A stretch of 64,000 nucleotides of DNA, from positions 1-64,000 of the forward strand of contig NZ_JWLL01000016.1 of assembly GCF_000814025.1 (NCBI RefSeq), given 5' to 3'. Position numbers and translations under genes: made by a program. The stretch is from Tateyamaria sp. ANG-S1 (lineage in GTDB: Bacteria > Pseudomonadota > Alphaproteobacteria > Rhodobacterales > Rhodobacteraceae). Position 1 is the first letter of the stretch. Each line of letters opens with the position of its first letter. The notes below the pieces were generated by a model. That model was not told the origin of the DNA and did not search any database. It was given only the letters and a program-made list of their open reading frames with translations. Positions 1 to 64,000 of this stretch are shown here, in pieces.

Positions 1-35
1 TTTGGGGGCGGCGGCTGTGCGCTAGCGTTGGGGCT

Positions 36-812
36 ATGAAGGATTATACGAATGGTCCTGCGCCAGGCTTTTTTCGGCTTTGGTGGCACAGGAGGGCGCT
101 TTTCGCGATTATACCGTTTTTGGTCGCTTTGCTGTTGACCGCTGGCAGTTATCATAGCCTGAAATTGGGCATGGCTTTTGATACACGCGGCGTCGTGGTC
201 GAGGCGACAGCCACGGATAGGCGCGAGCGGCGTGTGCGGCGCAACGACAAGACCGAGACCGACTATTTCGTGACATTCGAATATGTTGCAGAAGGTGCGA
301 CCCTGTCCGTGGAGCGTAAGGTTGGATTGGGACTGTACCGCAGGTTGGAGCCGGGCACGCCGCGCGAGATCCGGTATTTGCCCGAGCAGCCACGCCGGAT
401 GGAGTACACCATTGGCAAGACCTGGAGCGATGGACAGGTGATGCGTTGGGCGGCTCTGGCCTTTGGCCTTGTCGCGCTTGGCGCATTCTGGTGGACCGCA
501 CGGTCGGTGATCGAGGCACTGCGCGCGCGCAAATTTGGGCACGCCGAATGGGTTGATGTGGTGTCTGTTGAGGAGCGCGTGCGGAAAACCAAGAGCGGCA
601 AATCCGTCCGCTCCTTTCTTGTTTGGCAGGACGATCACGGTGGGCGTGGGCAAAGCATGTCCGCGCGTTCGAAGGCGCGATATGAGCGGTATCGTCCGCC
701 TGCGCGCGTTGAGGTCTATCGCGACAGTCGGGGCAAAACCTGGTGGGTCGGAGACGTCGGCCCGCGCGCTTCTGCCCCCACGGTGCCGGATGCAGGCAAA
801 CCCGCGTCGTAA
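36..812 (+). CDS. DUF3592-like membrane protein
   Basis: 258-residue protein of unknown function. A hydrophobic segment near residues 24-42 and a second near 135-153 frame an extracytoplasmic region with a beta-rich look (TDYFVTFEYVAEG, REIRYLPEQP). A similar beta-rich stretch follows the second helix. This two-helix architecture with duplicated beta segments resembles DUF3592 proteins; the assignment comes from pattern recognition, not a search. It lies 71 bases before the coxL-like gene on the same strand. No catalytic motif is visible. Confidence 0.6.
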   Translation: MKDYTNGPAPGFFRLWWHRRALFAIIPFLVALLLTAGSYHSLKLGMAFDTRGVVVEATATDRRERRVRRNDKTETDYFVTFEYVAEGATLSVERKVGLGLYRRLEPGTPREIRYLPEQPRRMEYTIGKTWSDGQVMRWAALAFGLVALGAFWWTARSVIEALRARKFGHAEWVDVVSVEERVRKTKSGKSVRSFLVWQDDHGGRGQSMSARSKARYERYRPPARVEVYRDSRGKTWWVGDVGPRASAPTVPDAGKPAS

Positions 813-883
813 CTGGCGCTGGACACTGCGCCCGTCCACGATAGGTTCGCGGTAACAGCCCAACCGGCACACAGGAGTTCCCC

Positions 884-3181
884 ATGGAAAAGTTCGGCAA
901 GTCTCAACCCGTAAAACGCCGCGAGGACGTGCGCTTTTTGACCGGTGAGGGGCGCTATGTGGATGACATCGCCCCTGCGAATGCGTTGCAGTCTTTCGTG
1001 TTTCGGTCGCCTGTGGCCCATGCGGTGATCACCGAGCTCGACGTGAGCGATGCGCGGGAGGCGGAGGGTGTGCATGCCGTCTATACCCTTGCCGATCTGG
1101 AGGCCGCGGGGTTGAACGTTGCCATGCAAGGGGTGACTGTGAAGAACCGGGATGGGTCGGACGGGGCGGCCCCTGAGCGGCCCATTCTGGCGCGAGGCCG
1201 GTTGCGCTTTGTCGGTGAGCCGGTGGCTGTGATTGTCGCCGAGACGCTGGCGCAGGCGCGCGATGCGGCTGAGTTGATCATGCTCGATTACGACGACCTG
1301 CCGGCCAAGATGGATATGGCGGCGGGTGGAGAGACTGTGCATGCCGAAGCCCCGGACAACGTGGCCTATGACTGGCATATGGGGGATGAGGCGGCGACGC
1401 AGGCGGCATTCGACAAGGCTGCGCGGGTGGTGTCGCTGGATGTGGGTGATAACCGCATCATCGTGAATTCGATGGAGCCCCGTGGCTGTTATGCCGAGCC
1501 CGAGGGCGACCGGCTGCATGTGGCCATCAACGGGCAGGGCGTGTGGGGGCCGAAGGATCAGTTGGCGAAGGGGCTGAACATGCCTGCCGACGATATTCGT
1601 GTGACCAACCCGGACACCGGCGGTGGTTTCGGTATGAAGGGGATGATGTACCCGGAGTATTTTGTCGTCGCCCATGCCGCCCGCGCATTGAAGCGCCCGG
1701 TGCGCTGGATGTCGGAGCGGACGGAGGCCATGCTGTCGGACAATGCGGGGCGGGATCTGACCTCGCTGACCGAGTTGGCCTTTGACGCGGGTCACCGGAT
1801 CATTGGCTATCGCGTGTTCACCGAGGCGAATATGGGAGCCTATAACTCGCAATATGCGCAAGCCATTCAGACGCAACTGTTCAGCCGGGTGCTGACCGGG
1901 GTGTATGACATGCCTGCCGCTTACCTGCGTTCGGTCGGGTATTTCACCAACACGACGCAGGTGGATGCCTATCGCGGGGCGGGGCGGCCCGAGGCGATTT
2001 ACATTCTGGAGCGTGCGATGGACCGGGCCGCGCGTGAGCTGGGTGTGGATCCGCTGGAGCTGCGCCGCATCAACTTCATCAAGCCGGATCAGTTTCCGTA
2101 CAAGACGCTGGTGGACGAGACCTATGACGTGGGTGATTTCGACAAGGTGCTGACCCGTGCAGAGGCGGAGGCGGATATCCCCGGCTTCGCTGCGCGCAGG
2201 GCTGCCGACGCGGCCGAGGGCCGTATGCGGGGCCTGGGCCTGTGTTACTATATCGAAAGCATTTTGGGTGATCCTGCCGAGAGTGCGAAGGTTGAGTTTA
2301 CGGATGAGGGCCGTGTGAACATCTATGTCGGCACCCAATCGAACGGGCAGGGACATGAGACCGTCTATGCCCAGTTCCTGAGCGATCAGACCGGTATTCC
2401 GGTTGAGATGATCGATGTGGTGCAGGGCGACAGTGACCGCATCAAGCAGGGTGGCGGCACCGGTGGGTCGCGGTCTGTGACTGTGCAGAATACGGCCACT
2501 TTGGCGACTGTGTCCGCGATGACCGAGGCGTTTGTGGCGTTTCTGAGCGAGGAGGAGGGGGTGCCTGCCTCCGGGATTTCCTTTGATGATGAGCAGTTCC
2601 GGATCGAGGGGTCGAACATGACGCCCACGATGCTGGAGGTCGCTGATATGGCCCGCGAGAAGGGGCGCGAGGACCTGTTGGTGCATGAACAGCGCACCAC
2701 GCTGGAGGCGCGGAGCTTCCCCAACGGCTGTCATGTTTCAGAAGTTGTGATTGATCCCGACACGGGCGTTGTGACTGTGGATCGCTATGCGGTCGTCGAT
2801 GATTTTGGCAATCTTATCAATCCGATGCTGGCCGAAGGTCAGGTGCATGGCGGTGTTGTTCAGGGCATTGGGCAAGCGCTGACAGAGCATGTTCAGTTCG
2901 ATGAGGATGGCCAATTGCTCACGGCAACGTTCATGGACTATGCCTTGCCCCGTGCCGACGACGTTCCTTACATCGGATTCACGTCCGAGCCGGTGCCGTC
3001 TACTGCCAATGTCATGGGCATGAAGGGCTGTGGCGAGGCCGGGACGGTTGGAGCGTTGGCTGCGGTGTCCAATGCGGTGCAGGATGCGCTGTGGGAGCAC
3101 GGCGTGCGGCAGGTGGATATGCCATTCACACCGATGAAGGTTTGGGACTTGATGAGGGATGCTCGGATCGCGGCTGAATAA
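884..3181 (+). CDS. Xanthine dehydrogenase-family molybdopterin-binding subunit (CoxL-like, form II)
   Basis: Large, Mo-cofactor-binding subunit of a molybdenum hydroxylase, 765 residues, close to the usual length. The active-site loop reads AYRGAGR (residues 362-368). This is the form II signature; genuine CO dehydrogenases carry AYRCSFR. The catalytic Glu is in GCGEAG near residue 718. Family knowledge predicts hydroxylation of an organic substrate by a complex with an FAD subunit and a 2Fe-2S subunit. Neither partner gene is adjacent: upstream is a DUF3592-like gene and downstream a DUF2235 gene, so the partners must be encoded elsewhere or missing. An AGGAG sits about 8 bases before the ATG. 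The substrate cannot be read from sequence. Confidence 0.88.
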   Translation: MEKFGKSQPVKRREDVRFLTGEGRYVDDIAPANALQSFVFRSPVAHAVITELDVSDAREAEGVHAVYTLADLEAAGLNVAMQGVTVKNRDGSDGAAPERPILARGRLRFVGEPVAVIVAETLAQARDAAELIMLDYDDLPAKMDMAAGGETVHAEAPDNVAYDWHMGDEAATQAAFDKAARVVSLDVGDNRIIVNSMEPRGCYAEPEGDRLHVAINGQGVWGPKDQLAKGLNMPADDIRVTNPDTGGGFGMKGMMYPEYFVVAHAARALKRPVRWMSERTEAMLSDNAGRDLTSLTELAFDAGHRIIGYRVFTEANMGAYNSQYAQAIQTQLFSRVLTGVYDMPAAYLRSVGYFTNTTQVDAYRGAGRPEAIYILERAMDRAARELGVDPLELRRINFIKPDQFPYKTLVDETYDVGDFDKVLTRAEAEADIPGFAARRAADAAEGRMRGLGLCYYIESILGDPAESAKVEFTDEGRVNIYVGTQSNGQGHETVYAQFLSDQTGIPVEMIDVVQGDSDRIKQGGGTGGSRSVTVQNTATLATVSAMTEAFVAFLSEEEGVPASGISFDDEQFRIEGSNMTPTMLEVADMAREKGREDLLVHEQRTTLEARSFPNGCHVSEVVIDPDTGVVTVDRYAVVDDFGNLINPMLAEGQVHGGVVQGIGQALTEHVQFDEDGQLLTATFMDYALPRADDVPYIGFTSEPVPSTANVMGMKGCGEAGTVGALAAVSNAVQDALWEHGVRQVDMPFTPMKVWDLMRDARIAAE

Positions 3182-4250
3182 CGCCATTGCGCACTGGCTG
3201 CGCCGCCGCTTGCGCGCGGGTCTTCCCAATGTGGACCCGCCCGTGCGCGGGCAGACGATCCATGTCATCATCATTGATGGGACCATGTCGACCCTTGAGC
3301 CGGGGGACGAGACCAATGCCGGGCTGACGGCAAAGCTGCTGGAGGAGATGGGTACGGCCGTGTCGCTCTATTACGAGCCGGGGCTGCAATGGTCGCATTG
3401 GCGCAAGGCGGGTGACGTTGTCTTTGGCCGGGGGATCAACCGGCAGATCCGGCGGGCGTATGGGTATCTTGCGTCACGGTATAGGCCCGGGGACAAGGTG
3501 TTTTTGCTGGGGTACTCGCGAGGTGCTTATGCCGTGCGGTCACTGGCGGGGATCATTGATCGCGTTGGCCTGTTGAAGCCCGAGGCTGCGACCGAGCGGA
3601 ATATCCGGGATGTGTACCGCCATTATGAGTGCAGCCCTGATGGGGATGCGGCGCGAATTTTTGTACGCAACAATTGCCATGCGGCGGTCGAGATTGAGAT
3701 GATTGGCGTGTGGGACACGGTCAAGGCGCTGGGCCTGAACATGCCGTTCCTGTGGCGGCTGAGCGCGCCGCGTCACGCCTTTCACAACCATCAGCTGGGC
3801 AAGTCCGTGAAGCATGGATTTCACGCGGTGGCGCGGAATGAGACGCGCGTCGCCTATGCCCCTGTGATGTGGGACACGACCGAGGGCTGGGATGGGCATC
3901 TGGTGCAGATGTGGTTCCGGGGCGTGCATGGCGATGTTGGGGGGCATCTGTCGGGGCGGCGGGCGTCGCGCCCGCTCGCCAATATTCCGCTGGTCTGGAT
4001 GCTGGAGCAGGCGGAGCGCTGCGGGTTGCCCTTGCCCGAGGGCTGGGCAGGGCGGTTTGTGCAGGATGCCTCGGCCCCGTCGATGGGGACGTTTGTGGGT
4101 TTGGGGAAATGGTTTGTGACGCGGCGGCCCCGCCTGGTGGGCGTTGATCCGTCCGAGCGTGTGCATCCCACGGTGGCGCAGGCACCGCCGCCGCGGTCGT
4201 GGTCCGATTGGGTGGCCGATTTGCGTGGGACGGGGGCGGACGCTCTTTAG
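3159..4250 (+). CDS. DUF2235 alpha/beta hydrolase (Tle1-like phospholipase fold)
   Basis: 363 residues. The nucleophile elbow GYSRGAYAVRSLAG places the catalytic Ser at residue 120, and an N-terminal strand ending in IDGT matches the (F/I)DGT start of DUF2235 proteins. The family includes type VI secretion phospholipase effectors and many housekeeping hydrolases. No secretion gene is nearby, so a cytoplasmic lipid or ester hydrolase is as likely. The start overlaps the 3' end of the coxL-like gene by 23 bases, suggesting co-transcription. The stop codon lies inside a long hairpin shared with the convergent thioesterase gene. Confidence 0.8.
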   Translation: MLGSRLNNAIAHWLRRRLRAGLPNVDPPVRGQTIHVIIIDGTMSTLEPGDETNAGLTAKLLEEMGTAVSLYYEPGLQWSHWRKAGDVVFGRGINRQIRRAYGYLASRYRPGDKVFLLGYSRGAYAVRSLAGIIDRVGLLKPEAATERNIRDVYRHYECSPDGDAARIFVRNNCHAAVEIEMIGVWDTVKALGLNMPFLWRLSAPRHAFHNHQLGKSVKHGFHAVARNETRVAYAPVMWDTTEGWDGHLVQMWFRGVHGDVGGHLSGRRASRPLANIPLVWMLEQAERCGLPLPEGWAGRFVQDASAPSMGTFVGLGKWFVTRRPRLVGVDPSERVHPTVAQAPPPRSWSDWVADLRGTGADAL

Positions 4251-4282
4251 CCTGTGGCTAAAGTCGCCCCACCCGCCGTCCC
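4227..4282. terminator. Bidirectional hairpin terminator, family copy A
   Basis: GGGACGG (4227-4233) pairs with CCGTCCC (4276-4282). An inner 8-bp stem, CTTTAGCC/GGCTAAAG (4245-4252/4256-4263), closes a TGT loop. It sits exactly between two convergent genes and contains the stop codon of the upstream one. Structurally similar hairpins occur at 6973-7024 and 48149-48200. Confidence 0.7.
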
Positions 4283-4286
4283 GTAT

Positions 4287-4769
4287 TCAGCGTAGTTTCA
4301 TGATGATGCAGGTGGTGGAGCCAGTGGCATAGAGTTTGCCGTCATCCACGCCGCGGATTTCGCCCGTGGCCACGCCCGTGCTGCGCCCGGCGTGGTCGAT
4401 GCGGCCCGTGCACGCGATTTCCATCCCCAGGGGGATGCCGCGGGTGATGTTGATCTTGTATTCCAGCGTTGTGTAGACGGACCCGGCGGGCACTTTGGTC
4501 ATCACCGCGCAGGCCATGGCGCTGTCGAGGAGCGTGCCGTACCAGCCGCCATGCACTGTGCCCATCGGGTTTGTCACGTCGAATTCGGGTGTGCCGCGGA
4601 AGGTGACTTCGCCATCTTGGACGGCATGCAGTGCGTAGCCCAGCGTATGGCCGATGGGGGGACCCGGTACTGTGCCGTCGAGGATGCCCTGCATGAAGGC
4701 GAGGCCGGACATGGAGAGAAGTTCGTCCTGGCTGGGCAGGTCGGCCATGGTTTGGGCGAGGCGGGGCAT
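4287..4769 (-). CDS. PaaI-family thioesterase
   Basis: 160-residue hot-dog-fold acyl-CoA thioesterase. The sequence MGTVHGGWYGTLLDSAMACAV carries the conserved HGG and D of the PaaI/4HBT active-site helix, followed by the usual YTTLEYKINITRGIP strand. It probably hydrolyses an aromatic or medium-chain acyl-CoA in the cytoplasm; the substrate is unknown. It is convergent with the DUF2235 gene and transcribed alone. Confidence 0.85.
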   Translation of the reverse strand: MPRLAQTMADLPSQDELLSMSGLAFMQGILDGTVPGPPIGHTLGYALHAVQDGEVTFRGTPEFDVTNPMGTVHGGWYGTLLDSAMACAVMTKVPAGSVYTTLEYKINITRGIPLGMEIACTGRIDHAGRSTGVATGEIRGVDDGKLYATGSTTCIIMKLR

Positions 4770-5111
4770 GGTAACGTCTCCGGGTCGTGATGCCGGGACG
4801 GTAGTGGGATCAGACCGATTGGTCTAGTGGGAAGTGGTGGCGGGGGCCAGCCCCCGTCGCCTTTGGCGACTCCCCCGGGATTTTTCGAAACAGGGAATTC
4901 GAACCGGTCCGCTTTAGCGGCAAAGGCCGTGGGGCGGCCTTTGAGGTGAGAATGGGCAGAGCCCAGGACCCGTCCGCGCAGCGGTAAACGCCGTGGGGTG
5001 GCGCCCTTCTCGCGCACCGCTGTACCGCACGCTTGTTGAGGTGAGAATGGGTGGGGCTGAGCTTCGGCGTGTGCGGGGTTGCGTGCCAGAGACGGTTTGT
5101 GAGGCTTGGGT
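4770..5111. other. Gene-less stretch with structured repeats
   Basis: No convincing coding frame is seen in 342 bases between the 5' end of the thioesterase gene and the 3' end of metF. It holds one full copy of a hairpin-rich dispersed repeat (4877-4972) and a decayed second unit (about 4975-5061) that keeps the AAACGCCG and GAGGTGAGAATGGG segments. Confidence 0.7.
4877..4972 (+). repeat. Dispersed structured repeat, copy R1
   Basis: Starts with GGGATTTTTCGAAACAGGG and continues through GGTCC, a perfect hairpin AAAGGCCG-TGGGG-CGGCCTTT (4922-4942), GAGGTGAGAATGGGC and a closing GGACC (4966-4970). The order of elements is the same as in the copies near 49.5 and 59.9 kb. The hairpin sequence differs but stays fully paired. 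Strand is arbitrary. A degenerate second unit follows directly. Confidence 0.75.
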
Positions 5112-5981
5112 CTACGCCACATTGCGCATCTGTGTTGGGCGGACGAGGCCCAAGGCGCGGCAAACCTTCAATGTGAGGTCGGGGCGGTTGAGCGTGTAGA
5201 AGTGTAATTTGTCCACGCCTTCGGAGATCAGAGTGTCGCAGAGGTCTGCGCAGTGCGTGAGGGCGAAGAGGTGCGCGCGGTCCTCGCGTTCGGCCCGGTC
5301 GAAGGCGGTGGACGTGGCAGCCGGGATGGGTGTGCCGCAGGTTTCTGCAAACTTGCGGGCACGCGCCCAGTTGGCGACGGGGAAGATGCCCGGCGTGATC
5401 GGGGCGGTGATGCCTGCGGCTGCGCAGGCGTCACGGAAGCGCAGGAAGCTGTCGGGCTCGAAAAAGAATTGGGTGATGGCTTCGGATGCGCCTGCGTCGA
5501 GCTTGGCCTTGAGCCAGTCGATGTTTTGTTGGGGCGAGGCGGCGTCCGGGTGGCTGTCGGGGTAGGCGCCCACGCGGATTGTGAACTGGTTCAGGTCGGC
5601 GAGGGCGCGGATCAGGTCGATGCTGTTGGCAAAGCCGTCTGGATGCGCCTCGAACGCGCCGCCGCCGGGGGCGTCGCCGCGCAGGGCCACGATGTCCTTG
5701 ACCCCGCTTTTGGCGTAGCGCTGGGCGGTGGCCAGCACGTCATCGCGGCTTTGGCCCGTGCAGGTGAGGTGGGCGGCGACCGGCAGGCCGGAGGTTTTGC
5801 GCAGGGTTTGGGCCGCTTCCTGCGTGAGCGATTGTGTTGTGCCGCCTGCGCCGTAGGTGACCGAGACGAAGCGGGGGTTCAGGGGCGCCAATGCCTGTAC
5901 CGTGTCCCAGAGGTGGAAGGACGCATCCAGCGACTTTGGAGGAAAGGTTTCGAACGACAGGGCGACGTCGGGTGTGGGCAT
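5112..5981 (-). CDS. metF: Methylenetetrahydrofolate reductase
   Basis: 289 residues, normal for bacterial MetF. This FAD enzyme reduces 5,10-methylene-THF to 5-methyl-THF, the methyl donor for methionine synthesis. Recognisable motifs are SFETFPPKS at the N-terminus (with the catalytic Glu), VSVTYGAGG, AHLTCTG and DIVALRGDAPGG, then the C-terminal FEPD and GIFPV segments. It is divergent from the metR-like gene. A perfect MetR-type box lies 46 bases upstream of its start. Confidence 0.95.
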   Translation of the reverse strand: MPTPDVALSFETFPPKSLDASFHLWDTVQALAPLNPRFVSVTYGAGGTTQSLTQEAAQTLRKTSGLPVAAHLTCTGQSRDDVLATAQRYAKSGVKDIVALRGDAPGGGAFEAHPDGFANSIDLIRALADLNQFTIRVGAYPDSHPDAASPQQNIDWLKAKLDAGASEAITQFFFEPDSFLRFRDACAAAGITAPITPGIFPVANWARARKFAETCGTPIPAATSTAFDRAEREDRAHLFALTHCADLCDTLISEGVDKLHFYTLNRPDLTLKVCRALGLVRPTQMRNVA

Positions 5982-6026
5982 GGGGGGCTCCTTTGGGCTT
6001 GTTGCAGGATGCCCTGCCGAGTATTT

Positions 6027-6039
6027 TGAAGCAAATTCA
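6027..6039. promoter_or_regulatory. MetR box between metF and metR
   Basis: TGAAGCAAATTCA matches the known MetR consensus TGAA-N5-TTCA exactly. It lies in the 86-base space between the two divergent start codons, placed to control metF and metR together. Confidence 0.75.
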
Positions 6040-6067
6040 TAACTCTCATCATCAACATGAGTTCTAT

Positions 6068-6973
6068 ATGCATATCGAGTTTCGTCATCTGCGCACGATC
6101 AAGGCCATTCACGAGGCGGGCGGGTTGGCCCGTGCAGCCGATCAACTGCACATCACGCAGTCGGCACTGAGCCATCAGATCAAAGGGTTGGAGGATCAGG
6201 CGGGTGTGGAGCTGTTTGTGCGCCGGTCGAAGCCTTTGAAGCTGTCGGCGGCGGGTTTGCGGTTGCTGCGGTTGGCCGAGCAGGTGTTACCGCAGGTAGA
6301 GGCGGCGGCGGCGGAGTTTTCGGCCTTGCGCGATGGATCGTCCGGGCGCTTGCATATTGCCATCGAGTGTCATGCCTGTTTCGAGTGGCTGTTTCCTGTG
6401 CTGGAAGTGTTTCGGAAGAGTTGGCTGGATGTGGATGTGGACATTCGTCCCGGCCTTGCTTTTGACGCGCTGCCTGCGCTCATGAAGGAGGAGGTGGATC
6501 TGGTGGTGTCGTCGGACCCGGAGGATCTGCCCGGTGTCACCTTTGTCGAACTTTTTGATTACGCGCCGGTTTTTGTAGCGGCCTCGACCCACCCGCTGGC
6601 ACAGAAGCCGTATGTGGAGGCAAGGGATTTTCGGGATCAGACGTTGATTACCTACCCGGTGGAGCGGACGCGGCTGGATGTGTTCAGCCAGTTGCTGATC
6701 CCGGCGAAGGTGGAGCCCGCAGCCGTGCGGCAAGCGGAGTTGACGGCGGTGATTTTGCTGCTCGTGGCGTCCAATCGCGGGGTGTCGGTGCTGCCGGATT
6801 GGGTGGTGCGGGAGGTGAAGTATTCGAGTGATTATGTGACTCGGCCGTTGACCAAGGAGGGGCTGACCCGGCGGCTGTATGCGGCGGTGCGGGACGATGA
6901 TCTGGGCAAGCCGTATATGGAGAAGCTGATTGATCTGGCCCGGGTGGAGGCACGGAAGTTGCAGGCGGCGTAG
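6068..6973 (+). CDS. metR: LysR-family regulator MetR
   Basis: 301 residues from the ATG at 6068 (MHIEFRHLRTI). The frame stays open upstream into metF on the other strand, but the LysR fold starts here. A winged helix-turn-helix spans about residues 2-60 (LARAADQLHITQSALSHQIKGLE). The substrate-binding domain follows (LHIAIECHACFEWLFPVL, VDLVVSSDPED). The ECHACFEWLFPVL stretch and the divergent pairing with metF identify it as MetR, which activates methionine genes with homocysteine as co-effector. The MetR box 29 bases upstream suggests autoregulation. A strong hairpin and T-run follow the stop. Confidence 0.92.
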   Translation: MHIEFRHLRTIKAIHEAGGLARAADQLHITQSALSHQIKGLEDQAGVELFVRRSKPLKLSAAGLRLLRLAEQVLPQVEAAAAEFSALRDGSSGRLHIAIECHACFEWLFPVLEVFRKSWLDVDVDIRPGLAFDALPALMKEEVDLVVSSDPEDLPGVTFVELFDYAPVFVAASTHPLAQKPYVEARDFRDQTLITYPVERTRLDVFSQLLIPAKVEPAAVRQAELTAVILLLVASNRGVSVLPDWVVREVKYSSDYVTRPLTKEGLTRRLYAAVRDDDLGKPYMEKLIDLARVEARKLQAA

Positions 6974-7033
6974 GGTCGGGGGCGGCTCTGTTTGCCGTTG
7001 GCAAATGCGCCCGCCCGCCGACCCAGGTTTTTT
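6973..7033 (+). terminator. Hairpin terminator, family copy B
   Basis: GGGTCGG (6973-6979) pairs with CCGACCC (7018-7024). GGGCGG pairs with CCGCCC, and the tip is TTTGCC-GTT-GGCAAA (6991-7005). A run of T follows at 7028-7033, so it should terminate metR efficiently. It lies between convergent metR and the SDR gene and has the same architecture as copies A and C. Confidence 0.85.
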
Positions 7034-7034
7034 C

Positions 7035-7793
7035 TTAGTTGCGTCCGGCCATCACGCCGCCATCGACATCGTGGATTGCGCCGGTTGTCCAGCTTGCGTC
7101 GTCTGACAGCAGAAAGGCGATGTGCCGTGCGACGTCGTTCGCTTGACCGACCCGCCCGATGGGATGGAAGGCGTTGAACCCTTGGGCGAGCGTTTCGCTG
7201 ATCTTGTCGGGGTCGATGAATGCACCGTAGATCGGCGTTTCGACCACGGCAGGTGATACCGCGTTGACGCGGATGCCTTGGTCACCAAGTTCCATGGCGA
7301 GGTGTTGTGTCAGGCTGTGCAAGCCCGCCTTGGCCATGGAATAGGCGGAGGAGGGCGTGGCCTTGATCGCCTGTTTTGCCCACATGGACCCGACATTGAC
7401 GATGGCGCCGCCGCCGTGTTGGGCCATGTTGCGCGCCACCGCTTGCGTTGCAAAGAAGGTGCCGCGGTTCAAGTTTGCGTAGCTGTCATAGTCCGTGCCG
7501 TCGTGGTCGAGGAATGGTTTGGGGGCGAAGGTGCCTGCCGCGTTCACAAGGCCGGTGATGTGAGTGCCGTCTGCGTTGATCTTATCGACCAATGCAGTGG
7601 CCGATGCCGGGTCGCCGATGTCCGCCTGTATGGTTTCGACGGATGCGCCTGTTTGCCCGACCATGTCCGCAGCGGTCGCCAGTTTGGTGCTGTTGCGGCC
7701 CACAAGGACAATGCTGTGATCTGCGTTGCCCAGCTGCTTTGCGGTCGCAAGACCCATGCCGGATGTGCCGCCGATGATGTAGATGCGTTTCAT
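7035..7793 (-). CDS. Short-chain dehydrogenase/reductase (SDR)
   Basis: 252 residues, classical SDR size. The NAD(P)-binding glycine motif is GGTSGMG (residues 8-14), NAAG follows near residue 84, and the catalytic set is Ser136, Tyr151 and Lys155 (YSMAK). The C-terminal INDVDGGVM-like tail is typical. The substrate is unknown. It is divergent from a TetR regulator with two matching palindromic sites in the shared 99-base intergenic region, so it is the likely target of that regulator. Confidence 0.9.
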
Positions 7794-7807
7794 GTTCTGA
7801 TCCTCTA

Positions 7808-7823
7808 TCTATCAGTAGGTAGA
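7808..7823. promoter_or_regulatory. TetR operator candidate O1
   Basis: TCTATCAGTAGGTAGA reads CTATC-N4-GGTAG, one base off the perfect CTATC-N4-GATAG arms of O2. It is just upstream of the SDR start codon (7793). The two sites are 48 bp apart centre to centre. Confidence 0.55.
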
Positions 7824-7855
7824 TAACTGGATGCTTTCATTTCCAAGTTCAACCC

Positions 7856-7871
7856 CCTATCTAGTGATAGG
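7856..7871. promoter_or_regulatory. TetR operator candidate O2
   Basis: CCTATCTAGTGATAGG has perfect 6-bp inverted arms (CCTATC/GATAGG) with a 4-base centre. It lies 22 bases before the TetR start codon, so it suits autorepression. Confidence 0.6.
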
Positions 7872-7892
7872 TAAAATTTTCGAGGCAGCGGC

Positions 7893-8435
7893 ATGTCCAA
7901 GCGGGCGGAACAGATTTTGGAATTGGCAGAAGCCGAGATGCGGCGCGGCGGCTTTGATGCGGTGAGTTTTCGCGATCTTGCAGAGGCCGCAGGGATCAAG
8001 AGTGCGTCGGTGCACTACCATTTCCCGACCAAGGCCGATCTGGGCAAAGCCGTTGTGCAGCGATATGCGGATGCTTTTCTGGATGGGTTGGGTGCGCCGT
8101 TGGATGCGGGTGCTGCGCCGGCGGAGCGTATGGATCACCTGGCAAACGCTTACCGTGCCGCCTATGCCGTTCGGGGATCATCATGTTTGTGCGCGGTGCT
8201 GGGGGCTGTCCAGGCCCATCTGCCGGATGTGGCCACGCAGGAGGTACGCGCCTTTTATGATCGGCTGCAGGCTTGGATTGCAGACGCCCTGGCCGATCAT
8301 GCCCCTGAGCTGCCGCCGCGGGTTGTCATTTCGCTTTTGCAGGGTGCCATGATCCTGGCCGTTGCCACCGAGGATGCCACGGCACTGGATGATGCGCGTG
8401 CAAGCCTTGCCGCCCTTGTGCTGCAGGGCGTTTGA
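7893..8435 (+). CDS. TetR/AcrR-family transcriptional regulator
   Basis: 180 residues. The N-terminal helix-turn-helix (about residues 8-55) reads ILELAEAEMRRGGFDAVSFR and AAGIKSASVHYHFPTKADL, the standard TetR recognition region. The C-terminal ligand domain is not diagnostic. Two palindromes sharing the CTATC arm lie between it and the divergent SDR gene. The simplest model is a local repressor of itself and the SDR, released by a small molecule related to the SDR substrate. Confidence 0.88.
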   Translation: MSKRAEQILELAEAEMRRGGFDAVSFRDLAEAAGIKSASVHYHFPTKADLGKAVVQRYADAFLDGLGAPLDAGAAPAERMDHLANAYRAAYAVRGSSCLCAVLGAVQAHLPDVATQEVRAFYDRLQAWIADALADHAPELPPRVVISLLQGAMILAVATEDATALDDARASLAALVLQGV

Positions 8436-8510
8436 GCGGACCCCCCTTGGCAACCCCGCATGCGCGGCGTATAGCGCGCCCTTGATCTTCCCCATCCCCG
8501 GAGCGTCCCC

Positions 8511-9296
8511 ATGCAAGGCAGCGCAAATCTCAACATCATGATGAAGGCCGCGCGCAAGGCGGGCCGGTCGCTGGTCAAGGACTTCCGCGAGGTGGAGAAC
8601 TTGCAGGTGTCGATGAAGGGGGCGGGTGACTTCGTGTCAAAGGCTGACCTGGCGGCCGAAGAGATCCTGAAGGAAGAGTTGCGCACGGCCCGGCCCAACT
8701 ATGGCTGGTTGGCCGAAGAGGGTGGCGAGGAAGACGGCGAAGACCCGACCAGGCGCTGGATCGTGGACCCGCTGGATGGCACGACGAACTTTCTGCACGG
8801 GCTGCCGCACTGGGCCGTGTCCATTGCGCTGGAGCACAAGGGGCAGATTGTAGCGGGTGTCGTCTATGATGCGGCCAAAGACGAGATGTTCTTTGCCGAG
8901 AAGGGTGGCGGTGCCTTTATGAACGACAGCCGGTTGCGGGTGTCGGGGCGGCGGCAGTTGATCGAGTGTGTCTTTGCCACCGGCCTGCCTTTTGGCGGGC
9001 GGTCGGATTTGCCTGAGACGTTGAAGGAGCTGGCGCGGTTGATGCCGACCTGCGCCGGTGTGCGTCGCTTTGGGTCCGCAGCGCTGGATTTGGCGTACGT
9101 TGCCGCCGGTCGCTACGATGGGTATTGGGAACGTCGTTTGAACGCCTGGGACATCGCCGCCGGGTCGCTGATTGTGCGCGAGGCTGGCGGGCTGGTTGAG
9201 CCGCTGACCGAGGGCGGAAGCATTCTCGACGATGGCGAGATCATTTGTGCCAACGAGAACATGTTTTCTCAGTTGGCCAAGATCATTCGCATCTAG
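8511..9296 (+). CDS. suhB: Inositol monophosphatase family protein (SuhB)
   Basis: 261 residues. It carries the Mg-dependent phosphatase motifs EE near residues 69-70, DPLDGTTNF (Asp86, Asp89) and WDIAAGSLIVREAGG. Family members hydrolyse inositol-1-phosphate and related phosphates; SuhB also has a known role in rRNA transcription complexes. The last four bases (CTAG) are shared with the stop of the convergent GFA gene. Confidence 0.92.
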   Translation: MQGSANLNIMMKAARKAGRSLVKDFREVENLQVSMKGAGDFVSKADLAAEEILKEELRTARPNYGWLAEEGGEEDGEDPTRRWIVDPLDGTTNFLHGLPHWAVSIALEHKGQIVAGVVYDAAKDEMFFAEKGGGAFMNDSRLRVSGRRQLIECVFATGLPFGGRSDLPETLKELARLMPTCAGVRRFGSAALDLAYVAAGRYDGYWERRLNAWDIAAGSLIVREAGGLVEPLTEGGSILDDGEIICANENMFSQLAKIIRI

Positions 9297-9655
9297 GTTT
9301 TTGTGTCCGAGGGGTGGTTCACCCCGTCATGCCACGGCATCGGTTCGTGCTCGGCCGGGTTCACGCCTTCGAGCGTGCCCATGTTGACGCCGATCTCATC
9401 CGGGTTTGAGCGGCGGTTGTGGTACATGTAGATGCCGCAGATGCTGCAGAAGTGGTGTTTGGCGGTATTGGTGCCCCATTGGTAACGCGTTAGCTTGTCC
9501 GCACCTTTGACGATTTTGACGCCGTCCTTGGGGGCCGTGACCGCAGGGGCCGCGCGACGGCGGCAGAAGGAGCAGTCGCAGCGGGCAGCGGTTGCCAGCC
9601 CGTCGGTGAGCGTCACGTCAAGCACGACCGCGCCGCAATGACAGGTGGCTTTCAT
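9293..9655 (-). CDS. GFA-family zinc protein
   Basis: 120 residues. Zinc-binding cysteines are arranged as CHCGAV near the N-terminus, CDCSFCRRR near residue 28 and FCSICGIY near residue 74, the glutathione-dependent formaldehyde-activating (GFA/CENP-V) fold. Most members have no proven reaction. Its stop overlaps the suhB stop by four bases, and its start overlaps the end of the rhomboid gene, so the two are probably co-transcribed. Confidence 0.88.
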   Translation of the reverse strand: MKATCHCGAVVLDVTLTDGLATAARCDCSFCRRRAAPAVTAPKDGVKIVKGADKLTRYQWGTNTAKHHFCSICGIYMYHNRRSNPDEIGVNMGTLEGVNPAEHEPMPWHDGVNHPSDTKT

Positions 9656-10386
9656 CGTCTGACCTTTGGGATGCGGGAGGTGGAATAGCGGGCCTCCGGG
9701 TGGGGCGGATGCCCGTCAGTGCGCCGCCAGAAGCCCGGACCGCCGAGCCGCAGCCAGAGCGGGATCGTGAGCAGGATACCGGCGATGAACCCGCCCGCGT
9801 GCGCCCAGTAGGCGACCCCGCCCGCGTTCGGGTCGCTGCCGACGCCGCCGATGAACTGCATCCCGAACCAGAGCGCCAGCATGATCCATGCCGGGATCGG
9901 GAAGACCCGGAAGATGATGATCAGGATCAGCAGGATGTCGATCCGTGCCTTGGGAAAGAGCAGGAGGTACGCGCCCATGACCCCTGCGATGGCCCCCGAT
10001 GCTCCGACGACTGGGACGATGGAATCGGGGGCGGAGAGGATGTGGATCATGCCTGCGGCGATGCCGCTGGCGAGGTAGAAGCCGAGGAAACGCCCATGCC
10101 CCATCTCGTCTTCGACATTGTCGCCGAAGATGTAGAGGAAGAGCATGTTGCCCCCCAGATGCAGCCAGCCGCCATGCAGGAACATGGAGCTAACGAGCGT
10201 GAGTGCCCCGTCGCCAGTGACGATCCGGGCGGGGATTGCGGCGTAGTCGAAAAAGAAGCGGCTGAGGGCGCGTTCGTCCGAGAACAGGCCGACATAGCTG
10301 AGGAAAATCAGGATGTTCACCGCCATCAGTGTGTAGGTGATGTAGGGTGTGCGGCCTGATGGGTTGTGATCACGGATCGGAAACAT
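9652..10386 (-). CDS. Rhomboid-family intramembrane serine protease
   Basis: 244 residues from the start reading MFPIRDHNPSG. A further in-frame ATG at 10443 lies inside a hairpin and adds 19 residues unlike the family. At least six transmembrane helices are visible. The catalytic dyad is Ser130 in GASGAIAG and His196 in AYWAHAGGF, and HLGGNMLFLYIFGDNVE is the usual helix-2 region. It cleaves membrane protein substrates within the bilayer; the substrates are unknown. It lies downstream of putA on the same strand, with two hairpins between them. Confidence 0.9.
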   Translation of the reverse strand: MFPIRDHNPSGRTPYITYTLMAVNILIFLSYVGLFSDERALSRFFFDYAAIPARIVTGDGALTLVSSMFLHGGWLHLGGNMLFLYIFGDNVEDEMGHGRFLGFYLASGIAAGMIHILSAPDSIVPVVGASGAIAGVMGAYLLLFPKARIDILLILIIIFRVFPIPAWIMLALWFGMQFIGGVGSDPNAGGVAYWAHAGGFIAGILLTIPLWLRLGGPGFWRRTDGHPPHPEARYSTSRIPKVRR

Positions 10387-10429
10387 GCCCCGACACTTGG
10401 CTGGCGCGGGGCCGGGGTCAAGGGGCGTG

Positions 10430-10476
10430 CCGGAAACCGACACGGTTTCCGGTCCGTTTTCTCTGTCAGAAAACGG
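10430..10476 (-). terminator. Tandem hairpins after putA
   Basis: Two perfect 9-bp hairpins lie side by side: CCGGAAACC-GACAC-GGTTTCCGG (10430-10452) and CCGTTTTCT-CTGTC-AGAAAACGG (10454-10476). They start eight bases past the putA stop on the minus strand and probably end putA transcription. No long T-run follows. Confidence 0.6.
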
Positions 10477-10483
10477 CGCTGCC

Positions 10484-13400
10484 TCAGCTCGCGGCGCTCA
10501 ACAGGGCCGCGTTTCCGCCCGATGCGGTGGTGTCTACGCAGACGTGTCTTTCGATCAGTGCGTGCGCGCGGTCGGGTTGGCCTGTGATCAGCGGGATGAT
10601 CGGGCCGTCACGTTTTGCGAGTGCTTGCGCCATTGCGCGGGCGGTGTCCGTGTCGCCCCACCAGAGTACGCCCCCATAGGCCGGGCCATTGGTGAGTGCG
10701 GGTGGTTCGACGGACCCCGTCGTTTCGATCGCGATGCCGCCGAGGGCGCGCACGGCTTCTGCCTGTGCGGCTGCTGTCTCTGCGCCCGGACCGGCGCAGA
10801 GAAGAGCTGGCCGCGGGTGACGGCTGTGCATGTTGGATTCGCCCGTGGGGCCGGGCAGGGCGGTGCTGCTTTGGTGCTGGGATTTCGTTTTGGGTAACGC
10901 GGGCAAGGGGGCGGCCTTTGACCATGTGTCGGACACCTGCGTCGGGGTCACGGCCCGGAAGCGGAGCAGGTAGTCGGGCCCGCCCGCCTTTGGTCCCGTG
11001 CCAGACAGGCCGTGCCCGCCGAAGGGCTGGCTGCCGACAATGGCGCCGATTTGGTTGCGGTTGACGTAGAGGTTGCCCGCGCTGATCCGGTCTGTGATGT
11101 GCTGCACGCGGTCGTCGATCCGTGTGTGCAGGCCGAAGGTCAGCCCGTAGCCTGTGCCGTTGATGGCGTCGATCACTTGGTCGAGGTCTTGCGCCTTATA
11201 GGTGGCGATGTGCAGGACCGGGCCGAAGATTTCGCGGTCCATGTCTTCGATGCCGGTCACGCGGATCAGGGTGGGAACGATGAAGTGGCCGTGTGAGGGC
11301 GCTTTCACTTGGTGCAGGAGCCGTCCCTGCGCCTGCGCGTCGGCGATGTATGTGGCGATGGTGGCGTGCGCTTCGCTGTCGATGACGGGGCCCACATCGG
11401 TTGACAGGTGCCATGGGGTGCCGATCCGGAGCGCGTCCATGGCGCCCATCAACATCTCGGTCAGGTGGGGGGCGATGTCTTCCTGCACGTACAGGCAGCG
11501 CAGGGCGGAGCAGCGTTGGCCTGCGGATTGGAAGGCGCTTTCGATGATGCTGCGCACGGCCTGTTCGGGCAGGGCGGTGCTGTCCATGATCATGGCGTTG
11601 AGACCGCCGGTTTCGGCAATGAGCGGTGTGCCGGGAGCCGCGGTGTCAGCGAGGCTGGCGCGGATGCGCAGGGCGGTTTCGGTGGAGCCTGTGAAGGCGA
11701 CCCCGGACACGCGCGGGTCGCTGGTCAGCGCAGCGCCGATGTCGCCTGCGCCCAGCAGGAGTTGCAGGGCGTGGAGCGGCACGCCTGCCTCGTGCAGGAG
11801 CGAGATGGCGCGGTGGGCGATGAGGGGTGTTTGCTCGGCTGGTTTGGCCAGCACTGCGTTGCCAGCGGCGAGGGCCGCGGCGATCTGGCCGGTGAAGATG
11901 GCGAGCGGGAAGTTCCAGGGAGAGATGCAGGCGAAGGTGCCTGCGGGCGCGCTGTCGTCGGCCTGAGTGGCGTAGTAGCGGAGGAAATCGACCGCCTCGC
12001 GCAGTTCGGCGACGGCGTCAGGCAGGGTTTTTCCGGCCTCGCGGGCGAGCAGGGCGAAGAGTTCGCCGAAGTGCTGTTCGTAGAGGTCGGCGGTTGCGTT
12101 CAGTGTGACGCGGCGTTGGTCTACCGGTGCATCCCATGGTGCGGCGTCCACGTATGCCTGTTTGACCATATCGGGTGTTGCCCATGACACGTGCCCCACC
12201 GTGTCGGAGGGGTGTGCGGGGTTTAAGGCGGTTGTGTTTTCCCCCTTTCCGGGTGTGACTGTCAGTGAGGCCGCCTGCCATTGATGCTGCGTGAAGGGCG
12301 CGCGGGCGGTGTCGATCTGGTCGAGCGTGGGCAGGTGCGTGAGGTCGAAGCCTCGGGAATTGCGCCGCTCGGGGGCGAAGAGCGCGGGGCCGTCCGGGAT
12401 GGTAATTGAGGTGTATTCCAGCGCGTCGAACGGATCGGCGGCCACGACCTCTGGCGGGACGTCCTTGTCCACGATCTGGTTCACGAAGCTGGAATTGGCT
12501 CCGTTTTCCAAGAGCCGCCGCACGAGATAGGCGAGCAGGTCGCGGTGCGCGCCGACTGGGGCATAGATGCGGCAGCGGGTGTTCTGGGCGCGCATGATCA
12601 TGGTGTGTAGCGCCTCGCCCATGCCGTGGAGACGTTGGAATTCAAAGTGTTGGCTGTCGGCCATGTGCAGGATGGCGGCGACGGTGTGCGCGTTGTGTGT
12701 GGCAAATTGGGGGTAGATGCGGTCGGTCAGCCTCAAAAGCTTGCGCGCGTTCGCGATGTAGGAGACATCGGTCGCCGCCTTGCGGGTGAAGACGGGGAAG
12801 CCTGCGACGCCCTCGACCTGTGCGCGCTTGATTTCGGTGTCCCAATAGGCGCCCTTGACCAGACGGACCATGACCCTGCGGTCGTGCTGCGTGGCCAAGT
12901 CGTGGATCGCGTCGATCGTAGCGCCTGCGCGCGGGCCGTACGCCTGCACAACGATGCCGAAGCCGTCCCATCCTGCAAGCGCCTCTTCCCCCATCACGGC
13001 GTCGATCACTTGCAGGGAGAGGGACAGTCGGTCTGCTTCCTCGGCATCGACGTTCAGGCCCATGCCTGCGGAGGCGGCGAGCAGGGCGAGTGAGCGCAGG
13101 CGCGGCACCAGATCGCGCATCACGGAAGCTTCCTGTGCGCGTTCGTAGCGCGGGTGCAGGGCCGAGAGCTTGACGGAAATGCCGGGGTTCTGGCGGATGT
13201 CGTCCGAGGTGCAGGCCCGCGCGATGGCCGAGATGGCGCGCGAATAGCTCAGGTGGTAGCGCCGTGCATCTGCTTCGGTCAGCGCCGCCTCGCCCAGCAT
13301 GTCGTAGGAATAGGTGAAGCCCTTGGCCTCCATCCCCGCGGCGCGGTCCATGGCGCTGTCGATATCCTCGCCCAGCACGAACTGACGGCCCATCTCCTTC

Positions 13401-13894
13401 ATCGCGCGGGATACGGCGGTGCGGATCACAGGTTCGCCCAGCCGTTTGATGGCACCCCTCAGGTGGCCGATGGGGCCGGGCTGGTCGTCGTCCAGCACGC
13501 GGCCCGTGAGCATCAGGGCCCAAGTGGAGGCGTTAACGAGGGTGGAGGTCGAATGGCCCAGGTGCTTGCCCCAATCGGACGGTGCGATCTTGTCCTCGAT
13601 CAGCGCGTCGATGGTGTCAGCGTCGGGGACGCGCAGGAGCGCTTCGGCGAGGCACATCAGCGCGATACCTTCGTCGGTGGAGAGGCCGTATTCGGCCAGA
13701 AATGTTTCCATCAGTCCGGGTGCCGATTGCGTGCGGATGGCGGTGACAAGCTGTGTGGCTGCCGCGCAGATGGCTACGCGGTCGCTTGGGGTCAGGTCGG
13801 CTTGCTGGACAAGAGCGTGGAGGGTCGTGTCGGCGCAGGCGTACATGCCTGCGTCGAGTTGCAAGGCGATGTTCGGGTCGATGTCGCGTGGCAT
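10484..13894 (-). CDS. putA: Bifunctional proline dehydrogenase / P5C dehydrogenase
   Basis: 1136 residues. It oxidises proline to glutamate in two steps with FAD and NAD. The proline dehydrogenase barrel spans roughly residues 150-460 (MVRLVKGAYWDTEIKRAQ, RLHGMGEAL, CRIYAPVGAHRDLLAYLVRR). The aldehyde dehydrogenase domain spans about 520-1000, with ISPWNFPLAIFTGQIAAAL, GFTGSTET-like GVAFTGSTETALRI, IAETGGLNAM and the catalytic Cys in SAGQRCSALR. No N-terminal ribbon-helix-helix DNA-binding domain is present, so this PutA is not its own repressor. A divergent Lrp-type regulator sits beside it. Confidence 0.95.
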   Translation of the reverse strand: MPRDIDPNIALQLDAGMYACADTTLHALVQQADLTPSDRVAICAAATQLVTAIRTQSAPGLMETFLAEYGLSTDEGIALMCLAEALLRVPDADTIDALIEDKIAPSDWGKHLGHSTSTLVNASTWALMLTGRVLDDDQPGPIGHLRGAIKRLGEPVIRTAVSRAMKEMGRQFVLGEDIDSAMDRAAGMEAKGFTYSYDMLGEAALTEADARRYHLSYSRAISAIARACTSDDIRQNPGISVKLSALHPRYERAQEASVMRDLVPRLRSLALLAASAGMGLNVDAEEADRLSLSLQVIDAVMGEEALAGWDGFGIVVQAYGPRAGATIDAIHDLATQHDRRVMVRLVKGAYWDTEIKRAQVEGVAGFPVFTRKAATDVSYIANARKLLRLTDRIYPQFATHNAHTVAAILHMADSQHFEFQRLHGMGEALHTMIMRAQNTRCRIYAPVGAHRDLLAYLVRRLLENGANSSFVNQIVDKDVPPEVVAADPFDALEYTSITIPDGPALFAPERRNSRGFDLTHLPTLDQIDTARAPFTQHQWQAASLTVTPGKGENTTALNPAHPSDTVGHVSWATPDMVKQAYVDAAPWDAPVDQRRVTLNATADLYEQHFGELFALLAREAGKTLPDAVAELREAVDFLRYYATQADDSAPAGTFACISPWNFPLAIFTGQIAAALAAGNAVLAKPAEQTPLIAHRAISLLHEAGVPLHALQLLLGAGDIGAALTSDPRVSGVAFTGSTETALRIRASLADTAAPGTPLIAETGGLNAMIMDSTALPEQAVRSIIESAFQSAGQRCSALRCLYVQEDIAPHLTEMLMGAMDALRIGTPWHLSTDVGPVIDSEAHATIATYIADAQAQGRLLHQVKAPSHGHFIVPTLIRVTGIEDMDREIFGPVLHIATYKAQDLDQVIDAINGTGYGLTFGLHTRIDDRVQHITDRISAGNLYVNRNQIGAIVGSQPFGGHGLSGTGPKAGGPDYLLRFRAVTPTQVSDTWSKAAPLPALPKTKSQHQSSTALPGPTGESNMHSRHPRPALLCAGPGAETAAAQAEAVRALGGIAIETTGSVEPPALTNGPAYGGVLWWGDTDTARAMAQALAKRDGPIIPLITGQPDRAHALIERHVCVDTTASGGNAALLSAAS

Positions 13895-13976
13895 AGCGCT
13901 TTCCCATTTCGTTTTGCATAGTGTATCACCGCTTGCGAAGGTATAATTTCCAATCTGACAGGGTATAGCAGAACAA

Positions 13977-14477
13977 ATGGTAAAGCAGCAGGCGGACGAA
14001 CCGCAAAAACAGTCAGTTGCGCTGGACCGGCTGGATCAATCGATTCTCGCCGCATTGGCCGAGGATGGGCGGATCAGCATCACCGACCTTGCCGTGCGCA
14101 TCGGTCTGTCGAAGTCGCCGACACAAGCGCGGCTGCGGCGGCTGGAAAAGTCCGGCATTATCATGGGATATCGCGCGCTTCTGGACCCGATTTCGCTGGG
14201 CCTTGATCACGTGGCCTTTGTCGAGGTGCGGTTGAGCGACACGCGCGAGGCGGCCTTGCGCGCCTTCAATACCGCCGTGCAGCAGGTACCGGAGATCGAA
14301 CAGGCTCATATGATTGCAAGCCATTTCGACTATCTGCTCAAGGTGCGCACGCGCAACATGGCGCATTATCGTCAGTTTTTGGGGGATGTGATTTCCGGCC
14401 TGCCGCATGTGGCGTCTACATCGACCTACGTGGCGATGGAGGCGGTCAAGGAAGTGATGCTGCCCGGGCTTGAGTAA
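13977..14477 (+). CDS. putR: Lrp/AsnC-family regulator, probable proline-responsive PutR
   Basis: 166 residues. An AsnC-type helix-turn-helix covers about residues 16-75 (LDRLDQSILAALAEDGRISITDLA, VGLSKSPTQARLRRLE-like). A C-terminal RAM ligand domain follows (FVEVRLSDTREAALRAF, MIASHFDYLLKVRTRN). It is divergent from putA with an 82-base AT-richer space. In alphaproteobacteria an Lrp-type PutR activates putA in response to proline; here that is inferred from family and position. Confidence 0.88.
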   Translation: MVKQQADEPQKQSVALDRLDQSILAALAEDGRISITDLAVRIGLSKSPTQARLRRLEKSGIIMGYRALLDPISLGLDHVAFVEVRLSDTREAALRAFNTAVQQVPEIEQAHMIASHFDYLLKVRTRNMAHYRQFLGDVISGLPHVASTSTYVAMEAVKEVMLPGLE

Positions 14478-14520
14478 GTGGCGGCTTGACCGACCGGTGT
14501 GTTGGGTCATCTTTGCCGGT

Positions 14521-15078
14521 ATGAAACGACCTTTTGTTGCCATTCTCTTTGCCTGCGCGCCCGTATGGTCGCTTGCCTGCCCTGCGTCTCCGGACATTGC
14601 GGAGGAGATGCGCGCCTTGATCGCCGAGGCCAACGCGGCCCCGGATGAGCGTGCCGGTCGGGCGGCGTCTGACAAGATGTGGCAGGTGTGGTTGCGGGCA
14701 CCTGACACGGCTGCCCAGGAGGTTCTGGATCGTGGTATGCGGCAGCGTGGCAATTTCGATTTCGTCGGCGCTTACGAGAGTTTCGATGCGTTGGTCGCGT
14801 ATTGCCCGGACTATGCCGAAGGGTACAACCAGCGCGCCTTTACCAGCTTTCTGCGCGAGGATTTTGAGGCTGCGCTGGTTGATCTGGACCGCGCGCTTGC
14901 GTTGTCGCCCGATCATGTCGGTGCGCAATCGGGCCGTGCGCTGACCCTGATGAACCTTGGCCGCCGCGACGATGCGCGTGCGCAGCTTGAAGCGGCCCTT
15001 CAGAAGAACCCATGGCTGTCCGAGCGTCATTTGCTGGCCGATGGGGCACCTTTGGGGCCCTTGGGCCAGAAGCTTTAA
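14521..15078 (+). CDS. Exported tetratricopeptide-repeat protein
   Basis: 185 residues from ATG 14521. A 17-codon upstream extension overlaps putR and lacks a signal peptide. MKRPFVAILFACAPVWSLACPA is a signal sequence with a cysteine just after it, possibly a lipoprotein. Two or three TPR units are visible (AYESFDALVAYCPDYAEGYN, ALVDLDRALALSPDHVGAQS, ARAQLEAALQKNPW). It is likely a periplasmic scaffold; the partner is unknown. Confidence 0.78.
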   Translation: MKRPFVAILFACAPVWSLACPASPDIAEEMRALIAEANAAPDERAGRAASDKMWQVWLRAPDTAAQEVLDRGMRQRGNFDFVGAYESFDALVAYCPDYAEGYNQRAFTSFLREDFEAALVDLDRALALSPDHVGAQSGRALTLMNLGRRDDARAQLEAALQKNPWLSERHLLADGAPLGPLGQKL

Positions 15079-15124
15079 CCCGAGCCTTGAGGTCGCGCGC
15101 CCGATTGCCTATCACACATGAGAC

Positions 15125-15210
15125 GCGGGCGTGATGGAATGGTAGACATATCGGACTTAAAATCCGAAGGGCTGACGCCCGTGTGGGTTCGAGTCCCACC
15201 GCCCGTACCA
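15125..15210 (+). tRNA. tRNA-Leu (anticodon UAA)
   Basis: 86 bases including encoded CCA. The acceptor GCGGGCG pairs with CGCCCGT. The anticodon stem TCGGA/TCCGA encloses CTTAAAA, giving TAA. A long variable arm of class II type and the T-loop GTTCGAGTCCC are present. Confidence 0.95.
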
Positions 15211-15230
15211 GTTATCTGAACAATTGTAAG

Positions 15231-15260
15231 TTTCGGCGCCCTTTATGGTGCGCCGAAATT
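15231..15260 (+). terminator. Terminator-like hairpin after tRNA-Leu
   Basis: Perfect 9-bp stem TTTCGGCGC/GCGCCGAAA (15231-15239/15250-15258) with a 10-base loop, ending in TT. It begins 20 bases after the tRNA. Confidence 0.55.
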
Positions 15261-15316
15261 AAGCTGGCGGTAATGGCGCTGCCTTAAACGATCCTTCAAA
15301 TCCGCTTTGGGCCGCC

Positions 15317-17920
15317 ATGCCGGTCCGCCGCAATGCCAAGGATCACATGATGCCAGAAACTGGTCACAGCCGGTCATTTTTGTCCCGTTTCAACACCTTG
15401 ATGTTCAAGGCAGTGGCGATGACGGCCGTTCTGACGGTTGCTGTCCTGGCTGCGATGGTGACGTTCGACCACTCTGCGCAGCGCAATTTGCTACACAATG
15501 AGATGGCCGCCCGCGCAGAGAATGTGACCGAGCTTCTGGCCATGCAACTGGGCGGATCGATCAGGTTCGGGAATGACGTTGCAATCAGGGAGATCACCAA
15601 AAGCGCGTTGTCTGCTGCAGAACCCGAGGCGCGCGGCATTTTCGTAACGGACCTCGACGGCGCGACATTGTATGCCACGTCGATGGGCACGGATGCCGCA
15701 TTGGATCCCGGCCCCTTCGCCCGTGAGGCCATCGAAGGCGGTGTGTCTGTCAGGTCGGCGGACGGCATGATTGTGGCCTATCCGGCTTTTTTCGGAGCGG
15801 ACGGGGCTGTTGCGGGCGCTGTCGTCACCACATGGGATGACGCTAGAATTCTGTCTTTGCTCACGCAGAATCAGATGACCGCGATTGCCGTCGCTACGGG
15901 CGTGTTTTTCCTGGCTATGGCCTTTGTCACTGTTTATGCGTGGTTTAATCTGTCGCGCCCGCTGAATCGTGTCGCCCACGTGATGAAAGCGATGGCGCGC
16001 AAGTCTTACGACATGGATGTGCCCGGCACCGCCCGAGGGGATGAGATCGGCAATATTGCCCGGCGTCTGGACGGCTTTCGGGTCGCCTTGTCCAAGGCCC
16101 AGAAAAGCCAGCGCGAAAGTGCGTTCAAAAGCGCGGCCTTTCAGGGGTCTACCGCCCCGATGATGATTGTGGACGAGGGCGGGTACATCAGGTTCACGAA
16201 CGCTGCTTGCGACAGGCTGCTTGATGATCTCGCGCCCGGACTGGCCGAGATATGGCCTGACGCGCACTCTGACACGTGGATCGGCGCTGATCTGAGCGGT
16301 CTGCAAGGCTTTGGGCATCTTCTCAGGCCTGACAATGGGGACACCACGTCTGACGTCGGGACCACGTTCATTCGTGTGGGCGATAGGCATATCCGTGTGA
16401 CCTTCAGTCCGGCGCGCGATGAGGCAGGTCACCCCATTGGTGCGGTTGTCGAATGGGCGGAACAGACCGTTGCCCACCGAAATGCCGCCCTTTTGGATGG
16501 GATCGACAGCACCCAGATGCGCATAGAATTCGATGCGCAGGGACGTTGTTCTGACCTCAACAGAGTGGCGGCGGTTCGGCTCGGGCTGGACCCGCAAGAA
16601 CTGGATGGTGTGTCCTTGGGGACGATCATCGCGCCGGAGCAATCGACGACGGAGATCCCAGCAGATATTTTGCTTGCGTTGAAGAATGGTGACGGCATCC
16701 ACGGCAAAGTCGATCTGTTGCGTCTGGATGGCGAGCGGGTGGTGGTTGACGCCAGTTTCATAAACGTCTCAACAGATGATGGCAGTCTGGAACGGTGCAT
16801 TCTGATCGGAACCGATGTGACCGAGGCGGAGAGCGAAGTACGGGAGGCGCGTGACCAGCAGGTCAGGTTGTCGGATGAACAGGCGCGCGTTGTTGCGGCG
16901 TTGGGTCAAAGCCTGCAGTACCTGTCTGACGGGGACCTCACCCTGGAACTGACGGAACCGTTTCCGGCAGATTATGAAAAGCTGCGACAGGACTTTAACA
17001 ACGCGCTGGTTGGGCTGCGCGAGGCCATGACTGCTGTGACGCACAATGTTGAATCGATCCGCAGTGAAACCACCGAGATCACCAGCGCTGCAGATGATTT
17101 GTCCCGCAGGACAGAACGTCAGGCTGCCACGCTTGAGGAAACAGCTGCCGCTTTGGACGAGCTGACATCGTCGGTGCGCTCTGCGGCCGAAGGGGCAGAT
17201 GCGGCCAGCAAGATGTCCGAGGATGCTCAGCAGAATGCCGAGCAGGGCGGCGAGATTGCGCGCCAGGCCGTGGTGGCCATGGACGGGATCAAGGCATCCT
17301 CGCAAGAGATATCAAAGATCACCTCGGTGATTGATGACATTGCCTTTCAGACGAACCTTCTGGCCCTCAACGCGGGCGTCGAGGCGGCGCGCGCTGGTGA
17401 GGCAGGTCGTGGGTTTGCGGTGGTCGCAACCGAGGTGCGTGCCCTCGCGCAGCGGTCCTCGGACGCGGCGCGGGAGATCAATACGTTGATTTCCACCAGT
17501 GGTGAGCAAGTGCAGCAGGGCGTCGATCTTGTCGACCGGACTGGCACTGCGCTCGCCGCAATTGTGTCTTCGGTGGACGACATTTCGACCCGAGTGGCGG
17601 AAATTGCATCATCGGCACGTCAGCAATCGGCGGGCCTGAACGAAATAAACGCCGCCGTGAATGAGCTTGATCACGTCACACAACAAAACGCGGCCATGTT
17701 CGAGGAAACGACAGCCGCCAGTCATGCTTTAACAGGTGAGGCGGATGCGCTTGCTGATGCTGTGGCGAAGTTCAATATCGGTCCCAGCGGGTTGACCGCG
17801 CGCGCTTTGACCGTGGCCAAGGAAACGGCTCAGCCTGCGCCGCAGCAGACGGATGGCGCGCTCGCCATGCAAATCAATACCGAAGACGAGCCTGTGGCGA
17901 CTGGGTGGGAAGAGTTTTGA
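15317..17920 (+). CDS. Methyl-accepting chemotaxis protein with PAS-like domains
   Basis: 867 residues. A first membrane helix at about 30-50 and a second near 192-212 bound a periplasmic sensor domain of roughly 140 residues. Then come HAMP (about 213-265), two PAS-like regions (about 275-385 and 395-510), a second HAMP-like stretch ([15 protein letters not shown]) and the signalling hairpin with [21 protein letters not shown] near residue 675. The C-terminus GWEEF matches the WxxF tether for CheR/CheB, so it should be methylated. No che genes are nearby. The ligand is unknown. Confidence 0.93.
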
Positions 17921-18114
17921 AGGCCGCTTCTCGGGTGAACGCCCTAGGGATTGGGCTGCGCCGTCCGGAATGGGACCGCTGCCGTGAAGGTGGGGCGCGT
18001 GTCGTTAAACGGGCGGCGCTACGATGTAATGTCTACGGCCCTGACCACAGCCGCTTTCTCAAGCACAGCGCGCACCCAAAGTGCGGCGCTCCCCAGGGCA
18101 GCGCCGGGATGGCA

Positions 18115-19827
18115 CTATGTTCGGATACCGGAAAAGCGGTCTTGCCAGGCGCTGCGATCTTCGTCGCTGATCTTGGCAAACAGATTGTCGGGCACAGTGA
18201 ACAGATGACCGGCAGGCAATCGGTTCAGCGCGTCGGCGGCTGTGTCTGGCCAGTCCATCTGCTTCTGCCCAAGCGCATGCATCATCTGGGCAGCGGCGTC
18301 CGGGATGAAGGGTGCTGACAAGACGGCATAAAGCGCAATCAGGTTGAGTCCGAGCCGGATTTGCATGGCGGCCTGATCTTGGTCTTCTTTGATCGTGGCC
18401 CATGGTGCCGCGGTTTGCAGATACTCGTTTCCGGACACCCAGATCGCCCGCAGCTCCTGCGCGGCCTTGCGGACCTCCATGGCCTCCATAAACGCTGCGT
18501 ACCGCGCGATACGTTTGTCGAGGTCATCAATCAGGGCGTTTTCGGCGGTGCCGTACGCGCCGCCATTTGGCACTGTTTCACCGAATTTCGAACGGCAGAA
18601 CTTGGTCACCCGGCTGACGAAGTTTCCAAGCACATCGGCGAGGTCTTTGTTCACGCCTTGCTGAAACAGCTCCCACGTGAATTCGGAGTCCGAGGTTTCC
18701 GGGCAATTCGACAAGAGCCACCAGCGCCAGTAGTCAGCCGGCAGGATGTCGAGCGCCTGGTCCATGAACACGCCACGCCCCTGGCTGGTCGAGAATTGGC
18801 CGCCATCATAGTTCAGGTAGTTGAACGACTTGAGGTGATCGACCATCTTCCACGGCTCACCTGAGCCCAGGATCGTGGCCGGGAAGCTGAGCGTGTGGAA
18901 GGGCACGTTGTCCTTGCCCATGAACTGGGTGTAGCGCACGTCATCCGCGCCTTTGTCGGTGCGCCACCAGCGTTCCCAATCGGCGCCGCCCTGCGCGTCC
19001 GCCCATTCGCCCGCGCAGGCGATGTATTCGATGGGCGCGTCGAACCACACGTAAAACACCTTGCCTTCCATGCCGGGCCAGTCGTCATCCCCGCGTCGCA
19101 CCGGGATGCCCCAGTCGAGGTCGCGCGTGATCCCGCGATCCTGCAGGCCGTCGCCGTCATGTAGCCATTTCTTGGCGATGGAGGTGGTCAGCACCGGCCA
19201 GTCGGTTTTGCTATCGATCCAGGCATCCAGATCGTCCTTGAGCGCGGACTGGCGCAGGTAGAGGTGCTTGGTCTCGCGCACTTCGAGGTCGGTAGAGCCG
19301 GAGATGGCGCTGCGCGGGTCGATCAGGTCTGTGGGATCAAGTTGCTTGGTACAGTTCTCGCATTGGTCGCCGCGGGCCTTGTCATAGCCGCAATTGGGGC
19401 AGGTGCCTTCGATGTAACGGTCGGGCAAAAAGCGCCCGTCGGCATGGGAATAGACCTGCTTTTCAGTCACTTCGCGAATCAGCCCGGCGTCAGCCAGCCG
19501 CCCTGCGAAATGCTGGGTCAGCGCATGGTTGTGGGTCGAGGAGGAGCGCCCGAAATGGTCGAAGGACAGGCGGAACCCCTTGGCGATTTCAGACTGGACC
19601 GCGTGCATCTCGGCGCAGTATTCGGCGACGGGTTTGCCCGCCTTGGCTGCGGCGAGTTCGGCCGGTGTGCCGTGTTCGTCGGTGGCGCAGAGAAACAGCA
19701 CCTCGTTGCCGCGCGCGCGCTGGTAGCGGGCGTAGAGGTCGGCGGGCAACTGGCTGCCGACGAGGTTGCCGAGGTGTTTGATGCCATTGATGTAGGGAAT
19801 GGCGGATGTGATCAGGTGACGCTGCAT
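18115..19827 (-). CDS. metG: Methionyl-tRNA synthetase
   Basis: 570 residues from [15 protein letters not shown]; a start 15 bases upstream is also open. It charges tRNA-Met. The HIGH motif is HLGN. A zinc knuckle has four cysteines in [17 protein letters not shown]. The KMSKS loop reads FSTSQG, lacking both usual lysines. The C-terminal EMAP-type dimer domain is absent, so the protein ends after the anticodon-binding helices. It may be cotranscribed with nothing else; the MFS gene lies upstream on the same strand. Confidence 0.93.
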
Positions 19828-19887
19828 GATGGGCCTTCGCATGGTTGCGGCCCATGTAGCAGTGTGGTGTCGGCTGGAAAAGGCCCC

Positions 19888-21111
19888 TTACTTTCCGTCG
19901 CGGCTGCGGCCCAGCAAACGCCCGATCTGGAACGAGGTGCGCGGTGCGTATACATAGCGGGTGCGCTCGGACGGGGTTGCGCGGGCGCGCATACGGGCGA
20001 GGCCGAAGATGATCAGGGCGACATGGCCGACGGCGATCATGGCAAAGAGGGCGGGTGGCCCGAAGGCGTCGATGAGCGCTGAGGCCGTAAACGGTGCCGC
20101 GATGGCCCCCAGAGCGAAATAGAACATGAGCGCCGCGGACAGCTCTACCCGTTCGGAGCTGTCCGCGAAGTCGTGTGCGTGGGCCGCGGCCACTGAATAG
20201 ATGGGAAAGGTCGTCAGTCCAAAAAGGCCAGCGGTGATCATGATGCCTATAGCGTTGAGTCCCGTGGCAAAGGCGGTGATGCCGCAACTTGCCACAGCCG
20301 CGCCCGAGAGCCAGATCAGCACCCAGCGCCGGTCGTATTTGTCGGCGAGCCAGCCGACAGGGTATTGCGCGATGGCACCGCCCAACACGAACGCCGCCAT
20401 GAACCATGCGATCTGTTGGGTGTTCAGGCCGACCTCTTGCCCGTAGATCGGTCCGACCATGCGGAACGACGCGCTGGAGAGGGCTGCGACGACCACCCCG
20501 GCGGCAGCCAGCGGCGAGCGTTGTGCGGCGAGGCGCGGGCGCAGGCGAGGGGCAGCGGGTGTTTCGGGCTGTTTGACTTTGGTCAGTGTCAGCGGCAGCA
20601 GGGCGGCGCAGCAGACGATGGCCAGTATGTTGTAGCTGACATAGCTGGCCGGTTCGAGCACGCCGATCACCAGTTGCGCGGCCAGCGATGCGCCCATGTC
20701 CATCACGCGGTAGACGGCCATAGTGCGTCCTCGGCTTTCATTGGTGACCTTGGATTGCAACCATGCCTCGATCACCGTGTAACAGCCTGCCACGCACATG
20801 CCCGATGCGACCCGCATGACCGCCCAAGCCATCGGGTCCACCACCAGCATGTGCGCAATGAGGCCAATGGCGCCCGCGGCGGTGAAGGCGGCAAAGGCGC
20901 GGCTGTGGCCTACGCTGCCCATCAGTCGCGGTGCCCACCAGCAGCCGATGAAAAAGCCAAGGAAGTGGGCCGAGCCCAGCAGGCCAATCTCCTGCCGCGT
21001 GAAGTCGAGCACCAGGCCCGAGAGCGCATCCAGCGGGCCGAGCGCCCCAGAACTGAGTTGCAGCAGAATGACCGAGAGAAACAGGGCCGCGAAGGAAATG
21101 AGCATACGCAT
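19888..21111 (-). CDS. MFS transporter, YcaD-like
   Basis: 407 residues from MRMLISFAALF; a longer start at 21132 adds seven charged residues. Twelve hydrophobic helices in two halves are visible. The cytoplasmic loop between helices 2 and 3 reads GSVGHSRAFAAF and the matching C-half loop reads DKYDRRWVLIW. The overall pattern resembles YcaD-type transporters of the MFS. No substrate can be predicted. Confidence 0.85.
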   Translation of the reverse strand: MRMLISFAALFLSVILLQLSSGALGPLDALSGLVLDFTRQEIGLLGSAHFLGFFIGCWWAPRLMGSVGHSRAFAAFTAAGAIGLIAHMLVVDPMAWAVMRVASGMCVAGCYTVIEAWLQSKVTNESRGRTMAVYRVMDMGASLAAQLVIGVLEPASYVSYNILAIVCCAALLPLTLTKVKQPETPAAPRLRPRLAAQRSPLAAAGVVVAALSSASFRMVGPIYGQEVGLNTQQIAWFMAAFVLGGAIAQYPVGWLADKYDRRWVLIWLSGAAVASCGITAFATGLNAIGIMITAGLFGLTTFPIYSVAAAHAHDFADSSERVELSAALMFYFALGAIAAPFTASALIDAFGPPALFAMIAVGHVALIIFGLARMRARATPSERTRYVYAPRTSFQIGRLLGRSRDGK

Positions 21112-21177
21112 GGCGTGGCCCTTGTGGCGCAAGTCCGGTGCCGTTCCTAGCGGGTATTCGACGGTTGGGGGTCGTTT

Positions 21178-21765
21178 TTAGCCCGTGGCGCTAATTTCTG
21201 CGGTGATGTCGATGCCGATGGCGTTGTCGACAAGGTCCGGATACCCCGTGGCCCCAAAGTCGCGGCGGTCCACGCGGCCCTTGAGCATGACGGTGAGTTG
21301 GCTGAAATCATCAGCGGCGCTGCCGCGTGCGCGAAACAGGCCTGCGTCAAAGCGCACGGGGCGAGTAACGCCGCGCAGGGTCAGATCCCCTTCGAGCGTG
21401 GCCCCGTCCGAGATGCGCCCGCCGGGACCGACGCGCACGCGGGTTGAGCGGAACTGTGCGGTGGGGTGGGTTGCGGCATCAAGAACGGATTCGGATTTCA
21501 GCGCCTCGGTGGCAAAGATCAGTCCGGTGCGCGCACGGCGGACATCGGCCCGCACGACTGCTGTTGAGGCGGGCAGGTTGTTCGGATCGACCTGTAGATC
21601 CGCCTGACTGACCGGTATGGTGCCTTTGACCGGCGCACCGCTTAGCATGAAGGTATAGGTGATCGTGGCACCGCCTGTGCCCAGACGGTAGGGCGTTGGA
21701 GCGGCGAATGAGGTGCGGGGGGCGAGTGTGGCGAGCGCGCAAAGCAGAAGGTGACGGCGGTGCAT
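21178..21765 (-). CDS. YceI-family periplasmic lipid-binding-like protein
   Basis: 195 residues from MHRRHLLLCALA, a short signal peptide ending near AAPTP. The body shows YceI features: SADLxV-like QADLQVDPNN, SESVLDAATHPTAQFRST and GDLTLRGVTRPVRFDA. YceI folds as a beta-barrel that binds isoprenoid-like lipids; its role is mostly unknown. It is 63 bases downstream of the imuA-like gene on the same strand and could share its SOS promoter. Confidence 0.88.
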   Translation of the reverse strand: MHRRHLLLCALATLAPRTSFAAPTPYRLGTGGATITYTFMLSGAPVKGTIPVSQADLQVDPNNLPASTAVVRADVRRARTGLIFATEALKSESVLDAATHPTAQFRSTRVRVGPGGRISDGATLEGDLTLRGVTRPVRFDAGLFRARGSAADDFSQLTVMLKGRVDRRDFGATGYPDLVDNAIGIDITAEISATG

Positions 21766-21828
21766 GGCAATGTCCTGTGCAGGGGCTTGATGCAAAGGTA
21801 ACACGCTAGCCTGAGGTTTAATCGGTGC

Positions 21829-22470
21829 TCACGCGGCCTTGATCGTTCCGGAGATGCGCGGCAGGGGCTGGCCGGGGGTGCGTGTGACTTCCCACGCCCG
21901 TTCGGGAGCCGTGCGGGCGCGCAGCCGCGTGAGCCGCCAATGCCCGGGCGTGCCCCTGTGGTCAGGGCCAAGGTGCCAGCGGCTTTCCACCCCTTGTGCG
22001 CCGCCCATGCCGGGGGTGAGCAGCAGGGCCAGCGGTGCGGCCCCTTTGCCCGCGCCCCCATTTTCGGCGGCCAGGTGCATGCGGCGCACCGGGGTCAGGC
22101 CGGGCAAGCCCGGCAGGTCGGCAATCACTAGGGGCACAGTACCCGACCGCAGCACCTCTTCCATGCTCCAGAGGACATCATCGGGGCGTCTGGCATGGAC
22201 CAGAAGCAGCCGTGCCGGATCGACAAAGGGGGCAATGCCGCAGGGGTTCAGGCTTTCGCTGTTCCAGTCCGGGCTGATCCAGATCACCGGCCCTGTCGTT
22301 TGGGCCGCCAGCCACAGGGCAAAGCGGTGGCGGGCAGGCCCGCAAGCCTCGTGCACGCGGCCAAGCGCCAGCCCGTCGCCCAACCCGTGCTGCGCACCCT
22401 CGGGCAAGAGCGGCAGACACGGGGCGGTCCGGGTCTGGGTGTGATGTGCAAGTGACGTGGGCAGCGGCAT
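21829..22470 (-). CDS. imuA: ImuA-like SOS protein, orphan
   Basis: 213 residues from the ATG at 22470 (MPLPTSLAHH). This start is preferred because an SOS box lies 17 bases before it; longer open starts would put the box inside the coding region. The RVHEACGPARHRFALWLA and RRPDDVLWSMEEVLRSG segments and PLVIADLPGL match ImuA, the RecA-like partner of ImuB and DnaE2 in mutagenic repair. The P-loop position (EACGPARH) lacks a Walker A lysine. ImuB and dnaE2 are not next to it, although the cassette is normally contiguous. Identification is from motifs only. Confidence 0.72.
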   Translation of the reverse strand: MPLPTSLAHHTQTRTAPCLPLLPEGAQHGLGDGLALGRVHEACGPARHRFALWLAAQTTGPVIWISPDWNSESLNPCGIAPFVDPARLLLVHARRPDDVLWSMEEVLRSGTVPLVIADLPGLPGLTPVRRMHLAAENGGAGKGAAPLALLLTPGMGGAQGVESRWHLGPDHRGTPGHWRLTRLRARTAPERAWEVTRTPGQPLPRISGTIKAA

Positions 22471-22486
22471 ACTGATCAGTATAGAT

Positions 22487-22501
22487 GTTCTATTTTTGTT
22501 C
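22487..22501 (-). promoter_or_regulatory. LexA (SOS) box upstream of imuA-like gene
   Basis: GTTCTATTTTTGTTC matches the alphaproteobacterial LexA site GTTC-N7-GTTC exactly. It lies 17 bases upstream of the chosen imuA start. Confidence 0.8.
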
Positions 22502-22596
22502 TCAAATGAATTTTGCATGTTGCGGGGCAGGATTTTGGGCTTGTCCCTCTTTCGCGCACCGTTAGGGTCGGCCTGATGACCAAAGGAGCACCGCAC

Positions 22597-23640
22597 ATGG
22601 AACGACGCAAATTAGGCCGTACAGGGATCGAGGTGTCCGCGTTGTGCCTTGGGTCCATGACGTGGGGCACCCAGAACACAATGGAGGAGGGCCACGCACA
22701 GATCGACCGGGCCCTTGATTCCGGTATCGACTTTGTCGACACGGCCGAGATGTATCCGGTGAACCCCATCGCCAAGGAGACCATTGGCCGGACCGAAGAG
22801 ATCATCGGTCACTGGTTTGCGGGCGGCGGTGCGCGGGATCGGATGATCCTCGCCTCCAAGCATTCGGGCGCGGGGATGCAGCACGTGCGTGACGGGGCCG
22901 ACATTTCCGGTGCAACCATTCCCGGCGCGGTCGAGGGATCATTGCGCCGGTTGCAGACCGATTACATCGATCTTTACCAGTTCCACTGGCCCAATCGCGG
23001 CAGCTACATGTTCCGGCAGAACTGGGCCTATGATCCGTCGGGCCACGACACGGTCGCCGTGCGTCAGAACATGGAGGATTGTCTGGGCGCGCTGCAGCGC
23101 GAGGTTGACCGGGGCACGATCCGTGCCTTTGGCCTGTCCAACGAGAGTGCCTGGGGTACGGCGCAGTGGTTGGCTGCATCCGAGCGGACGGGTGGGCCGC
23201 GTGTGGCCTCGGTCCAGAACGAATATTCGTTGATGTGCCGGTTTTATGACACGGACATGGCTGAGCTGAGTTTGAACGAGGATGTGGGCCTGTTGTCTTT
23301 TTCCCCATTGGCCACGGGGCTGTTGACCGGGAAGTATCAGGGTGGCGCAGTGCCAGATGGCTCGCGTCTGTCGCTGAACCCGGATCTGGGTGGGCGCAAG
23401 ACCCCGCGCGCATTCGAGGCGGTGGATGCCTATCTTGCCGTGGCGCAGAAGCACGGGCTGGACCCCAGCCAGATGGCACTGGCGTGGTGTTTGACGCGGC
23501 CCTTTATGTGCTCTGCCATCTTTGGCGCGACCACCATGGAGCAGCTTGAGGTCGCCATCGGTGCTGCCGATGTCGCGTTGAGTGAAGAGGTCATGGTCGA
23601 TCTGGACAATGCTCACCGCGACCATCCGATGCCGTTCTGA
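22597..23640 (+). CDS. Aldo/keto reductase
   Basis: 347 residues from ATG 22597, with AAAGGAG ten bases upstream. The barrel carries the catalytic tetrad: Asp and Tyr in DFVDTAEMYPVNP, Lys in MILASKHSG and His in YQFHWPNRG. The length and MERRKLGRTGIEVSALCLGSM start fit the Tas-like group of NADPH-dependent reductases. The substrate is unknown. It is transcribed away from imuA. Confidence 0.92.
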   Translation: MERRKLGRTGIEVSALCLGSMTWGTQNTMEEGHAQIDRALDSGIDFVDTAEMYPVNPIAKETIGRTEEIIGHWFAGGGARDRMILASKHSGAGMQHVRDGADISGATIPGAVEGSLRRLQTDYIDLYQFHWPNRGSYMFRQNWAYDPSGHDTVAVRQNMEDCLGALQREVDRGTIRAFGLSNESAWGTAQWLAASERTGGPRVASVQNEYSLMCRFYDTDMAELSLNEDVGLLSFSPLATGLLTGKYQGGAVPDGSRLSLNPDLGGRKTPRAFEAVDAYLAVAQKHGLDPSQMALAWCLTRPFMCSAIFGATTMEQLEVAIGAADVALSEEVMVDLDNAHRDHPMPF

Positions 23641-23645
23641 CCTGA

Positions 23646-23704
23646 ATGCGCTAGCGCATGTGATTCCCGGTGACCCCCATCCTGTCCTTCCCCTCGGGGG
23701 AAGG
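23646..23704. terminator. Palindrome and hairpin between AKR and cdhR
   Basis: ATGCGCTAGCGCAT (23646-23659) is a perfect 14-bp palindrome. It is followed by CCTTCCCC-TCG-GGGGAAGG (23686-23704), an 8-bp hairpin. Both lie between two convergent genes and may end transcription from either side. No T-run is seen. Confidence 0.45.
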
Positions 23705-23775
23705 GAGCGGGATGGCTGGCCTACTCAGATAGGCTAGGGGTTTGGGCGTTGGCGACCTGGCCCTCCGGGGGGAGT

Positions 23776-24717
23776 TTATTTGGCAAAGTGAAGTGTGTTT
23801 CGGGTTGCACTTGGGCTTTGGCCGTACTGAGCCTTGTGGGCGCGCGATAGGCTGGATTGGCTTGTGAAGCCGGTGGCGAGGGCGATGCTGTGGAGGTCTT
23901 GGGTCGTTGTCGTGATGAGCCGGTGTGCTTCTGTCAGGCGGAGGGTGGTGTAGTGCGCTTTGGGGCTGTGGCCGAACTGTTTTTGGAAGTGTTGTTGCAG
24001 GCGACGGGGGCTGAGGCCGAGGCGCGAGGCGATGTCCGGGATGGGGAGAGGCGCGTCGAGATGCGCCTCCATGAGCGCGTGGGCGCGGGCCGTGACTGCG
24101 TTGTGATCTGCTGTGGGGTGGTGCCGGATCTGGGGATCGGACGGGGTGGCCTGGGTCATGTGGATAAACCCCGCGGCGACTTTGGCGGCGAGCTGCGGGC
24201 CGTGGTGCTGGCCGATGAGGTGCAGCATCATGTCCAGCGCAGGGGCCGCGCCACCGCTGGTCCAGCGCTGACCTGATACCACGTAGCGTGCATTTTCCAC
24301 GGTGATGGCGGGGAAGGTTTCGGCGAAGATCTGCAAATCTTCCCAATGGGTTGTGGCCTTGTGGGTGTCGAGCAGCCCGGCCTTGGCCGCCAGCCAGGCG
24401 CCGCCGTCGATGGCGAGAAGGGTGGTGTTCTTTTCGGTGAGGCGCTGAAGGCTTGCGATGAGGCGGGGGCTGGTCTGAGCCGCAGGATCGAAGCCTGCGA
24501 CGAGGATCAGGATGTCGCAGCTTGGCAGACGGTGGATGGGATTGGCGGGGATAATTAGTCCAGAGGTGAGGTCGACGGGTGCTGCGTCCGGCGTGAGGAA
24601 TTGCCAGGTGTAGAGGTCCGATCCGGCCTGTCGGTTGGCCGCACGGAGCGGGTCCACCGCCGTTGCAAGCGACAGCATGTTGGTATTTTGCAGCACGAGA
24701 ATTGCGATTTTTGTCAT
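23776..24717 (-). CDS. cdhR: GlxA/CdhR-type AraC-family regulator
   Basis: 313 residues from MTKIAILVLQNTNM. An N-terminal DJ-1/PfpI-like domain covers about 1-190. The nucleophile elbow region reads LLAIDGGAWLAAKAG, without the catalytic Cys. A C-terminal AraC helix-turn-helix pair follows (DIASRLGLSPRRLQQHFQKQFGHSP, IALATGFTSQSSLSRAHKAQYG). It is divergent, 71 bases away, from the dehydrocarnitine cleavage gene. By family and position it is the carnitine-responsive activator CdhR. Confidence 0.85.
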   Translation of the reverse strand: MTKIAILVLQNTNMLSLATAVDPLRAANRQAGSDLYTWQFLTPDAAPVDLTSGLIIPANPIHRLPSCDILILVAGFDPAAQTSPRLIASLQRLTEKNTTLLAIDGGAWLAAKAGLLDTHKATTHWEDLQIFAETFPAITVENARYVVSGQRWTSGGAAPALDMMLHLIGQHHGPQLAAKVAAGFIHMTQATPSDPQIRHHPTADHNAVTARAHALMEAHLDAPLPIPDIASRLGLSPRRLQQHFQKQFGHSPKAHYTTLRLTEAHRLITTTTQDLHSIALATGFTSQSSLSRAHKAQYGQSPSATRNTLHFAK

Positions 24718-24788
24718 GTTGCTTCGTTTTATGACAAGTAGAACCTGACTTGGATGGCAAAGTGGTGTGGGATGCAAGGAGGGTTGTT

Positions 24789-25703
24789 ATGCCGATGTCC
24801 ATGAACCGTGAGGTCTTCATAACCTGTGCCGTCACCGGGTCGGGGGGGACGCAGGATCGCAGCCCGCATGTGCCGCGTTCGCCGAAGCAGATTGCCGACA
24901 GCGCCATTACGGCTGCGAAGGCGGGGGCCGCGGTGGTGCATTGTCATGTGCGCGACCCGGAGACGGGGGTGCCGAGCCGGAAACTTGAGTATTATCGGGA
25001 GGTTACGGAGCGTATTCGGGATGCGGATGTGGACGTTGTGCTGAACCTGACCGCGGGAATGGGGGGCGACATGGTGTTTGGCGATACTGAGGCGCCGCTG
25101 CCCTTGAAGGAGGACGGGACGGACATGATCGGGGCGTCGGCGCGGGTGGCGCATGTGGCGGAATGCCTGCCGGAGATTTGCACGCTCGACTGCGGGACGA
25201 TGAACTTTGCCGAGGCCGACTACGTGATGACCAACACGCCCGGGATGCTGACGGCGATGGGGCGGATGATGACCGATCTGGGGGTGAAACCCGAGATCGA
25301 AGCCTTTGACACTGGGCATTTATGGTATGCAAAACAACTGGTTAAGGACGGTATTCTGGATGCGCCCGCGCTGGTGCAATTGTGCATGGGCGTGCCTTGG
25401 GGCGCGCCGGATGACCTGAACACTTTTATGGCCATGGTCAACAACGTGCCGGAGGATTGGACCTTTTCCGCGTTCTCGTTGGGGCGGAACCAAATGGCTT
25501 ATGTCGCGGCTGCAGTGCTTGCCGGGGGCAATGTGCGCGTGGGTTTGGAGGACAACCTGTGGCTCGGCAAAGGGGTGCTGGCGGAGAACTGGCAGCTTGT
25601 GGAACGGGCCGGGACCATCATCAAGAATATGGGGGCGCGGGTGATTGGCCCGGAAGAGGTGCGGGCGAAACTGGGGCTCGTGAAGCGGGCGCCGAAGGGG
25701 TGA
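24789..25703 (+). CDS. 3-dehydrocarnitine cleavage enzyme (BKACE family)
   Basis: 304 residues. AAGGAGGG lies six bases before the ATG at 24789; the next ATG at 24795 is also possible. The Zn-binding pair is H51/H53 in HCHVRDPE. BKACE enzymes condense a beta-keto acid with acetyl-CoA. In carnitine operons the product of carnitine dehydrogenase is split into betainyl-CoA and acetoacetate. That function is inferred from the neighbouring carnitine dehydrogenase-thioesterase and CdhR. Confidence 0.88.
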   Translation: MPMSMNREVFITCAVTGSGGTQDRSPHVPRSPKQIADSAITAAKAGAAVVHCHVRDPETGVPSRKLEYYREVTERIRDADVDVVLNLTAGMGGDMVFGDTEAPLPLKEDGTDMIGASARVAHVAECLPEICTLDCGTMNFAEADYVMTNTPGMLTAMGRMMTDLGVKPEIEAFDTGHLWYAKQLVKDGILDAPALVQLCMGVPWGAPDDLNTFMAMVNNVPEDWTFSAFSLGRNQMAYVAAAVLAGGNVRVGLEDNLWLGKGVLAENWQLVERAGTIIKNMGARVIGPEEVRAKLGLVKRAPKG

Positions 25704-25729
25704 GAACAAGGTGTCACCCCCCGTGCACC

Positions 25730-26260
25730 ATGCGTGCACCCCCTGTGCACCCCCAACGGGCGCTTTGGTCGGGTTTCGTTTACCTTTTGGCAATATTCTC
25801 GCTGGCTGCCTGTACGTCGGGGTCACTGACCGGTTCGGATGATGCGCGGCTGTTGCGCAATCCCACGGTGCCGATCGGGGCGATCACGCGGTTCGAATTT
25901 CCGCGCTTTGACGGGCGCTGGCAGGTTGTGCGCAGTGGGGCCGGTGACTGGCCTCTGGTGGGGTTTGAGATTGCGGCAGGTGTCTGGCGGGAACGGAGCG
26001 CATCAGGCGACGGGCGGGATGCGGCGGTGGCGCCGGTTGGGACGGGTATCCTGCGGCTCACTTATGAGGATGGCGATAGTCGCGATCTTTGGGTGCTTTG
26101 GATTGATCCCGATCACAACACGGCTGCGATGGGCGATCCGGAGGGACGCTTTGGCTTTGTGGTGACCCGTGATGGCAAAGCGCGCGCGGATCAGATCCGG
26201 GCGGCGGAGCAGGTTTTGGATTTCAACGGATATCGGACGGACACATGGGCGAGCCTGTAG
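25730..26260 (+). CDS. Lipocalin-like lipoprotein in the carnitine cluster
   Basis: 176 residues. The start is uncertain; ATG 25730 gives MRAPPVHPQRALWSGF followed by a hydrophobic stretch and the lipobox SLAAC. The mature part has FDGRWQVVRSG and a run of alternating strands (ILRLTYEDGDSRDLWVLWID, GRFGFVVTRDGK), a lipocalin-like pattern. It sits between two carnitine enzymes and overlaps the next gene by 16 bases, so it belongs to that operon. A role in carnitine capture at the membrane is a guess. Confidence 0.7.
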   Translation: MRAPPVHPQRALWSGFVYLLAIFSLAACTSGSLTGSDDARLLRNPTVPIGAITRFEFPRFDGRWQVVRSGAGDWPLVGFEIAAGVWRERSASGDGRDAAVAPVGTGILRLTYEDGDSRDLWVLWIDPDHNTAAMGDPEGRFGFVVTRDGKARADQIRAAEQVLDFNGYRTDTWASL

Positions 26261-27732
26261 CAAAGGTCGCCGCCATCATCGGCGGCGGCGTGATTGGCGG
26301 CGGGTGGGCCGCGCGGTTTTTGCTGAACGGGTGGGATGTGCGGGTCTTTGATCCGGACCCGGAGGCGGAGGCCAAGCTGGCACCGGTGCTGGCGCAGGCG
26401 CGGCGCGCTTTGCCGAGCCTGACGGATGTGGCCCTGCCCGGCGAAGGAGCGTTGTCGTTTCATTCTGATTTGGCGGAGGCCGTTGCGGGGGCGTACTGGA
26501 TACAGGAGAGCGTGCCGGAGCGGTTAGACGTTAAGCATCGCACCTTGGCCGCAGTGCAGGCAGCGTGCCCTGCGGATGCGATCATCGGGTCGTCCACCAG
26601 CGGGTTCAAACCCAGTGAGTTGCAGGACGGCGCGGCGCGGCCCGGGCAGATCATGGTCTGTCATCCGTTCAACCCGGTTTACCTGATGCCGCTGGTCGAG
26701 GTGGTGCCGTCGGGGGCTACGGATGCGCCGCTCATCCAGCGGGCCAAGGCCACGCTGTCTTCGCTGGGGATGTACCCGCTGCATGTGCGCAAGGAGATTG
26801 ATGCGCATATTGCGGATCGCTTCCTTGAAGCGGTGTGGCGCGAGGCCTTGTGGCTGGTGAAGGACGGAGTGGCGACGACCGAGGAGATCGACGAGGCCAT
26901 TCGCATGGGTTTTGGTATTCGCTGGGCGCAGATGGGGCTGTTTGACACCTACCGAACTGCCGGGGGCGAGGCCGGGATGCGCCATTTCATGGCGCAGTTT
27001 GGCCCGGCGCTGAAGTGGCCCTGGACCAAGTTGATGGATGTGCCGGAATTTACCGATGACCTTGTCGATCTTATTGCCGGGCAGTCGGATGCGCAGTCGG
27101 GGCATATGAGCATTTCGGAGATGTTGGCGGCGCGGGATGACAATCTGGTCGCGATGATGCGGGCGCTGAAGGCCAATGACTGGGGCGCGGGTGCGGTTTT
27201 GAATAGGCACGAGGCGTCGTTGCGTGCAGGTTCCGTTTTGGACGCTTCTGCCGCTGATCTGGAGGATGTCTCGGCCCCCATTCTGACCGTGCGCCGGGCG
27301 GTGCCGCTGGATTGGACCGACTACAATGGGCACATGAACGAGGCACGGTACTTGCAGGCTTTTGGCGATGCGACCGACCGTTTCATGGCGCTGATCGGGT
27401 GTGATGCGGAGTATATTGCGACGGGGGGCAGCTACTTCACCGCCGAGACGCATATCCGGCATGTGGACGAGGTGCATGCAGGCACTGTGATTGAGGTACG
27501 CACGCAGGTGTTGGCCGGGGCGGGCAAGAAGCTGCATCTGTTTCACGAGATGTATGATGACGACCGATTGCTGGCGACCGGGGAGCATTTCCTGCTGCAT
27601 GTGAGCCTGGAGACGCGGCGGCCGTCGGAGCCTGCGCCGGGGATTGTGGCGGCGTTGGAGCGGATTGCGGCGGCGCATGCTGTGTTGACGGTGCCTGAGG
27701 GTGCGGGGCGTTCTGTCGGGCAGCGGCCGTGA
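26245..27732 (+). CDS. lcdH: L-carnitine 3-dehydrogenase fused to betainyl-CoA thioesterase
   Basis: 495 residues with two domains. Residues 1-320 are a 3-hydroxyacyl-CoA-dehydrogenase-like NAD enzyme: a Rossmann motif IIGGGVIGGGWAARF near residue 10, then MVCHPFNPVYLMPLVEV and GFGIRWAQMG. Residues about 345-470 are a hot-dog thioesterase starting DWTDYNGHMNEARYLQAFGD. Such two-domain carnitine dehydrogenases are known in rhizobia. The first half makes 3-dehydrocarnitine; the second releases glycine betaine from betainyl-CoA after BKACE acts. The cluster thus covers carnitine to glycine betaine. Confidence 0.9.
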   Translation: MGEPVAKVAAIIGGGVIGGGWAARFLLNGWDVRVFDPDPEAEAKLAPVLAQARRALPSLTDVALPGEGALSFHSDLAEAVAGAYWIQESVPERLDVKHRTLAAVQAACPADAIIGSSTSGFKPSELQDGAARPGQIMVCHPFNPVYLMPLVEVVPSGATDAPLIQRAKATLSSLGMYPLHVRKEIDAHIADRFLEAVWREALWLVKDGVATTEEIDEAIRMGFGIRWAQMGLFDTYRTAGGEAGMRHFMAQFGPALKWPWTKLMDVPEFTDDLVDLIAGQSDAQSGHMSISEMLAARDDNLVAMMRALKANDWGAGAVLNRHEASLRAGSVLDASAADLEDVSAPILTVRRAVPLDWTDYNGHMNEARYLQAFGDATDRFMALIGCDAEYIATGGSYFTAETHIRHVDEVHAGTVIEVRTQVLAGAGKKLHLFHEMYDDDRLLATGEHFLLHVSLETRRPSEPAPGIVAALERIAAAHAVLTVPEGAGRSVGQRP

Positions 27733-27855
27733 GGTGATCCGATTGAGCGCCTTGCGGCGCGTGACATTTTTGGTTTTGGCTTCCGCTTCACCAAGACAAA
27801 ACCTTTGTCCCGGGTCCGGCGTCGCAGGGTCTTGGGCGTGACAGAACCGCCCGTC

Positions 27856-27919
27856 TTTGCCAAGGAAAATAGACCGTATCCCCGCGGTGCGGGGTCCCTC
27901 GGCGATTTTGCTTGGCAAA
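27856..27919. repeat. Nested inverted repeat after lcdH
   Basis: TTTGCCAAGGAAAAT (27856-27870) and ATTTTGCTTGGCAAA (27905-27919) form a 15-bp inverted pair with one mismatch. Between them lies a perfect CCCCGC-GGT-GCGGGG hairpin (27880-27894). The rest of the 244-base gap between lcdH and the next small ORF shows no gene. Confidence 0.6.
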
Positions 27920-27976
27920 GCCGTGCGCTCCTGTCCCACGTCGACCAAGCGATGCTGGCTCCGAGACAAAGGCCCC

Positions 27977-28186
27977 TTAGGCGATGAGGGTGCGCAGGCT
28001 TTGCAGGTGATCGGGTAGGGCGCGGGCGGTGAAGGAGGCTTGCTGTACCAGCGTGTCGACATGCAGGGACAGGGTGCCTATGGCGCGGGTGAGTTCGCTT
28101 TGTGACATGTTCTGGTCCTGAATGGCCGGGGTGAGGCAGGTGCGGAATTGGGTGCCAATCAGGCGCTTGTCGAGGATGTCCAGCAC
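27977..28186 (-). CDS. Small hypothetical protein or gene remnant
   Basis: Open frame for 69 residues, or 43 if it starts at the internal MSQSELTRAIG. The C-terminal part looks helical (LSLHVDTLVQQASFTARALPDHLQSLRTL). No family is recognised and it sits beside a desaturase pseudogene, so it may itself be a remnant. Confidence 0.3.
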   Translation of the reverse strand: MLDILDKRLIGTQFRTCLTPAIQDQNMSQSELTRAIGTLSLHVDTLVQQASFTARALPDHLQSLRTLIA

Positions 28187-28291
28187 ATGACGTTTTTGTA
28201 ACGATTTGGCTGAATTGTTAAGTCATTTCGGAATTCTCGGCAGCCGGGCGTAGCCGTATTCTCCGAATGGTTTTTCCGGAGAGTTTTGTCG

Positions 28292-29089
28292 ATGCCTGTA
28301 CGTCGGTCATCGCGCCGTTTGCCTTTTGATCGCCCCTTGCAGATTGAGTGGATCACGTTGGGGGGCTGTGGGTTGTTTACATGGCGCTTTGGGTCCGGGC
28401 CGGTGGCGTTGGCTGTGCTGGTCAATCCGGGATAGTTTGTGCCGTATGTGCGCTTTCGCGATACGCATCTGGCGCATCATCAGGATGCGAACCTTACTGA
28501 CCCCTATGACGAATTTGAGAGCAACTGTATCGACCCTGCGGTTTGGCGGCGGATGCCAGTCCTGGTGCGGGCTCTGCTGCGGGTGAACAACACCCTGGCG
28601 GGGCGGATGATCGTGTGGCCGCTTGTGGGGCAGACTGTTTTCATGCGTGATGATTGGCGGGCGGTCCGTGTGGGGCACTAAAAGATGCTGCGCGGGTGGG
28701 GGGTGCATCTGCCGGGTTTTGCGCTGGTCTTGGTTTCGGTGAGCGTGAGTGCGATGACGGGCTGGGTCTATCTGGCGGCGTGCTATGCGGCGCTGTCGGT
28801 GCTGGAAATCCGGATGTTTTTGGAGCATCAGGCGCGGGCGCGGACGGTGATTGTCGAGGATCGCGGGCTGCTCGCCTTTCTGTTTCTGGACAACAACTTC
28901 CATGTGGTGCATCACATGCATCCGCGGGTGCCGTGGTACCGGTTACCTGCGCTCTACCGGGTGCATCGTGAGCGGTACCTGACGTGCAATGAAGGGTATC
29001 GTTACGGGTCTTACAGAGAGGTGTTTGCGCGTCACTTTCTGAAGGCCAAGGATCCGGTGCCGCATCCGCTCTGGTTCTCGGATCGGTAA
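28292..29089 (+). pseudogene. Fatty acid desaturase, broken
   Basis: Three consecutive open segments in one frame are separated by stops: TAG at 28433-28435 and TAA at 28679-28681. Together they match a fatty acid desaturase. Box two survives as THLAHH after FVPYVRFRD, and box three as HVVHHMHP near 28906. The first histidine box expected before FVPYVRF is missing: the text jumps from VALAVLVNPG to FVPY, an apparent internal deletion. The final segment ends normally in WFSDR. With two stops and a lost metal site this is a decayed gene. Confidence 0.88.
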
Positions 29090-29105
29090 GCGGCCATAGA
29101 GGGCC

Positions 29106-30008
29106 ATGGCCCTCTGGATTCCGATCACCGTCGCTGCGGCGTTCTTTCAGACGCTGCGGTTCATGCTGCAGCGACAATTGTCGCTGGGCACGCTGAGCGC
29201 GTCGGGTGCTACGCTGGCGCGGTTTCTCTATTCCTCGCCGCTCGTTCTGGTGCTGATCATTCTCTATATGACCTGGACGGCACAGGTGTGGCCGGAGTTC
29301 GGGTGGCGGTTCTGGGTGTTTGGCGCCCTTGGCGGTGCGGCACAGATTCTCGCCACCGTTGCGACCGTGATGCTGTTTCAGGCCCGCAACTTTGCCGTTG
29401 GGATCACGTTCAAGAAGACCGAGGGCATTCAGGCCGTGCTGGTGGGTTGGGTGCTGCTGGGGGATGTGGTCAGCGGTTGGGGCTTTGCCGCCATCGGCCT
29501 TGGGCTGGTTGGGGTGCTGTTGCTGTCTGCGCCGCCCGAGATGGCGCGGTGGGGGTGGCGTGACCTGGCCAATCGCTCCACTGGTTTGGGCGTGATGGCT
29601 GGGCTGCTCTTTGCAGTTTCCGGTGTCTGCTACCGGGGAGCGTCGCTGAGCCTTGATCTGGCTGATCCGCTGGCGCGGGCGGGCCTGACCCTGGCGGCGG
29701 TGACAGCGATGCAAACAGTGGCGATGCTGTTGTGGCTGCGCTGGCGCGAGCCGGGGCAGATCGCTGCGGTGTGGTCTGCGCGCCGGGTGGCCATTTGGGT
29801 TGGCCTGATGTCGATGGCGGGGTCGTTTTGCTGGTTCACCGCTTTCACCCTGCAAAACGCGGCCTATGTCAAAGCCGTCGGCCAGGTGGAGTTGGCGATG
29901 AGCGCGCTGGCCAGTGTGCTGATCTTTCGCGAGACCATCAAACTGCGCGAATGGATGGGGATGGGCGTGCTTTTGGCGTCGATCCTGCTGCTGGTTGCGG
30001 TGATCTAG
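29106..30008 (+). CDS. EamA/DMT-family transporter
   Basis: 300 residues with about ten hydrophobic helices in two related halves, typical of EamA-type drug/metabolite exporters. The first half has LARFLYSSPLVLVLIILYM and AVGITFKKTEGIQAVLVGW; the second ends with an AYVKAVGQVELAMSALASVLIF motif and FRETIKLREWMGMGVLLASI. The substrate is unknown. It starts 16 bases after the desaturase remnant and shares CTAG with the convergent NUDIX stop. Confidence 0.88.
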   Translation: MALWIPITVAAAFFQTLRFMLQRQLSLGTLSASGATLARFLYSSPLVLVLIILYMTWTAQVWPEFGWRFWVFGALGGAAQILATVATVMLFQARNFAVGITFKKTEGIQAVLVGWVLLGDVVSGWGFAAIGLGLVGVLLLSAPPEMARWGWRDLANRSTGLGVMAGLLFAVSGVCYRGASLSLDLADPLARAGLTLAAVTAMQTVAMLLWLRWREPGQIAAVWSARRVAIWVGLMSMAGSFCWFTAFTLQNAAYVKAVGQVELAMSALASVLIFRETIKLREWMGMGVLLASILLLVAVI

Positions 30009-30700
30009 TCTGTCATCGGGTGACCGCGCAGACGCAGGAACAGGCTTTCTTCGTCATTGTTTTTGAAGAAGGGCACGCTGTCGGGCGGCGTGCGGTCGGT
30101 GACGCGAGCGGCTATTTCGGCCAGCACAACCTCGGTGATGAAGGGCATGTCGAAGCTGCGGATCTCGTCCAGCGCGACCCATTGCAGATGCGACAGCTCG
30201 TCCGAGGCGCGGCTGAAATCATCGGGCTCGGAGGCGAGATCATCGGCGTCGATCAGGAAAAAGCGGGCGTCAAAGCGCCGGGGACGGCCCGGAGGCGTGA
30301 GCGCGCGGAACACGAACTGCAGCGGTGCCGCATGGGGCCTGTAGCCGGTGGAGGCGAACTGTGTCCAATCGGGCGGAGCGTCGGACCAACGGCCCGATTG
30401 GCCGAGGATCTGGCCGGTTTCCTCGAAAAGCTCGCGAATGGCGGCGGCTGCGAGGGCAGGCACCAGACCGGCATCGCCGTCCTCGGCCAGCCGTGCGTCA
30501 TTCGGGGACGTCAGTGGCGAAGCCAGCTGGACGGTATGATCGCCTGCATCCACCGCGCCGCCCGGAAAGACGAATTTGTTCGGCATGAACGCCGCCTTGG
30601 CCCCGCGCTGGCCCATCAGGATACGCGGGGTCGTGAACCGGTCGCGCAGCACGATCACGGTGGCTGCGTTTCGGATCTGGGACTTGTCTGTTTCCGTCAT
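30005..30700 (-). CDS. NUDIX hydrolase
   Basis: 231 residues. The Nudix box ends in IRELFEETGQILG, with the REx2EE core in place; the fold continues with FFLIDADDLA and LQWVALDEIRSFDMPFITEV. It hydrolyses a nucleoside diphosphate derivative linked to another moiety; the substrate is unknown. It is convergent with the EamA gene and ends four bases inside it. Confidence 0.87.
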   Translation of the reverse strand: MTETDKSQIRNAATVIVLRDRFTTPRILMGQRGAKAAFMPNKFVFPGGAVDAGDHTVQLASPLTSPNDARLAEDGDAGLVPALAAAAIRELFEETGQILGQSGRWSDAPPDWTQFASTGYRPHAAPLQFVFRALTPPGRPRRFDARFFLIDADDLASEPDDFSRASDELSHLQWVALDEIRSFDMPFITEVVLAEIAARVTDRTPPDSVPFFKNNDEESLFLRLRGHPMTD

Positions 30701-30740
30701 CTTACCCCTTGCGGCTCAGCGCCCCCCCGGGGTGCTGGAC

Positions 30741-31139
30741 CTAGCCGTGCCGGCCGAAGCCGCCCATGCCCCGCGCCCATTGAAAGCCGACGATGGCCCC
30801 CTTGAACCTGGGCAAAAGGTAAAGCGACAGGCCCACGCAGCCAACTGCAAAAATGGTGAACAGCACCAGCGGCTCGGGCCGGAATTCGACAAACACCACA
30901 TGCAGGAGCGGCGCCATCAGGTGCCCGACCAGCAGGATCGTCAGATAGGCAGGGCCGTCATCGGCGCGGGCGTGCGTGTAGTCCAGCTTGCAGACAGAGC
31001 AGCTATCAGCGAGCTTCAGATAGCCCTTGAGCACATGGCTGTTGCCGCAGCGCGGGCATTTGCGCCGCCAGCCGCGCAGCAGGGCCGTGCGCATGGAACG
31101 TTCGGGCGTGTCGGTGAGGCTTGTCTGCTCGGACTGCAT
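30741..31139 (-). CDS. DUF983 membrane protein
   Basis: 132 residues from ATG 31139 (MQSEQTSLTD). A four-cysteine zinc ribbon, CPRCG then CSVCKLDY, is followed by two membrane helices (YLTILLVGHLMAPLLHVVF, LFTIFAVGCVGLSLYLLP). This is the DUF983 layout. The gene is commonly found beside NUDIX genes in alphaproteobacteria, as here. Function unknown. Confidence 0.85.
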   Translation of the reverse strand: MQSEQTSLTDTPERSMRTALLRGWRRKCPRCGNSHVLKGYLKLADSCSVCKLDYTHARADDGPAYLTILLVGHLMAPLLHVVFVEFRPEPLVLFTIFAVGCVGLSLYLLPRFKGAIVGFQWARGMGGFGRHG

Positions 31140-31353
31140 GGGAAACACCTTTCTCGGAATTTGCGCACCATGCTGTGATTGTCGGCCGAGTGGAATGTCA
31201 CAATCTGTCCTTGCGTCCCGATGTCGCGTCCAGATGTCTTTGGGGGGCGTGTGCATTTTTTTTCGACGGAACCTGCGGCCCCTCCCGTTTGAAGAGGCAC
31301 AGAGCGGCGGAAGTAACCGACCGTTCGGAGGCAAAGAAAACGGAGAGACACCT

Positions 31354-31797
31354 ATGAAACGCAGCACATTTATTGCCGCTATCGCCGCAGCGGCTATCGG
31401 CGTGACCACGATTTCGGCCATGGCGCGTGACCGCGGTCCAGACTTTTCCGCGCTGGACGCGGATGGCAGCGGTGAAGTGACCCTGCAGGAGATGCAGGCC
31501 GCCGGGCAGGCGCGCTTTGCCGAGGCGGACACCGATGGTGACGGGTTCTTGAGCGTTGAGGAGCTTCAAGCCCGTGGCGAAGAGCGTGCAAGGACACGGG
31601 CCGAGCGTGTTCTGGCCCGGATGGATGCCAACGAGGACGGTAAGTTGTCGATGGAAGAGATGCGGAACAATCGCCGCGATCCGGCACGGATGTTCGAGCG
31701 TCTGGATGCCGACAGCAGCGGCGGCATTTCCGCCGAAGAGTTCGAGCAGGCGCGGTCAGAGGCCCGCAAGCGTGGCCCCAAGCAGCGCGACAACTGA
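31354..31797 (+). CDS. Exported EF-hand protein
   Basis: 147 residues with a signal peptide (MKRSTFIAAIAAAAIGVTTISAMA). Four EF-hand loops read DADGSGEVTLQE, DTDGDGFLSVEE, DANEDGKLSMEE and DADSSGGISAEE. All keep acidic residues at positions 1, 3 and 12. It should bind calcium or another divalent ion in the periplasm. It is the first gene of a short block with an ECF sigma factor and a metal-sensor-like protein, so an envelope metal-response role is plausible. Confidence 0.88.
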   Translation: MKRSTFIAAIAAAAIGVTTISAMARDRGPDFSALDADGSGEVTLQEMQAAGQARFAEADTDGDGFLSVEELQARGEERARTRAERVLARMDANEDGKLSMEEMRNNRRDPARMFERLDADSSGGISAEEFEQARSEARKRGPKQRDN

Positions 31798-31805
31798 TGG
31801 TCAGC

Positions 31806-31836
31806 GGTCCCGCCCCTTGTTTGCAGGGGCGGGACC
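31806..31836 (+). promoter_or_regulatory. 12-bp hairpin at the sigma factor start
   Basis: GGTCCCGCCCCT (31806-31817) pairs perfectly with AGGGGCGGGACC (31825-31836) around a 7-base loop. The 3' arm ends one base before ATG 31837. It could attenuate read-through from the EF-hand gene or sequester the ribosome site. No T-run follows. Confidence 0.6.
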
Positions 31837-32442
31837 ATGCAGTTTGCCGAAACGATGACCATGCCGCTTGACGCCCGCCCGGATGTGGATGACGCAGCCC
31901 TTCTGGCCCGCTATGCGCGGGGCGATGCGGCGGCGGCGCGTGCGTTGACCATCCGCCTTGTGCCCCGCGCGCAGGCGCAGGCCTTTCGCATGCTGGGGGA
32001 CGCGACAGAGGCCGAAGATGTGGTGCAGGAGGCGATGCTGCGCCTGTGGCGTATCGCGCCCGAGTGGCGGGAGGGGGAGGCGCAGGTGTCGACATGGCTT
32101 TATCGCGTGGTGTCGAACCTGTGTACTGACCGTCTGCGCAAGCGCCCGCGGTCAGGGATGGCCCTGGAGGACGTGGCCGAGCCCGAGGACCCCAGCCCCG
32201 GCGCGGAGGCGCGCTTGCAGGAGACCGCCCGCCACGCCGCCTTGCGCGCGGCCATTTCAGATCTGCCGGAACGGCAGCGTATGGCGCTGACATTGCGCCA
32301 TTTCGAGGGGGCGTCGAACCCAGAGATTGCAGCGGCACTTGGCGTGAGTGTCGAGGCGGTGGAAAGCCTGACCGCCCGTGCCAAGCGCGCGCTGGCGCAG
32401 GCCTTGAAAGGGCGGGTGGCCGCCCTTGGATATGAAGGATGA
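31837..32442 (+). CDS. ECF-type RNA polymerase sigma factor
   Basis: 201 residues from 31837; starts at 31855 or 31861 are also possible because the first ATG abuts a hairpin. Region 2 reads AFRMLGDATEAEDVVQEAMLRLW and STWLYRVVSNLCTDRLRK; region 4 reads LPERQRMALTLRHFEGASNPEIAAALGVSVEAVESLTARAKRAL. The linker is short, with no extra domain. The next gene overlaps by four bases and encodes a one-helix protein that may be its anti-sigma partner. Confidence 0.92.
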   Translation: MQFAETMTMPLDARPDVDDAALLARYARGDAAAARALTIRLVPRAQAQAFRMLGDATEAEDVVQEAMLRLWRIAPEWREGEAQVSTWLYRVVSNLCTDRLRKRPRSGMALEDVAEPEDPSPGAEARLQETARHAALRAAISDLPERQRMALTLRHFEGASNPEIAAALGVSVEAVESLTARAKRALAQALKGRVAALGYEG

Positions 32443-32816
32443 AGGACATGACCCGAGGCCCACACGCGCCCGATCCGGGCAAGACCATCGAAGAGATGCT
32501 GGATGATCTGGCAGCGGATCCCGGTCCGGGCCCGTCTGCCGACCTGATGGCCCGTGTGCTGGCGGATGCACAGACCCATCTGCCTGCTCCGGGTGGAGCC
32601 GTGGCTGCGGCTCCTTGGTGGCGCCAGATGGTACAGGGCATTGGTGGCTGGGGCGCTGTCGGTGGCCTTATGGCGGCGACGGTCACTGGCTTTGTCGTCG
32701 GTTTGGGGGCGCTGGATTCGACCGGTGCGGACCTGGTTTGGACACTTGGATATGATGATTACTATGACGCTGAGCTCGGCCTCGATGCCTTTGGTTGGGC
32801 GCTGGAGGAGGGGTGA
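32439..32816 (+). CDS. Single-pass membrane protein, possible anti-sigma factor
   Basis: 125 residues. An acidic, probably cytoplasmic N-terminus (IEEMLDDLAADPGPGPSADLMARVLADA) precedes one membrane helix near 70-95 (GWGAVGGLMAATVTGFVVGLG) and a short acidic tail. It overlaps the sigma gene by four bases (ATGA), so translation is coupled. Topology and position suggest an anti-sigma factor. No ZAS zinc motif is present. Confidence 0.65.
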   Translation: MKDMTRGPHAPDPGKTIEEMLDDLAADPGPGPSADLMARVLADAQTHLPAPGGAVAAAPWWRQMVQGIGGWGAVGGLMAATVTGFVVGLGALDSTGADLVWTLGYDDYYDAELGLDAFGWALEEG

Positions 32817-32818
32817 GT

Positions 32819-33307
32819 ATGGGTGACACGCAAGTTGAGCGGCGCGCGCCGCTCTGGTTGAAGCTTCTGCTTGGCCTTTCTTTGTCGCTCAATCTGGCAG
32901 TGATTGGACTGGTTGCCGGGTTTGTGTTGCGGGGCGGGCCGCTGGGAGGCAAGGGGCCGGGCATGGGCTATGCGATGCCGTATGTGATGGCGCTGCCGCA
33001 GGAGGACCGCCGCCGCGTCTTTGGCAGTGTGCGCAACGATCCGGACCTGCCCGGCCGCGGCGCGCGTCGGGCGGCATATAATGACATGGTGGCGGCCCTT
33101 GATGCAGACGAGTTTGATCGCGCGGCGGTCGAGGCTGTCTTGCTGCGTCAGTCCCGCGGTGTCGCCGACGTTCAGGCCGTGGCGCAGGCCACTTGGTTGG
33201 AGATCGTGGCGGAGATGCCTGCTGAGGAACGGCGCGCCTATGCCCAGCGTGTCCGCGAGGTTGCGCGGCGCGGTGGCGGGCGTGGCAAGCCCGATCGCAA
33301 GGACTGA
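32819..33307 (+). CDS. Periplasmic heavy-metal-sensor-like protein
   Basis: 162 residues from ATG 32819. A membrane anchor (LKLLLGLSLSLNLAVIGLVAGFVL) is followed by a helical periplasmic part with ALPQEDRRRVFGSVRNDP and MPAEERRAYAQRVREVARR. This pattern fits the CnrX/CpxP-like metal sensor family. It follows the putative anti-sigma factor by two bases, so it may be the periplasmic input of the ECF switch. Confidence 0.72.
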   Translation: MGDTQVERRAPLWLKLLLGLSLSLNLAVIGLVAGFVLRGGPLGGKGPGMGYAMPYVMALPQEDRRRVFGSVRNDPDLPGRGARRAAYNDMVAALDADEFDRAAVEAVLLRQSRGVADVQAVAQATWLEIVAEMPAEERRAYAQRVREVARRGGGRGKPDRKD

Positions 33308-33316
33308 TCTGCGCCG

Positions 33317-34714
33317 CTAGGCTGCCGGGCGGTCGAGCGTGACGCGGTTGCGCCCCTCCGCCTTGGCCCCGTAAAGCGCGCGGTCCGCCCGGTCGAGCAG
33401 GGTTTCGGGGGTGTGGGGCACGGACGTCTTCGCGCCCCGGGCCGGATCGACCACGGTCATGCCAATCGACATGGTGGCGTTCACTTGAGTGGCTTGGTCG
33501 GGCACATCGAACGGGGTTGCTTCGATGATGTTGCACAGGCGTTTGGCAGCCTTGCGCGCGTTTGACAGGCCCGCGCCGGGCAGGACGATCAGGAACTCTT
33601 CGCCCCCGATCCGGGCAATCAGATCCACCGCGCGCAGATTCTCGCGCAGGCGGCGTGCGGTTTCGATCAGCACCGCATCGCCCGCCGCATGGCCCATGGT
33701 GTCGTTGATCCGTTTGAAGTGGTCCATATCGGCGACCATCACCGCATAGGGCTTGCCCGTGCGCGCTGCCCGTTCCGCGATCCGGGAGAGGTGCGGCATG
33801 GCATAGCGTCGGTTGTGCAACCCTGTCAGCGGGTCGATCACGGCGGCCTCGATCCCGGATTTCACCGTGTCGCGCAGCGCATCGGTGACCCGCTTGCGGT
33901 TCAGCAGTGCCTCAAGCCGCAGGGCCATCTCGTCCGTGGTGCGCGTGTTGCGCATCATGTCGTTGGCCCCCATGTCGAGCATCTGCGCGCCCAGCGTCAT
34001 GTCATCGGACCCAATTACACCGAGTATCGCGCAATGCCGCGTGCTGGCCTGGCTGCGCACGGTGGCAAGCAGTTGCAGCATCTGCGGCCCTTCATTCGGC
34101 TCAACGATCAGCAAAAGCGCGTCGGGTGCGCGGCCTGGCTCCAGGTCGGCCACAGCGGTTGCGGGCCGGGCAAAGCTGATCCGTGCGCTCATCCGGTGGG
34201 TGAGCGCCGCCGCCCATGGTTCGGCCTTGGCCCCGTCGCGGGCGATGATGCGGACTGACTGATCCGGGGCAAAACCCGTTGCCGCCTCGGCAAAGCCCAG
34301 GGCGCGTGATGTCCCTTCGCGCAATGTCCATTCGCTTGCGGTTGCATAGGCCCGGATGATCGACCGGGTGCGCGCCAGCAGGAGTGCGTCGTTGATCGGT
34401 TTCTGCATCACATCGTCGATCCCACCGGCCAGCAAGCGCAGGCGTTCGGCATTGTCATCGCAGCCGCTGAGCGCGATCATCGGAACCTTGCCCGCCAGGC
34501 CAGCCTTGCGCATCCGGTTCAGAAGCCGCAGCGGATCACCATCGGGCAGGTCGGTTGCGCACAGGATCAGATCAGGGAGATCTTGCGCCATCACCTGCAT
34601 CGCTTCAGCGACGGAGGCGGCTTGGGCCATGTGGTAGTGACTGGCCGCCAGTTTGACACGCAGCACGATGCGGTTTGTCGCAATCGGGTCGATAAGAAGG
34701 ACCTTGCCGTGCAT
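33317..34714 (-). CDS. PleD-like diguanylate cyclase with degenerate receiver domains
   Basis: 465 residues: receiver 1 (about 3-120), receiver-like 2 (about 153-272) and GGDEF (about 293-460). The active site is GGEEF at 370-374, and an inhibitory site RxxD is at 361-364. In receiver 1 the phospho-acceptor position of PDLILCATDLP is Ala53 rather than Asp, and the acidic pair near residue 9 is reduced to a single Asp (LLIDP). Receiver 2 has no Asp in its equivalent strand. The cyclase domain looks active; phosphorylation by the normal route does not look possible. Confidence 0.88.
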   Translation of the reverse strand: MHGKVLLIDPIATNRIVLRVKLAASHYHMAQAASVAEAMQVMAQDLPDLILCATDLPDGDPLRLLNRMRKAGLAGKVPMIALSGCDDNAERLRLLAGGIDDVMQKPINDALLLARTRSIIRAYATASEWTLREGTSRALGFAEAATGFAPDQSVRIIARDGAKAEPWAAALTHRMSARISFARPATAVADLEPGRAPDALLLIVEPNEGPQMLQLLATVRSQASTRHCAILGVIGSDDMTLGAQMLDMGANDMMRNTRTTDEMALRLEALLNRKRVTDALRDTVKSGIEAAVIDPLTGLHNRRYAMPHLSRIAERAARTGKPYAVMVADMDHFKRINDTMGHAAGDAVLIETARRLRENLRAVDLIARIGGEEFLIVLPGAGLSNARKAAKRLCNIIEATPFDVPDQATQVNATMSIGMTVVDPARGAKTSVPHTPETLLDRADRALYGAKAEGRNRVTLDRPAA

Positions 34715-34809
34715 GATGCGTTTCCAATTCGTTACAAAAGACGTACGTTAGGTTCTTGATCGTTTAGGTTAACAAAGCGTTTCCATCAGACTGCAAAGGC
34801 ACAAACGTG

Positions 34810-35094
34810 ATGTCCCATTCGCAAGAATCCGCCGAAGTGGTCGCGCTGCAGGCCGTGGCGTGGATGGCGGGCAATGAAGAGATGTTGCCCGTCTTTCTGG
34901 GCGCGACAGGTGCGAGCGAGGCAGACATGCGCGCGGGTGTGGGAGATCCCGCCTTTCTGGGCGCGCTTCTGGATTTCATAATGATGGATGATGCCTGGGT
35001 CACGGCGTTCTGCGACGCACAGGGCCTGCCTTACGACGCACCGATGCGGGCACGCATGGCGCTGCCGGGTGGCGGAGACGTGCATTGGACGTGA
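34810..35094 (+). CDS. DUF3572-like small protein
   Basis: 94 residues; a GTG just before gives one extra residue. The sequence (AEVVALQAVAWMAGNEEMLPVFLGATG, DPAFLGALLDFIMMDDAWVTAFC) matches small DUF3572 proteins of alphaproteobacteria, function unknown. It overlaps the following HAD gene by four bases (GTGA). Confidence 0.75.
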   Translation: MSHSQESAEVVALQAVAWMAGNEEMLPVFLGATGASEADMRAGVGDPAFLGALLDFIMMDDAWVTAFCDAQGLPYDAPMRARMALPGGGDVHWT

Positions 35095-35807
35095 CTGCAC
35101 CACCTGCGCCGGTCCGCGGCGTGATCTTTGACAAGGACGGCACGCTCTTTGACTTTTCCACGACGTGGGAAGCGTGGGCCGCCGCATTTCTGCGCCGGGC
35201 AGCCAAAGGGGACGAGGCCCTGGCCGAGCGGGCGGGTGCGGCCATTGGCTTTGACCTGTTGCGCGCCCGATTTGCACGCGACAGCATCGTGATTGCTGGA
35301 ACGCCAACCGAGATCGCGGCGGAGCTTGCAGCCCATTTTCCGGATCTGTCGCCTGACGACATGATCCTCCTTCTGAACCAGGAGGCGTCACGGGCACCGC
35401 AGGCGGAGGCTGTGCCTCTTGTGCCCTTGCTGACTGCCTTGCGCGAGCGCGGGCTTGCCCTTGGGGTCGCGACCAATGACGCCGAAACGCCCGCCCGCGC
35501 GCATCTGGCGGAAGCGCAAGTGGACGGTTTGTTCGATTTCATTGCAGGCAGCGACAGTGGCTATGGTGGCAAACCCGCGCCTGGGCAGCTTTTGGGCTTC
35601 TGCGCGCAGACTGGACTGACGCCGGATACAGTCGTCATGGTGGGCGACAGCACCCATGACCTGATGGCTGGCCGTGCCGCCGGGATGCGCACGCTTGCCG
35701 TGCTGACCGGTCTTGCGCCGCGCGAGGTGCTGGCACCTTTTGCCGATGCCGTGCTGCCCGATATCGGTGCGCTGCCCGCCTGGCTGGACGAGGTTGCCGT
35801 CCCCTGA
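35091..35807 (+). CDS. HAD-family hydrolase (phosphoglycolate phosphatase-like)
   Basis: 238 residues from GTG 35091, chosen because it overlaps the previous stop as GTGA; a TTG six bases earlier is also open. The nucleophile motif is FDKDGTLFDF, then ATNDAETP and VVMVGDSTHDLMAG, the three HAD motifs. A helical cap lies between. It probably removes phosphate from a small sugar or glycolate phosphate. Confidence 0.87.
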   Translation: MTAPPAPVRGVIFDKDGTLFDFSTTWEAWAAAFLRRAAKGDEALAERAGAAIGFDLLRARFARDSIVIAGTPTEIAAELAAHFPDLSPDDMILLLNQEASRAPQAEAVPLVPLLTALRERGLALGVATNDAETPARAHLAEAQVDGLFDFIAGSDSGYGGKPAPGQLLGFCAQTGLTPDTVVMVGDSTHDLMAGRAAGMRTLAVLTGLAPREVLAPFADAVLPDIGALPAWLDEVAVP

Positions 35808-35923
35808 CGGACCGGAATCGTCTGTTCTCTCGGAAAAAACGACACGAGCGGTCGCAAATGGAACGGTGCGCGCCCTGATGCTGCGCTGTCTTGGGGTCGG
35901 ACGGATGACCGGGGGACAGTTCC

Positions 35924-37522
35924 ATGGCAGAGATCGCGACACCTGACCAAACACCGGATCAACCACGGGGACGCAGCCGTGGCAGGGCACGGGGCGGCGG
36001 ACGGGCCGGGGCTGCGGCCCGGCGTGGCGCAGCGGTGATTGAGCAAATGCCCTGGAACCCACCTGTGGTCACGGATGCTCCGATCGAGCCGCTGTTGCCC
36101 GAGGGGGTGGAGGCCATTCACGACGGGGCCATGCGCATTCTCGAAGAGATCGGTGTTCAGTTCCTGAACGAAGAGGCGTTGGAGATCCTGCGCGAGGCTG
36201 GCTGCAAGATCAATGGTGACCTTGTGCGGATGGACCGCCATTTCGTCATGGAGATGGTGGGCAAGGCGCCGTCCACCTTTACTTTGACCCCCCGCAACCC
36301 GGACCGAACCATCACCGTGGGCGGCGGGCATATTCTGTTTGGCAACGTCTCCTCACCCCCGAACTACTGGGACATGGAGACTGGCACCAAGGTGCCCGGC
36401 ACGCGGGAGAAGTGCGCGAACCTGCTGAAGCTGACCCAATACTTCAACTGCATCCATTTCGCGGGTGGCTATCCGGTCGAGCCGGTCGATATCCACGCCA
36501 GCGTGCGCCACCTGGATGTTGTCTTTGACAAGCTGACCCTGACCGACAAGGTCATGCACGCCTATTCGCTGGGAAAGGAGCGGGTCGAGGACGTGATGGA
36601 GATGGTGCGCATCGCGGGCGGTCTGACCCACGAGGCGTTCGAGGCGACGCCGCGGATGTATACCAACATAAATTCAACCTCGCCGCTCAAGCACGACCAG
36701 CCGATGATCGACGGGTGTTTGCGTATGATCCGGCGCGGGCAGGCCGTTGTGGTGACGCCCTTTACCCTTGCGGGCGCGATGGCCCCGGTGACGATGGCAG
36801 GTGCCGTGGCCCAATCCATTGCCGAGGCGCTGTGCGCCATTGCGCTCTTCCAATACGTGGCCCCCGGCGCGCCCTGCGCCATCGGGACGTTCACCTCCAA
36901 TGTTGACATGAAGTCCGGCGCGCCCGCCTTTGGCACGCCCGAATATATGCGCGCGACCCAGATGACCGGGCAACTTGCGCGGTTCTACGGGGTGCCCATG
37001 CGGTCCTCTGGCGTGTGCGCGGCCAATGTGCCCGATGGGCAAGCCATGTGGGAGACGTCGAACAGCCTGTGGGCCGCAGTGCAGTCGGGCAGCAACATGG
37101 TCTACCACGCCGCAGGCTGGCTGGAGGGCGGGCTGATCGCGAGCCCCGAAAAGTTCATCATGGATTGCGAGATCTTGCAGCAAATTCAGCGGTATATGGA
37201 CCCTGTCATCACCGGGACGGGCCCGGATGATATTGCGCTGGAGGCCATCACCTCGGTCGGCAACGATGGACACTTCTTTGGCATTCAACACACGCAGGAC
37301 CGTTACGCGACCGCGTTCTACCAGCCCTTTTTGAGTGATTGGAAAAACTACGAAGGTTGGGAGGCTGCAGGTGCTGTCTGGACGCCGGAGCGGGCGCATC
37401 GGATGTTCAAGGACATCATCGGCAGCTTTGAAGCCCCGCCCATGGACGTGGCCATTCGCGACGCGTTGGCTGACTTTGTCGCGCGACGCAAAACCGAAGG
37501 CGGCGCGCCCACCGATTTCTGA
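35924..37522 (+). CDS. MttB-superfamily methyltransferase, non-pyrrolysine type
   Basis: 532 residues, continuous, without an in-frame amber. This separates it from pyrrolysine-containing trimethylamine methyltransferases. The barrel shows FNCIHFAGGYPVEPVDIH, NINSTSPLKHDQPMIDG, VVTPFTLAGAMAPVTMAGA and FGIQHTQDRYATAFYQPFLSDW. An Arg/Gly-rich N-terminal extension occupies the first 35 residues. Relatives demethylate glycine betaine or other quaternary amines with a corrinoid protein. No corrinoid or methylcobalamin:THF partner is adjacent. The carnitine cluster 8 kb upstream would supply glycine betaine, so that substrate is plausible but unproven. Confidence 0.88.
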   Translation: MAEIATPDQTPDQPRGRSRGRARGGGRAGAAARRGAAVIEQMPWNPPVVTDAPIEPLLPEGVEAIHDGAMRILEEIGVQFLNEEALEILREAGCKINGDLVRMDRHFVMEMVGKAPSTFTLTPRNPDRTITVGGGHILFGNVSSPPNYWDMETGTKVPGTREKCANLLKLTQYFNCIHFAGGYPVEPVDIHASVRHLDVVFDKLTLTDKVMHAYSLGKERVEDVMEMVRIAGGLTHEAFEATPRMYTNINSTSPLKHDQPMIDGCLRMIRRGQAVVVTPFTLAGAMAPVTMAGAVAQSIAEALCAIALFQYVAPGAPCAIGTFTSNVDMKSGAPAFGTPEYMRATQMTGQLARFYGVPMRSSGVCAANVPDGQAMWETSNSLWAAVQSGSNMVYHAAGWLEGGLIASPEKFIMDCEILQQIQRYMDPVITGTGPDDIALEAITSVGNDGHFFGIQHTQDRYATAFYQPFLSDWKNYEGWEAAGAVWTPERAHRMFKDIIGSFEAPPMDVAIRDALADFVARRKTEGGAPTDF

Positions 37523-37621
37523 GCCTGTGCGGTCCAATAATTAGGTCAAATTGCATCTGTTATTGGATTGTTTAGAGGTCAGCGGGCATTGTCGGTCTCG
37601 TGGAAATGGGAATGTCGCGCC

Positions 37622-38209
37622 ATGCATGGGCTGATCAATCGAGCAATTCAGTGTTTCGTGACGGACAGTTACGGGGCTGACAAATGGGTCGAAGCGACCC
37701 GCATCGCAGATCTCGACTTTGTCGAGTTCGAGGCGATGCTCACTTATGATGATGACATCACACCGCGCCTGCTGGATGCGATCAGCAACGTGCTGAACAG
37801 GCCGCGCAGCGATGTGATGGAGGATATGGGAACATATCTGGTGTCGCATCCGAATGTCGAAGCCTTGCGCCGATTGCTGCGTTTCGGCGGGGTCACATTC
37901 GTTGAATTCCTGCACTCGTTGGATGATCTGCCGGATCGCGCGCGCCTTGCTGTGTCTGATCTGAACCTGCCGCGCATCGAATTAAGGGATCACTCGCCCA
38001 CGCATTTCAGCCTGATCTGTGAAAGCCCGATGGTGGGGTATGGGCATGTGATGATGGGTATTCTGCGAACGATGGCCGATGATTACGGCGCACTTGCATT
38101 GCTTGAACATACTGGGGGCGGCGACGGGATCGAAACGATTTCGGTCACTCTGGTCGAAACTGAATTTGCTGCAGGCCGTGCATTTGATCTGGGGGCACGC
38201 GCGTCATGA
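37622..38209 (+). CDS. H-NOX family protein lacking heme ligands
   Basis: 195 residues from ATG 37622 (MHGLINRAIQCFVTDSYG). The fold follows H-NOX along its whole length: the MxGxI start, a helical N-lobe, then FVEFLHSLDDLPDRARL and the final ISVTLVE strand. Aligned without gaps to soluble guanylate cyclase (LDALHDH), the proximal heme His is Pro104. The heme-propionate motif YxSxR reads C133-x-S135-x-M137. Heme binding in the usual way therefore looks lost. The cyclase downstream overlaps by four bases and is the obvious partner. Confidence 0.85.
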   Translation: MHGLINRAIQCFVTDSYGADKWVEATRIADLDFVEFEAMLTYDDDITPRLLDAISNVLNRPRSDVMEDMGTYLVSHPNVEALRRLLRFGGVTFVEFLHSLDDLPDRARLAVSDLNLPRIELRDHSPTHFSLICESPMVGYGHVMMGILRTMADDYGALALLEHTGGGDGIETISVTLVETEFAAGRAFDLGARAS

Positions 38210-39243
38210 ACGATCACGAAGCACTCATGCAGGCCCTGGATGTTCTATGTCCGATGCATGTTGTTCTCGGGCCCACAGGACATGTGGTGCACGCAGGACC
38301 GACGCTGCAAAAGCTGCGCCCGGATGCGCAGATGGTGGGGCGTCGCTTTCTTGAAATCTTCGATCTCAAACGGCCGCGTGCGATCACCACGATGGATGCG
38401 TTGCGTGCCGCCGCTGGAACCAAGCTGCATCTTCAATTGCGCGATGCCCCCAAGACCGAGGTGAAGGGGCTGCTGGTTCCCGGCCTGACCGAAGGCCAAA
38501 GCATTGTGAACCTATCCTTTGGCATTTCGGTCGTGGATGCGGTGTCTGACTATGCGTTGACCAGCGGGGACTTTGCGGCTACCGATCTGACCGTCGAAAT
38601 GCTGTATCTGGTTGAGGCCAAGTCGGCCGCGATGGAAGCGTCCCGCAAGCTCAATCTGCGCCTTCAGGGGGCCATGATCGCAGCAGAGGAGCAGGCGTTT
38701 ACCGATACCTTGACCGGCCTCAAAAATCGCCGGGCAATGGACCATGTGGTGGCTCGCCACGTGGATTGGGGCACGCGGTTCGGCTTGATGCAGATTGATC
38801 TGGATTGGTTCAAGGCGGTGAATGATACGTTGGGCCATGCCGCAGGCGATCATGTATTGCAGACGGTTGCGCGTGTCATGGTCGAAGAGACGCGGGACAG
38901 CGACACTGTCGCGCGCGTGGGCGGTGATGAGTTTGTGATCATTCTTCCGCATGCCAAGGGTGGCGAAGCGATGGAGGGTATAGGGCGCCGCATCATCGAA
39001 CGCCTGTCGCGGCCGATCCCGTTTCAGGGTGAGGTGTGCAAGATCTCTGCCAGCATCGGGTCCGCCATTTATGACCCGGCATCGAAGCAAAGCGTCGCCG
39101 AGGTGATGGATGACGCCGATGTGGCGCTTTATGCCTCCAAGCACGGTGGCCGTGGGCAACAGACCCACTATGTCCCCGCACTCCGGCGTTCTGCTGAAAA
39201 CCTCGCTCCGCCCAAAGGCCGCGACGTGGAACGGGAGTCCTAG
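38206..39243 (+). CDS. Diguanylate cyclase with HNOBA-like sensor domain
   Basis: 345 residues. Residues about 1-115 resemble the heme-NO-binding-associated (HNOBA) domain that pairs with H-NOX (LCPMHVVLGPTGHVVHAGPTLQKL, GRRFLEIFDLKRPRA). A coiled coil near 125-165 leads to GGDEF (motif 239-243), with an inhibitory site RDSD at 230-233. ATGA overlap with the H-NOX gene indicates translational coupling. Catalysis looks intact. The unusual point is that its sensor partner has lost the heme ligands. Confidence 0.9.
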   Translation: MNDHEALMQALDVLCPMHVVLGPTGHVVHAGPTLQKLRPDAQMVGRRFLEIFDLKRPRAITTMDALRAAAGTKLHLQLRDAPKTEVKGLLVPGLTEGQSIVNLSFGISVVDAVSDYALTSGDFAATDLTVEMLYLVEAKSAAMEASRKLNLRLQGAMIAAEEQAFTDTLTGLKNRRAMDHVVARHVDWGTRFGLMQIDLDWFKAVNDTLGHAAGDHVLQTVARVMVEETRDSDTVARVGGDEFVIILPHAKGGEAMEGIGRRIIERLSRPIPFQGEVCKISASIGSAIYDPASKQSVAEVMDDADVALYASKHGGRGQQTHYVPALRRSAENLAPPKGRDVERES

Positions 39244-39676
39244 GCGATAAACTCAATGCCGACGCGCGTTGTTTGGTACCCTTCGACTGTGTTGATTATG
39301 CGTCGACGCAGCTTAGTAGTGATCGCTGAGACACTCGTGTGAAGCGACCAGCGGCCAAGTTAGAAGCGCCTTGGTCGGTTTCCTGCGGGCCGGGACATGC
39401 AAGTCCATTTGATGGGAGTATCCCGGTCGCCGGAAGCCCGCTGATAAATACATAAGCAGCGCGACTGATGCGATGAGTGGCTTACGTGTTAATCGTTTCA
39501 CCAACCAGCCGGCGCATACGCCAACTTCTCATGCTTATAGGGAAAAGTGTGGCAATCCGTAGGGTAAGCCAAGAAGTAAATGAAATCAACGGCTTGAAGT
39601 GTCCAACTGGTTGCTTCGACCCCATTGAATTTATTCAAGAAAACCGGGGTCCGTCCAACCGTCTAAAGCTAGTCCA
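39244..39676. other. Gene-less left edge of the tRNA-Glu element
   Basis: 433 bases with lower GC than the surroundings and no convincing gene. It holds a TGCGTCGACGCA palindrome (39299-39310) and, at 39550-39564, a degenerate copy of the tRNA-Glu 3' end. The left boundary of the mobile element probably lies in this stretch. Confidence 0.6.
39550..39564 (+). repeat. Candidate left attachment site
   Basis: TGGCAATCCGTAGGG matches the 3' terminus of tRNA-Glu (42795-42809) at 13 of 15 positions in the same orientation. Confidence 0.5.
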
Positions 39677-40549
39677 ATGAGTCGCTCGGAGGTCAAGGCC
39701 GATGCGGCCTTTCATACATTCGACCCAGACATCGCCATGCTGGTGGGCGTCAACGCGGCGGTCGTCTATCGCAACCTCGTCTTCTGGGTCCGTCACAATG
39801 AAACTAATCGGCGCAACTTCCATGAAGGCCGCTACTGGACCTATAACTCCCTTTCCGCCTTCGATAAGAAGTTCCCATATCTGACCGCCAAGCAGATCAG
39901 AACAGCACTAGACAAGCTGGTTGAGGCTGGGCTGATCCTCAAGGGGAACTTTGCCCAAGACAAGTTTAAGCGCGCGAACTGGTATGCCTTGGGCGAACCG
40001 ATTTGCCTAGAAGGGCAAATGGAGCGACCCGAAAGGTCAGATGATGCATTTGCCCCAGAGGACAGCGCATCGGCCCCTGAGGGCAAATGTAATACGAACA
40101 TATCAGAACCATATTCTAAACCAGATCCTTCCAGCGCGGAGGAGGCGGATGCTGACCTTGAAATCGTCTGGGCGGCTTAACCTGAAGACCGTAGGCGGGA
40201 CCGAAAAGCTTGTCGCCAACTTGTGAAGGATATCCTACGGCAGATTTCCAGGGATGAGTTGGTGGTAGCCCCCCAAGCCTATTCGACAGAAAGCGCAGAT
40301 TTCACCAGAAGCAAGGTAGCATTCATCGACAACTGGCTGCGGGATCGAAAGTGGCAGCGGCATGTTGATGATCTGAGGCTTGTTCGGGTGGAGGCAGAAG
40401 CGGCGGCAGTGAAACGTGCCGAACAGATTGCAGGCTGGATCAGGACGCGCCACGGGATGTGTCGGCACCTGACGAAGACTCAATTGCATGACGTCGTTGG
40501 CCACAATCTCATCACGCTCGATGATGCGCAAGCTGCAGGGTGCCTGTGA
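39677..40549 (+). pseudogene. Plasmid/phage-type replication protein interrupted by TAA
   Basis: Two open segments in one frame (39677-40177 and 40181-40549) are separated by TAA at 40178-40180. Around the stop the text reads EIVWAA-stop-PEDRRRDRK. In related proteins a Tyr stands at this point (WxxYPxDRxR), so a TAT/TAC to TAA change explains it. The N-terminal part has a winged-helix look (YWTYNSLSAFDKKFPYLTAKQIRTALDKLVEAGLI), typical of replication initiators or replisome organisers. The whole product would be about 290 residues. Loss of the C-terminal third probably inactivates it. Confidence 0.75.
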
Positions 40550-40650
40550 TGTTGCGGTCTCCACTCTCCCACAAAGCCCCCTTAGCAACATCAGACCGCA
40601 CGCCCACCAAAAGGCTGGCGCGGGCTGGTGTTGCAGCCGCGGAAGGCGGC
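40547..40650. other. Candidate origin of transfer upstream of relaxase
   Basis: TGATGTTGC (40547-40555) is repeated inverted as GCAACATCA (40585-40593). TGCGGTCT (40553-40560) is likewise inverted as AGACCGCA (40593-40600). A GCCGC-GGAAG-GCGGC hairpin follows (40636-40650). No gene is credible between 40550 and 40778, and the relaxase starts at 40779. Position and nested inverted repeats are what an oriT would show. Confidence 0.45.
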
Positions 40651-40778
40651 TTCGGTCCCGCTGGGATCGGCGGCACAGCCGCTTGGTTGGGTGCAGGGGC
40701 GCGGCGCCCTGCCCGGCGAGTTGCTTGCAACTCAATAGTCGGTCCATATTGCGTTTGCTTTGAAACTGGGGGGCTGTG

Positions 40779-42131
40779 ATGTCCGGTCCCCAATTCATGC
40801 ACCTTCAGTCCTATTCGCGCAAAGCCAATGAGGTCGGGCAGTCTGTTGAAAGGGTGCTCGCTGAAGCTTCCCGTGGACCTGAGTACAGCAAGCACGTTGC
40901 CGATCCACGCCCGCCGTCTCTCGTCTATGGCGTGGCTGCTACCGAGGTCCGGAGGCTGCATGACGAAATGGTCGCCGCTGGTGGGGTCGAGGTCGCTCTG
41001 AAGAATGGCCGAAAGGCGCGGCGCGGTATCCGAAAAGACCGGCACACATTGATGACGGCTGTTTCATCGCACCCCTTGCCGACCGATCTTGTGAACTCGA
41101 AACCCGAGGCCCGCGTCGAATACGAACGCTGGCGGGACCATAATCTTGCCTGGCTCAAGAGGCGGTTCGGCGACAAGTTGGTTTCGGTGATCGAGCATTG
41201 GGGCGAAAAGCACCCGCACATGCACGCCTATGTCTTGCCGCTTGATGATCGGACCTGTTCGGCCCGCCAGCTCAATCCAGCTTGGCAAGCCAAAGAGGAG
41301 ACGGTGGAGGCAGCCCGTGCCGAAGGTCATGACAACAAGGCCGCACTGAAACTTGGCAATGCCGCGTATCGCGCGAAGGCGCGAGATTTGCAGGACCACT
41401 ACTATGAGCATGTGAGTCTTGCCTGTGGCCTGACTCGAACTGGGCCGAAACGTGAACGGCTCAGCCGCCAGCAATGGAAGGCCCGCAAAGATCAAGCGCG
41501 GCGCGATGCCAAGCTGCAAACTGATATTGCGACGCGGGTGGAGCGCATCATTGACGCTGAGGACGCCCTGGAACAGTCTGCGGCGCAGAAAGCAGAAGAA
41601 CTCGCCGAAAAGCTGGCTTTGGTCGATCAGGCTCAGCGTGAGGCTGAGGAAGCAAAGAGACGCACTACGAAGCATGCTCGGCAAGTGGTTGACGCGGCGA
41701 AGCAGGACGCCCGTCAACTGCAACAGAAAGTGCGTGAAGAACTCGCAGCTCAGTCCGCTCAGATGGAAGCCGCAAAGGCGGACATGAAACAACAAGAACT
41801 CGCCTTTGAGCTTGAGAAAAGGCGGGTTGTCAAAAGGGTGGTGCTGGACGTTGCCGGAACAACGGTGCGTGTGCTCGTAGGCGTGTTTTCGGGGGCCGTT
41901 CGGTTCAACCCGGAACGTTCCTCAATTGAAATCTCGGATCGAGCCTTGGCGAAGAGTGTGGATGATTACGGAATCATGTCTTACCTGGAGAAACCTGTCT
42001 CGGCGATCATTTCGGCCTGGCACAAGTTGTCCGCGTTTCTGCCAAGAGCTGACCCCACACAACTGCGCTCTGACCTATCAGACGAGTTGAAATCCGCCTC
42101 GGTGCCTTTGGATCAGGGGTATGAGCCATGA
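40779..42131 (+). CDS. Mobilisation relaxase (Mob/Pre-like)
   Basis: 450 residues; ATG 40779 follows directly on an alternative GTG. N-terminal QFMHLQSYSRKAN and the HUH-type metal motif EHWGEKHPHMHAYVLP (about residue 145) mark a plasmid mobilisation relaxase of the proteobacterial Mob/Pre-like group. The usual acidic residue before Glu is replaced by Gly (WGE). A long charged coiled coil covers about 215-350, and a hydrophobic segment near 355-375 (VLDVAGTTVRVLVGVFSGAV) follows. It would nick oriT so that the element could use a helper conjugation system. Confidence 0.82.
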   Translation: MSGPQFMHLQSYSRKANEVGQSVERVLAEASRGPEYSKHVADPRPPSLVYGVAATEVRRLHDEMVAAGGVEVALKNGRKARRGIRKDRHTLMTAVSSHPLPTDLVNSKPEARVEYERWRDHNLAWLKRRFGDKLVSVIEHWGEKHPHMHAYVLPLDDRTCSARQLNPAWQAKEETVEAARAEGHDNKAALKLGNAAYRAKARDLQDHYYEHVSLACGLTRTGPKRERLSRQQWKARKDQARRDAKLQTDIATRVERIIDAEDALEQSAAQKAEELAEKLALVDQAQREAEEAKRRTTKHARQVVDAAKQDARQLQQKVREELAAQSAQMEAAKADMKQQELAFELEKRRVVKRVVLDVAGTTVRVLVGVFSGAVRFNPERSSIEISDRALAKSVDDYGIMSYLEKPVSAIISAWHKLSAFLPRADPTQLRSDLSDELKSASVPLDQGYEP

Positions 42132-42304
42132 GCGCCGATCTAGATGACCGGATCGCCTATCTGCGGCAGCAACGCCAGCTTGAAGGTGCAGTGCAGACAC
42201 AGAAGGCAGCCGACCTAGTCAAGGCGATAGATTACCTACAGACGCTTGTGCAAGAGACAGCGTTCAAGTCCGCAACTGTCGAGGCAAAGATGGCGTTTGT
42301 CTAA
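42128..42304 (+). CDS. Small mobilisation-type protein
   Basis: 58 residues (MSADLDDRIAYLRQQRQLEGA), helical and polar, ending in VEAKMAFV. The ATG overlaps the relaxase stop (ATGA), so it is translationally coupled to it. It is probably an accessory mobilisation protein; no family is recognised. Confidence 0.6.
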   Translation: MSADLDDRIAYLRQQRQLEGAVQTQKAADLVKAIDYLQTLVQETAFKSATVEAKMAFV

Positions 42305-42310
42305 GATGAG

Positions 42311-42763
42311 ATGGACAAACTTGAAACCCGCGTAAAGCGGACTCGGCATTTTGTAATTGGTGGCATTGCTGCTTCCGGTCTGCTCGGTGCGTTGATCCTT
42401 TTGGCTGCACTTTGGTCAATTAGCAACCTGAAGACTGCCGCACTGGTCGAAGTCGATACTCTGCGCACCCTTTACGCGAGCCAACCCTACAAGGTCACGT
42501 CCTTTGGCAACTGGTTCCGTGACCGTTGCCGCGAAGCAGAAGTTCCCGGATCGATACACGGCTTACGCAAGGCAGGAGCGACGAGGTTGGCCGATGCGGG
42601 AGCGTCCGACTGGGAGATCGCGTCGTATCTCGCACACACGGATACCACGCAAGCTTCGGTCTACACGAGGGCTGCAAACCGCTCGAAACTGGCCGATAGC
42701 GGCTTCGAAAAACTGGGAAAATTGTCCAACTCTTCTAAAGAGTTGGACAAGCAGGAGGGATAG
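42311..42763 (+). CDS. Chimeric ORF: short membrane protein fused to tyrosine-integrase tail
   Basis: 150 residues. The first about 58 form a small membrane protein (MDKLETRVKRTRHF, one helix IGGIAASGLLGALILLAAL). From about residue 60 (QPYKVTSFGNWFRDRC) the sequence is the C-terminal half of a tyrosine recombinase. HGLRKAGATRLADAG carries the catalytic His-x-x-Arg, YLAHTDTTQASVYTR the second His and the nucleophile Tyr. The upstream catalytic Arg and the core-binding domain are gone. A deletion most simply explains the junction. The frame is intact, so a protein may be made, but it should not recombine DNA. Confidence 0.75.
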   Translation: MDKLETRVKRTRHFVIGGIAASGLLGALILLAALWSISNLKTAALVEVDTLRTLYASQPYKVTSFGNWFRDRCREAEVPGSIHGLRKAGATRLADAGASDWEIASYLAHTDTTQASVYTRAANRSKLADSGFEKLGKLSNSSKELDKQEG

Positions 42764-42794
42764 TCCATGCTTATCAATAGCTTGTCGGGGGAGG

Positions 42795-42869
42795 TGGCAG
42801 CCCGTAGGGGAATCGAACCCCTCTTTCCAGGTTGAAAACCTGGCGTCCTAACCGATAGACGAACGGGCC
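42795..42869 (-). tRNA. tRNA-Glu (anticodon UUC)
   Basis: 75 bases including CCA. The acceptor GGCCCGT pairs with ACGGGCT, the anticodon stem CCAGG/CCTGG encloses TTTTCAA (anticodon TTC), and the T-arm is GGGGTTCGATTCCCC. The mobile element lies at its 3' side. Confidence 0.95.
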
Positions 42870-42972
42870 ATCGCTGGTGTGAGCGCTCAGATAGGCAATT
42901 CAGCGGAAGGGCGCAAGCGGAAAAAACGCCGGAGCCGATATAAATCTGCGGAATTTTCCCGTCGCCCCGTGA

Positions 42973-44802
42973 TCAGGCCCGCGCGGCATCCTCGAGCCGC
43001 AATTGCACCGATTGCCGCCCGCGAAATGTGTTGATTTCGACCCGGCCTGCCAGGTGGAAAGAGGCGCCGCCGTGATCCATCAATTCCGGCCCGAGCGCGG
43101 TGTCGAACGCCCCAAAGGCTATGGCGTCCATCCGCGTGCCGCCCGCTTCGCCAAAGGTCACTTTCAGATGGGTTTCTCCCACGCGCCGGGCGTTCAGGAT
43201 GCGCATCCCGGGAAAAGCATAGCGCGGGGCAGGGGTGCCGGCCCCGAACGGGCCTGCGGCGTCGATTTGATCCAGCAGCTCGACGGTTGCTGCGCCCGGC
43301 ATCAGGGCACCGTCGAGGCGCAGATCGGCGGGGCCAAGCGCGTCGGCGCCCTGTTTAGCCAGCAATTCGGACAGCCGCGCCATGGCCGCGTCGATCTTGC
43401 TTTCCTCGACGGTCAGCCCGGCCGCCATCTTGTGTCCGCCCCCCTTGATCAAAAGCCCTTCGGCCGCAAGCCGTTGAATGGGTGCACCCAGATCGATGCC
43501 CGAGACCGAGCGCCCCGATCCCTTGCCGATCCCGTCCTCAATGCCGATCACGATGGAGGGGCGGTTGGTCGCTTCCTTCACGCGCGAGGCAACGATGCCC
43601 ACGACACCGGGGTGCCAACCCGGTCCAGCGGCCCAGGCCAGCGCACCGTCGCTGCCGCGCGCTTCGCATTGTGCAATTGCTTCTGCCCGCACCTTGGCTT
43701 CGATGTCGCGGCGTTCGGCGTTCAGTGTGTTCAAGCGCTCGGCCAGTGCCGCCGCCTCGTGCGGGTCGGTTGTGCCCAGCAGCCGCGCGCCAAGGTCAGC
43801 CTGTCCGATCCTGCCGCCTGCGTTGATCCGGGGACCCAAAAGATAGCCCAAATGGTATGGTGTCGGCGCAGTGTCGAGACCTGCGATGTCCGCCAGCGCG
43901 ACCAGACCTGTCCGATCTCGCCGTGCCATGATCTTGAGCCCTTGCCGCACAAACGCGCGGTTCACACCGGTCAGCGGTGCCACATCGGCCACTGTGGCAA
44001 GGCCAACAAGGTCCAGCATCGCCATGAGATCGGGCCCGGTCTGTCCGCTCGCCCGCATTTGCCGCCCCGCTTCGACAAGCGCCAGAAACACCACCGCGGC
44101 TGCGCAGAGATGGGCCAAGGCACCGTCTTCGTCCTGCCTGTTGGGGTTCACGACGGCATAGGCGTCCGGCAGCGTTTCACCGCCCAAATGGTGATCCAGA
44201 ACGATTACATCCGCGCCCTGTGCTGCTGCGATTGGGCCATGAGACAGGGTGCCGCAATCGACGCAGATGATCAGGTCGTGCGCCCGAGCCAATTGAGCCA
44301 TGGCGGCGTCGTTGGGGCCGTAGCCTTCGTCGATGCGGTCGGGCACGTAGAGTGTTGGCGCGGTGGCTCCGACCTCTCGCAGCCAGGTGATGAGCAGGGC
44401 AGCCGAGCTGCCGCCGTCCACATCGTAGTCTGCGAAGATGGCGATGTGTTGGCGACCACGGACAGCCGCCAGAATTCGGGACGCCGCTGATTCCATGTCA
44501 CGCAGCGATCTCGGGTCGGGCATCAGATCGCGCAAGGTCGGGTTGAGGTAGCTGTCGGCGCTGTCCGGCGCGACACCCATCCGCGCCAGGATCTGGCAGA
44601 TAGGGCGGGGCAATTGGGTATGTTGCGCCAGCGTTTCGGCGGCCCGTTCCGTGGCAAGGTCCGGGCCGATCCAGGCCCGACCGGTCAAGGACTGTTCGAC
44701 CCCCAGAAATGCCACAGCGCCACTCTCCCCCCATGTCGCGCCGCGCCAGATCGGCGCGGGCAGGGCCCCGGCACGCGCCAGAGCAATCGTAAGGCGGGCC
44801 AT
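42973..44802 (-). CDS. recJ: Single-strand-specific exonuclease RecJ
   Basis: 609 residues from ATG 44802. A GTG at 44715 would start at MAFLGVEQSLTGR, the family's usual N-terminus, and may be the real start. The DHH domain shows IAIFADYDVDGGSSAALL and VIVLDHHLGG; DHHA1 and OB parts follow (GGGHKMAAGLTV, PFGAGTPAPRYAF). RecJ degrades ssDNA 5' to 3' in mismatch and recombination repair. Confidence 0.93.
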   Translation of the reverse strand: MARLTIALARAGALPAPIWRGATWGESGAVAFLGVEQSLTGRAWIGPDLATERAAETLAQHTQLPRPICQILARMGVAPDSADSYLNPTLRDLMPDPRSLRDMESAASRILAAVRGRQHIAIFADYDVDGGSSAALLITWLREVGATAPTLYVPDRIDEGYGPNDAAMAQLARAHDLIICVDCGTLSHGPIAAAQGADVIVLDHHLGGETLPDAYAVVNPNRQDEDGALAHLCAAAVVFLALVEAGRQMRASGQTGPDLMAMLDLVGLATVADVAPLTGVNRAFVRQGLKIMARRDRTGLVALADIAGLDTAPTPYHLGYLLGPRINAGGRIGQADLGARLLGTTDPHEAAALAERLNTLNAERRDIEAKVRAEAIAQCEARGSDGALAWAAGPGWHPGVVGIVASRVKEATNRPSIVIGIEDGIGKGSGRSVSGIDLGAPIQRLAAEGLLIKGGGHKMAAGLTVEESKIDAAMARLSELLAKQGADALGPADLRLDGALMPGAATVELLDQIDAAGPFGAGTPAPRYAFPGMRILNARRVGETHLKVTFGEAGGTRMDAIAFGAFDTALGPELMDHGGASFHLAGRVEINTFRGRQSVQLRLEDAARA

Positions 44803-44818
44803 GTCGCCCGCCCGGCAC

Positions 44819-45787
44819 TCAGACCGTGTGGGTCGGGGTGCGGTAGTTGATGCGGCGGACCGAGCCTGTCTTGGACCGCATCAGCAGCGTTTCACACGTC
44901 AGCCAGCCGGGTTCGCGTTGCACGGCGTGCAGAAGCGATCCGCTGGTCACGCCCGTAGCGGCAAAGATCACGTCCTGCGTCACCATCTCATCCCGCGTGT
45001 AGATACGGTCGAGATCGGTGATCCCCGCCTTGGCCGCGCGGCCCTTTTCATCGTCGTTGCGGAACAGCAGCTTGCCATAGATCTGGCCACCCATGCACTT
45101 CAGTGCCGCGGCTGCCAGCACACCTTCGGGTGCGCCGCCTTCGCCCATATACATGTCGATACCCGTGGTCGGGTCGGCGCAGTGCATCACGCCTGCGACG
45201 TCACCGTCGGTGATGAGGCGGATGGAGGCGCCGGTGTCGCGTACGGCCTTGATGACGGCTTCGTGCCGGGGGCGTTCCAGGATGCAAACCGTGATGTCGG
45301 AAGTTTCGCAGCCCTTGGCCTTGGCCAGCGCCTCGACCCGTTGGGCAGGCGTCATGTCGAGTGTGACGGTGTCGGGCGCGTAGCCCGGGCCGATGGCCAG
45401 TTTGTCCATGTAGACGTCAGGCGCGTGCAGCATACTGCCGCGCGGGCCCATGGCGATCACGGTCAGGGCGTTGGGCATGTCCTTGGCCGTCAATGTCGTC
45501 CCTTCGAGCGGGTCGAGCGCGATGTCCACGCCGGGGCCTGTGCCTGTGCCGACCTCTTCGCCGATATAGAGCATGGGTGCTTCGTCCCGCTCGCCTTCGC
45601 CGATGACGACGACGCCCGCGATGTCCAGCATGTTGAGCTGTTGGCGCATCGCGTTCACGGCCGCCTGGTCGGCTGCCTTTTCATCGCCGTGGCCGACCAG
45701 CCGGGCGGAGGCGAGTGCTGCCGCCTCGGACACGCGGGCGAGGCCCAATGACAGCATGCGGTCCTGGAATTGTGCGGTGTCGGTCAT
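44819..45787 (-). CDS. glpX: Class II fructose-1,6-bisphosphatase (GlpX)
   Basis: 322 residues from MTDTAQFQDRM; the frame is open upstream but unlike the family. Motifs are GHGDEKAADQAAV, VVIGEGERDEAPMLYIGE, DPLEGTTLTAKD and LITDGDVAG, the metal- and phosphate-binding residues of GlpX. It dephosphorylates fructose-1,6-bisphosphate in gluconeogenesis. It sits 31 bases after hom, on the same strand, in a hom-glpX-recJ order. Confidence 0.94.
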   Translation of the reverse strand: MTDTAQFQDRMLSLGLARVSEAAALASARLVGHGDEKAADQAAVNAMRQQLNMLDIAGVVVIGEGERDEAPMLYIGEEVGTGTGPGVDIALDPLEGTTLTAKDMPNALTVIAMGPRGSMLHAPDVYMDKLAIGPGYAPDTVTLDMTPAQRVEALAKAKGCETSDITVCILERPRHEAVIKAVRDTGASIRLITDGDVAGVMHCADPTTGIDMYMGEGGAPEGVLAAAALKCMGGQIYGKLLFRNDDEKGRAAKAGITDLDRIYTRDEMVTQDVIFAATGVTSGSLLHAVQREPGWLTCETLLMRSKTGSVRRINYRTPTHTV

Positions 45788-45818
45788 GAAGAAAAGTCCT
45801 TTGGCGAAGTTTGAAAAT

Positions 45819-47105
45819 TCAGATGGATTCGATGCGCAGCACAACCGGGTCGGAGGCCAGCACACCGGTGCTCTGCATCGCCTCCAGCGCCGCGTTCACG
45901 GCTGAACGGGTGCAGGTGTGGGTGACGATCAGCACGGGGGCGGTCGTGTCGCTGTGCCCGTATTGGCGCATCCGGTCGATGCTGACGCCTGCATCGCCCA
46001 GCACGGTGGCGATCTTGGCCAGCGCACCGGGTTTGTCGACCAGCGCCATGCGTAGATAGTAGGGTGCGGGAAGGATGGATGCGGCGCGTGGCGCCTCCGT
46101 CAAAGTATCAGCAGGTTGGCCAAAGACAGGCAGGCGCAGCCCGCGCGCGATGTCGCACACATCGCCCATCACCGCAGAGGCAGTGGGCCCTTCGCCCGCG
46201 CCGGGACCACGCAGGACAACCTGTTCTACCGCGTGTCCTTCGATGGCGACCATGTTGGTGCCGCCCTGAAGCTGCCCGAACGGTGATGTGTCGGGCACGA
46301 GGCAGGGCATCATACGCTGCTCCAGCCCGCGGCCCGTCTTTTGCGCCACGCCCAGCAGCTTGATCTTGTAGCCCATGTCGGCGGCATGGCGGATGTCGTC
46401 GATGCTGACCCGCTCGATCCCTTCCAATTCGATCCCGTCGAAATCGACCCGCGTGCCGAAGGCGATGGAGGACAGGATCGCCAGCTTATGCGCGGCGTCG
46501 ATGCCGCCCACGTCAAGCTGAGGGTCGGCCTCAAGGTAGCCCAGCCCGTCAGCTTCGGCAAAGACCTCTTGATAGTTCAGGCCCGCGTCTTCCATCCGGG
46601 TCAGGATGTAGTTGCAGGATCCGTTCATGACGCCGACGATGCGCTTGATCTCGTTTCCGGCAAGCCCTTCGGTCAGCGCTTTGATCACGGGAATACCACC
46701 GGCGACAGCCGCCTCATAGCGCAGGCTGACGCCCTTGGCTTCCGCAGCCTCCGCCAGCGCTTGCCCATGAATGGCGAGCATCGCCTTGTTGGCCGTGACC
46801 ACATCCTTGCCTGCAGCAATCGCGGCCTCGACGGAGGCTTTGGCCGGGCCGTCGGTGCCGCCCATCAGTTCGACATACAGGTCCACATCATCGCGGGTGG
46901 CGAGGGCAACGGGGTCGTCTTCCCACGCATAGCCGTTGAGGGGGACGCCACGATCCTTGTTGCGGGACCGCGCGCTGACGGCGGTGATCTCGATCTTGCG
47001 GCCGGTGCGTGCCTCAAGCATGGCGGCGTGCTGGCGCACGATCTTCACCACGCCGATGCCGACGGTGCCCAACCCTGCGATGCCAAGCCGAAGCGGTGCG
47101 TTCAT
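45819..47105 (-). CDS. hom: Homoserine dehydrogenase
   Basis: 428 residues from MNAPLRLGIAG. An N-terminal NAD(P)-binding motif (GIAGLGTVGIGV) is followed by the catalytic core (VTANKAMLAIHG, YEAAVAGGIPVIKALTEGLAGN, GVMNGSCNYILTRME, EADPQLDVGGIDAAHKLAIL) and a C-terminal ACT domain (LRMALVDKPGALAKIATVLGDAGVSID). It reduces aspartate semialdehyde to homoserine for threonine and methionine; the ACT domain is a likely site of feedback control. Confidence 0.95.
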   Translation of the reverse strand: MNAPLRLGIAGLGTVGIGVVKIVRQHAAMLEARTGRKIEITAVSARSRNKDRGVPLNGYAWEDDPVALATRDDVDLYVELMGGTDGPAKASVEAAIAAGKDVVTANKAMLAIHGQALAEAAEAKGVSLRYEAAVAGGIPVIKALTEGLAGNEIKRIVGVMNGSCNYILTRMEDAGLNYQEVFAEADGLGYLEADPQLDVGGIDAAHKLAILSSIAFGTRVDFDGIELEGIERVSIDDIRHAADMGYKIKLLGVAQKTGRGLEQRMMPCLVPDTSPFGQLQGGTNMVAIEGHAVEQVVLRGPGAGEGPTASAVMGDVCDIARGLRLPVFGQPADTLTEAPRAASILPAPYYLRMALVDKPGALAKIATVLGDAGVSIDRMRQYGHSDTTAPVLIVTHTCTRSAVNAALEAMQSTGVLASDPVVLRIESI

Positions 47106-47174
47106 GTCGGGGTCCTTGTAGCGATTGGGCGTCGCGGGCGATGTAGCGGGTTCATGGGCGGGGTGCAATTGCCG

Positions 47175-47459
47175 TTAGCCCCAGCGTTCCTGCATCCGGG
47201 CGCGGGTGGCGGGATCGACGATGGGGCGCTGTTGCAGGGCGCGCGCGCGGGCGCGCAGCGCTTCGATACGCGCCTCGAGGCTTTCGCTGGTTTGGATCGG
47301 GTCGCCGACAATTGGTGCTGTGCCCGCCAGAAGCGGCTCCAGCGGGAGAAGGGCCGGGAAGTCTGACCCTGCCACATCGGGTGATACTGCGTCGTCCAAT
47401 TCGGGGAATTGTGTGCACGCAGCAAGTGCAAAGAGAAGAAGGGCGGCAGGTGCGCGCAT
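47175..47459 (-). CDS. Small hypothetical lipoprotein
   Basis: 94 residues from MRAPAALLLFALAACTQ, with lipobox ALAAC. The mature part has a proline-rich spacer and a short C-terminal coiled coil (ESLEARIEALRARARALQQ). No family is recognised. Confidence 0.65.
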   Translation of the reverse strand: MRAPAALLLFALAACTQFPELDDAVSPDVAGSDFPALLPLEPLLAGTAPIVGDPIQTSESLEARIEALRARARALQQRPIVDPATRARMQERWG

Positions 47460-47537
47460 ATTCAAACGGGTTCCGAAAACCATGTGTTGCCCTTGTGATG
47501 CACCATGGTCCCGAATGGCGCAAGCATCGCTTGGGTT

Positions 47538-47551
47538 TGAATGGGTGTTCA
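47538..47551. promoter_or_regulatory. Possible TetR-type operator
   Basis: TGAATGGGTGTTCA has TGAA/TTCA inverted arms and lies 14 bases before the TetR start at 47566. Only the outer four bases are perfectly paired. Confidence 0.35.
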
Positions 47552-47565
47552 GTTAAATCCTGCCC

Positions 47566-48150
47566 ATGGCGCGCACAACTGGTTCGCATTCCGACATCAC
47601 AGGCCCGCGTATCCGCGACGCGGCACTGCGGCTGTTTGCGCGGCATGGCTATGCGGCTGTGTCCATGCGCCAGATCGCGGGCGAAGTTGGGGTGCAGGCG
47701 GGGGCGCTGTATAACTACATTCCGGACAAGCAGAGCCTGCTTGTTGAGTTGATGCGTGACCATATGGTCGAGCTGCTGGCGGCGGTGCCAGTTGATGGGG
47801 GTGATCCACCGCTGGAGCAGCTTGAGGCCTTTGTTCGCTTTCACATCGGGTTTCACCACGCGCGACCGGATGCGGTGTTCATTGCTTACATGGAATTGCG
47901 CAATCTGGACGTCGACAACTTTGCCGAGATTGAGGGGCTGCGTGGTCGCTATGAGGCTGTTTTGGAACGCATTTTGCGCGATGGGGCCGGGGCTGGTGTG
48001 TTTGACGTGCCAGACCCCAAGATCGCCACGCTCGCCGTGATTGCGATGCTGACGGGCGTGACGACATGGTTCCGGGATGAGGGGCGTTTGAGCCTTGGGG
48101 ACGTGCAGGATCAGTATTGGGACATGGTGCGCAAGTCCGTGATGGCGTGA
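47566..48150 (+). CDS. TetR/AcrR-family transcriptional regulator
   Basis: 194 residues. The helix-turn-helix is at about 8-55 (RDAALRLFARHGYAAVSMRQIAGEVGVQAGALYNYIPDKQSLL). A C-terminal regulatory domain follows (FVRFHIGFHHARPDAVFIAYMELRNL). No obvious target is next to it; the convergent pirin gene and the divergent lipoprotein are the only neighbours. Confidence 0.9.
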   Translation: MARTTGSHSDITGPRIRDAALRLFARHGYAAVSMRQIAGEVGVQAGALYNYIPDKQSLLVELMRDHMVELLAAVPVDGGDPPLEQLEAFVRFHIGFHHARPDAVFIAYMELRNLDVDNFAEIEGLRGRYEAVLERILRDGAGAGVFDVPDPKIATLAVIAMLTGVTTWFRDEGRLSLGDVQDQYWDMVRKSVMA

Positions 48151-48200
48151 CGGCGGGTCGGACGCTGTTTGGCTGCGCCAAATGCGCCCCGCCCGCCGTC
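48149..48200. terminator. Bidirectional hairpin terminator, family copy C
   Basis: GACGGCGGG (48149-48157) pairs with CCCGCCGTC (48192-48200). The tip is TTTGGC-TGC-GCCAAA (48168-48182). It lies between the convergent TetR and pirin genes and has the same architecture as copies A and B. Confidence 0.75.
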
Positions 48201-48204
48201 CCGT

Positions 48205-49116
48205 TCAGTGTGCAGGTTGGATGAAGGTGCCGTTGCGCAGATCGCGCATGGCCTGCATCAGTTCCTCTTGCGTGTTCATCACGATGGGGCCGTGCCAGGC
48301 GACGGGTTCGTTGATGGGCGCACCGGAGATCAGCAGGAAGCGGATGCCGTCTGGGCCCGCTTGCACCGTGACTTCGTCGCCTGTGCCGAAGCGGATCAGG
48401 GTGCGGTCGCCGGAGAGGTCGCGGATGTTGAGCTCTTGTCCTGCGACTTCCTTTTCCAGCAAGATGCCCGAAGGGTCGGAGGCGTCGGCGAAGGCGCCCG
48501 CACCTTGGAAGACATAGGCGAAGGCGCGTCGGTAAGTGTCTATTTTGAAGGTCTTTTTCACACCGGCGGGCACCGAGATATCGAGGTATTGCGGATCGGC
48601 GGCGATGCCGTCGACCGGGCCTGTCTTGCCCCAGAATTCGCCTGTGATAACCCGTACTTTCGTTCCGTCGTCATCGGTGATTTCGGGTATGTCTGACCCG
48701 TGGATGTCCTGATAGCGTGGAGCCGTCATTTTCTGGTCCGCGGGCAGGTTGCCCCAGAGCTGGAAGCCGTGCATTTGACCGCGCGCATTGCCGTGTGGCA
48801 TCTCCTGGTGGAGGATGCCGGACCCGGCGGTCATCCATTGGACAGAGCCTGCGCCGAGGGTGCCTGAATTGCCTAAGGAGTCGCTGTGTTCGACGGTGCC
48901 TTCAAGCACATAAGTGATTGTTTCTATTCCCCTATGTGGGTGCCAGGGGAACCCCTTTTCGAAATTTTCCAGCACGTCGTTGCGGAAGTCGTCGAAGAGG
49001 AGGAACGGGTCCATTTCCGAGGGGTCCTGAAAGCCGAAGGCGCGGTGCAGGTGGACGCCTGCGCCTTCCATCGTGGGCTGGGCCTTGCGGGTTTCAATGG
49101 TGGGTCTGAGGGACAT
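48205..49116 (-). CDS. Pirin family protein
   Basis: 303 residues, normal for pirins. The N-terminal cupin carries metal-binding WHPHRGIETITYVLEGTVEHSDSLG, and MTAGSGILHQEMP completes the site; a second cupin-like half follows. Pirins bind iron and some are quercetinases or redox sensors; the role here is unknown. Confidence 0.92.
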   Translation of the reverse strand: MSLRPTIETRKAQPTMEGAGVHLHRAFGFQDPSEMDPFLLFDDFRNDVLENFEKGFPWHPHRGIETITYVLEGTVEHSDSLGNSGTLGAGSVQWMTAGSGILHQEMPHGNARGQMHGFQLWGNLPADQKMTAPRYQDIHGSDIPEITDDDGTKVRVITGEFWGKTGPVDGIAADPQYLDISVPAGVKKTFKIDTYRRAFAYVFQGAGAFADASDPSGILLEKEVAGQELNIRDLSGDRTLIRFGTGDEVTVQAGPDGIRFLLISGAPINEPVAWHGPIVMNTQEELMQAMRDLRNGTFIQPAH

Positions 49117-49263
49117 GGGTGTCTCCTTTCATCCTTGCGTTGCGGCAAAGATAGGCGCGCGTCTGCGCACCGCAATTCGCGCTTGCGAACCGGGTCTGTG
49201 CAGGATTGCAGCACAAGATGTTGGGGTGAAGTGACGGGACCACCACAACCGTTTGGTTCTCTC

Positions 49264-49341
49264 ATTCCCGAGGACCTGTATATACAGGTGGGCGCCAGGT
49301 AACCGGACCAGGGCCCGGACAGAGCCAGCTCCCTCGGAATT
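49264..49341 (+). ncRNA. Possible structured RNA
   Basis: ATTCC and GAGG (49264-49273) pair with CCTC and GGAAT (49332-49340), leaving one bulged C. Inside are ACCTGTATATACAGGT (49274-49289), a perfect palindrome, and GC-rich segments GGCGCC and GGGCCC. No known RNA signature was recognised. Strand is arbitrary and this may only be a regulatory palindrome. Confidence 0.3.
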
Positions 49342-49454
49342 GCTTAAGGCCACCGGAATGCAACCTGTCACGAGAAGGGCAGAACCCGCCACGCGCTTAC
49401 ATAGGCGGGAGGGTGGCGTGCGGCAAGGCTTGCCGTTGGGGGCAGGTGGCTTAT

Positions 49455-49564
49455 CGGCCCTTCGGGGAGGATTTTTTTGAAACAGGGAATTCGGACCGGT
49501 CCGCGCCAGCGGCAAACACTCCGGGGGAGTGTTTGAGGTTCGAATGGGCGGAGCCCCGGACCGG
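49455..49564 (+). repeat. Dispersed structured repeat, copy R2
   Basis: Begins with GGCCCTTCGGGGAGGATTTTT and GAAACAGGGAATTCGG. CCGGTCCG (49496-49503) pairs with CGGACCGG (49557-49564). Inside are AAACACTCC-GGG-GGAGTGTTT (49514-49534) and the short hairpin GGGC-GGA-GCCC. Confidence 0.75.
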
Positions 49565-49633
49565 GGTGCGTGCGGTGTGTTAACCAGCGATTTGGCGGCT
49601 CGTTTGATGGCGGTCTACCTGTGCCGGGTCGTG

Positions 49634-49742
49634 AAACTGCGAAGTTTCCGGCGGAAACTGCGTGTTTTGGAACCCTTGAAACGGGGCTGTTTCGCGCCGA
49701 TTTTGAGAAACTGCGCAGTTTTGGGGCAAAATTGCGCGTTTT
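49634..49742. repeat. Array of AAACTGCG..GTTT palindromic units
   Basis: Four related units are AAACTGCGAAGTTT (49634-49647), AAACTGCGTGTTT (49655-49667), AAACTGCGCAGTTT (49708-49721, a perfect 14-bp palindrome) and AAATTGCGCGTTTT (49729-49742). Confidence 0.6.
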
Positions 49743-49936
49743 CGGGTGCGTGCGGAAAATCGGCCGTCTCAAAGGGTTAACGCGATACCTTATGCCGCAG
49801 GCGATCTATCGTATGGACGAATTTGCTGAGGCGCTCTGATGCCGTGCTGCGCGTGGTGCAGACGGCTGCGTATTGACGCCTATTCGCGTCAGTCCTAGTG
49901 GTGGTAGAGCAAGAATCTCACAAAAGGGCTGCCGGG

Positions 49937-50770
49937 ATGCGTTACACGAAACTCAAACATTTGGCTGTGTTCGCGTTGCTGGCATTTTGTGGGGCGTGCG
50001 GTACTACGTTCTCGCTGCCCGAGATCGACGCCGCGAGTGCGACGCAGGCCCGGTCGATGTTTGCAGATGCGCAGTCTGAGGGCGCGCGTGTGCCGCTGTC
50101 TGTTGCGGCAGCAGAGCGCCGGTTTCAGCGCGTTGCGCGGCGGGTGCGTCCGGTGGCCGAGCGCTTTTGCGAGGAGGTCATGGAGGAACGGCCCGATTTT
50201 AACTGTGCGGCGCGTGTCGAGATCGACCGGGCCTTGCCCGAGCGGAATGCGTATTTCACCTACGTCGACGGCACACCGGTGGTGCGCATGACCTTGCCAC
50301 TTCTGCGCGACACACAAAGCGATGACGAGGTGGCGTTTGTCATGGGGCACGAATACGGCCATCTGATCGGGCGCCATATCGAGAAGCAGCAGCAACAACA
50401 GATCGCCGGTGCGCTGATCCTGGGGACGATTGCGGCAGCCGCCAATGCCCAAACGGCGGCCTATGGCGGGTACACTGATCCCAATCTGGTGAACCGGAGC
50501 GTCGAGTTGGGAGCAGCTATTGGAACCGCTGCCTATTCGCAGACCTATGAGTTGGAGAGCGATACGCTGGGGACCTACATCACGGATGCGGCGGGCTATG
50601 ATCCGGTGAAGGGTGCCCGCTATTTTGCACGTCCCGAGCAGGCCCGGACCGAGAGCGGGAAACTGAGTTTCTGGGGGACGCATCCGCCGGATGAAAAACG
50701 CATCGCGACCGTTTTGGCGACGCATCGGCACATCGAGGACGGCAAGGGATTGACGCGGCAACAGCCTTGA
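49937..50770 (+). CDS. M48-family metalloprotease lipoprotein
   Basis: 277 residues from MRYTKLKHLAVF. The signal sequence ends in a cysteine-containing FCGAC, so it is probably a lipoprotein. The zinc site is HEYGH (in VMGHEYGHLIGRHIEK) with the third ligand Glu in YELESDTLG. A glutamine-rich run (QQQQQ) and an Ala-rich helix follow. It is a periplasmic quality-control-type protease. It is convergent with the ClpP-like gene. Confidence 0.9.
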   Translation: MRYTKLKHLAVFALLAFCGACGTTFSLPEIDAASATQARSMFADAQSEGARVPLSVAAAERRFQRVARRVRPVAERFCEEVMEERPDFNCAARVEIDRALPERNAYFTYVDGTPVVRMTLPLLRDTQSDDEVAFVMGHEYGHLIGRHIEKQQQQQIAGALILGTIAAAANAQTAAYGGYTDPNLVNRSVELGAAIGTAAYSQTYELESDTLGTYITDAAGYDPVKGARYFARPEQARTESGKLSFWGTHPPDEKRIATVLATHRHIEDGKGLTRQQP

Positions 50771-50779
50771 TGGTCGGGC

Positions 50780-51553
50780 TTACTCCTTTGGTGGGGTAAA
50801 GCCGTAGCGCGCAAGCTCCTCCGGGAGCAGGACGTAGATCTGGTCGGGTGGAGTGCTGAGCGCGTGTTGCATTACGAGCGGGTCGATTCCCATTTCGTCG
50901 AGATAGGTCATCACCTCGGCCTGGCCGCGCTGGATGTCTTCGACCGCGAAGGCGGCGGGGAGGAAGGTGTTTTGGCCGAAATAGTGCTGGTGTACGCCGA
51001 CCGAGGCGTCGGGGGAGATGTCGCGCGTGGTGCCTGCGGCCAGCAGGTACGGGCAGGCAGAGTAGCAGAATTCGCCGCGCAGCATTTGCGTGCTGATCCC
51101 TTCGGCGCGGATGGTGCGGCCGAGCGCGAGGGCGTCCTGGACCGAGCCGCCGGGGCTTTGCAGGATGAGCGTTTCGGGTCGGGGGTCGGACTGCAGGATC
51201 ATTGCGGCGAGGCGGTCGGCGTCGCCTGCGCTTATGCCCCCTTCGAGCCGGTAGGTTGTGCCATCGGTTTGTGTGAGGACGAGGCGGTTGGGGAGTTCGC
51301 CGGGATCGCGGGCCGGTTGCGTGACGGGGCGGTCGCGGTCGGGGCGGAAGGTGCGGCGTTGGTCGCCGGGGCGCACCGGTTCGGTGAGGCGCGGGGCGTC
51401 GGGGCCGAAGGTGGGCAGGCGGAGGCCCTGCATGTCGCCGAGGATCAGGAGGCCGCCGATGCCAAGCTGGAAGATCAGGACGCCCATCAGCACGCGGGCG
51501 ACGGGGTTGCGTTGTTTGCCTTGTGGGGTCCCCGTGTCCGCCGTGTCGGTCAT
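50780..51553 (-). CDS. Membrane-anchored ClpP-like (COG3904-type) protein
   Basis: 257 residues. A membrane helix at about 20-40 (VLMGVLIFQLGIGGLLILGD) precedes a proline/arginine-rich linker. From about 90 there is a crotonase/ClpP fold: LILQSPGGSVQDALALGRTIR, a Ser in YSACPYLLAAG and VGVHQH. These resemble ClpP-class serine proteases of the COG3904 group; the active residues are not proven. It overlaps the upstream membrane gene by four bases (ATGA). Confidence 0.78.
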   Translation of the reverse strand: MTDTADTGTPQGKQRNPVARVLMGVLIFQLGIGGLLILGDMQGLRLPTFGPDAPRLTEPVRPGDQRRTFRPDRDRPVTQPARDPGELPNRLVLTQTDGTTYRLEGGISAGDADRLAAMILQSDPRPETLILQSPGGSVQDALALGRTIRAEGISTQMLRGEFCYSACPYLLAAGTTRDISPDASVGVHQHYFGQNTFLPAAFAVEDIQRGQAEVMTYLDEMGIDPLVMQHALSTPPDQIYVLLPEELARYGFTPPKE

Positions 51554-52839
51554 TCGGCGACCCGTTTGGGTGTGTCCGGCGGGTTGATCTGGCCGGGGGC
51601 GGTCATCGTGTCCTCGACATCGCGCAGGGCGGCCATGGCGGCGCGCAGCTCGGCGAGTGTGAGGGTGTCTTCGACTGCGGCCCCTTCGCGTCCGCCGCGG
51701 ATGGCGGATTGGGTGATGGCGAGGATGAAGACGAGGACCGCTGGAAGCAGATCGATGGCGATGGCCCCGGCCCAGGAGGGGACGAAATTGCGGGCGTAGA
51801 GGATGACCGCGTCTGCCGAGGAGATGGGGGTGTAGGTGACGTCCGTGGTCGTGCTTTGCGCCTGTACGTTTTGGGCGGCGCGTTCGAGCGTGTTGGCGCG
51901 TTGGGCGAGCACTTCGAGCACGGAGGTGATGGTGGCAGCCTGGTCGGTGCGGCCCTGTTCGGTGGAGCTGTCGAGTTCGGGCAGGACGACGGAGGCGGCG
52001 AGGTCTTGGGCCGCGCGTTCCACGAGGGGGGCGACGGAGAGTTGGCGCAATTGAGTGATGAGGCCCGCGAGGCGGACGGCCTGTTCGGAGAATTCGACGC
52101 TGCGCGCCTCAACGGGCCCCGGTTCGACGGTGAGGGCGCGCATTCGGGAGAGGATTGCGTTGCCTTCGGTGAAGGCGGCCTCGACCAGAGGGGTTTGGGC
52201 GCTGATTTGTCCTTCGAGCCCCGAGAGTTCTGCCGCTTTCTAGCGCAGGACGCGGAAGACGGCGCCGCGGCCTGCGAGGCCGGAGAGCGCGCCTGCGGCT
52301 TCCTGTTCGGAGAGGTCTTCGAAGGATTGGCGGACGCGGGCGACGTCGCGTTCGAGGGACTGGCCGTTGAGCGCAACCTCGTGCGCGCGTTCGAGGCTGG
52401 TCTGGTAGTCCTGCACCGTCTTGGCGAGGTGCTGTTCGACAGCCGCCGAGCCCGCGAGGGCGGCGGCGTTGAGCCAGGAGGACATGGCGACGATGGCGAG
52501 CGAGCCTGCGCCCATGGCCACGATCAGGCCGATGCGGGCCTGGGCCGAGCGGACGGCGGGAAAGAGGCGCATCATGTAGGACCAGAAGACGAAGATACCG
52601 ACGGAGACGGCGACCGAGTAGGCGATGGCGGCGAAGACCGACATGGCGCCGTTTTCGTCGAGGAGGGACGACACCCCGAGATAGGTGTAGATGCCTGATG
52701 CCGTGGCCAGCACGCCGAGGGCGGTGCCGGAGAAGGTGTCGAGCCAGCCGAGATGTCCTTCGAGCTCGCGCGCATAGCGGACGCCGCGGGCCTGTGTCTG
52801 GCTTAGCCCAGTATCGTTGAGCCTTGTGTCGTTGGTCAT
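51550..52839 (-). pseudogene. Uncharacterised membrane protein split by an amber codon
   Basis: One frame of 430 codons from ATG 52839 is interrupted by TAG at codon 200 (plus-strand CTA at 52240-52242). The two halves read continuously: VFRVLR-stop-KAAELSGLE. A CAG to TAG transition would explain it. The first half has several membrane helices (LDTFSGTALGVLATASGIYTYLG, ARIGLIVAMGAGSLAIVAM) and a coiled coil; the second has another helix (WAGAIAIDLLPAVLVFILAIT) and a long helical stretch. It overlaps the ClpP-like gene by four bases and should form a unit with it. Function unknown. A sequencing error is possible. Confidence 0.8.
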
Positions 52840-52918
52840 GTGTCGGCTCCCACCGCTGTCGGCCAAAGGTAGGGGCAGAGGGGCGGAACGCCAAGCCTTG
52901 TGGGGGTGGCTTGCTTTT

Positions 52919-52933
52919 GTTCAGGGTTTGTTC
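52919..52933 (+). promoter_or_regulatory. LexA (SOS) box upstream of mmcB
   Basis: GTTCAGGGTTTGTTC matches GTTC-N7-GTTC exactly and lies 15 bases before the mmcB start. It overlaps an upstream alternative coding start, which supports the shorter protein. Confidence 0.82.
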
Positions 52934-52947
52934 ATATTCTGGACGCC

Positions 52948-53406
52948 ATGGAAGTTGTCGCTGATCTCACCACGATGATGCCCGGTCAGGTGCTGGCGCG
53001 GGGCGTGTCGCGCCATCTGGCGTCGCTGGGCTGGGCCACGGTTGAGGAGTTCGTGCCTGCGCGGGGTTTGCGCGTGGACGTAATGGCGCTGGGGCCGAAG
53101 GGGGAGGTCTGGGTCATCGAGTGCAAGTCGAGCCGGGCGGATTTCATGTCGGATCACAAGTGGGACGGCTATCTGGAGTGGTGTGACCGGTTTTTCTGGG
53201 CCGTCGATGGCGAGTTTCCGGTGGATTTGTTGCCGGAGGGGACGGGGTTGTTGATTGCCGATGCCTATGATGCGGAGATCATAAGGATGGCGCCCGAGGA
53301 CAAGCTGGCGCCTGCGCGGCGCAAGGTGATGGTGCAGAAATTTGCGACCCATGCGGCGCGGCGCTTGCAGGCGCTGCGCGATCCGGGTGCGGGGCTGGGG
53401 TGGTAG
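52948..53406 (+). CDS. mmcB: MmcB-family DNA repair protein
   Basis: 152 residues from ATG 52948. A nuclease-like PD-(D/E)xK pattern is visible: RVDVMALGPKGEVWVIECKSSRADF, with D and E-x-K. The sequence continues DGYLEWCDRFFWAVDGEFP. MmcB is a mitomycin-inducible protein of the Caulobacter SOS regulon; the exact LexA box here fits that. It is divergent from the amber-split gene. Confidence 0.88.
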   Translation: MEVVADLTTMMPGQVLARGVSRHLASLGWATVEEFVPARGLRVDVMALGPKGEVWVIECKSSRADFMSDHKWDGYLEWCDRFFWAVDGEFPVDLLPEGTGLLIADAYDAEIIRMAPEDKLAPARRKVMVQKFATHAARRLQALRDPGAGLGW

Positions 53407-53594
53407 GGCAAGCGGTGCCATGACGCCACGTTTCACCGCGCAGATCGGGGCCGGGGTGCGGTTCGGTGTTGGGCGCTTGTGCGTTTTGGGGTAGAACACC
53501 CGCCGTAGCGTGATGCACCTCTGACGACCGCACATGCTGCTCAATCATACTGCTGCCTTTCTGCCTGTTCCAGCCACGCCCGGGGCCTTATGTG

Positions 53595-54629
53595 ATGATC
53601 AAACGTCTTGTCAGCAAAGCGATGCGATATGCCGGTCGGCTGCGGGGTGTTGCTGTGTCCTGCGGCGTGGTGGCCTTGGTCGCATGTGTCGGGGTGCTGG
53701 GTGACAGTGCTGCGCGGGCCGAGACGGTCGAAGCGCAGAGGCTGATGTATCAGTTGAAGACCGCACGCATGAACCGGCTGGTGCGCCATCAGCCTGATTT
53801 GTCGGCGTTTCTGTCGGGGGCGGGGACGGGTGTGTTCAATGCCGATGTGACCGACGACAAGGGTGCGTTGACCTTTTCAAGCGGTGTGGACCGGTTGCTG
53901 TGGGCGCGGGCGACGGGCCGGTGGGACGCGGACGGGCTGCGCAAGGACCGCTATGGCATTGGTGTGGTGGGGTTGCACAGTTTTGTCACGCCCAACTTCA
54001 TCGTGGGGGGCATGATCGAGGCGGACTATCTGGCCCAGGCCGGAGCGAAGTCCGCGCGGGCGGGGCGTGGCGCGATGGCCGGGTCCTATTTCCTGGCCCG
54101 TGCCGCCAATCACCCGCTTTACGTGGAAGGGCGGATTTTGCGCGGGCGGGCGTCTTACGGCATCCGGCGGGCGGGCGATAGAACGCAGTGGCCCGACAGC
54201 CGGCGCGGGCTGGCGCAGCTGAAGCTGTCGGGGCAGTTGAGCTATGGGGTGACGACCCTGACGCCGAGCCTGGTGGCGTCCTATGCCACGGATGATGCGG
54301 CTGCCCGCGCGGGCAGCGCGCTGGCCGGGCAGGGCGTGCGGATGAACGAGGTCAAGATGGGCCTGCAGTTTCGCCGCATCCTGCGCCACAAGAACGGCGC
54401 AAATTTTGTGCTGCGCGGTGGTGGTGCGCTGTCGCGCACATCGACCCATCGCTACGGGGCCGCCTTTACCATGCCGGATCAGCGCAAGGGGCAGGGGCGG
54501 GTGAACCTTGGCGTCAGCTACCGGACCCCGGGTGGCGGGGCCGTGGTGATCGACAGCTTTCTGGGCGGGTTGGGGGCCTACACCAAGCGCACCTACGGTG
54601 TGAAGGCCGGGTACGACATTCGGTTCTGA
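53595..54629 (+). CDS. Outer-membrane beta-barrel (autotransporter-domain-like) protein
   Basis: 344 residues; a GTG just upstream is also possible. A long signal-like segment (about residues 15-42, ending DSAARAE) precedes the mature part. The rest is rich in alternating strands (RYGIGVVGLHSFVTPNFIVGGMIEADY, ASYGIRRAG, TLTPSLVASYATDD) and ends in Phe (GYDIRF), as outer-membrane proteins do. The final barrel resembles an autotransporter translocator, but no passenger domain is visible. Confidence 0.7.
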   Translation: MIKRLVSKAMRYAGRLRGVAVSCGVVALVACVGVLGDSAARAETVEAQRLMYQLKTARMNRLVRHQPDLSAFLSGAGTGVFNADVTDDKGALTFSSGVDRLLWARATGRWDADGLRKDRYGIGVVGLHSFVTPNFIVGGMIEADYLAQAGAKSARAGRGAMAGSYFLARAANHPLYVEGRILRGRASYGIRRAGDRTQWPDSRRGLAQLKLSGQLSYGVTTLTPSLVASYATDDAAARAGSALAGQGVRMNEVKMGLQFRRILRHKNGANFVLRGGGALSRTSTHRYGAAFTMPDQRKGQGRVNLGVSYRTPGGGAVVIDSFLGGLGAYTKRTYGVKAGYDIRF

Positions 54630-54660
54630 GACGTTTGCCCGGAGGGGCTGGCGCGGTGAC

Positions 54661-54849
54661 TTAGCGTTTCAGCGCGCCTGCGGCCTTGGCGGCGGCCTTG
54701 ATCTCGTCCGCGATCTCGTTGGCTTCCTCGGGGTCGAAATCCATTGGAATTTCAACGCCTTTCGCCTCGATATAGATGCGCACCATGCCTGTGTCGGTGG
54801 GGCCGATTTGCAGGTTGGCTTCGATATCGCTTTCGGTGTTGATACCCAT
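54661..54849 (-). CDS. DUF6324-like small protein
   Basis: 62 residues from MGINTESDIEANLQIG. The strand-and-acidic pattern (MVRIYIEAKGVEIPMDFDPEEANEIADEI) matches the short DUF6324 proteins of Rhodobacteraceae, function unknown. It is divergent from the GNAT gene. Confidence 0.75.
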   Translation of the reverse strand: MGINTESDIEANLQIGPTDTGMVRIYIEAKGVEIPMDFDPEEANEIADEIKAAAKAAGALKR

Positions 54850-54930
54850 GGTCTTCTCCGGCGGACGTGAAGGCTGCGTGCTAGCCTGATCGGGATTGAA
54901 AGGCAAGCTGTGGTGCGGGATGGTGCGGGC

Positions 54931-55413
54931 ATGACAGATGTGACTTTGCGCACCTTTGAAGCAAGCGACACCGATTGGCTGGTGGAGCAGCATGGGTCTT
55001 TGTACGCCCGCGAAGCTGGCTTTGACGACAGTTTCGGGCGGCTGGTGCGGTCGATTCTTGAAGCCTTCAACGGGGACCATGATCCGGCCTGCGAGCGCGG
55101 ATGGATTGCGGAGGCAGACGGTGTGCGCCTTGGGTCGATCTTTTGCGTGCGTCACGATGAGGTGACGGCCAAGCTGCGTCTGTTCCTGCTGGTGCCGGAG
55201 GCGCGGGGGCGCGGTGTGGGTCGGATGCTGTTAGAGCAGTGTATGGGTTTTGCCCGGGAGCAGGGATACCAGGGCATGACCTTGTGGACCCATGAAAGCC
55301 ACGAGGCGGCCTGTGCCCTTTATGCCCGCAACGGGTGGCAGATGGCCCGGTCACGGCCTGTGCATTCATATGGACAGGATTTGGTGGAGCAGACATGGAT
55401 TTATCGGTTTTGA
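54931..55413 (+). CDS. GNAT-family N-acetyltransferase
   Basis: 160 residues from MTDVTLRTFEASDTDW. The acetyl-CoA motif is LRLFLLVPEARGRGVGRMLLEQCMGFAREQGY, with the R/Q-x-x-G-x-G/A loop, and LWTHESHEAACALYARNGW closes the fold. The substrate is unknown. Confidence 0.9.
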   Translation: MTDVTLRTFEASDTDWLVEQHGSLYAREAGFDDSFGRLVRSILEAFNGDHDPACERGWIAEADGVRLGSIFCVRHDEVTAKLRLFLLVPEARGRGVGRMLLEQCMGFAREQGYQGMTLWTHESHEAACALYARNGWQMARSRPVHSYGQDLVEQTWIYRF

Positions 55414-55456
55414 CAGTCTTGCAATCGGCGCGGAGCGTCGGTATTTGACCCTCAGT

Positions 55457-55533
55457 GCCGCCGTAGCTCAGTTGGTTAGAGCGCCTGATTGTGGATCAGG
55501 AGGTCCCCCGTTCGAGCCGGGGCGGTGGTACCA
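55457..55533 (+). tRNA. tRNA-His (anticodon GUG)
   Basis: 77 bases including CCA. The anticodon loop TTGTGGA gives GTG. The acceptor GCCGCCG pairs with CGGTGGT using two G-U pairs. The base before position 1 is T, not G, and the discriminator is A73, the pattern known for alphaproteobacterial tRNA-His. Confidence 0.95.
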
Positions 55534-55634
55534 TCCCCCCCAGTCCCTATGATTTTCCGGTCTTGGCAATATGTGCCGGGTGTCTTAGCTTGCCTATAGG
55601 TTCACGATCTACAAAGGGAGGGCACACGCTGAGC

Positions 55635-55682
55635 ATGCGCATCATTCGCCGACTTCAGCATGGTCCCCGTTACGCCCTGTAA
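55635..55682 (+). CDS. Possible leader peptide before ABC-F
   Basis: 15 codons, MRIIRRLQHGPRYAL, with AAAGGGAGG about 13 bases before the ATG. Its TAA falls inside the first arm of a hairpin (55675-55696). A second hairpin with a T-run lies before the ABC-F gene. Short Arg-rich leaders with this layout are typical of ribosome-mediated attenuation, but coding is unproven. Confidence 0.35.
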   Translation: MRIIRRLQHGPRYAL

Positions 55683-55696
55683 ATCCGTTTGCAGGG
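55675..55696 (+). promoter_or_regulatory. Hairpin at the end of the possible leader
   Basis: CCCTGTAAA-TCCG-TTTGCAGGG forms 9 pairs with one wobble. The leader TAA is inside the 5' arm, so a ribosome at the stop would block it. Confidence 0.45.
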
Positions 55697-55732
55697 CTGG
55701 CCACAGGTAATCTGATCAACGGTCTGCCCAGA

Positions 55733-55755
55733 GCCGCATTGCGGCACGTCTTTTT
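55733..55755 (+). terminator. Terminator-like hairpin before ABC-F
   Basis: GCCGC-ATT-GCGGC (55733-55745), then ACGTC and TTTTT (55751-55755). It stands 14 bases before the ABC-F start, the position expected of an attenuator. Confidence 0.55.
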
Positions 55756-55769
55756 GATCCGAGACCCTT

Positions 55770-57284
55770 ATGGCTATCCTGAACCTGAACACCTTGGCGG
55801 TGACGCTGAGTGACCCGCTTTTTTCTGACCTTGATCTGACCATTTCGAAGGGCGACCGCATTGGTCTGGTGGCCCAGAACGGTGCGGGGAAATCGACCCT
55901 GTTGGCTTGTATGGCCGGTCAGCTTGATCCCACCGGCGGTGAGATCACCCGCGCCCGTGGCCTGCGCATTGGCTATGTGAAGCAAGATCTGCCGGACGAG
56001 GCGTTGGGCTGCACCATGTATGACTGGGTGCTGGCCGCGCTGCCGCCCGAGCAGGCGGATTATGAAAGCTGGCGGGTGGATGTCGTTTTGAACGATCTGT
56101 CCGTGCCTTATGAGTATCAGCACCGGTTGCTGTCTGAGTTGAGTGGCGGCTGGCAGCGCATGGCGATGATTGCTGCCGCCTGGGTGACTGAGCCGGGGCT
56201 GTTGCTGCTGGATGAGCCGACCAACCATCTGGACTTGCACCGCATTGCGCTGTTGCAGGCGTGGATGGCGGCACTGCCCGGCGATCTGCCGGTGGTCGTG
56301 ATCTCGCACGATCGGGCGTTTCTGGATGCAGTCACGAATGCCACGTTGTTTCTGCGGCCCGAGCAGTCGCGGTTCTTTGCCCTGCCGTTTTCGGCGGCGC
56401 GAGTGGCGTTGGAGGAGGCGGATGCCGCCGACGCCCGGCGCTTTGCCAATGACGTGAACAAGGCGCGGCAGTTGCGCAAGCAGGCGGCGAAGCTGAAAAA
56501 TGTGGGGATCAATTCAGGCTCGGACCTGCTGTTGACCAAGACCAAGCAGTTGACCGAGCGGGCCGAGAAGATGGAGGCGGCGGCGAAGCCTGCCTATGCC
56601 GCGAGCCATGCGGGTGACATCAGGCTTGGCAACAGTGGCACCCATGCCAAGGCGTTGATTGCGCTAGAGGATGTCGCCGTCGAGACGCCGGAGGGGCGGC
56701 TTTTGTACCGCACGGGGCGGAAGTGGATTGCGCCGGGGGATCGGGTTGTTCTGCTGGGATCGAACGGCACGGGCAAGACGCGGTTGGTGCGCATGATTGC
56801 GCGGGCGTTGCAGGGCGATGTGCCGGGCGTCAGATGTGCGCCGTCGGCGGTGGCGGCCTATTCCGATCAGCATATGGGGCAGCTTGCGGAGGATGATACG
56901 CCGATGCAGGCGGTGACGCAGTCGTTTGATATTGGCGACCAGCGGGCGCGGGCTGTGCTGGCCGGGGCCGGGGTGGTCTACCGGATGCAGGATACGCGCA
57001 TTGGTGCGTTGTCTGGTGGGCAGAAGGCGCGGTTGGCGATGTTGGTGTTGCGTTTGAAGAACCCGAGTTTCTACCTACTCGATGAGCCGACGAACCATCT
57101 GGATATTGAGGGGCAGGAGGCTTTGGAGGCGGAGTTGATTGCCCACGAGACCTCGTGCCTGCTGGTCAGCCACGACCGGTCGTTCCTGCGCACTGTGGGC
57201 AACCGGTTCTGGTGTATTCAGGGGCAAAGGCTTGAGGAGGTGGAGAGTCCGGAGGCGTTCTTGGCCGCCGAGATGGCGGGTTAG
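55770..57284 (+). CDS. ABC-F family ATP-binding protein
   Basis: 504 residues with two nucleotide-binding domains and no membrane part. Walker A is AQNGAGKST (near 35) and GSNGTGKT (near 330); signatures are LSGGW and LSGGQ; Walker B regions are LLLLDEPTNHLD and FYLLDEPTNHLD. The linker between domains is rich in Lys/Ala and helical (RFANDVNKARQLRKQAAKLKN). ABC-F proteins act on the ribosome in translation or antibiotic protection. Its stop TTAG is shared with the convergent DUF6476 gene. Confidence 0.93.
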   Translation: MAILNLNTLAVTLSDPLFSDLDLTISKGDRIGLVAQNGAGKSTLLACMAGQLDPTGGEITRARGLRIGYVKQDLPDEALGCTMYDWVLAALPPEQADYESWRVDVVLNDLSVPYEYQHRLLSELSGGWQRMAMIAAAWVTEPGLLLLDEPTNHLDLHRIALLQAWMAALPGDLPVVVISHDRAFLDAVTNATLFLRPEQSRFFALPFSAARVALEEADAADARRFANDVNKARQLRKQAAKLKNVGINSGSDLLLTKTKQLTERAEKMEAAAKPAYAASHAGDIRLGNSGTHAKALIALEDVAVETPEGRLLYRTGRKWIAPGDRVVLLGSNGTGKTRLVRMIARALQGDVPGVRCAPSAVAAYSDQHMGQLAEDDTPMQAVTQSFDIGDQRARAVLAGAGVVYRMQDTRIGALSGGQKARLAMLVLRLKNPSFYLLDEPTNHLDIEGQEALEAELIAHETSCLLVSHDRSFLRTVGNRFWCIQGQRLEEVESPEAFLAAEMAG

Positions 57285-57583
57285 TCCGCTGCCGTCTGCA
57301 CGTCGATGGTTTGGCGCAGGGTGCCGGTGACTTGGTCGAAGATCAGGATCTGGTCATCTTCCGTCACCACTGCGTACCAGTCTGAGCCGATGGTGAAGGC
57401 CGTGGCCCTTGTGCCGCCCGGCAGTGTGACCTGGTCTGGCAGGGGCAGCAGTGCGGGGTCTGCGTTCAGTCGGATGACAAGCAGGGCGACCACCGTTACA
57501 ACGCCCCCGATCATGATGATCGTCAACACGGTCACCAGCCGCCGCAGAAAGGTGAGGTTGGCCGGAAGCTCTGGGGTATCCAT
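57281..57583 (-). CDS. DUF6476-like small membrane protein
   Basis: 100 residues from ATG 57583 (MDTPELPANLTFLRRL); a start ten codons earlier is also open. One membrane helix (VTVLTIIMIGGVVTVVALLVI) is followed by a beta-rich tail (TAFTIGSDWYAVVTEDDQILIFDQVTGTLRQ). It resembles DUF6476 of Rhodobacteraceae. The start codon overlaps that of rluD on the other strand (shared CATG). Confidence 0.72.
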   Translation of the reverse strand: MDTPELPANLTFLRRLVTVLTIIMIGGVVTVVALLVIRLNADPALLPLPDQVTLPGGTRATAFTIGSDWYAVVTEDDQILIFDQVTGTLRQTIDVQTAAD

Positions 57584-58607
57584 GTCGTCCACGCGCCTGT
57601 CCTTTGTCATTGCGGCTGATCCGCCTGCGCGTCTTGATAAGGCCATCGCGCGGGACGTGCCAGAGGGCGCGGCCCTGTCGCGGACGCGGCTCGCGCGGTT
57701 GATGGCGGATGGGGCTGTGACGGTGGATGGCGCGGTGGCGTCGGACCCGAAGGCCAAGGTGGCTGAGGGCGCTGTGATCGAGGTGACGGTGGAGGCCGCG
57801 GAAGAAAGCCATATCGGGGCGGAGGATATTCCGCTGGATGTGGTGTTCGAGGATGCCGACCTGATTGTCGTGAACAAGCCTGCGGGCATGGTGGTGCATC
57901 CGGCGCCCGGCTCGCCCTCGGGCACGTTGGTGAATGCGCTGATGCATCATTGCGGCGACGACTTGTCCGGTGTGGGGGGCATGAAGCGCCCCGGCATCGT
58001 GCACCGGATCGACAAGGATACGAGCGGGTTGCTGGTCGTGGCCAAGAGTGATGCGGCGCATCATGGGTTGGCCGACCAGTTCGCCAAGCATACGGTTGAG
58101 CGGTATTATCGCGCGCTGGTTTACGGCGTGCCGGATGGCAATGATCCGCGTTTGCGCGGGGTGAAGGGCGCGTCGTTTGAGCCGGGCAACGTGTTGAAGC
58201 TGACGACGCAGCTTGCGCGGCACAAGACGGATCGGCAGCGGCAGGCGGTGCTGTTTCAGGGCGGGCGGCATGCGGTGACGCGCGCGCGGCTGGTGGCGCG
58301 TTATGGGACGCCGCCGGTGCTGAGCCAGATAGAGTGCTGGCTGGAGACTGGCCGCACTCACCAGATCCGGGTGCATATGGCCCATGCGGGACATGGCTTG
58401 GTCGGCGATCCGACCTATGGCGGCAAGCGCAAGCTGGCGCGCGGGGCGCTGGGCGAGGCGGCGGCGGAGGCTGTGACTGGTTTTGATCGGCAGGCGCTTC
58501 ATGCGGCGGTTTTGGGCTTTGAACACCCGATTTCGCGGGAAATGTTACGGTTTGAAGCCCCGTTGCCGCAGGATTTTGCCGATTTGCTGGGTATTCTGGG
58601 CGACTGA
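57582..58607 (+). CDS. rluD: Pseudouridine synthase RluA/RluD family
   Basis: 341 residues from ATG 57582. An S4 RNA-binding domain covers about 15-80 (LSRTRLARLMADGAVTVDGAV), followed by the catalytic domain with VHRIDKDTSGLLV, where Asp is the nucleophile, and ETGRTHQIRVHMAHAGHGLVGDPTYGG. It isomerises uridines in 23S rRNA. Its start shares CATG with the divergent DUF6476 gene. Confidence 0.92.
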   Translation: MSSTRLSFVIAADPPARLDKAIARDVPEGAALSRTRLARLMADGAVTVDGAVASDPKAKVAEGAVIEVTVEAAEESHIGAEDIPLDVVFEDADLIVVNKPAGMVVHPAPGSPSGTLVNALMHHCGDDLSGVGGMKRPGIVHRIDKDTSGLLVVAKSDAAHHGLADQFAKHTVERYYRALVYGVPDGNDPRLRGVKGASFEPGNVLKLTTQLARHKTDRQRQAVLFQGGRHAVTRARLVARYGTPPVLSQIECWLETGRTHQIRVHMAHAGHGLVGDPTYGGKRKLARGALGEAAAEAVTGFDRQALHAAVLGFEHPISREMLRFEAPLPQDFADLLGILGD

Positions 58608-58743
58608 GCGGGAACCGCGCGCTCTTGTAACGCATTCTTTACAAAGCGCTGTAACGAACAGCACATGCGCGTGAGAGCACGGGGCCTGCCCTGCAAGACC
58701 GGGCTTTGGCGTGCCATATTCGAACTGCGACGACCGCTGGCCC

Positions 58744-58772
58744 CTTGTATGCAGCGGTACGCCGTCCCATAT
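58744..58772 (+). promoter_or_regulatory. Possible RpoH-type promoter of rpoH
   Basis: CTTGTAT (58744-58750) and CCCATAT (58766-58772) resemble sigma-32 elements (CTTG and CCCAT) with 18 bases between CTTG and CCCAT, about 55 bases before the rpoH start. This would make rpoH heat-inducible by itself. Confidence 0.4.
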
Positions 58773-58827
58773 GCAATGTTAAGCCCGTAAACATGAAGTT
58801 GATAACACGGGGCACAGGAGGGACATT

Positions 58828-59724
58828 ATGGCCAACTACGCAAATCTTCCCGCACCCACGCCTGAGGGCGGTCTGAACCGCTATATGCAGGAAATCCGCA
58901 AGTTCCCGCTCTTGGAGCCGGAAGAGGAATACATGCTGGCGAAGGCCTGGGTCGAGAAAGAGGACACAGGTGCGGCCCACAAGATGGTAACGAGCCACCT
59001 GCGTCTCGCCGCCAAGATCGCCATGGGCTATCGCGGCTATGGTCTGCCGCAGGCCGAGGTAATTTCGGAAGCCAATGTGGGTCTGATGCAGGCCGTCAAA
59101 CGGTTTGATCCAGAGAAGGGCTTTCGCCTGGCCACCTATGCGATGTGGTGGATCAGGGCGTCGATCCAGGAATACATCCTGCGGTCTTGGTCGCTGGTGA
59201 AGCTGGGCACGACTTCGGCGCAGAAGAAGCTGTTCTTCAATCTGCGCAAGGCGAAGGCCAAGATCGGTGCACTGGAAGAGGGCGATTTGCGCCCCGAAAA
59301 CGTCAAGCAGATCGCGACCGATCTGGGCGTGACCGAAGACGAAGTCATCAGCATGAACCGGCGTCTGTCGGGGGGTGATGCGTCGTTGAACGCGACTGTC
59401 GGCTCCGAAGGCGAGGGGGCCATGCAGTGGCAGGACTGGCTTGAGGACGAGAGCGCCGACCAGGCGGGCGATTATGAGGCGCGCGACGAGTTAGAAGTGC
59501 GTCGTGAGATGCTGGCCGAGGCGCTAGACGTGCTGAACGAGCGCGAGAAGGACATTCTGACTCAGCGCCGGTTGGCCGATGCGCCGGTGACGCTGGAGGA
59601 TCTGTCGACCCAGTACAGCGTGAGCCGCGAGCGTATCCGCCAGATCGAGGTCCGTGCGTTTGAAAAGCTGCAGAAGAAGATGCGCGAGATTGCCAAGGGC
59701 AAAGGGTTGATGAGCTCTGCCTGA
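58828..59724 (+). CDS. rpoH: RNA polymerase sigma factor RpoH (sigma-32)
   Basis: 298 residues. The RpoH box reads QKKLFFNLRK (about residue 130), the signature separating it from the housekeeping sigma factor. Region 2 is VMQAVKRFDPEKGFRLATYAMWWIRASIQEYIL-like (GLMQAVKRFDPEKGFRLATY), and region 4 ends with LEDLSTQYSVSRERIRQIEVRAFEKLQ. It directs the heat-shock response. A GC hairpin and a T-run terminator follow. Confidence 0.95.
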   Translation: MANYANLPAPTPEGGLNRYMQEIRKFPLLEPEEEYMLAKAWVEKEDTGAAHKMVTSHLRLAAKIAMGYRGYGLPQAEVISEANVGLMQAVKRFDPEKGFRLATYAMWWIRASIQEYILRSWSLVKLGTTSAQKKLFFNLRKAKAKIGALEEGDLRPENVKQIATDLGVTEDEVISMNRRLSGGDASLNATVGSEGEGAMQWQDWLEDESADQAGDYEARDELEVRREMLAEALDVLNEREKDILTQRRLADAPVTLEDLSTQYSVSRERIRQIEVRAFEKLQKKMREIAKGKGLMSSA

Positions 59725-59731
59725 CGGGCGG

Positions 59732-59787
59732 GGCGCATCAGGATGCGCCTTACGATTGGAGAGGGCGTCCGGGTGTGCGCCCTTTTT
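59732..59787 (+). terminator. rpoH terminator
   Basis: Two hairpins follow the rpoH stop: GGCGCAT-CAGG-ATGCGCC (59732-59749) and AGGGCG...CGCCCT (59762-59783), the latter leading into TTTT. Together they make a strong intrinsic terminator. Confidence 0.8.
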
Positions 59788-59858
59788 GCTTGTGGTGGTG
59801 CCTGTGGCGGATCGGCCCTTCCCTTTCGGTGGCAAAGCCACCTGACGGGCAATGGGGC

Positions 59859-59954
59859 AGGATTTTTTTGAAACAGGGAATTCGGACCGGTCCGCGTAGC
59901 GGCAAACACTCTGGGGGAGTGTTTGAGGTCCGAATGGGCGGAGCCCCGGACCGG
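59859..59954 (+). repeat. Dispersed structured repeat, copy R3
   Basis: GATTTTTTTGAAACAGGG then CCGGTCCG (59887-59894) pairing with CGGACCGG (59947-59954). The inner hairpin AAACACTC-TGGGG-GAGTGTTT (59904-59924) has the same loop as R1 but four changed base pairs. Confidence 0.75.
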
Positions 59955-60067
59955 TCCTCTCGCGCATCGCCGCGCGATACGCTGCCGGGCATCGCGCATC
60001 GCTGCGCGGCACGTTTTTTGAGATTTAAATAGGCGGTGGGTGCAGCGATCTACCCGCGGCTCTGTCC

Positions 60068-61243
60068 TCAGTTCAGCCGTGCCCGCAGGACGCGCACCAT
60101 GTTGCCGCCCATGACTTTCGCGATGGTCGGCTCATCCAGCCCAGCGTCGATCAGTGCGTGGGTGAGGCTGGCGAGTTTGGAGGTGTCGAAGGCTGTTGTG
60201 ACCGACCCGTCGAAGTCGGAGCCGAGAGAGACGTGATCCGCGCCCACGGTGTCGATGGCCTGCACGATCATGGCGGCGATGGCCTCGGGCGTGGCATCGC
60301 GGCAGAGGATGTCGCCCCAATAGCCCAGCCCGATCACGCCGCCGGTGGAGGCGACGGCCTGCATCAGATCGTCTTCGAAATTGCGGGTGACGGGACAGAA
60401 GCCGTGCAGGCCGGTGTGGCTGACGATCACCGGCATGTCCGTCATGGCGATGGCGTCGCGGGCCACGGCAGGGCTGGCATGGGCGAGGTCGAGGACCATG
60501 CCGCGGGCTTCGATTTCCGCCACCACCGCGCGCCCGAAGTCGGTCAGCCCCATGTCGCGCGTGCCGTGAAGCGAGCCGCCGAGTTCGTTGTCGAAGAAGT
60601 GTTGCAGGCCGATGATGCGGTGGCCCGCCGCCTCGATCCGGTCGAGATTGGCCATGTCCCCTTCGAGCGCGTGGGCCCCTTCAATGCCGAGCAGGCCACC
60701 CACAGCCTTGCTGCCGTTTGCGCGGGCGGTGAGGTGGGCGTCAAGCTCTGCTTGCGAGGTGATGACTGTCAGCCGGTCGGGCACGCGGGCGGCGACCTTG
60801 TGCAGCCGTTCGGCCTGGTAGATCGCCCGTTCGGCCAGTGACCCCCAGGTGCGGGGCGGCCACATCTGACCGATGGCGAGCGGCGTGATGTTGTCGAAGG
60901 TTTCGGCCGAGTTTGCCTCGTAATTCTGGCCTGCGGGGGACTTGGTCACGGCGGCGAAGACCTGGAGCGCCACGCCTCCTTCGATCAGGCGCGGGATGTC
61001 GACATGGCCCCGGTCGGCGCGGTGTTCGATACTGCGTTTCCACAGGAGGCTGTCGGCGTGCCAGTCGCCCACGACCAGCGTGTCGTGCAGCGATTGGGCG
61101 GTGTCGGAGACGGGGTAGGGATCGTGCGGGACAACGGCATTGCGCCCTTTTTCGACGTAGCCCGGGGCGAAGGTCAGGAAGGCGGCGATGGCGGCCGCCA
61201 GGACGATGCCAAGTCCGATGAGACCGCGTTTGATCCAGCGCAT
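60068..61243 (-). CDS. Membrane dipeptidase (M19 renal dipeptidase family)
   Basis: 391 residues. An N-terminal anchor (LIGLGIVLAAAIAAFLTFAPGY) is followed by the amidohydrolase barrel. Metal-binding and catalytic motifs are DWHADSLLW, GLLGIEGAHAL, VLDLAHASP, VSHTGLHGF and SLGSDFDGS. It hydrolyses dipeptides at the periplasmic face. It is alone on this strand, divergent from the Gfo/Idh gene. Confidence 0.92.
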   Translation of the reverse strand: MRWIKRGLIGLGIVLAAAIAAFLTFAPGYVEKGRNAVVPHDPYPVSDTAQSLHDTLVVGDWHADSLLWKRSIEHRADRGHVDIPRLIEGGVALQVFAAVTKSPAGQNYEANSAETFDNITPLAIGQMWPPRTWGSLAERAIYQAERLHKVAARVPDRLTVITSQAELDAHLTARANGSKAVGGLLGIEGAHALEGDMANLDRIEAAGHRIIGLQHFFDNELGGSLHGTRDMGLTDFGRAVVAEIEARGMVLDLAHASPAVARDAIAMTDMPVIVSHTGLHGFCPVTRNFEDDLMQAVASTGGVIGLGYWGDILCRDATPEAIAAMIVQAIDTVGADHVSLGSDFDGSVTTAFDTSKLASLTHALIDAGLDEPTIAKVMGGNMVRVLRARLN

Positions 61244-61380
61244 GATGTCCTCCCGCCTGTGTGGGTGTCAGCTTAGGCCGCGCGGCATTCCGCAGGCCAG
61301 CATGACGGCGCGGCACGTGGCGTCTTGTGCGCGGTTGGGCAGGGGGTAAGGTAGTGGTTCACATTTGGAGTATACGCGTA

Positions 61381-62379
61381 TTGGAACCGATCAGATGGGG
61401 TATTCTGGGGGCGAGTGGTTTTGCCCGCAGGGATATGGCGCCTGCTATTCATGCAGCCAAAGGGGCGGAATTGGTGGGGTTGGCGACATCCTCGCCGGAC
61501 AAGGCGGAGGGGTTTCTTGCGTTCTGCCCGTCCTTGCAGGTGTACGGCAGCTATGAGGCGCTGCTCGCCGATCCGGGGATTGATGCCGTTTACATTCCGC
61601 TGCCCAACCACCTGCATGTGGAGTGGTCGCTGAAGGCGCTGGAGGCGGGCAAGCATGTGCTGTGTGAAAAGCCGATGGCGATGGCGGCGGGTGAGTACGA
61701 CGCGCTGATTGCGGCGCGTGATGCGTCCGCGTGCTTTGCCACCGAAGCCTATATGATTGTCCACCATCCGCAGTGGCAGAGGGCGAAGGCGCTTTATGAG
61801 GAGGGTGCCATTGGGCGGCTCATTCATGTGGCGGGGCTTTTTGGTTATGACAATGCCAGCGAGCCGGGGAATGTGCGCAACCGGCCCGAGACGGGTGGGG
61901 GCGGTATTCCGGACATTGGCGTTTACACCTATGGCTGTACCCGTTGGCTGACGGGCGAGGAGCCGGTTGAGATCACCCATGCGGATGTGGATTTCGAGAA
62001 CGGCGTCGATGTGTTGGCCCGCGTGTCGGCGCGGTTTCCGTCCTTTTCCGCCCATTGGGTGAATTCGATGCGGATGCACCCGTGTCAGGAGATGACCTTT
62101 GTCGGCTCGGACGGGATCATCAAGCTGACGGCCCCGTTTAATCCCGCGCGCTTTGCCACCGCCAGGCTGGAGTTGCAGCGCAATGTGCATGGTGTGGCGG
62201 GTGCGGCAGCGGTGACTGAGGAACGGTTTCCGGGGGTAGATCACTATGTGCTGCAGGTGGAGGCGTTTTCGGCCCATGTGCGGGAGGGCACGCCGTACCC
62301 CTGGCATCTGGAGGATGCGCGGGGGACGCAGGCGGTGATTGACGCGGTCTTTGCCAAGGTGGGGGCTGCTGGAGGCTGA
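61381..62379 (+). CDS. Gfo/Idh/MocA-family oxidoreductase
   Basis: 332 residues from TTG 61381, with GGAG at 61367-61370; GTG 61354 is an alternative. The Rossmann part reads IRWGILGASGFARRDMAPAI, then VYIPLPNHLHVEWSLKALEAGKHVLCEKPMA with the Glu-Lys-Pro motif, and the C-terminal domain with GGGGIPDIGVY. It oxidises or reduces a sugar-type substrate with NAD(P). The piece of repeat R4 acts as its terminator. Confidence 0.88.
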   Translation: MEPIRWGILGASGFARRDMAPAIHAAKGAELVGLATSSPDKAEGFLAFCPSLQVYGSYEALLADPGIDAVYIPLPNHLHVEWSLKALEAGKHVLCEKPMAMAAGEYDALIAARDASACFATEAYMIVHHPQWQRAKALYEEGAIGRLIHVAGLFGYDNASEPGNVRNRPETGGGGIPDIGVYTYGCTRWLTGEEPVEITHADVDFENGVDVLARVSARFPSFSAHWVNSMRMHPCQEMTFVGSDGIIKLTAPFNPARFATARLELQRNVHGVAGAAAVTEERFPGVDHYVLQVEAFSAHVREGTPYPWHLEDARGTQAVIDAVFAKVGAAGG

Positions 62380-62380
62380 T

Positions 62381-62413
62381 CGCCCCTTCGGGGAGGATTT
62401 TTTGAAACAGGGA
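62381..62413 (+). terminator. Terminator-like fragment of the dispersed repeat (R4)
   Basis: CCCCTTCGGGG, then AGGATTTTTTGAAACAGGGA. It is the left end of the same repeat found at R1-R3, without the GC hairpins. It forms a hairpin plus T-run right after the Gfo/Idh stop. Confidence 0.65.
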
Positions 62414-62424
62414 AGGGCGGCGTG

Positions 62425-62694
62425 ATGGCAGGCGGATGGGCCAAGGACGGGGCGGTATCGGAGCAGATCGAGGCGTCGATTTCGGATGAGCTGGCGCGGA
62501 TGAAGGCGCGGCCTGCGCCTGTGGGTGAGAGCCTGACCCATTGTGCGGAATGCGAGGAACCGATCCCCGAGGCGCGGCGCATGGCCATTCCTGGTGTGAA
62601 ATTGTGTGTCGATTGCGTGGCGGAGCGGGATGCGGCCTTTCGCGCGCGGGGCGGGATCAATCGGCGCGGGTCGAAGGACAGCCAGTTGAAGTGA
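62425..62694 (+). CDS. DksA/TraR-type C4 zinc-finger protein
   Basis: 89 residues from ATG 62425; an overlapping GTG start is also possible. The zinc finger is CAECEEPIPEARRMAIPGVKLCVDC (C-x2-C and C-x2-C), as in TraR/DksA. It lacks the long N-terminal coiled coil of full-size DksA, so it belongs to the short group. It may bind RNA polymerase. Confidence 0.85.
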   Translation: MAGGWAKDGAVSEQIEASISDELARMKARPAPVGESLTHCAECEEPIPEARRMAIPGVKLCVDCVAERDAAFRARGGINRRGSKDSQLK

Positions 62695-62703
62695 GGGACG
62701 CTG

Positions 62704-63549
62704 ATGTTTGTTGAGCTGGAGACAGCGCGGATTTTCTTTGATGTGATCGGCCCGAAGCTGGAGCCTGTGGGCGAGGAGATGGTGCCGCGCCCGACATTGC
62801 TCGTGCTGCATGGGGGGCCGGGCTTTGACCATACGACGTTGCGCCCGTATTTTGACCGGTTCGCGGATGCCTTTCAGGTGGTCTATCTGGATCATCGGGG
62901 CTGTGGTCGGTCGAGCGGTGACCCGGAAACCTGGACGCTGGATCAGTGGGCCGATGACATTGCCGATTTTTGCGCGGCTTTGGGGATCGAGGCGCCGCTG
63001 GTCTTTGGCCAGTCCTTTGGCGGGATGGTGGCGATGCACTATGCCGCGCGCCATCCCGAGGGGCCTGCGAAGGTCATCCTGTCCTCGACCGCGGCGCGGT
63101 TTCGGTTGGATGCGACCATGGACATGATGCGTCGTTTGGGCGGGGATGAGGCGGCAGCGCTGGCCGAAGCGTTTTTTACTGCGCCGTCCGAGGAGGTTTA
63201 TGCCGCTTATGGCGAGACGTGCCTGCCGCTTTACACGCAATCTGTTGATCCAAATGCGGGTGCGTTCCGCAAGCGCGCCATCGAGCGGCCTGAGGTTGCG
63301 GTGCATTTCTTTGAGAAAGAGATGATGGAGATGGATTTGCGGGCCGGGCTGGCGGCGATCCGCTGCCCGGTGCTGGTAATGGGCGGTGCGCTTGATCCGG
63401 TGACGCCGCCCATCTGTTCGCAGGAGATTGCGCAAGCGGTCGGCGATAATGCCGTGCTGGAGATGTTCGACGGCTGCGGGCATGGTGCGCACCGCGATGA
63501 TCCGGCGGGTGCCGAGCGAGTGATGCGGGCGTTTCTGGGCGGCGGTTGA
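62704..63549 (+). CDS. Alpha/beta hydrolase (proline iminopeptidase-like)
   Basis: 281 residues. The fold is VLHGGPGFDHTTLRPYF, VVYLDHRGCGRSS, nucleophile elbow FGQSFGGMVAMHYAARHP with the catalytic Ser, the Asp in GGALDPVTP and the His in GCGHGAHRD. HGGPG and DxRGxGRS are typical of proline iminopeptidases. It lies nine bases after the zinc-finger gene. Confidence 0.9.
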   Translation: MFVELETARIFFDVIGPKLEPVGEEMVPRPTLLVLHGGPGFDHTTLRPYFDRFADAFQVVYLDHRGCGRSSGDPETWTLDQWADDIADFCAALGIEAPLVFGQSFGGMVAMHYAARHPEGPAKVILSSTAARFRLDATMDMMRRLGGDEAAALAEAFFTAPSEEVYAAYGETCLPLYTQSVDPNAGAFRKRAIERPEVAVHFFEKEMMEMDLRAGLAAIRCPVLVMGGALDPVTPPICSQEIAQAVGDNAVLEMFDGCGHGAHRDDPAGAERVMRAFLGGG

Positions 63550-63603
63550 GGGCTGACCCGCGCCGCGGCGCGCGGCGAGGGTCTTGGTCTTGTGCGGGGC
63601 GCG

Positions 63604-64000
63604 TTAGTCTTCCATCGCTTCGAGTTCGTCGATGAAGCCCGAGATCATACTCAGCCCCTTGTCCCAGAATTTGGGGTCGGAGGCGTCGAGGCCGAAGGGG
63701 GCCAGAAGCTCTTTGTGGTGTTTGGAGCCGCCCGCTTTGAGCATGTCGAAATATTTATCCTCAAAACCCGGTGCGCCTTCTTCGTAGACGGAGTAGAGCG
63801 CGTTCACGAGACCGTCGCCGAAGGCGTAGGCGTAGACGTAGAAGGGCGAGTGGACGAAGTGGGGGATGTAGGCCCAGAACGTCTCGTACCCGTCCATGAA
63901 TTCGAAGGCGGGGCCGAGGCTTTCGCCCTGTACGCTCATCCAGATGGCGTTGATGTCTTCGGGCGTCAGCTCACCGCCGCGCCGTGCCTCGTGCAGTTTG
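63604..64000 (-). CDS. pepF: Oligoendopeptidase F, C-terminal part (runs off the window)
   Basis: The last about 132 codons of an M3 oligoendopeptidase; the frame continues past the right end. The helical region ELTPEDINAIWMSVQGES, then PHFVHSPFYVYAYAFGDGLVNALYSVYEEG and AGGSKHHKELLAPFGLDA, matches PepF; the zinc-binding HExxH lies outside the window. It degrades cytoplasmic oligopeptides. Confidence 0.88.
   Translation of the reverse strand, partial: KLHEARRGGELTPEDINAIWMSVQGESLGPAFEFMDGYETFWAYIPHFVHSPFYVYAYAFGDGLVNALYSVYEEGAPGFEDKYFDMLKAGGSKHHKELLAPFGLDASDPKFWDKGLSMISGFIDELEAMED

Follow-up and report, generated by a model that had tools for sequence, protein, structure and literature searches.

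The window analysed here, the first 64 kb of a contig from a Tateyamaria genome of 4.43 Mb (G000), carries three copies of a dispersed structured repeat which we read, with a probability of about 55%, as a REP-like non-autonomous mobile element of Rhodobacterales acting as folded single-stranded DNA. The repeat is about 63–80 bases long; on one strand, a stem P1 (9–10 bp) encloses P2 and P3 and is followed by P4 (GGGC GGA GCCC). P3 has 8–10 bp with AAA..TTT at its foot, and P2 is missing from the short form. Copies are placed at pre-existing GRG-TGA gene ends, with the stop codon in the 5' arm of P1, and in Tateyamaria behind a tail motif. The repeat looks like a so far undescribed one akin to REP repeats; no description was found in the literature by title and start of abstract, a search outside which most subscription journals lie.

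The three copies of the earlier note are present, all on the forward strand, and are matched by a model (R1) that was built, together with its alignment, from 16 copies in G000 (Table 1). R1 finds 17 confident copies at 15 sites in this genome (E <= 1e-3), a number that excludes chance. P3 reads AAAGGCCG-TGGGG-CGGCCTTT in copy 1 and AAACACTC-TGGGG-GAGTGTTT in copy 3, with four pairs differing on both sides and a common loop, exactly as first reported. Folded unaided as RNA, copies 1, 2, and 3 adopt P1-P2-P3-P4 (z -2.9, -3.0, and -4.2 vs. shuffles); folded as DNA, they reach z -4.0, -3.9, and -6.1. Copy 1 is antisense to the two genes that flank it, a thioesterase gene (4287-4769, -) and an MTHFR gene (5112-5981, -); the neighbours of copy 3 are a sigma-70-family gene (58828-59724, +) and an M19 peptidase gene (60068-61243, -). 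A predicted protein near copy 1 (3159-4250, +) carries a phospholipase catalytic domain of the T6SS Tle1-like type. A 6S RNA match (49233-49388, -), with a pirin gene on one side and copy 2 some 100 bases away on the other, scores 47.8 bits, just above the gathering score of 46.4.

Table 1 Positions of the repeat copies, their stems, and the preceding tail motifs in the window.
Feature	Position	Strand	Remarks
Copy 1 (long form)	4896-4966	+	model R1 match, 81.3 bits
Copy 1, P1	4897-4905/4945-4953		tandem G-A mismatch inside
Copy 1, P2	4909-4912/4917-4920		
Copy 1, P3	4922-4929/4935-4942		
Copy 1, P4	4954-4957/4961-4964		
Decayed second unit behind copy 1	4961-5061	+	weak: E 0.36, 20.6 bits, below confidence
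Copy 2 (long form)	49488-49558	+	model R1 match, 92.8 bits
Copy 2, P3	49514-49521/49527-49534		
Copy 2, P4	49546-49556		
Copy 3 (long form)	59879-59948	+	model R1 match, 97.4 bits
Copy 3, P3	59904-59911/59917-59924		
Copy 3, P4	59936-59946		
Tail before copy 1	4879-4895	+	GATTTTTCGAAACAGGG; separate motif, behind GC-rich hairpin
Tail before copy 2	49470-49487	+	GATTTTTTTGAAACAGGG
Tail before copy 3	59861-59878	+	GATTTTTTTGAAACAGGG

Beyond the window, R1 matches 18 of 20 genomes of the genus (its own included) and 98 of 295 of the family. A covariance-model search of the kind suggested earlier extends the repeat, with model R2, to 221 of 390 genomes and 88 of 139 genera in a sample of the order; other families of the order are hardly tested by this count, because every genome listed belongs to one family. 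In a sample of the class, seven of 385 genomes match, four of them in the same family; the three matches outside it are weak (E 6e-5 to 7.5e-5); judged by eye, two of them seem genuine, and the third (L320) lies in a reading frame. As far as sampled, the repeat is nearly confined to one family. One exact match was found in viral contigs. Forty-six plasmid records, mostly of Pseudosulfitobacter pseudonitzschiae, give partial matches, none covering 80% of the query (best 67% of 111 bases); in the records listed, these matches lie under an annotated DUF6330 or hypothetical gene.

The central claim of the earlier note, a dispersed structured element in which pairing is kept while bases change, is supported. 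In the R1 alignment, 91.1% of cells are paired, against 33–44% with one arm slid. Among relatives (131 matches, 129 distinct rows), 92.1% are paired and 23 of 25 pairs have changed on both sides, with 473 double-change cells vs. 111 shuffled and 43–82 slid. A hold-out set of 63 copies (62 distinct rows) from 44 genomes outside the building of model R2 gives 93.5% paired, a percentage biased upward because the copies came from the top of the R2 match list, with 19 of 25 pairs double-changed and 261 cells vs. 76 shuffled and 24–62 slid. The structure pairs also stand out against a tree-aware null, modelled on the idea of R-scape, with the tree from the same alignment and the alignments fitted to the structure: 14 of 2278 column pairs reach E <= 0.05, 12 of them within the 25 structure pairs, the outermost P1 pair (2-57) included. 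Of the remaining two, 25-47 extends P3 and 23-47 does not fit; the other 13 structure pairs are above E 0.05. The tree model underlying this test is itself broken, since stems are exchanged as blocks between copies.

That exchange is seen at sites shared between genomes. The site pairs used were those among the matches listed with both flanks matched beside the element, plus L085/L114 with one flank; many flank matches are composite repeats or families, not the same site, and were left out. The differences between copy 1 and its ortholog in G006 (L109; flanks 94% identical) are one base in the P3 loop, a C-to-T change that makes a G-T pair, and one base in the P4 loop. L085 and L114 carry a nearly identical short form. 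At another site (L072, L091; flanks 93% identical), G000 has one unit and G006 four. L073 and L107 have P1 and P2 in common; one of them has AAACACTC/GAGTGTTT as its P3, the other AAATGCCG/CGGCATTT, and there are two differences at junctions. L077, compared with L092, is mixed, AAACGCCG facing GAGTGTTT so that either type supplies one half; in the second unit of L107, a long-form 5' half is joined to a short-form 3' half, with the pairing broken. The site of copy 3 holds a short form (AATTTGCAGGC..GCCTGCAAAT) in G003, where this stretch and the upstream flank are 90% identical and some 0.8 kb of other sequence intervenes before the downstream match begins again; in G017, the tail is present with no element (by eye). 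None of the loci compared gave a clean occupied/empty pair from close relatives. Orthologous pairs differ by whole stems, and half-way copies exist, so stems move as blocks and stepwise compensation is unsupported. The covariation therefore stems at least in part from exchange between copies or from one arm being copied from the other.

Could mutation alone maintain the pairing? In quasi-palindrome correction, the arms of a hairpin template each other during replication; if copies also recombined, paired stems would persist with no function at all. Such an origin would accommodate the block changes beside unchanged neighbours (L073/L107), the half-exchanged stems (L077, second unit of L107), the changes in P3 (186 cells changed on both sides vs. 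six on one side and 20 unpaired), and the lack of a wobble preference described below. As a full account it is nevertheless quite improbable: neutral templating does not predict the near constancy of P4 and of the AAA/TTT foot of P3 among the aligned copies, and the site preference is sharp.

If a sense RNA were selected, G-T should far exceed A-C. The counts are 45 to 39 in alignment A4 and 32 to 17, leaning to G-T, in alignment A5; outside P1, they are 15 to 9 and 9 to 5, respectively. A tRNA control (11 parsed tRNAs, one unparsed) gives 14 to 1, from which the repeat outside P1 differs weakly (Fisher p 0.057 and 0.080). G-A and A-G mismatches, mainly the tandem G-A in GTGAGC/GCGAAC, far exceed T-C and C-T (147 vs. 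13); the strand that folds, be it DNA or RNA, may therefore be the sense strand. The earlier note had seen here the product of selection on a structured RNA; the kept pairing stands, and RNA selection as its cause is unsupported as stated, because stems are replaced as blocks, half-replaced stems exist, and G-T is not preferred over A-C.

The copies also have a preferred position relative to genes. With an ORF of at least 150 codons taken as the upstream gene, 26 of 82 copies from outside the genus have a stop codon between -5 and +10 of the model start, as do seven of 47 in the genus and 20 of 63 in the hold-out set, 19 of the last exactly at +2; the other-strand control, in the same bin relative to the 3' end, gives one, zero, and zero. 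The remaining copies, 56 (of 82) from outside the genus and 43 (of 63) in the hold-out set, lie away from any detectable stop. At +2, positions 2–5 of P1 are the last base of the final sense codon and the stop codon. All 20 upstream proteins scanned have a Pfam match; among them are GMP synthase, release factor 3, LepA, a sucC-type CoA ligase, glycyl-tRNA synthetase beta, carbamoyl-phosphate synthase, a semialdehyde dehydrogenase, and a 2OG-Fe(II) oxygenase, and frr was recognised by sequence. At ten loci in seven genera, the repeat sits at the 2OG-oxygenase end SFNYxW(E/G).

Gene strand was called by coding bias (seven of seven window genes as expected), which replaced a count of long-ORF orientation because antisense frames are long in GC-rich DNA. 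Where it could be called, the upstream gene lies on the strand of the element for 32 of 44 copies in the genus, 47 of 57 elsewhere, and 29 of 34 in the hold-out set, with 20, 25, and 29 unclear or short cases, respectively, set aside; divergent gaps hold three, two, and one. In G000 itself, only 11 of 17 copies have a same-strand upstream gene.

Orthologous gene ends were inspected in the best 30 of 99 genomes with a match to the 2OG-oxygenase and the best 30 of 79 with a match to sucC. The repeat is present at two of 29 oxygenase loci with the gene end found (30 fetched, by eye), one being the genome of the query itself, and at one of 30 sucC ends. The ends AAGGGGTGA of sucC (L397, L404, L415, L419) and TGGGAGTGA of the 2OG-oxygenase (L369, L373, L376, L377, L379) occur without the element, so the stops are native to the host genes. 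An ancestral cis-regulator fixed at each gene is unlikely given these numbers.

These placements bear on a second explanation, in which the repeat is a cis-acting element at the 3' end of mRNA: the ribosome would open a stop codon sequestered in P1, and the RNA would block 3'-5' decay or stall termination, as has been reported for E. coli REPs within 15 nt of a stop codon; the pairing would then be maintained by selection on the RNA. It would explain why the stop lies inside P1 at one exact position, why copies stand in sense orientation behind genes, why P1 at frr takes in the last codon together with the stop and changes in step from one species to another (see below), and why pair 2-57 covaries. 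We hold it to be somewhat unlikely, as the near balance of G-T and A-C in alignment A4 is unlike that of tRNA, the element is missing from most orthologous gene ends, and 13 of the 15 sites in G000 lie behind a tail and not at a stop codon.

The closest named sequences to the frr gene of G000 come from Tateyamaria. Of 80 named frr loci (140 bases, by eye), seven have at the stop either the element or a decayed version of it (L232, L233, L234, L236, L237, L246, and, in tandem, L297); in many others, frr passes directly into the next gene. Further sites were compared in the window genome, L106, L152, and L220. P1 extends across the last codon and stop of frr as TTTAACGACC/GGTCGTTAAA in G000, TTTGACACTC/GAGTGTCAAA in L232, and TCTAATGA/TCATTAGA in L237; another intact pair, also running through the stop, is TTTGAAGGGCC/GGCCCTTCAAA. 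The host ends at frr are GTT-TGA, GTT-TAA, and GTC-TAA, and long and short forms alternate among species. Exceptions are L236 and L246, with an imperfect P1, and L220, with the usual GCGAAC arm. Behind frr in L106, after position 1565, a unit resembling P4 (GGACCAAAGGGCCGGAGCCCCGG-like) is repeated in a short tandem array. Outside frr, P1 is GTTTAGCGCC/GGCGCTAAA at a branched-chain permease gene ending in GTT-TAG (L331) and CTTCTAGCC/GGCTGGAAG at an end in TTC-TAG (L163).

At frr and at one branched-chain permease gene, P1 pairs with the stop region of the host; this speaks against the mobile reading in its simplest form, since mere insertion would be insufficient. A target-matched stem, in which the 3' arm of P1 is complementary to the host's last codon base, its stop codon, and the bases behind it and is re-matched wherever these differ, would imply single-strand insertion or maintenance guided by pairing over 9–10 bp, or an RNA that senses the stop codon; we regard it as unlikely. 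In its favour, the outermost P1 pair covaries although, in copies at stop codons, its 5' base is that of the upstream gene; the frr cases, L331, and L163 also speak for it. Against it, a G-A/A-G tandem stands at the stop in place of Watson-Crick pairs in 49 of 118 lettered rows, and L329 and L144 end in TAA, yet their arms match incompletely.

In Tateyamaria, the element mostly follows the tail. The pattern GATTTTT..GAAACAGGG, taken in the earlier note as the head of the repeat, is a separate motif: it occurs at 59 places in G000 (reversed-pattern control, 0), of which 11 are directly followed by a confident copy (coordinates compared by hand). Of the 15 repeat sites, 13 lie behind a hairpin-plus-T-run tail, two of them with a tail variant. 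By eye, the tail sits behind several classes of GC-rich hairpin and is terminator-like. At these 59 places, e.g., at 62396-62412 of the window, the tail GATTTTTTTGAAACAGGGAAG is nearly letter-for-letter constant behind hairpins of several classes. The location of the copies in intergenic gaps was described correctly; their position next to terminators is a judgement by eye, and a simple terminator scan of 4700-5200 called none. The repeat itself is rejected as an intrinsic terminator, with no T-run after P4 by eye. That ordinary intrinsic terminators or chance palindromes in GC-rich DNA explain the whole pattern is hardly credible: the neighbouring tail is terminator-like and the region GC-rich, but the aligned rows lack a T-run behind P4, that scan found no terminator, and matches are as sparse in the class sample as given above.

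The supposed conserved closing arm CGGACCGG likewise falls away. After P4 in copies 2 and 3, it matches the start of a further tandem unit of 63–64 bases (L091, L073, L107), and it is not a conserved arm because it is missing after P4 in L071, L077, L080, and L081 (by eye). Other arrangements were also seen: in three Tateyamaria genomes (L118, L119, L120), a larger composite has two repeat copies about 215 bases apart and a common GTCGGCGCTGGCACGGCGGCCTTTGGC end; L142 (1349-1875) holds a four-copy tandem array with a period of 152 bases, whose unit takes in neighbouring sequence; and in G001 (L116), a short-form copy lies apparently inside a protein-coding frame (by eye).

Among known systems, to which the comparison extends as far as the accessible portions of the cited papers describe them, REPs are closest. 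They are short dispersed palindromes, mostly downstream of genes, often supply stop codons to flanking ORFs [PMC3733652], and are processed as a folded single strand by TnpA-REP [PMC3733652, PMC8266576]. The present repeat resembles REP/BIME with TnpA-REP (RAYT) as a short dispersed palindrome mostly behind genes. Unlike the GTAG REP, a single palindrome of 20–40 bases, it has four helices in 63–80 bases and no GTAG tag, its 5' ends being mostly GGTGA, AGTGA, AGTTC, or AATTC (aligned rows, by eye); unlike the RAYT system, it has no Y1 transposase in G000 and no association with one in the family sample. REPs of E. coli within 15 nt of a stop are reported to act on translation [Liang, Rudd, Deutscher 2015, via PMC12306157, PMC5082802]; a stable structure at the ORF end in sense orientation is common to both, whereas the present repeat holds the stop codon itself inside its outer stem. 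CGTC-tagged REPs, as described in the portion of PMC3733652 available, are mostly alphaproteobacterial, with a CGTC tag directly before stems of 8–9 bp, a CCA-like tail, an A/T foot, loops of 4–5, and apparently no dedicated transposase. The present repeat is similar in taxon, stem length, A/T foot, loop size, and the lack of an apparent dedicated transposase; unlike them, it appears to have no CGTC directly before the stem, and it has the additional P1, P2, and P4. By eye, the letters CGTC are confined to some short forms, where they stand in the P1/P3 bulge; the long form of the window lacks them.

In IS608 (IS200/IS605 family), a tetranucleotide target pairs with the strand of the element, a changed element leads to a changed target, and the TnpA is known [PMC5934647]. 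Target bases pairing with the element's own strand are a resemblance only, as the present pairing extends up to 9–10 bp and the enzyme is only putative. Br-REP1 and Br-REP2 of Bradyrhizobium are dispersed palindromes in 3'-UTRs, Br-REP1 lying between two other palindromes [PMC5082802]; they share with the present repeat the alphaproteobacterial hosts and the position 3' of genes, and differ in consensus and genera (Br-REP1 core compared, as printed in the part of the paper at hand). The HRC-8-4 motif of Rhodobacterales, a terminator-like stem with a U-run mainly between ccoP and ccoG [PMC8632094], is likewise structured and intergenic in the same order; unlike it, going by the accessible text, the present repeat is dispersed over many genes. 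Rfam 15 has no family over the three window copies, and in L142, L119, L122, and L069, its three matches at E <= 5 overlap no copy. The core sites of attC are RYYYAAC and GTTRRRY; GGCAAAC..GTTTGAG fits neither on inspection of the alignment, and an attC site was rejected. Compared with a classical MITE, which has inverted termini and a duplicated target, the P1 arms are inverted but P4 follows them.

For the REP-like mobile element, the following course is proposed. Copies would spread as hairpin-forming single-stranded DNA handled in trans by a putative enzyme; insertions would survive where they spare genes, either by preserving the stop codon or by falling behind a terminator-like hairpin. 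Stems would stay paired if unfolded copies were not recognised and arms were exchanged or re-copied as units. Where transcribed, a copy would give the message a stem-loop at its 3' end, which might influence decay or the termination of translation. Mobilisation by a RAYT was considered as the present-day explanation and rejected: the Y1 transposase domain (PF01797) is absent from G000 and was matched in four of 20 genomes of the genus, and across 295 family genomes, the element is found in 13 of 30 with Y1 and 85 of 265 others (Fisher p 0.22; overlap counted by hand). The mobile reading is also weakened by the many copies away from a detectable stop, by the low share of same-strand upstream genes in G000, by the antisense position of copy 1, and by the excess of G-A/A-G, through which one strand may matter; its wobble argument has a small tRNA control and a lean to G-T in alignment A5 to contend with.

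For the family, the result would be a set of structured repeats, spread family-wide, on the stop codons of core genes such as frr, guaA, sucC, the release-factor-3 gene, glyS, and lepA. Clean covariation can travel as blocks between repeat copies, which advises caution in reading covariation as proof of an RNA. If the target-matched stem were true, it would point to a mechanism of dispersal guided by pairing.
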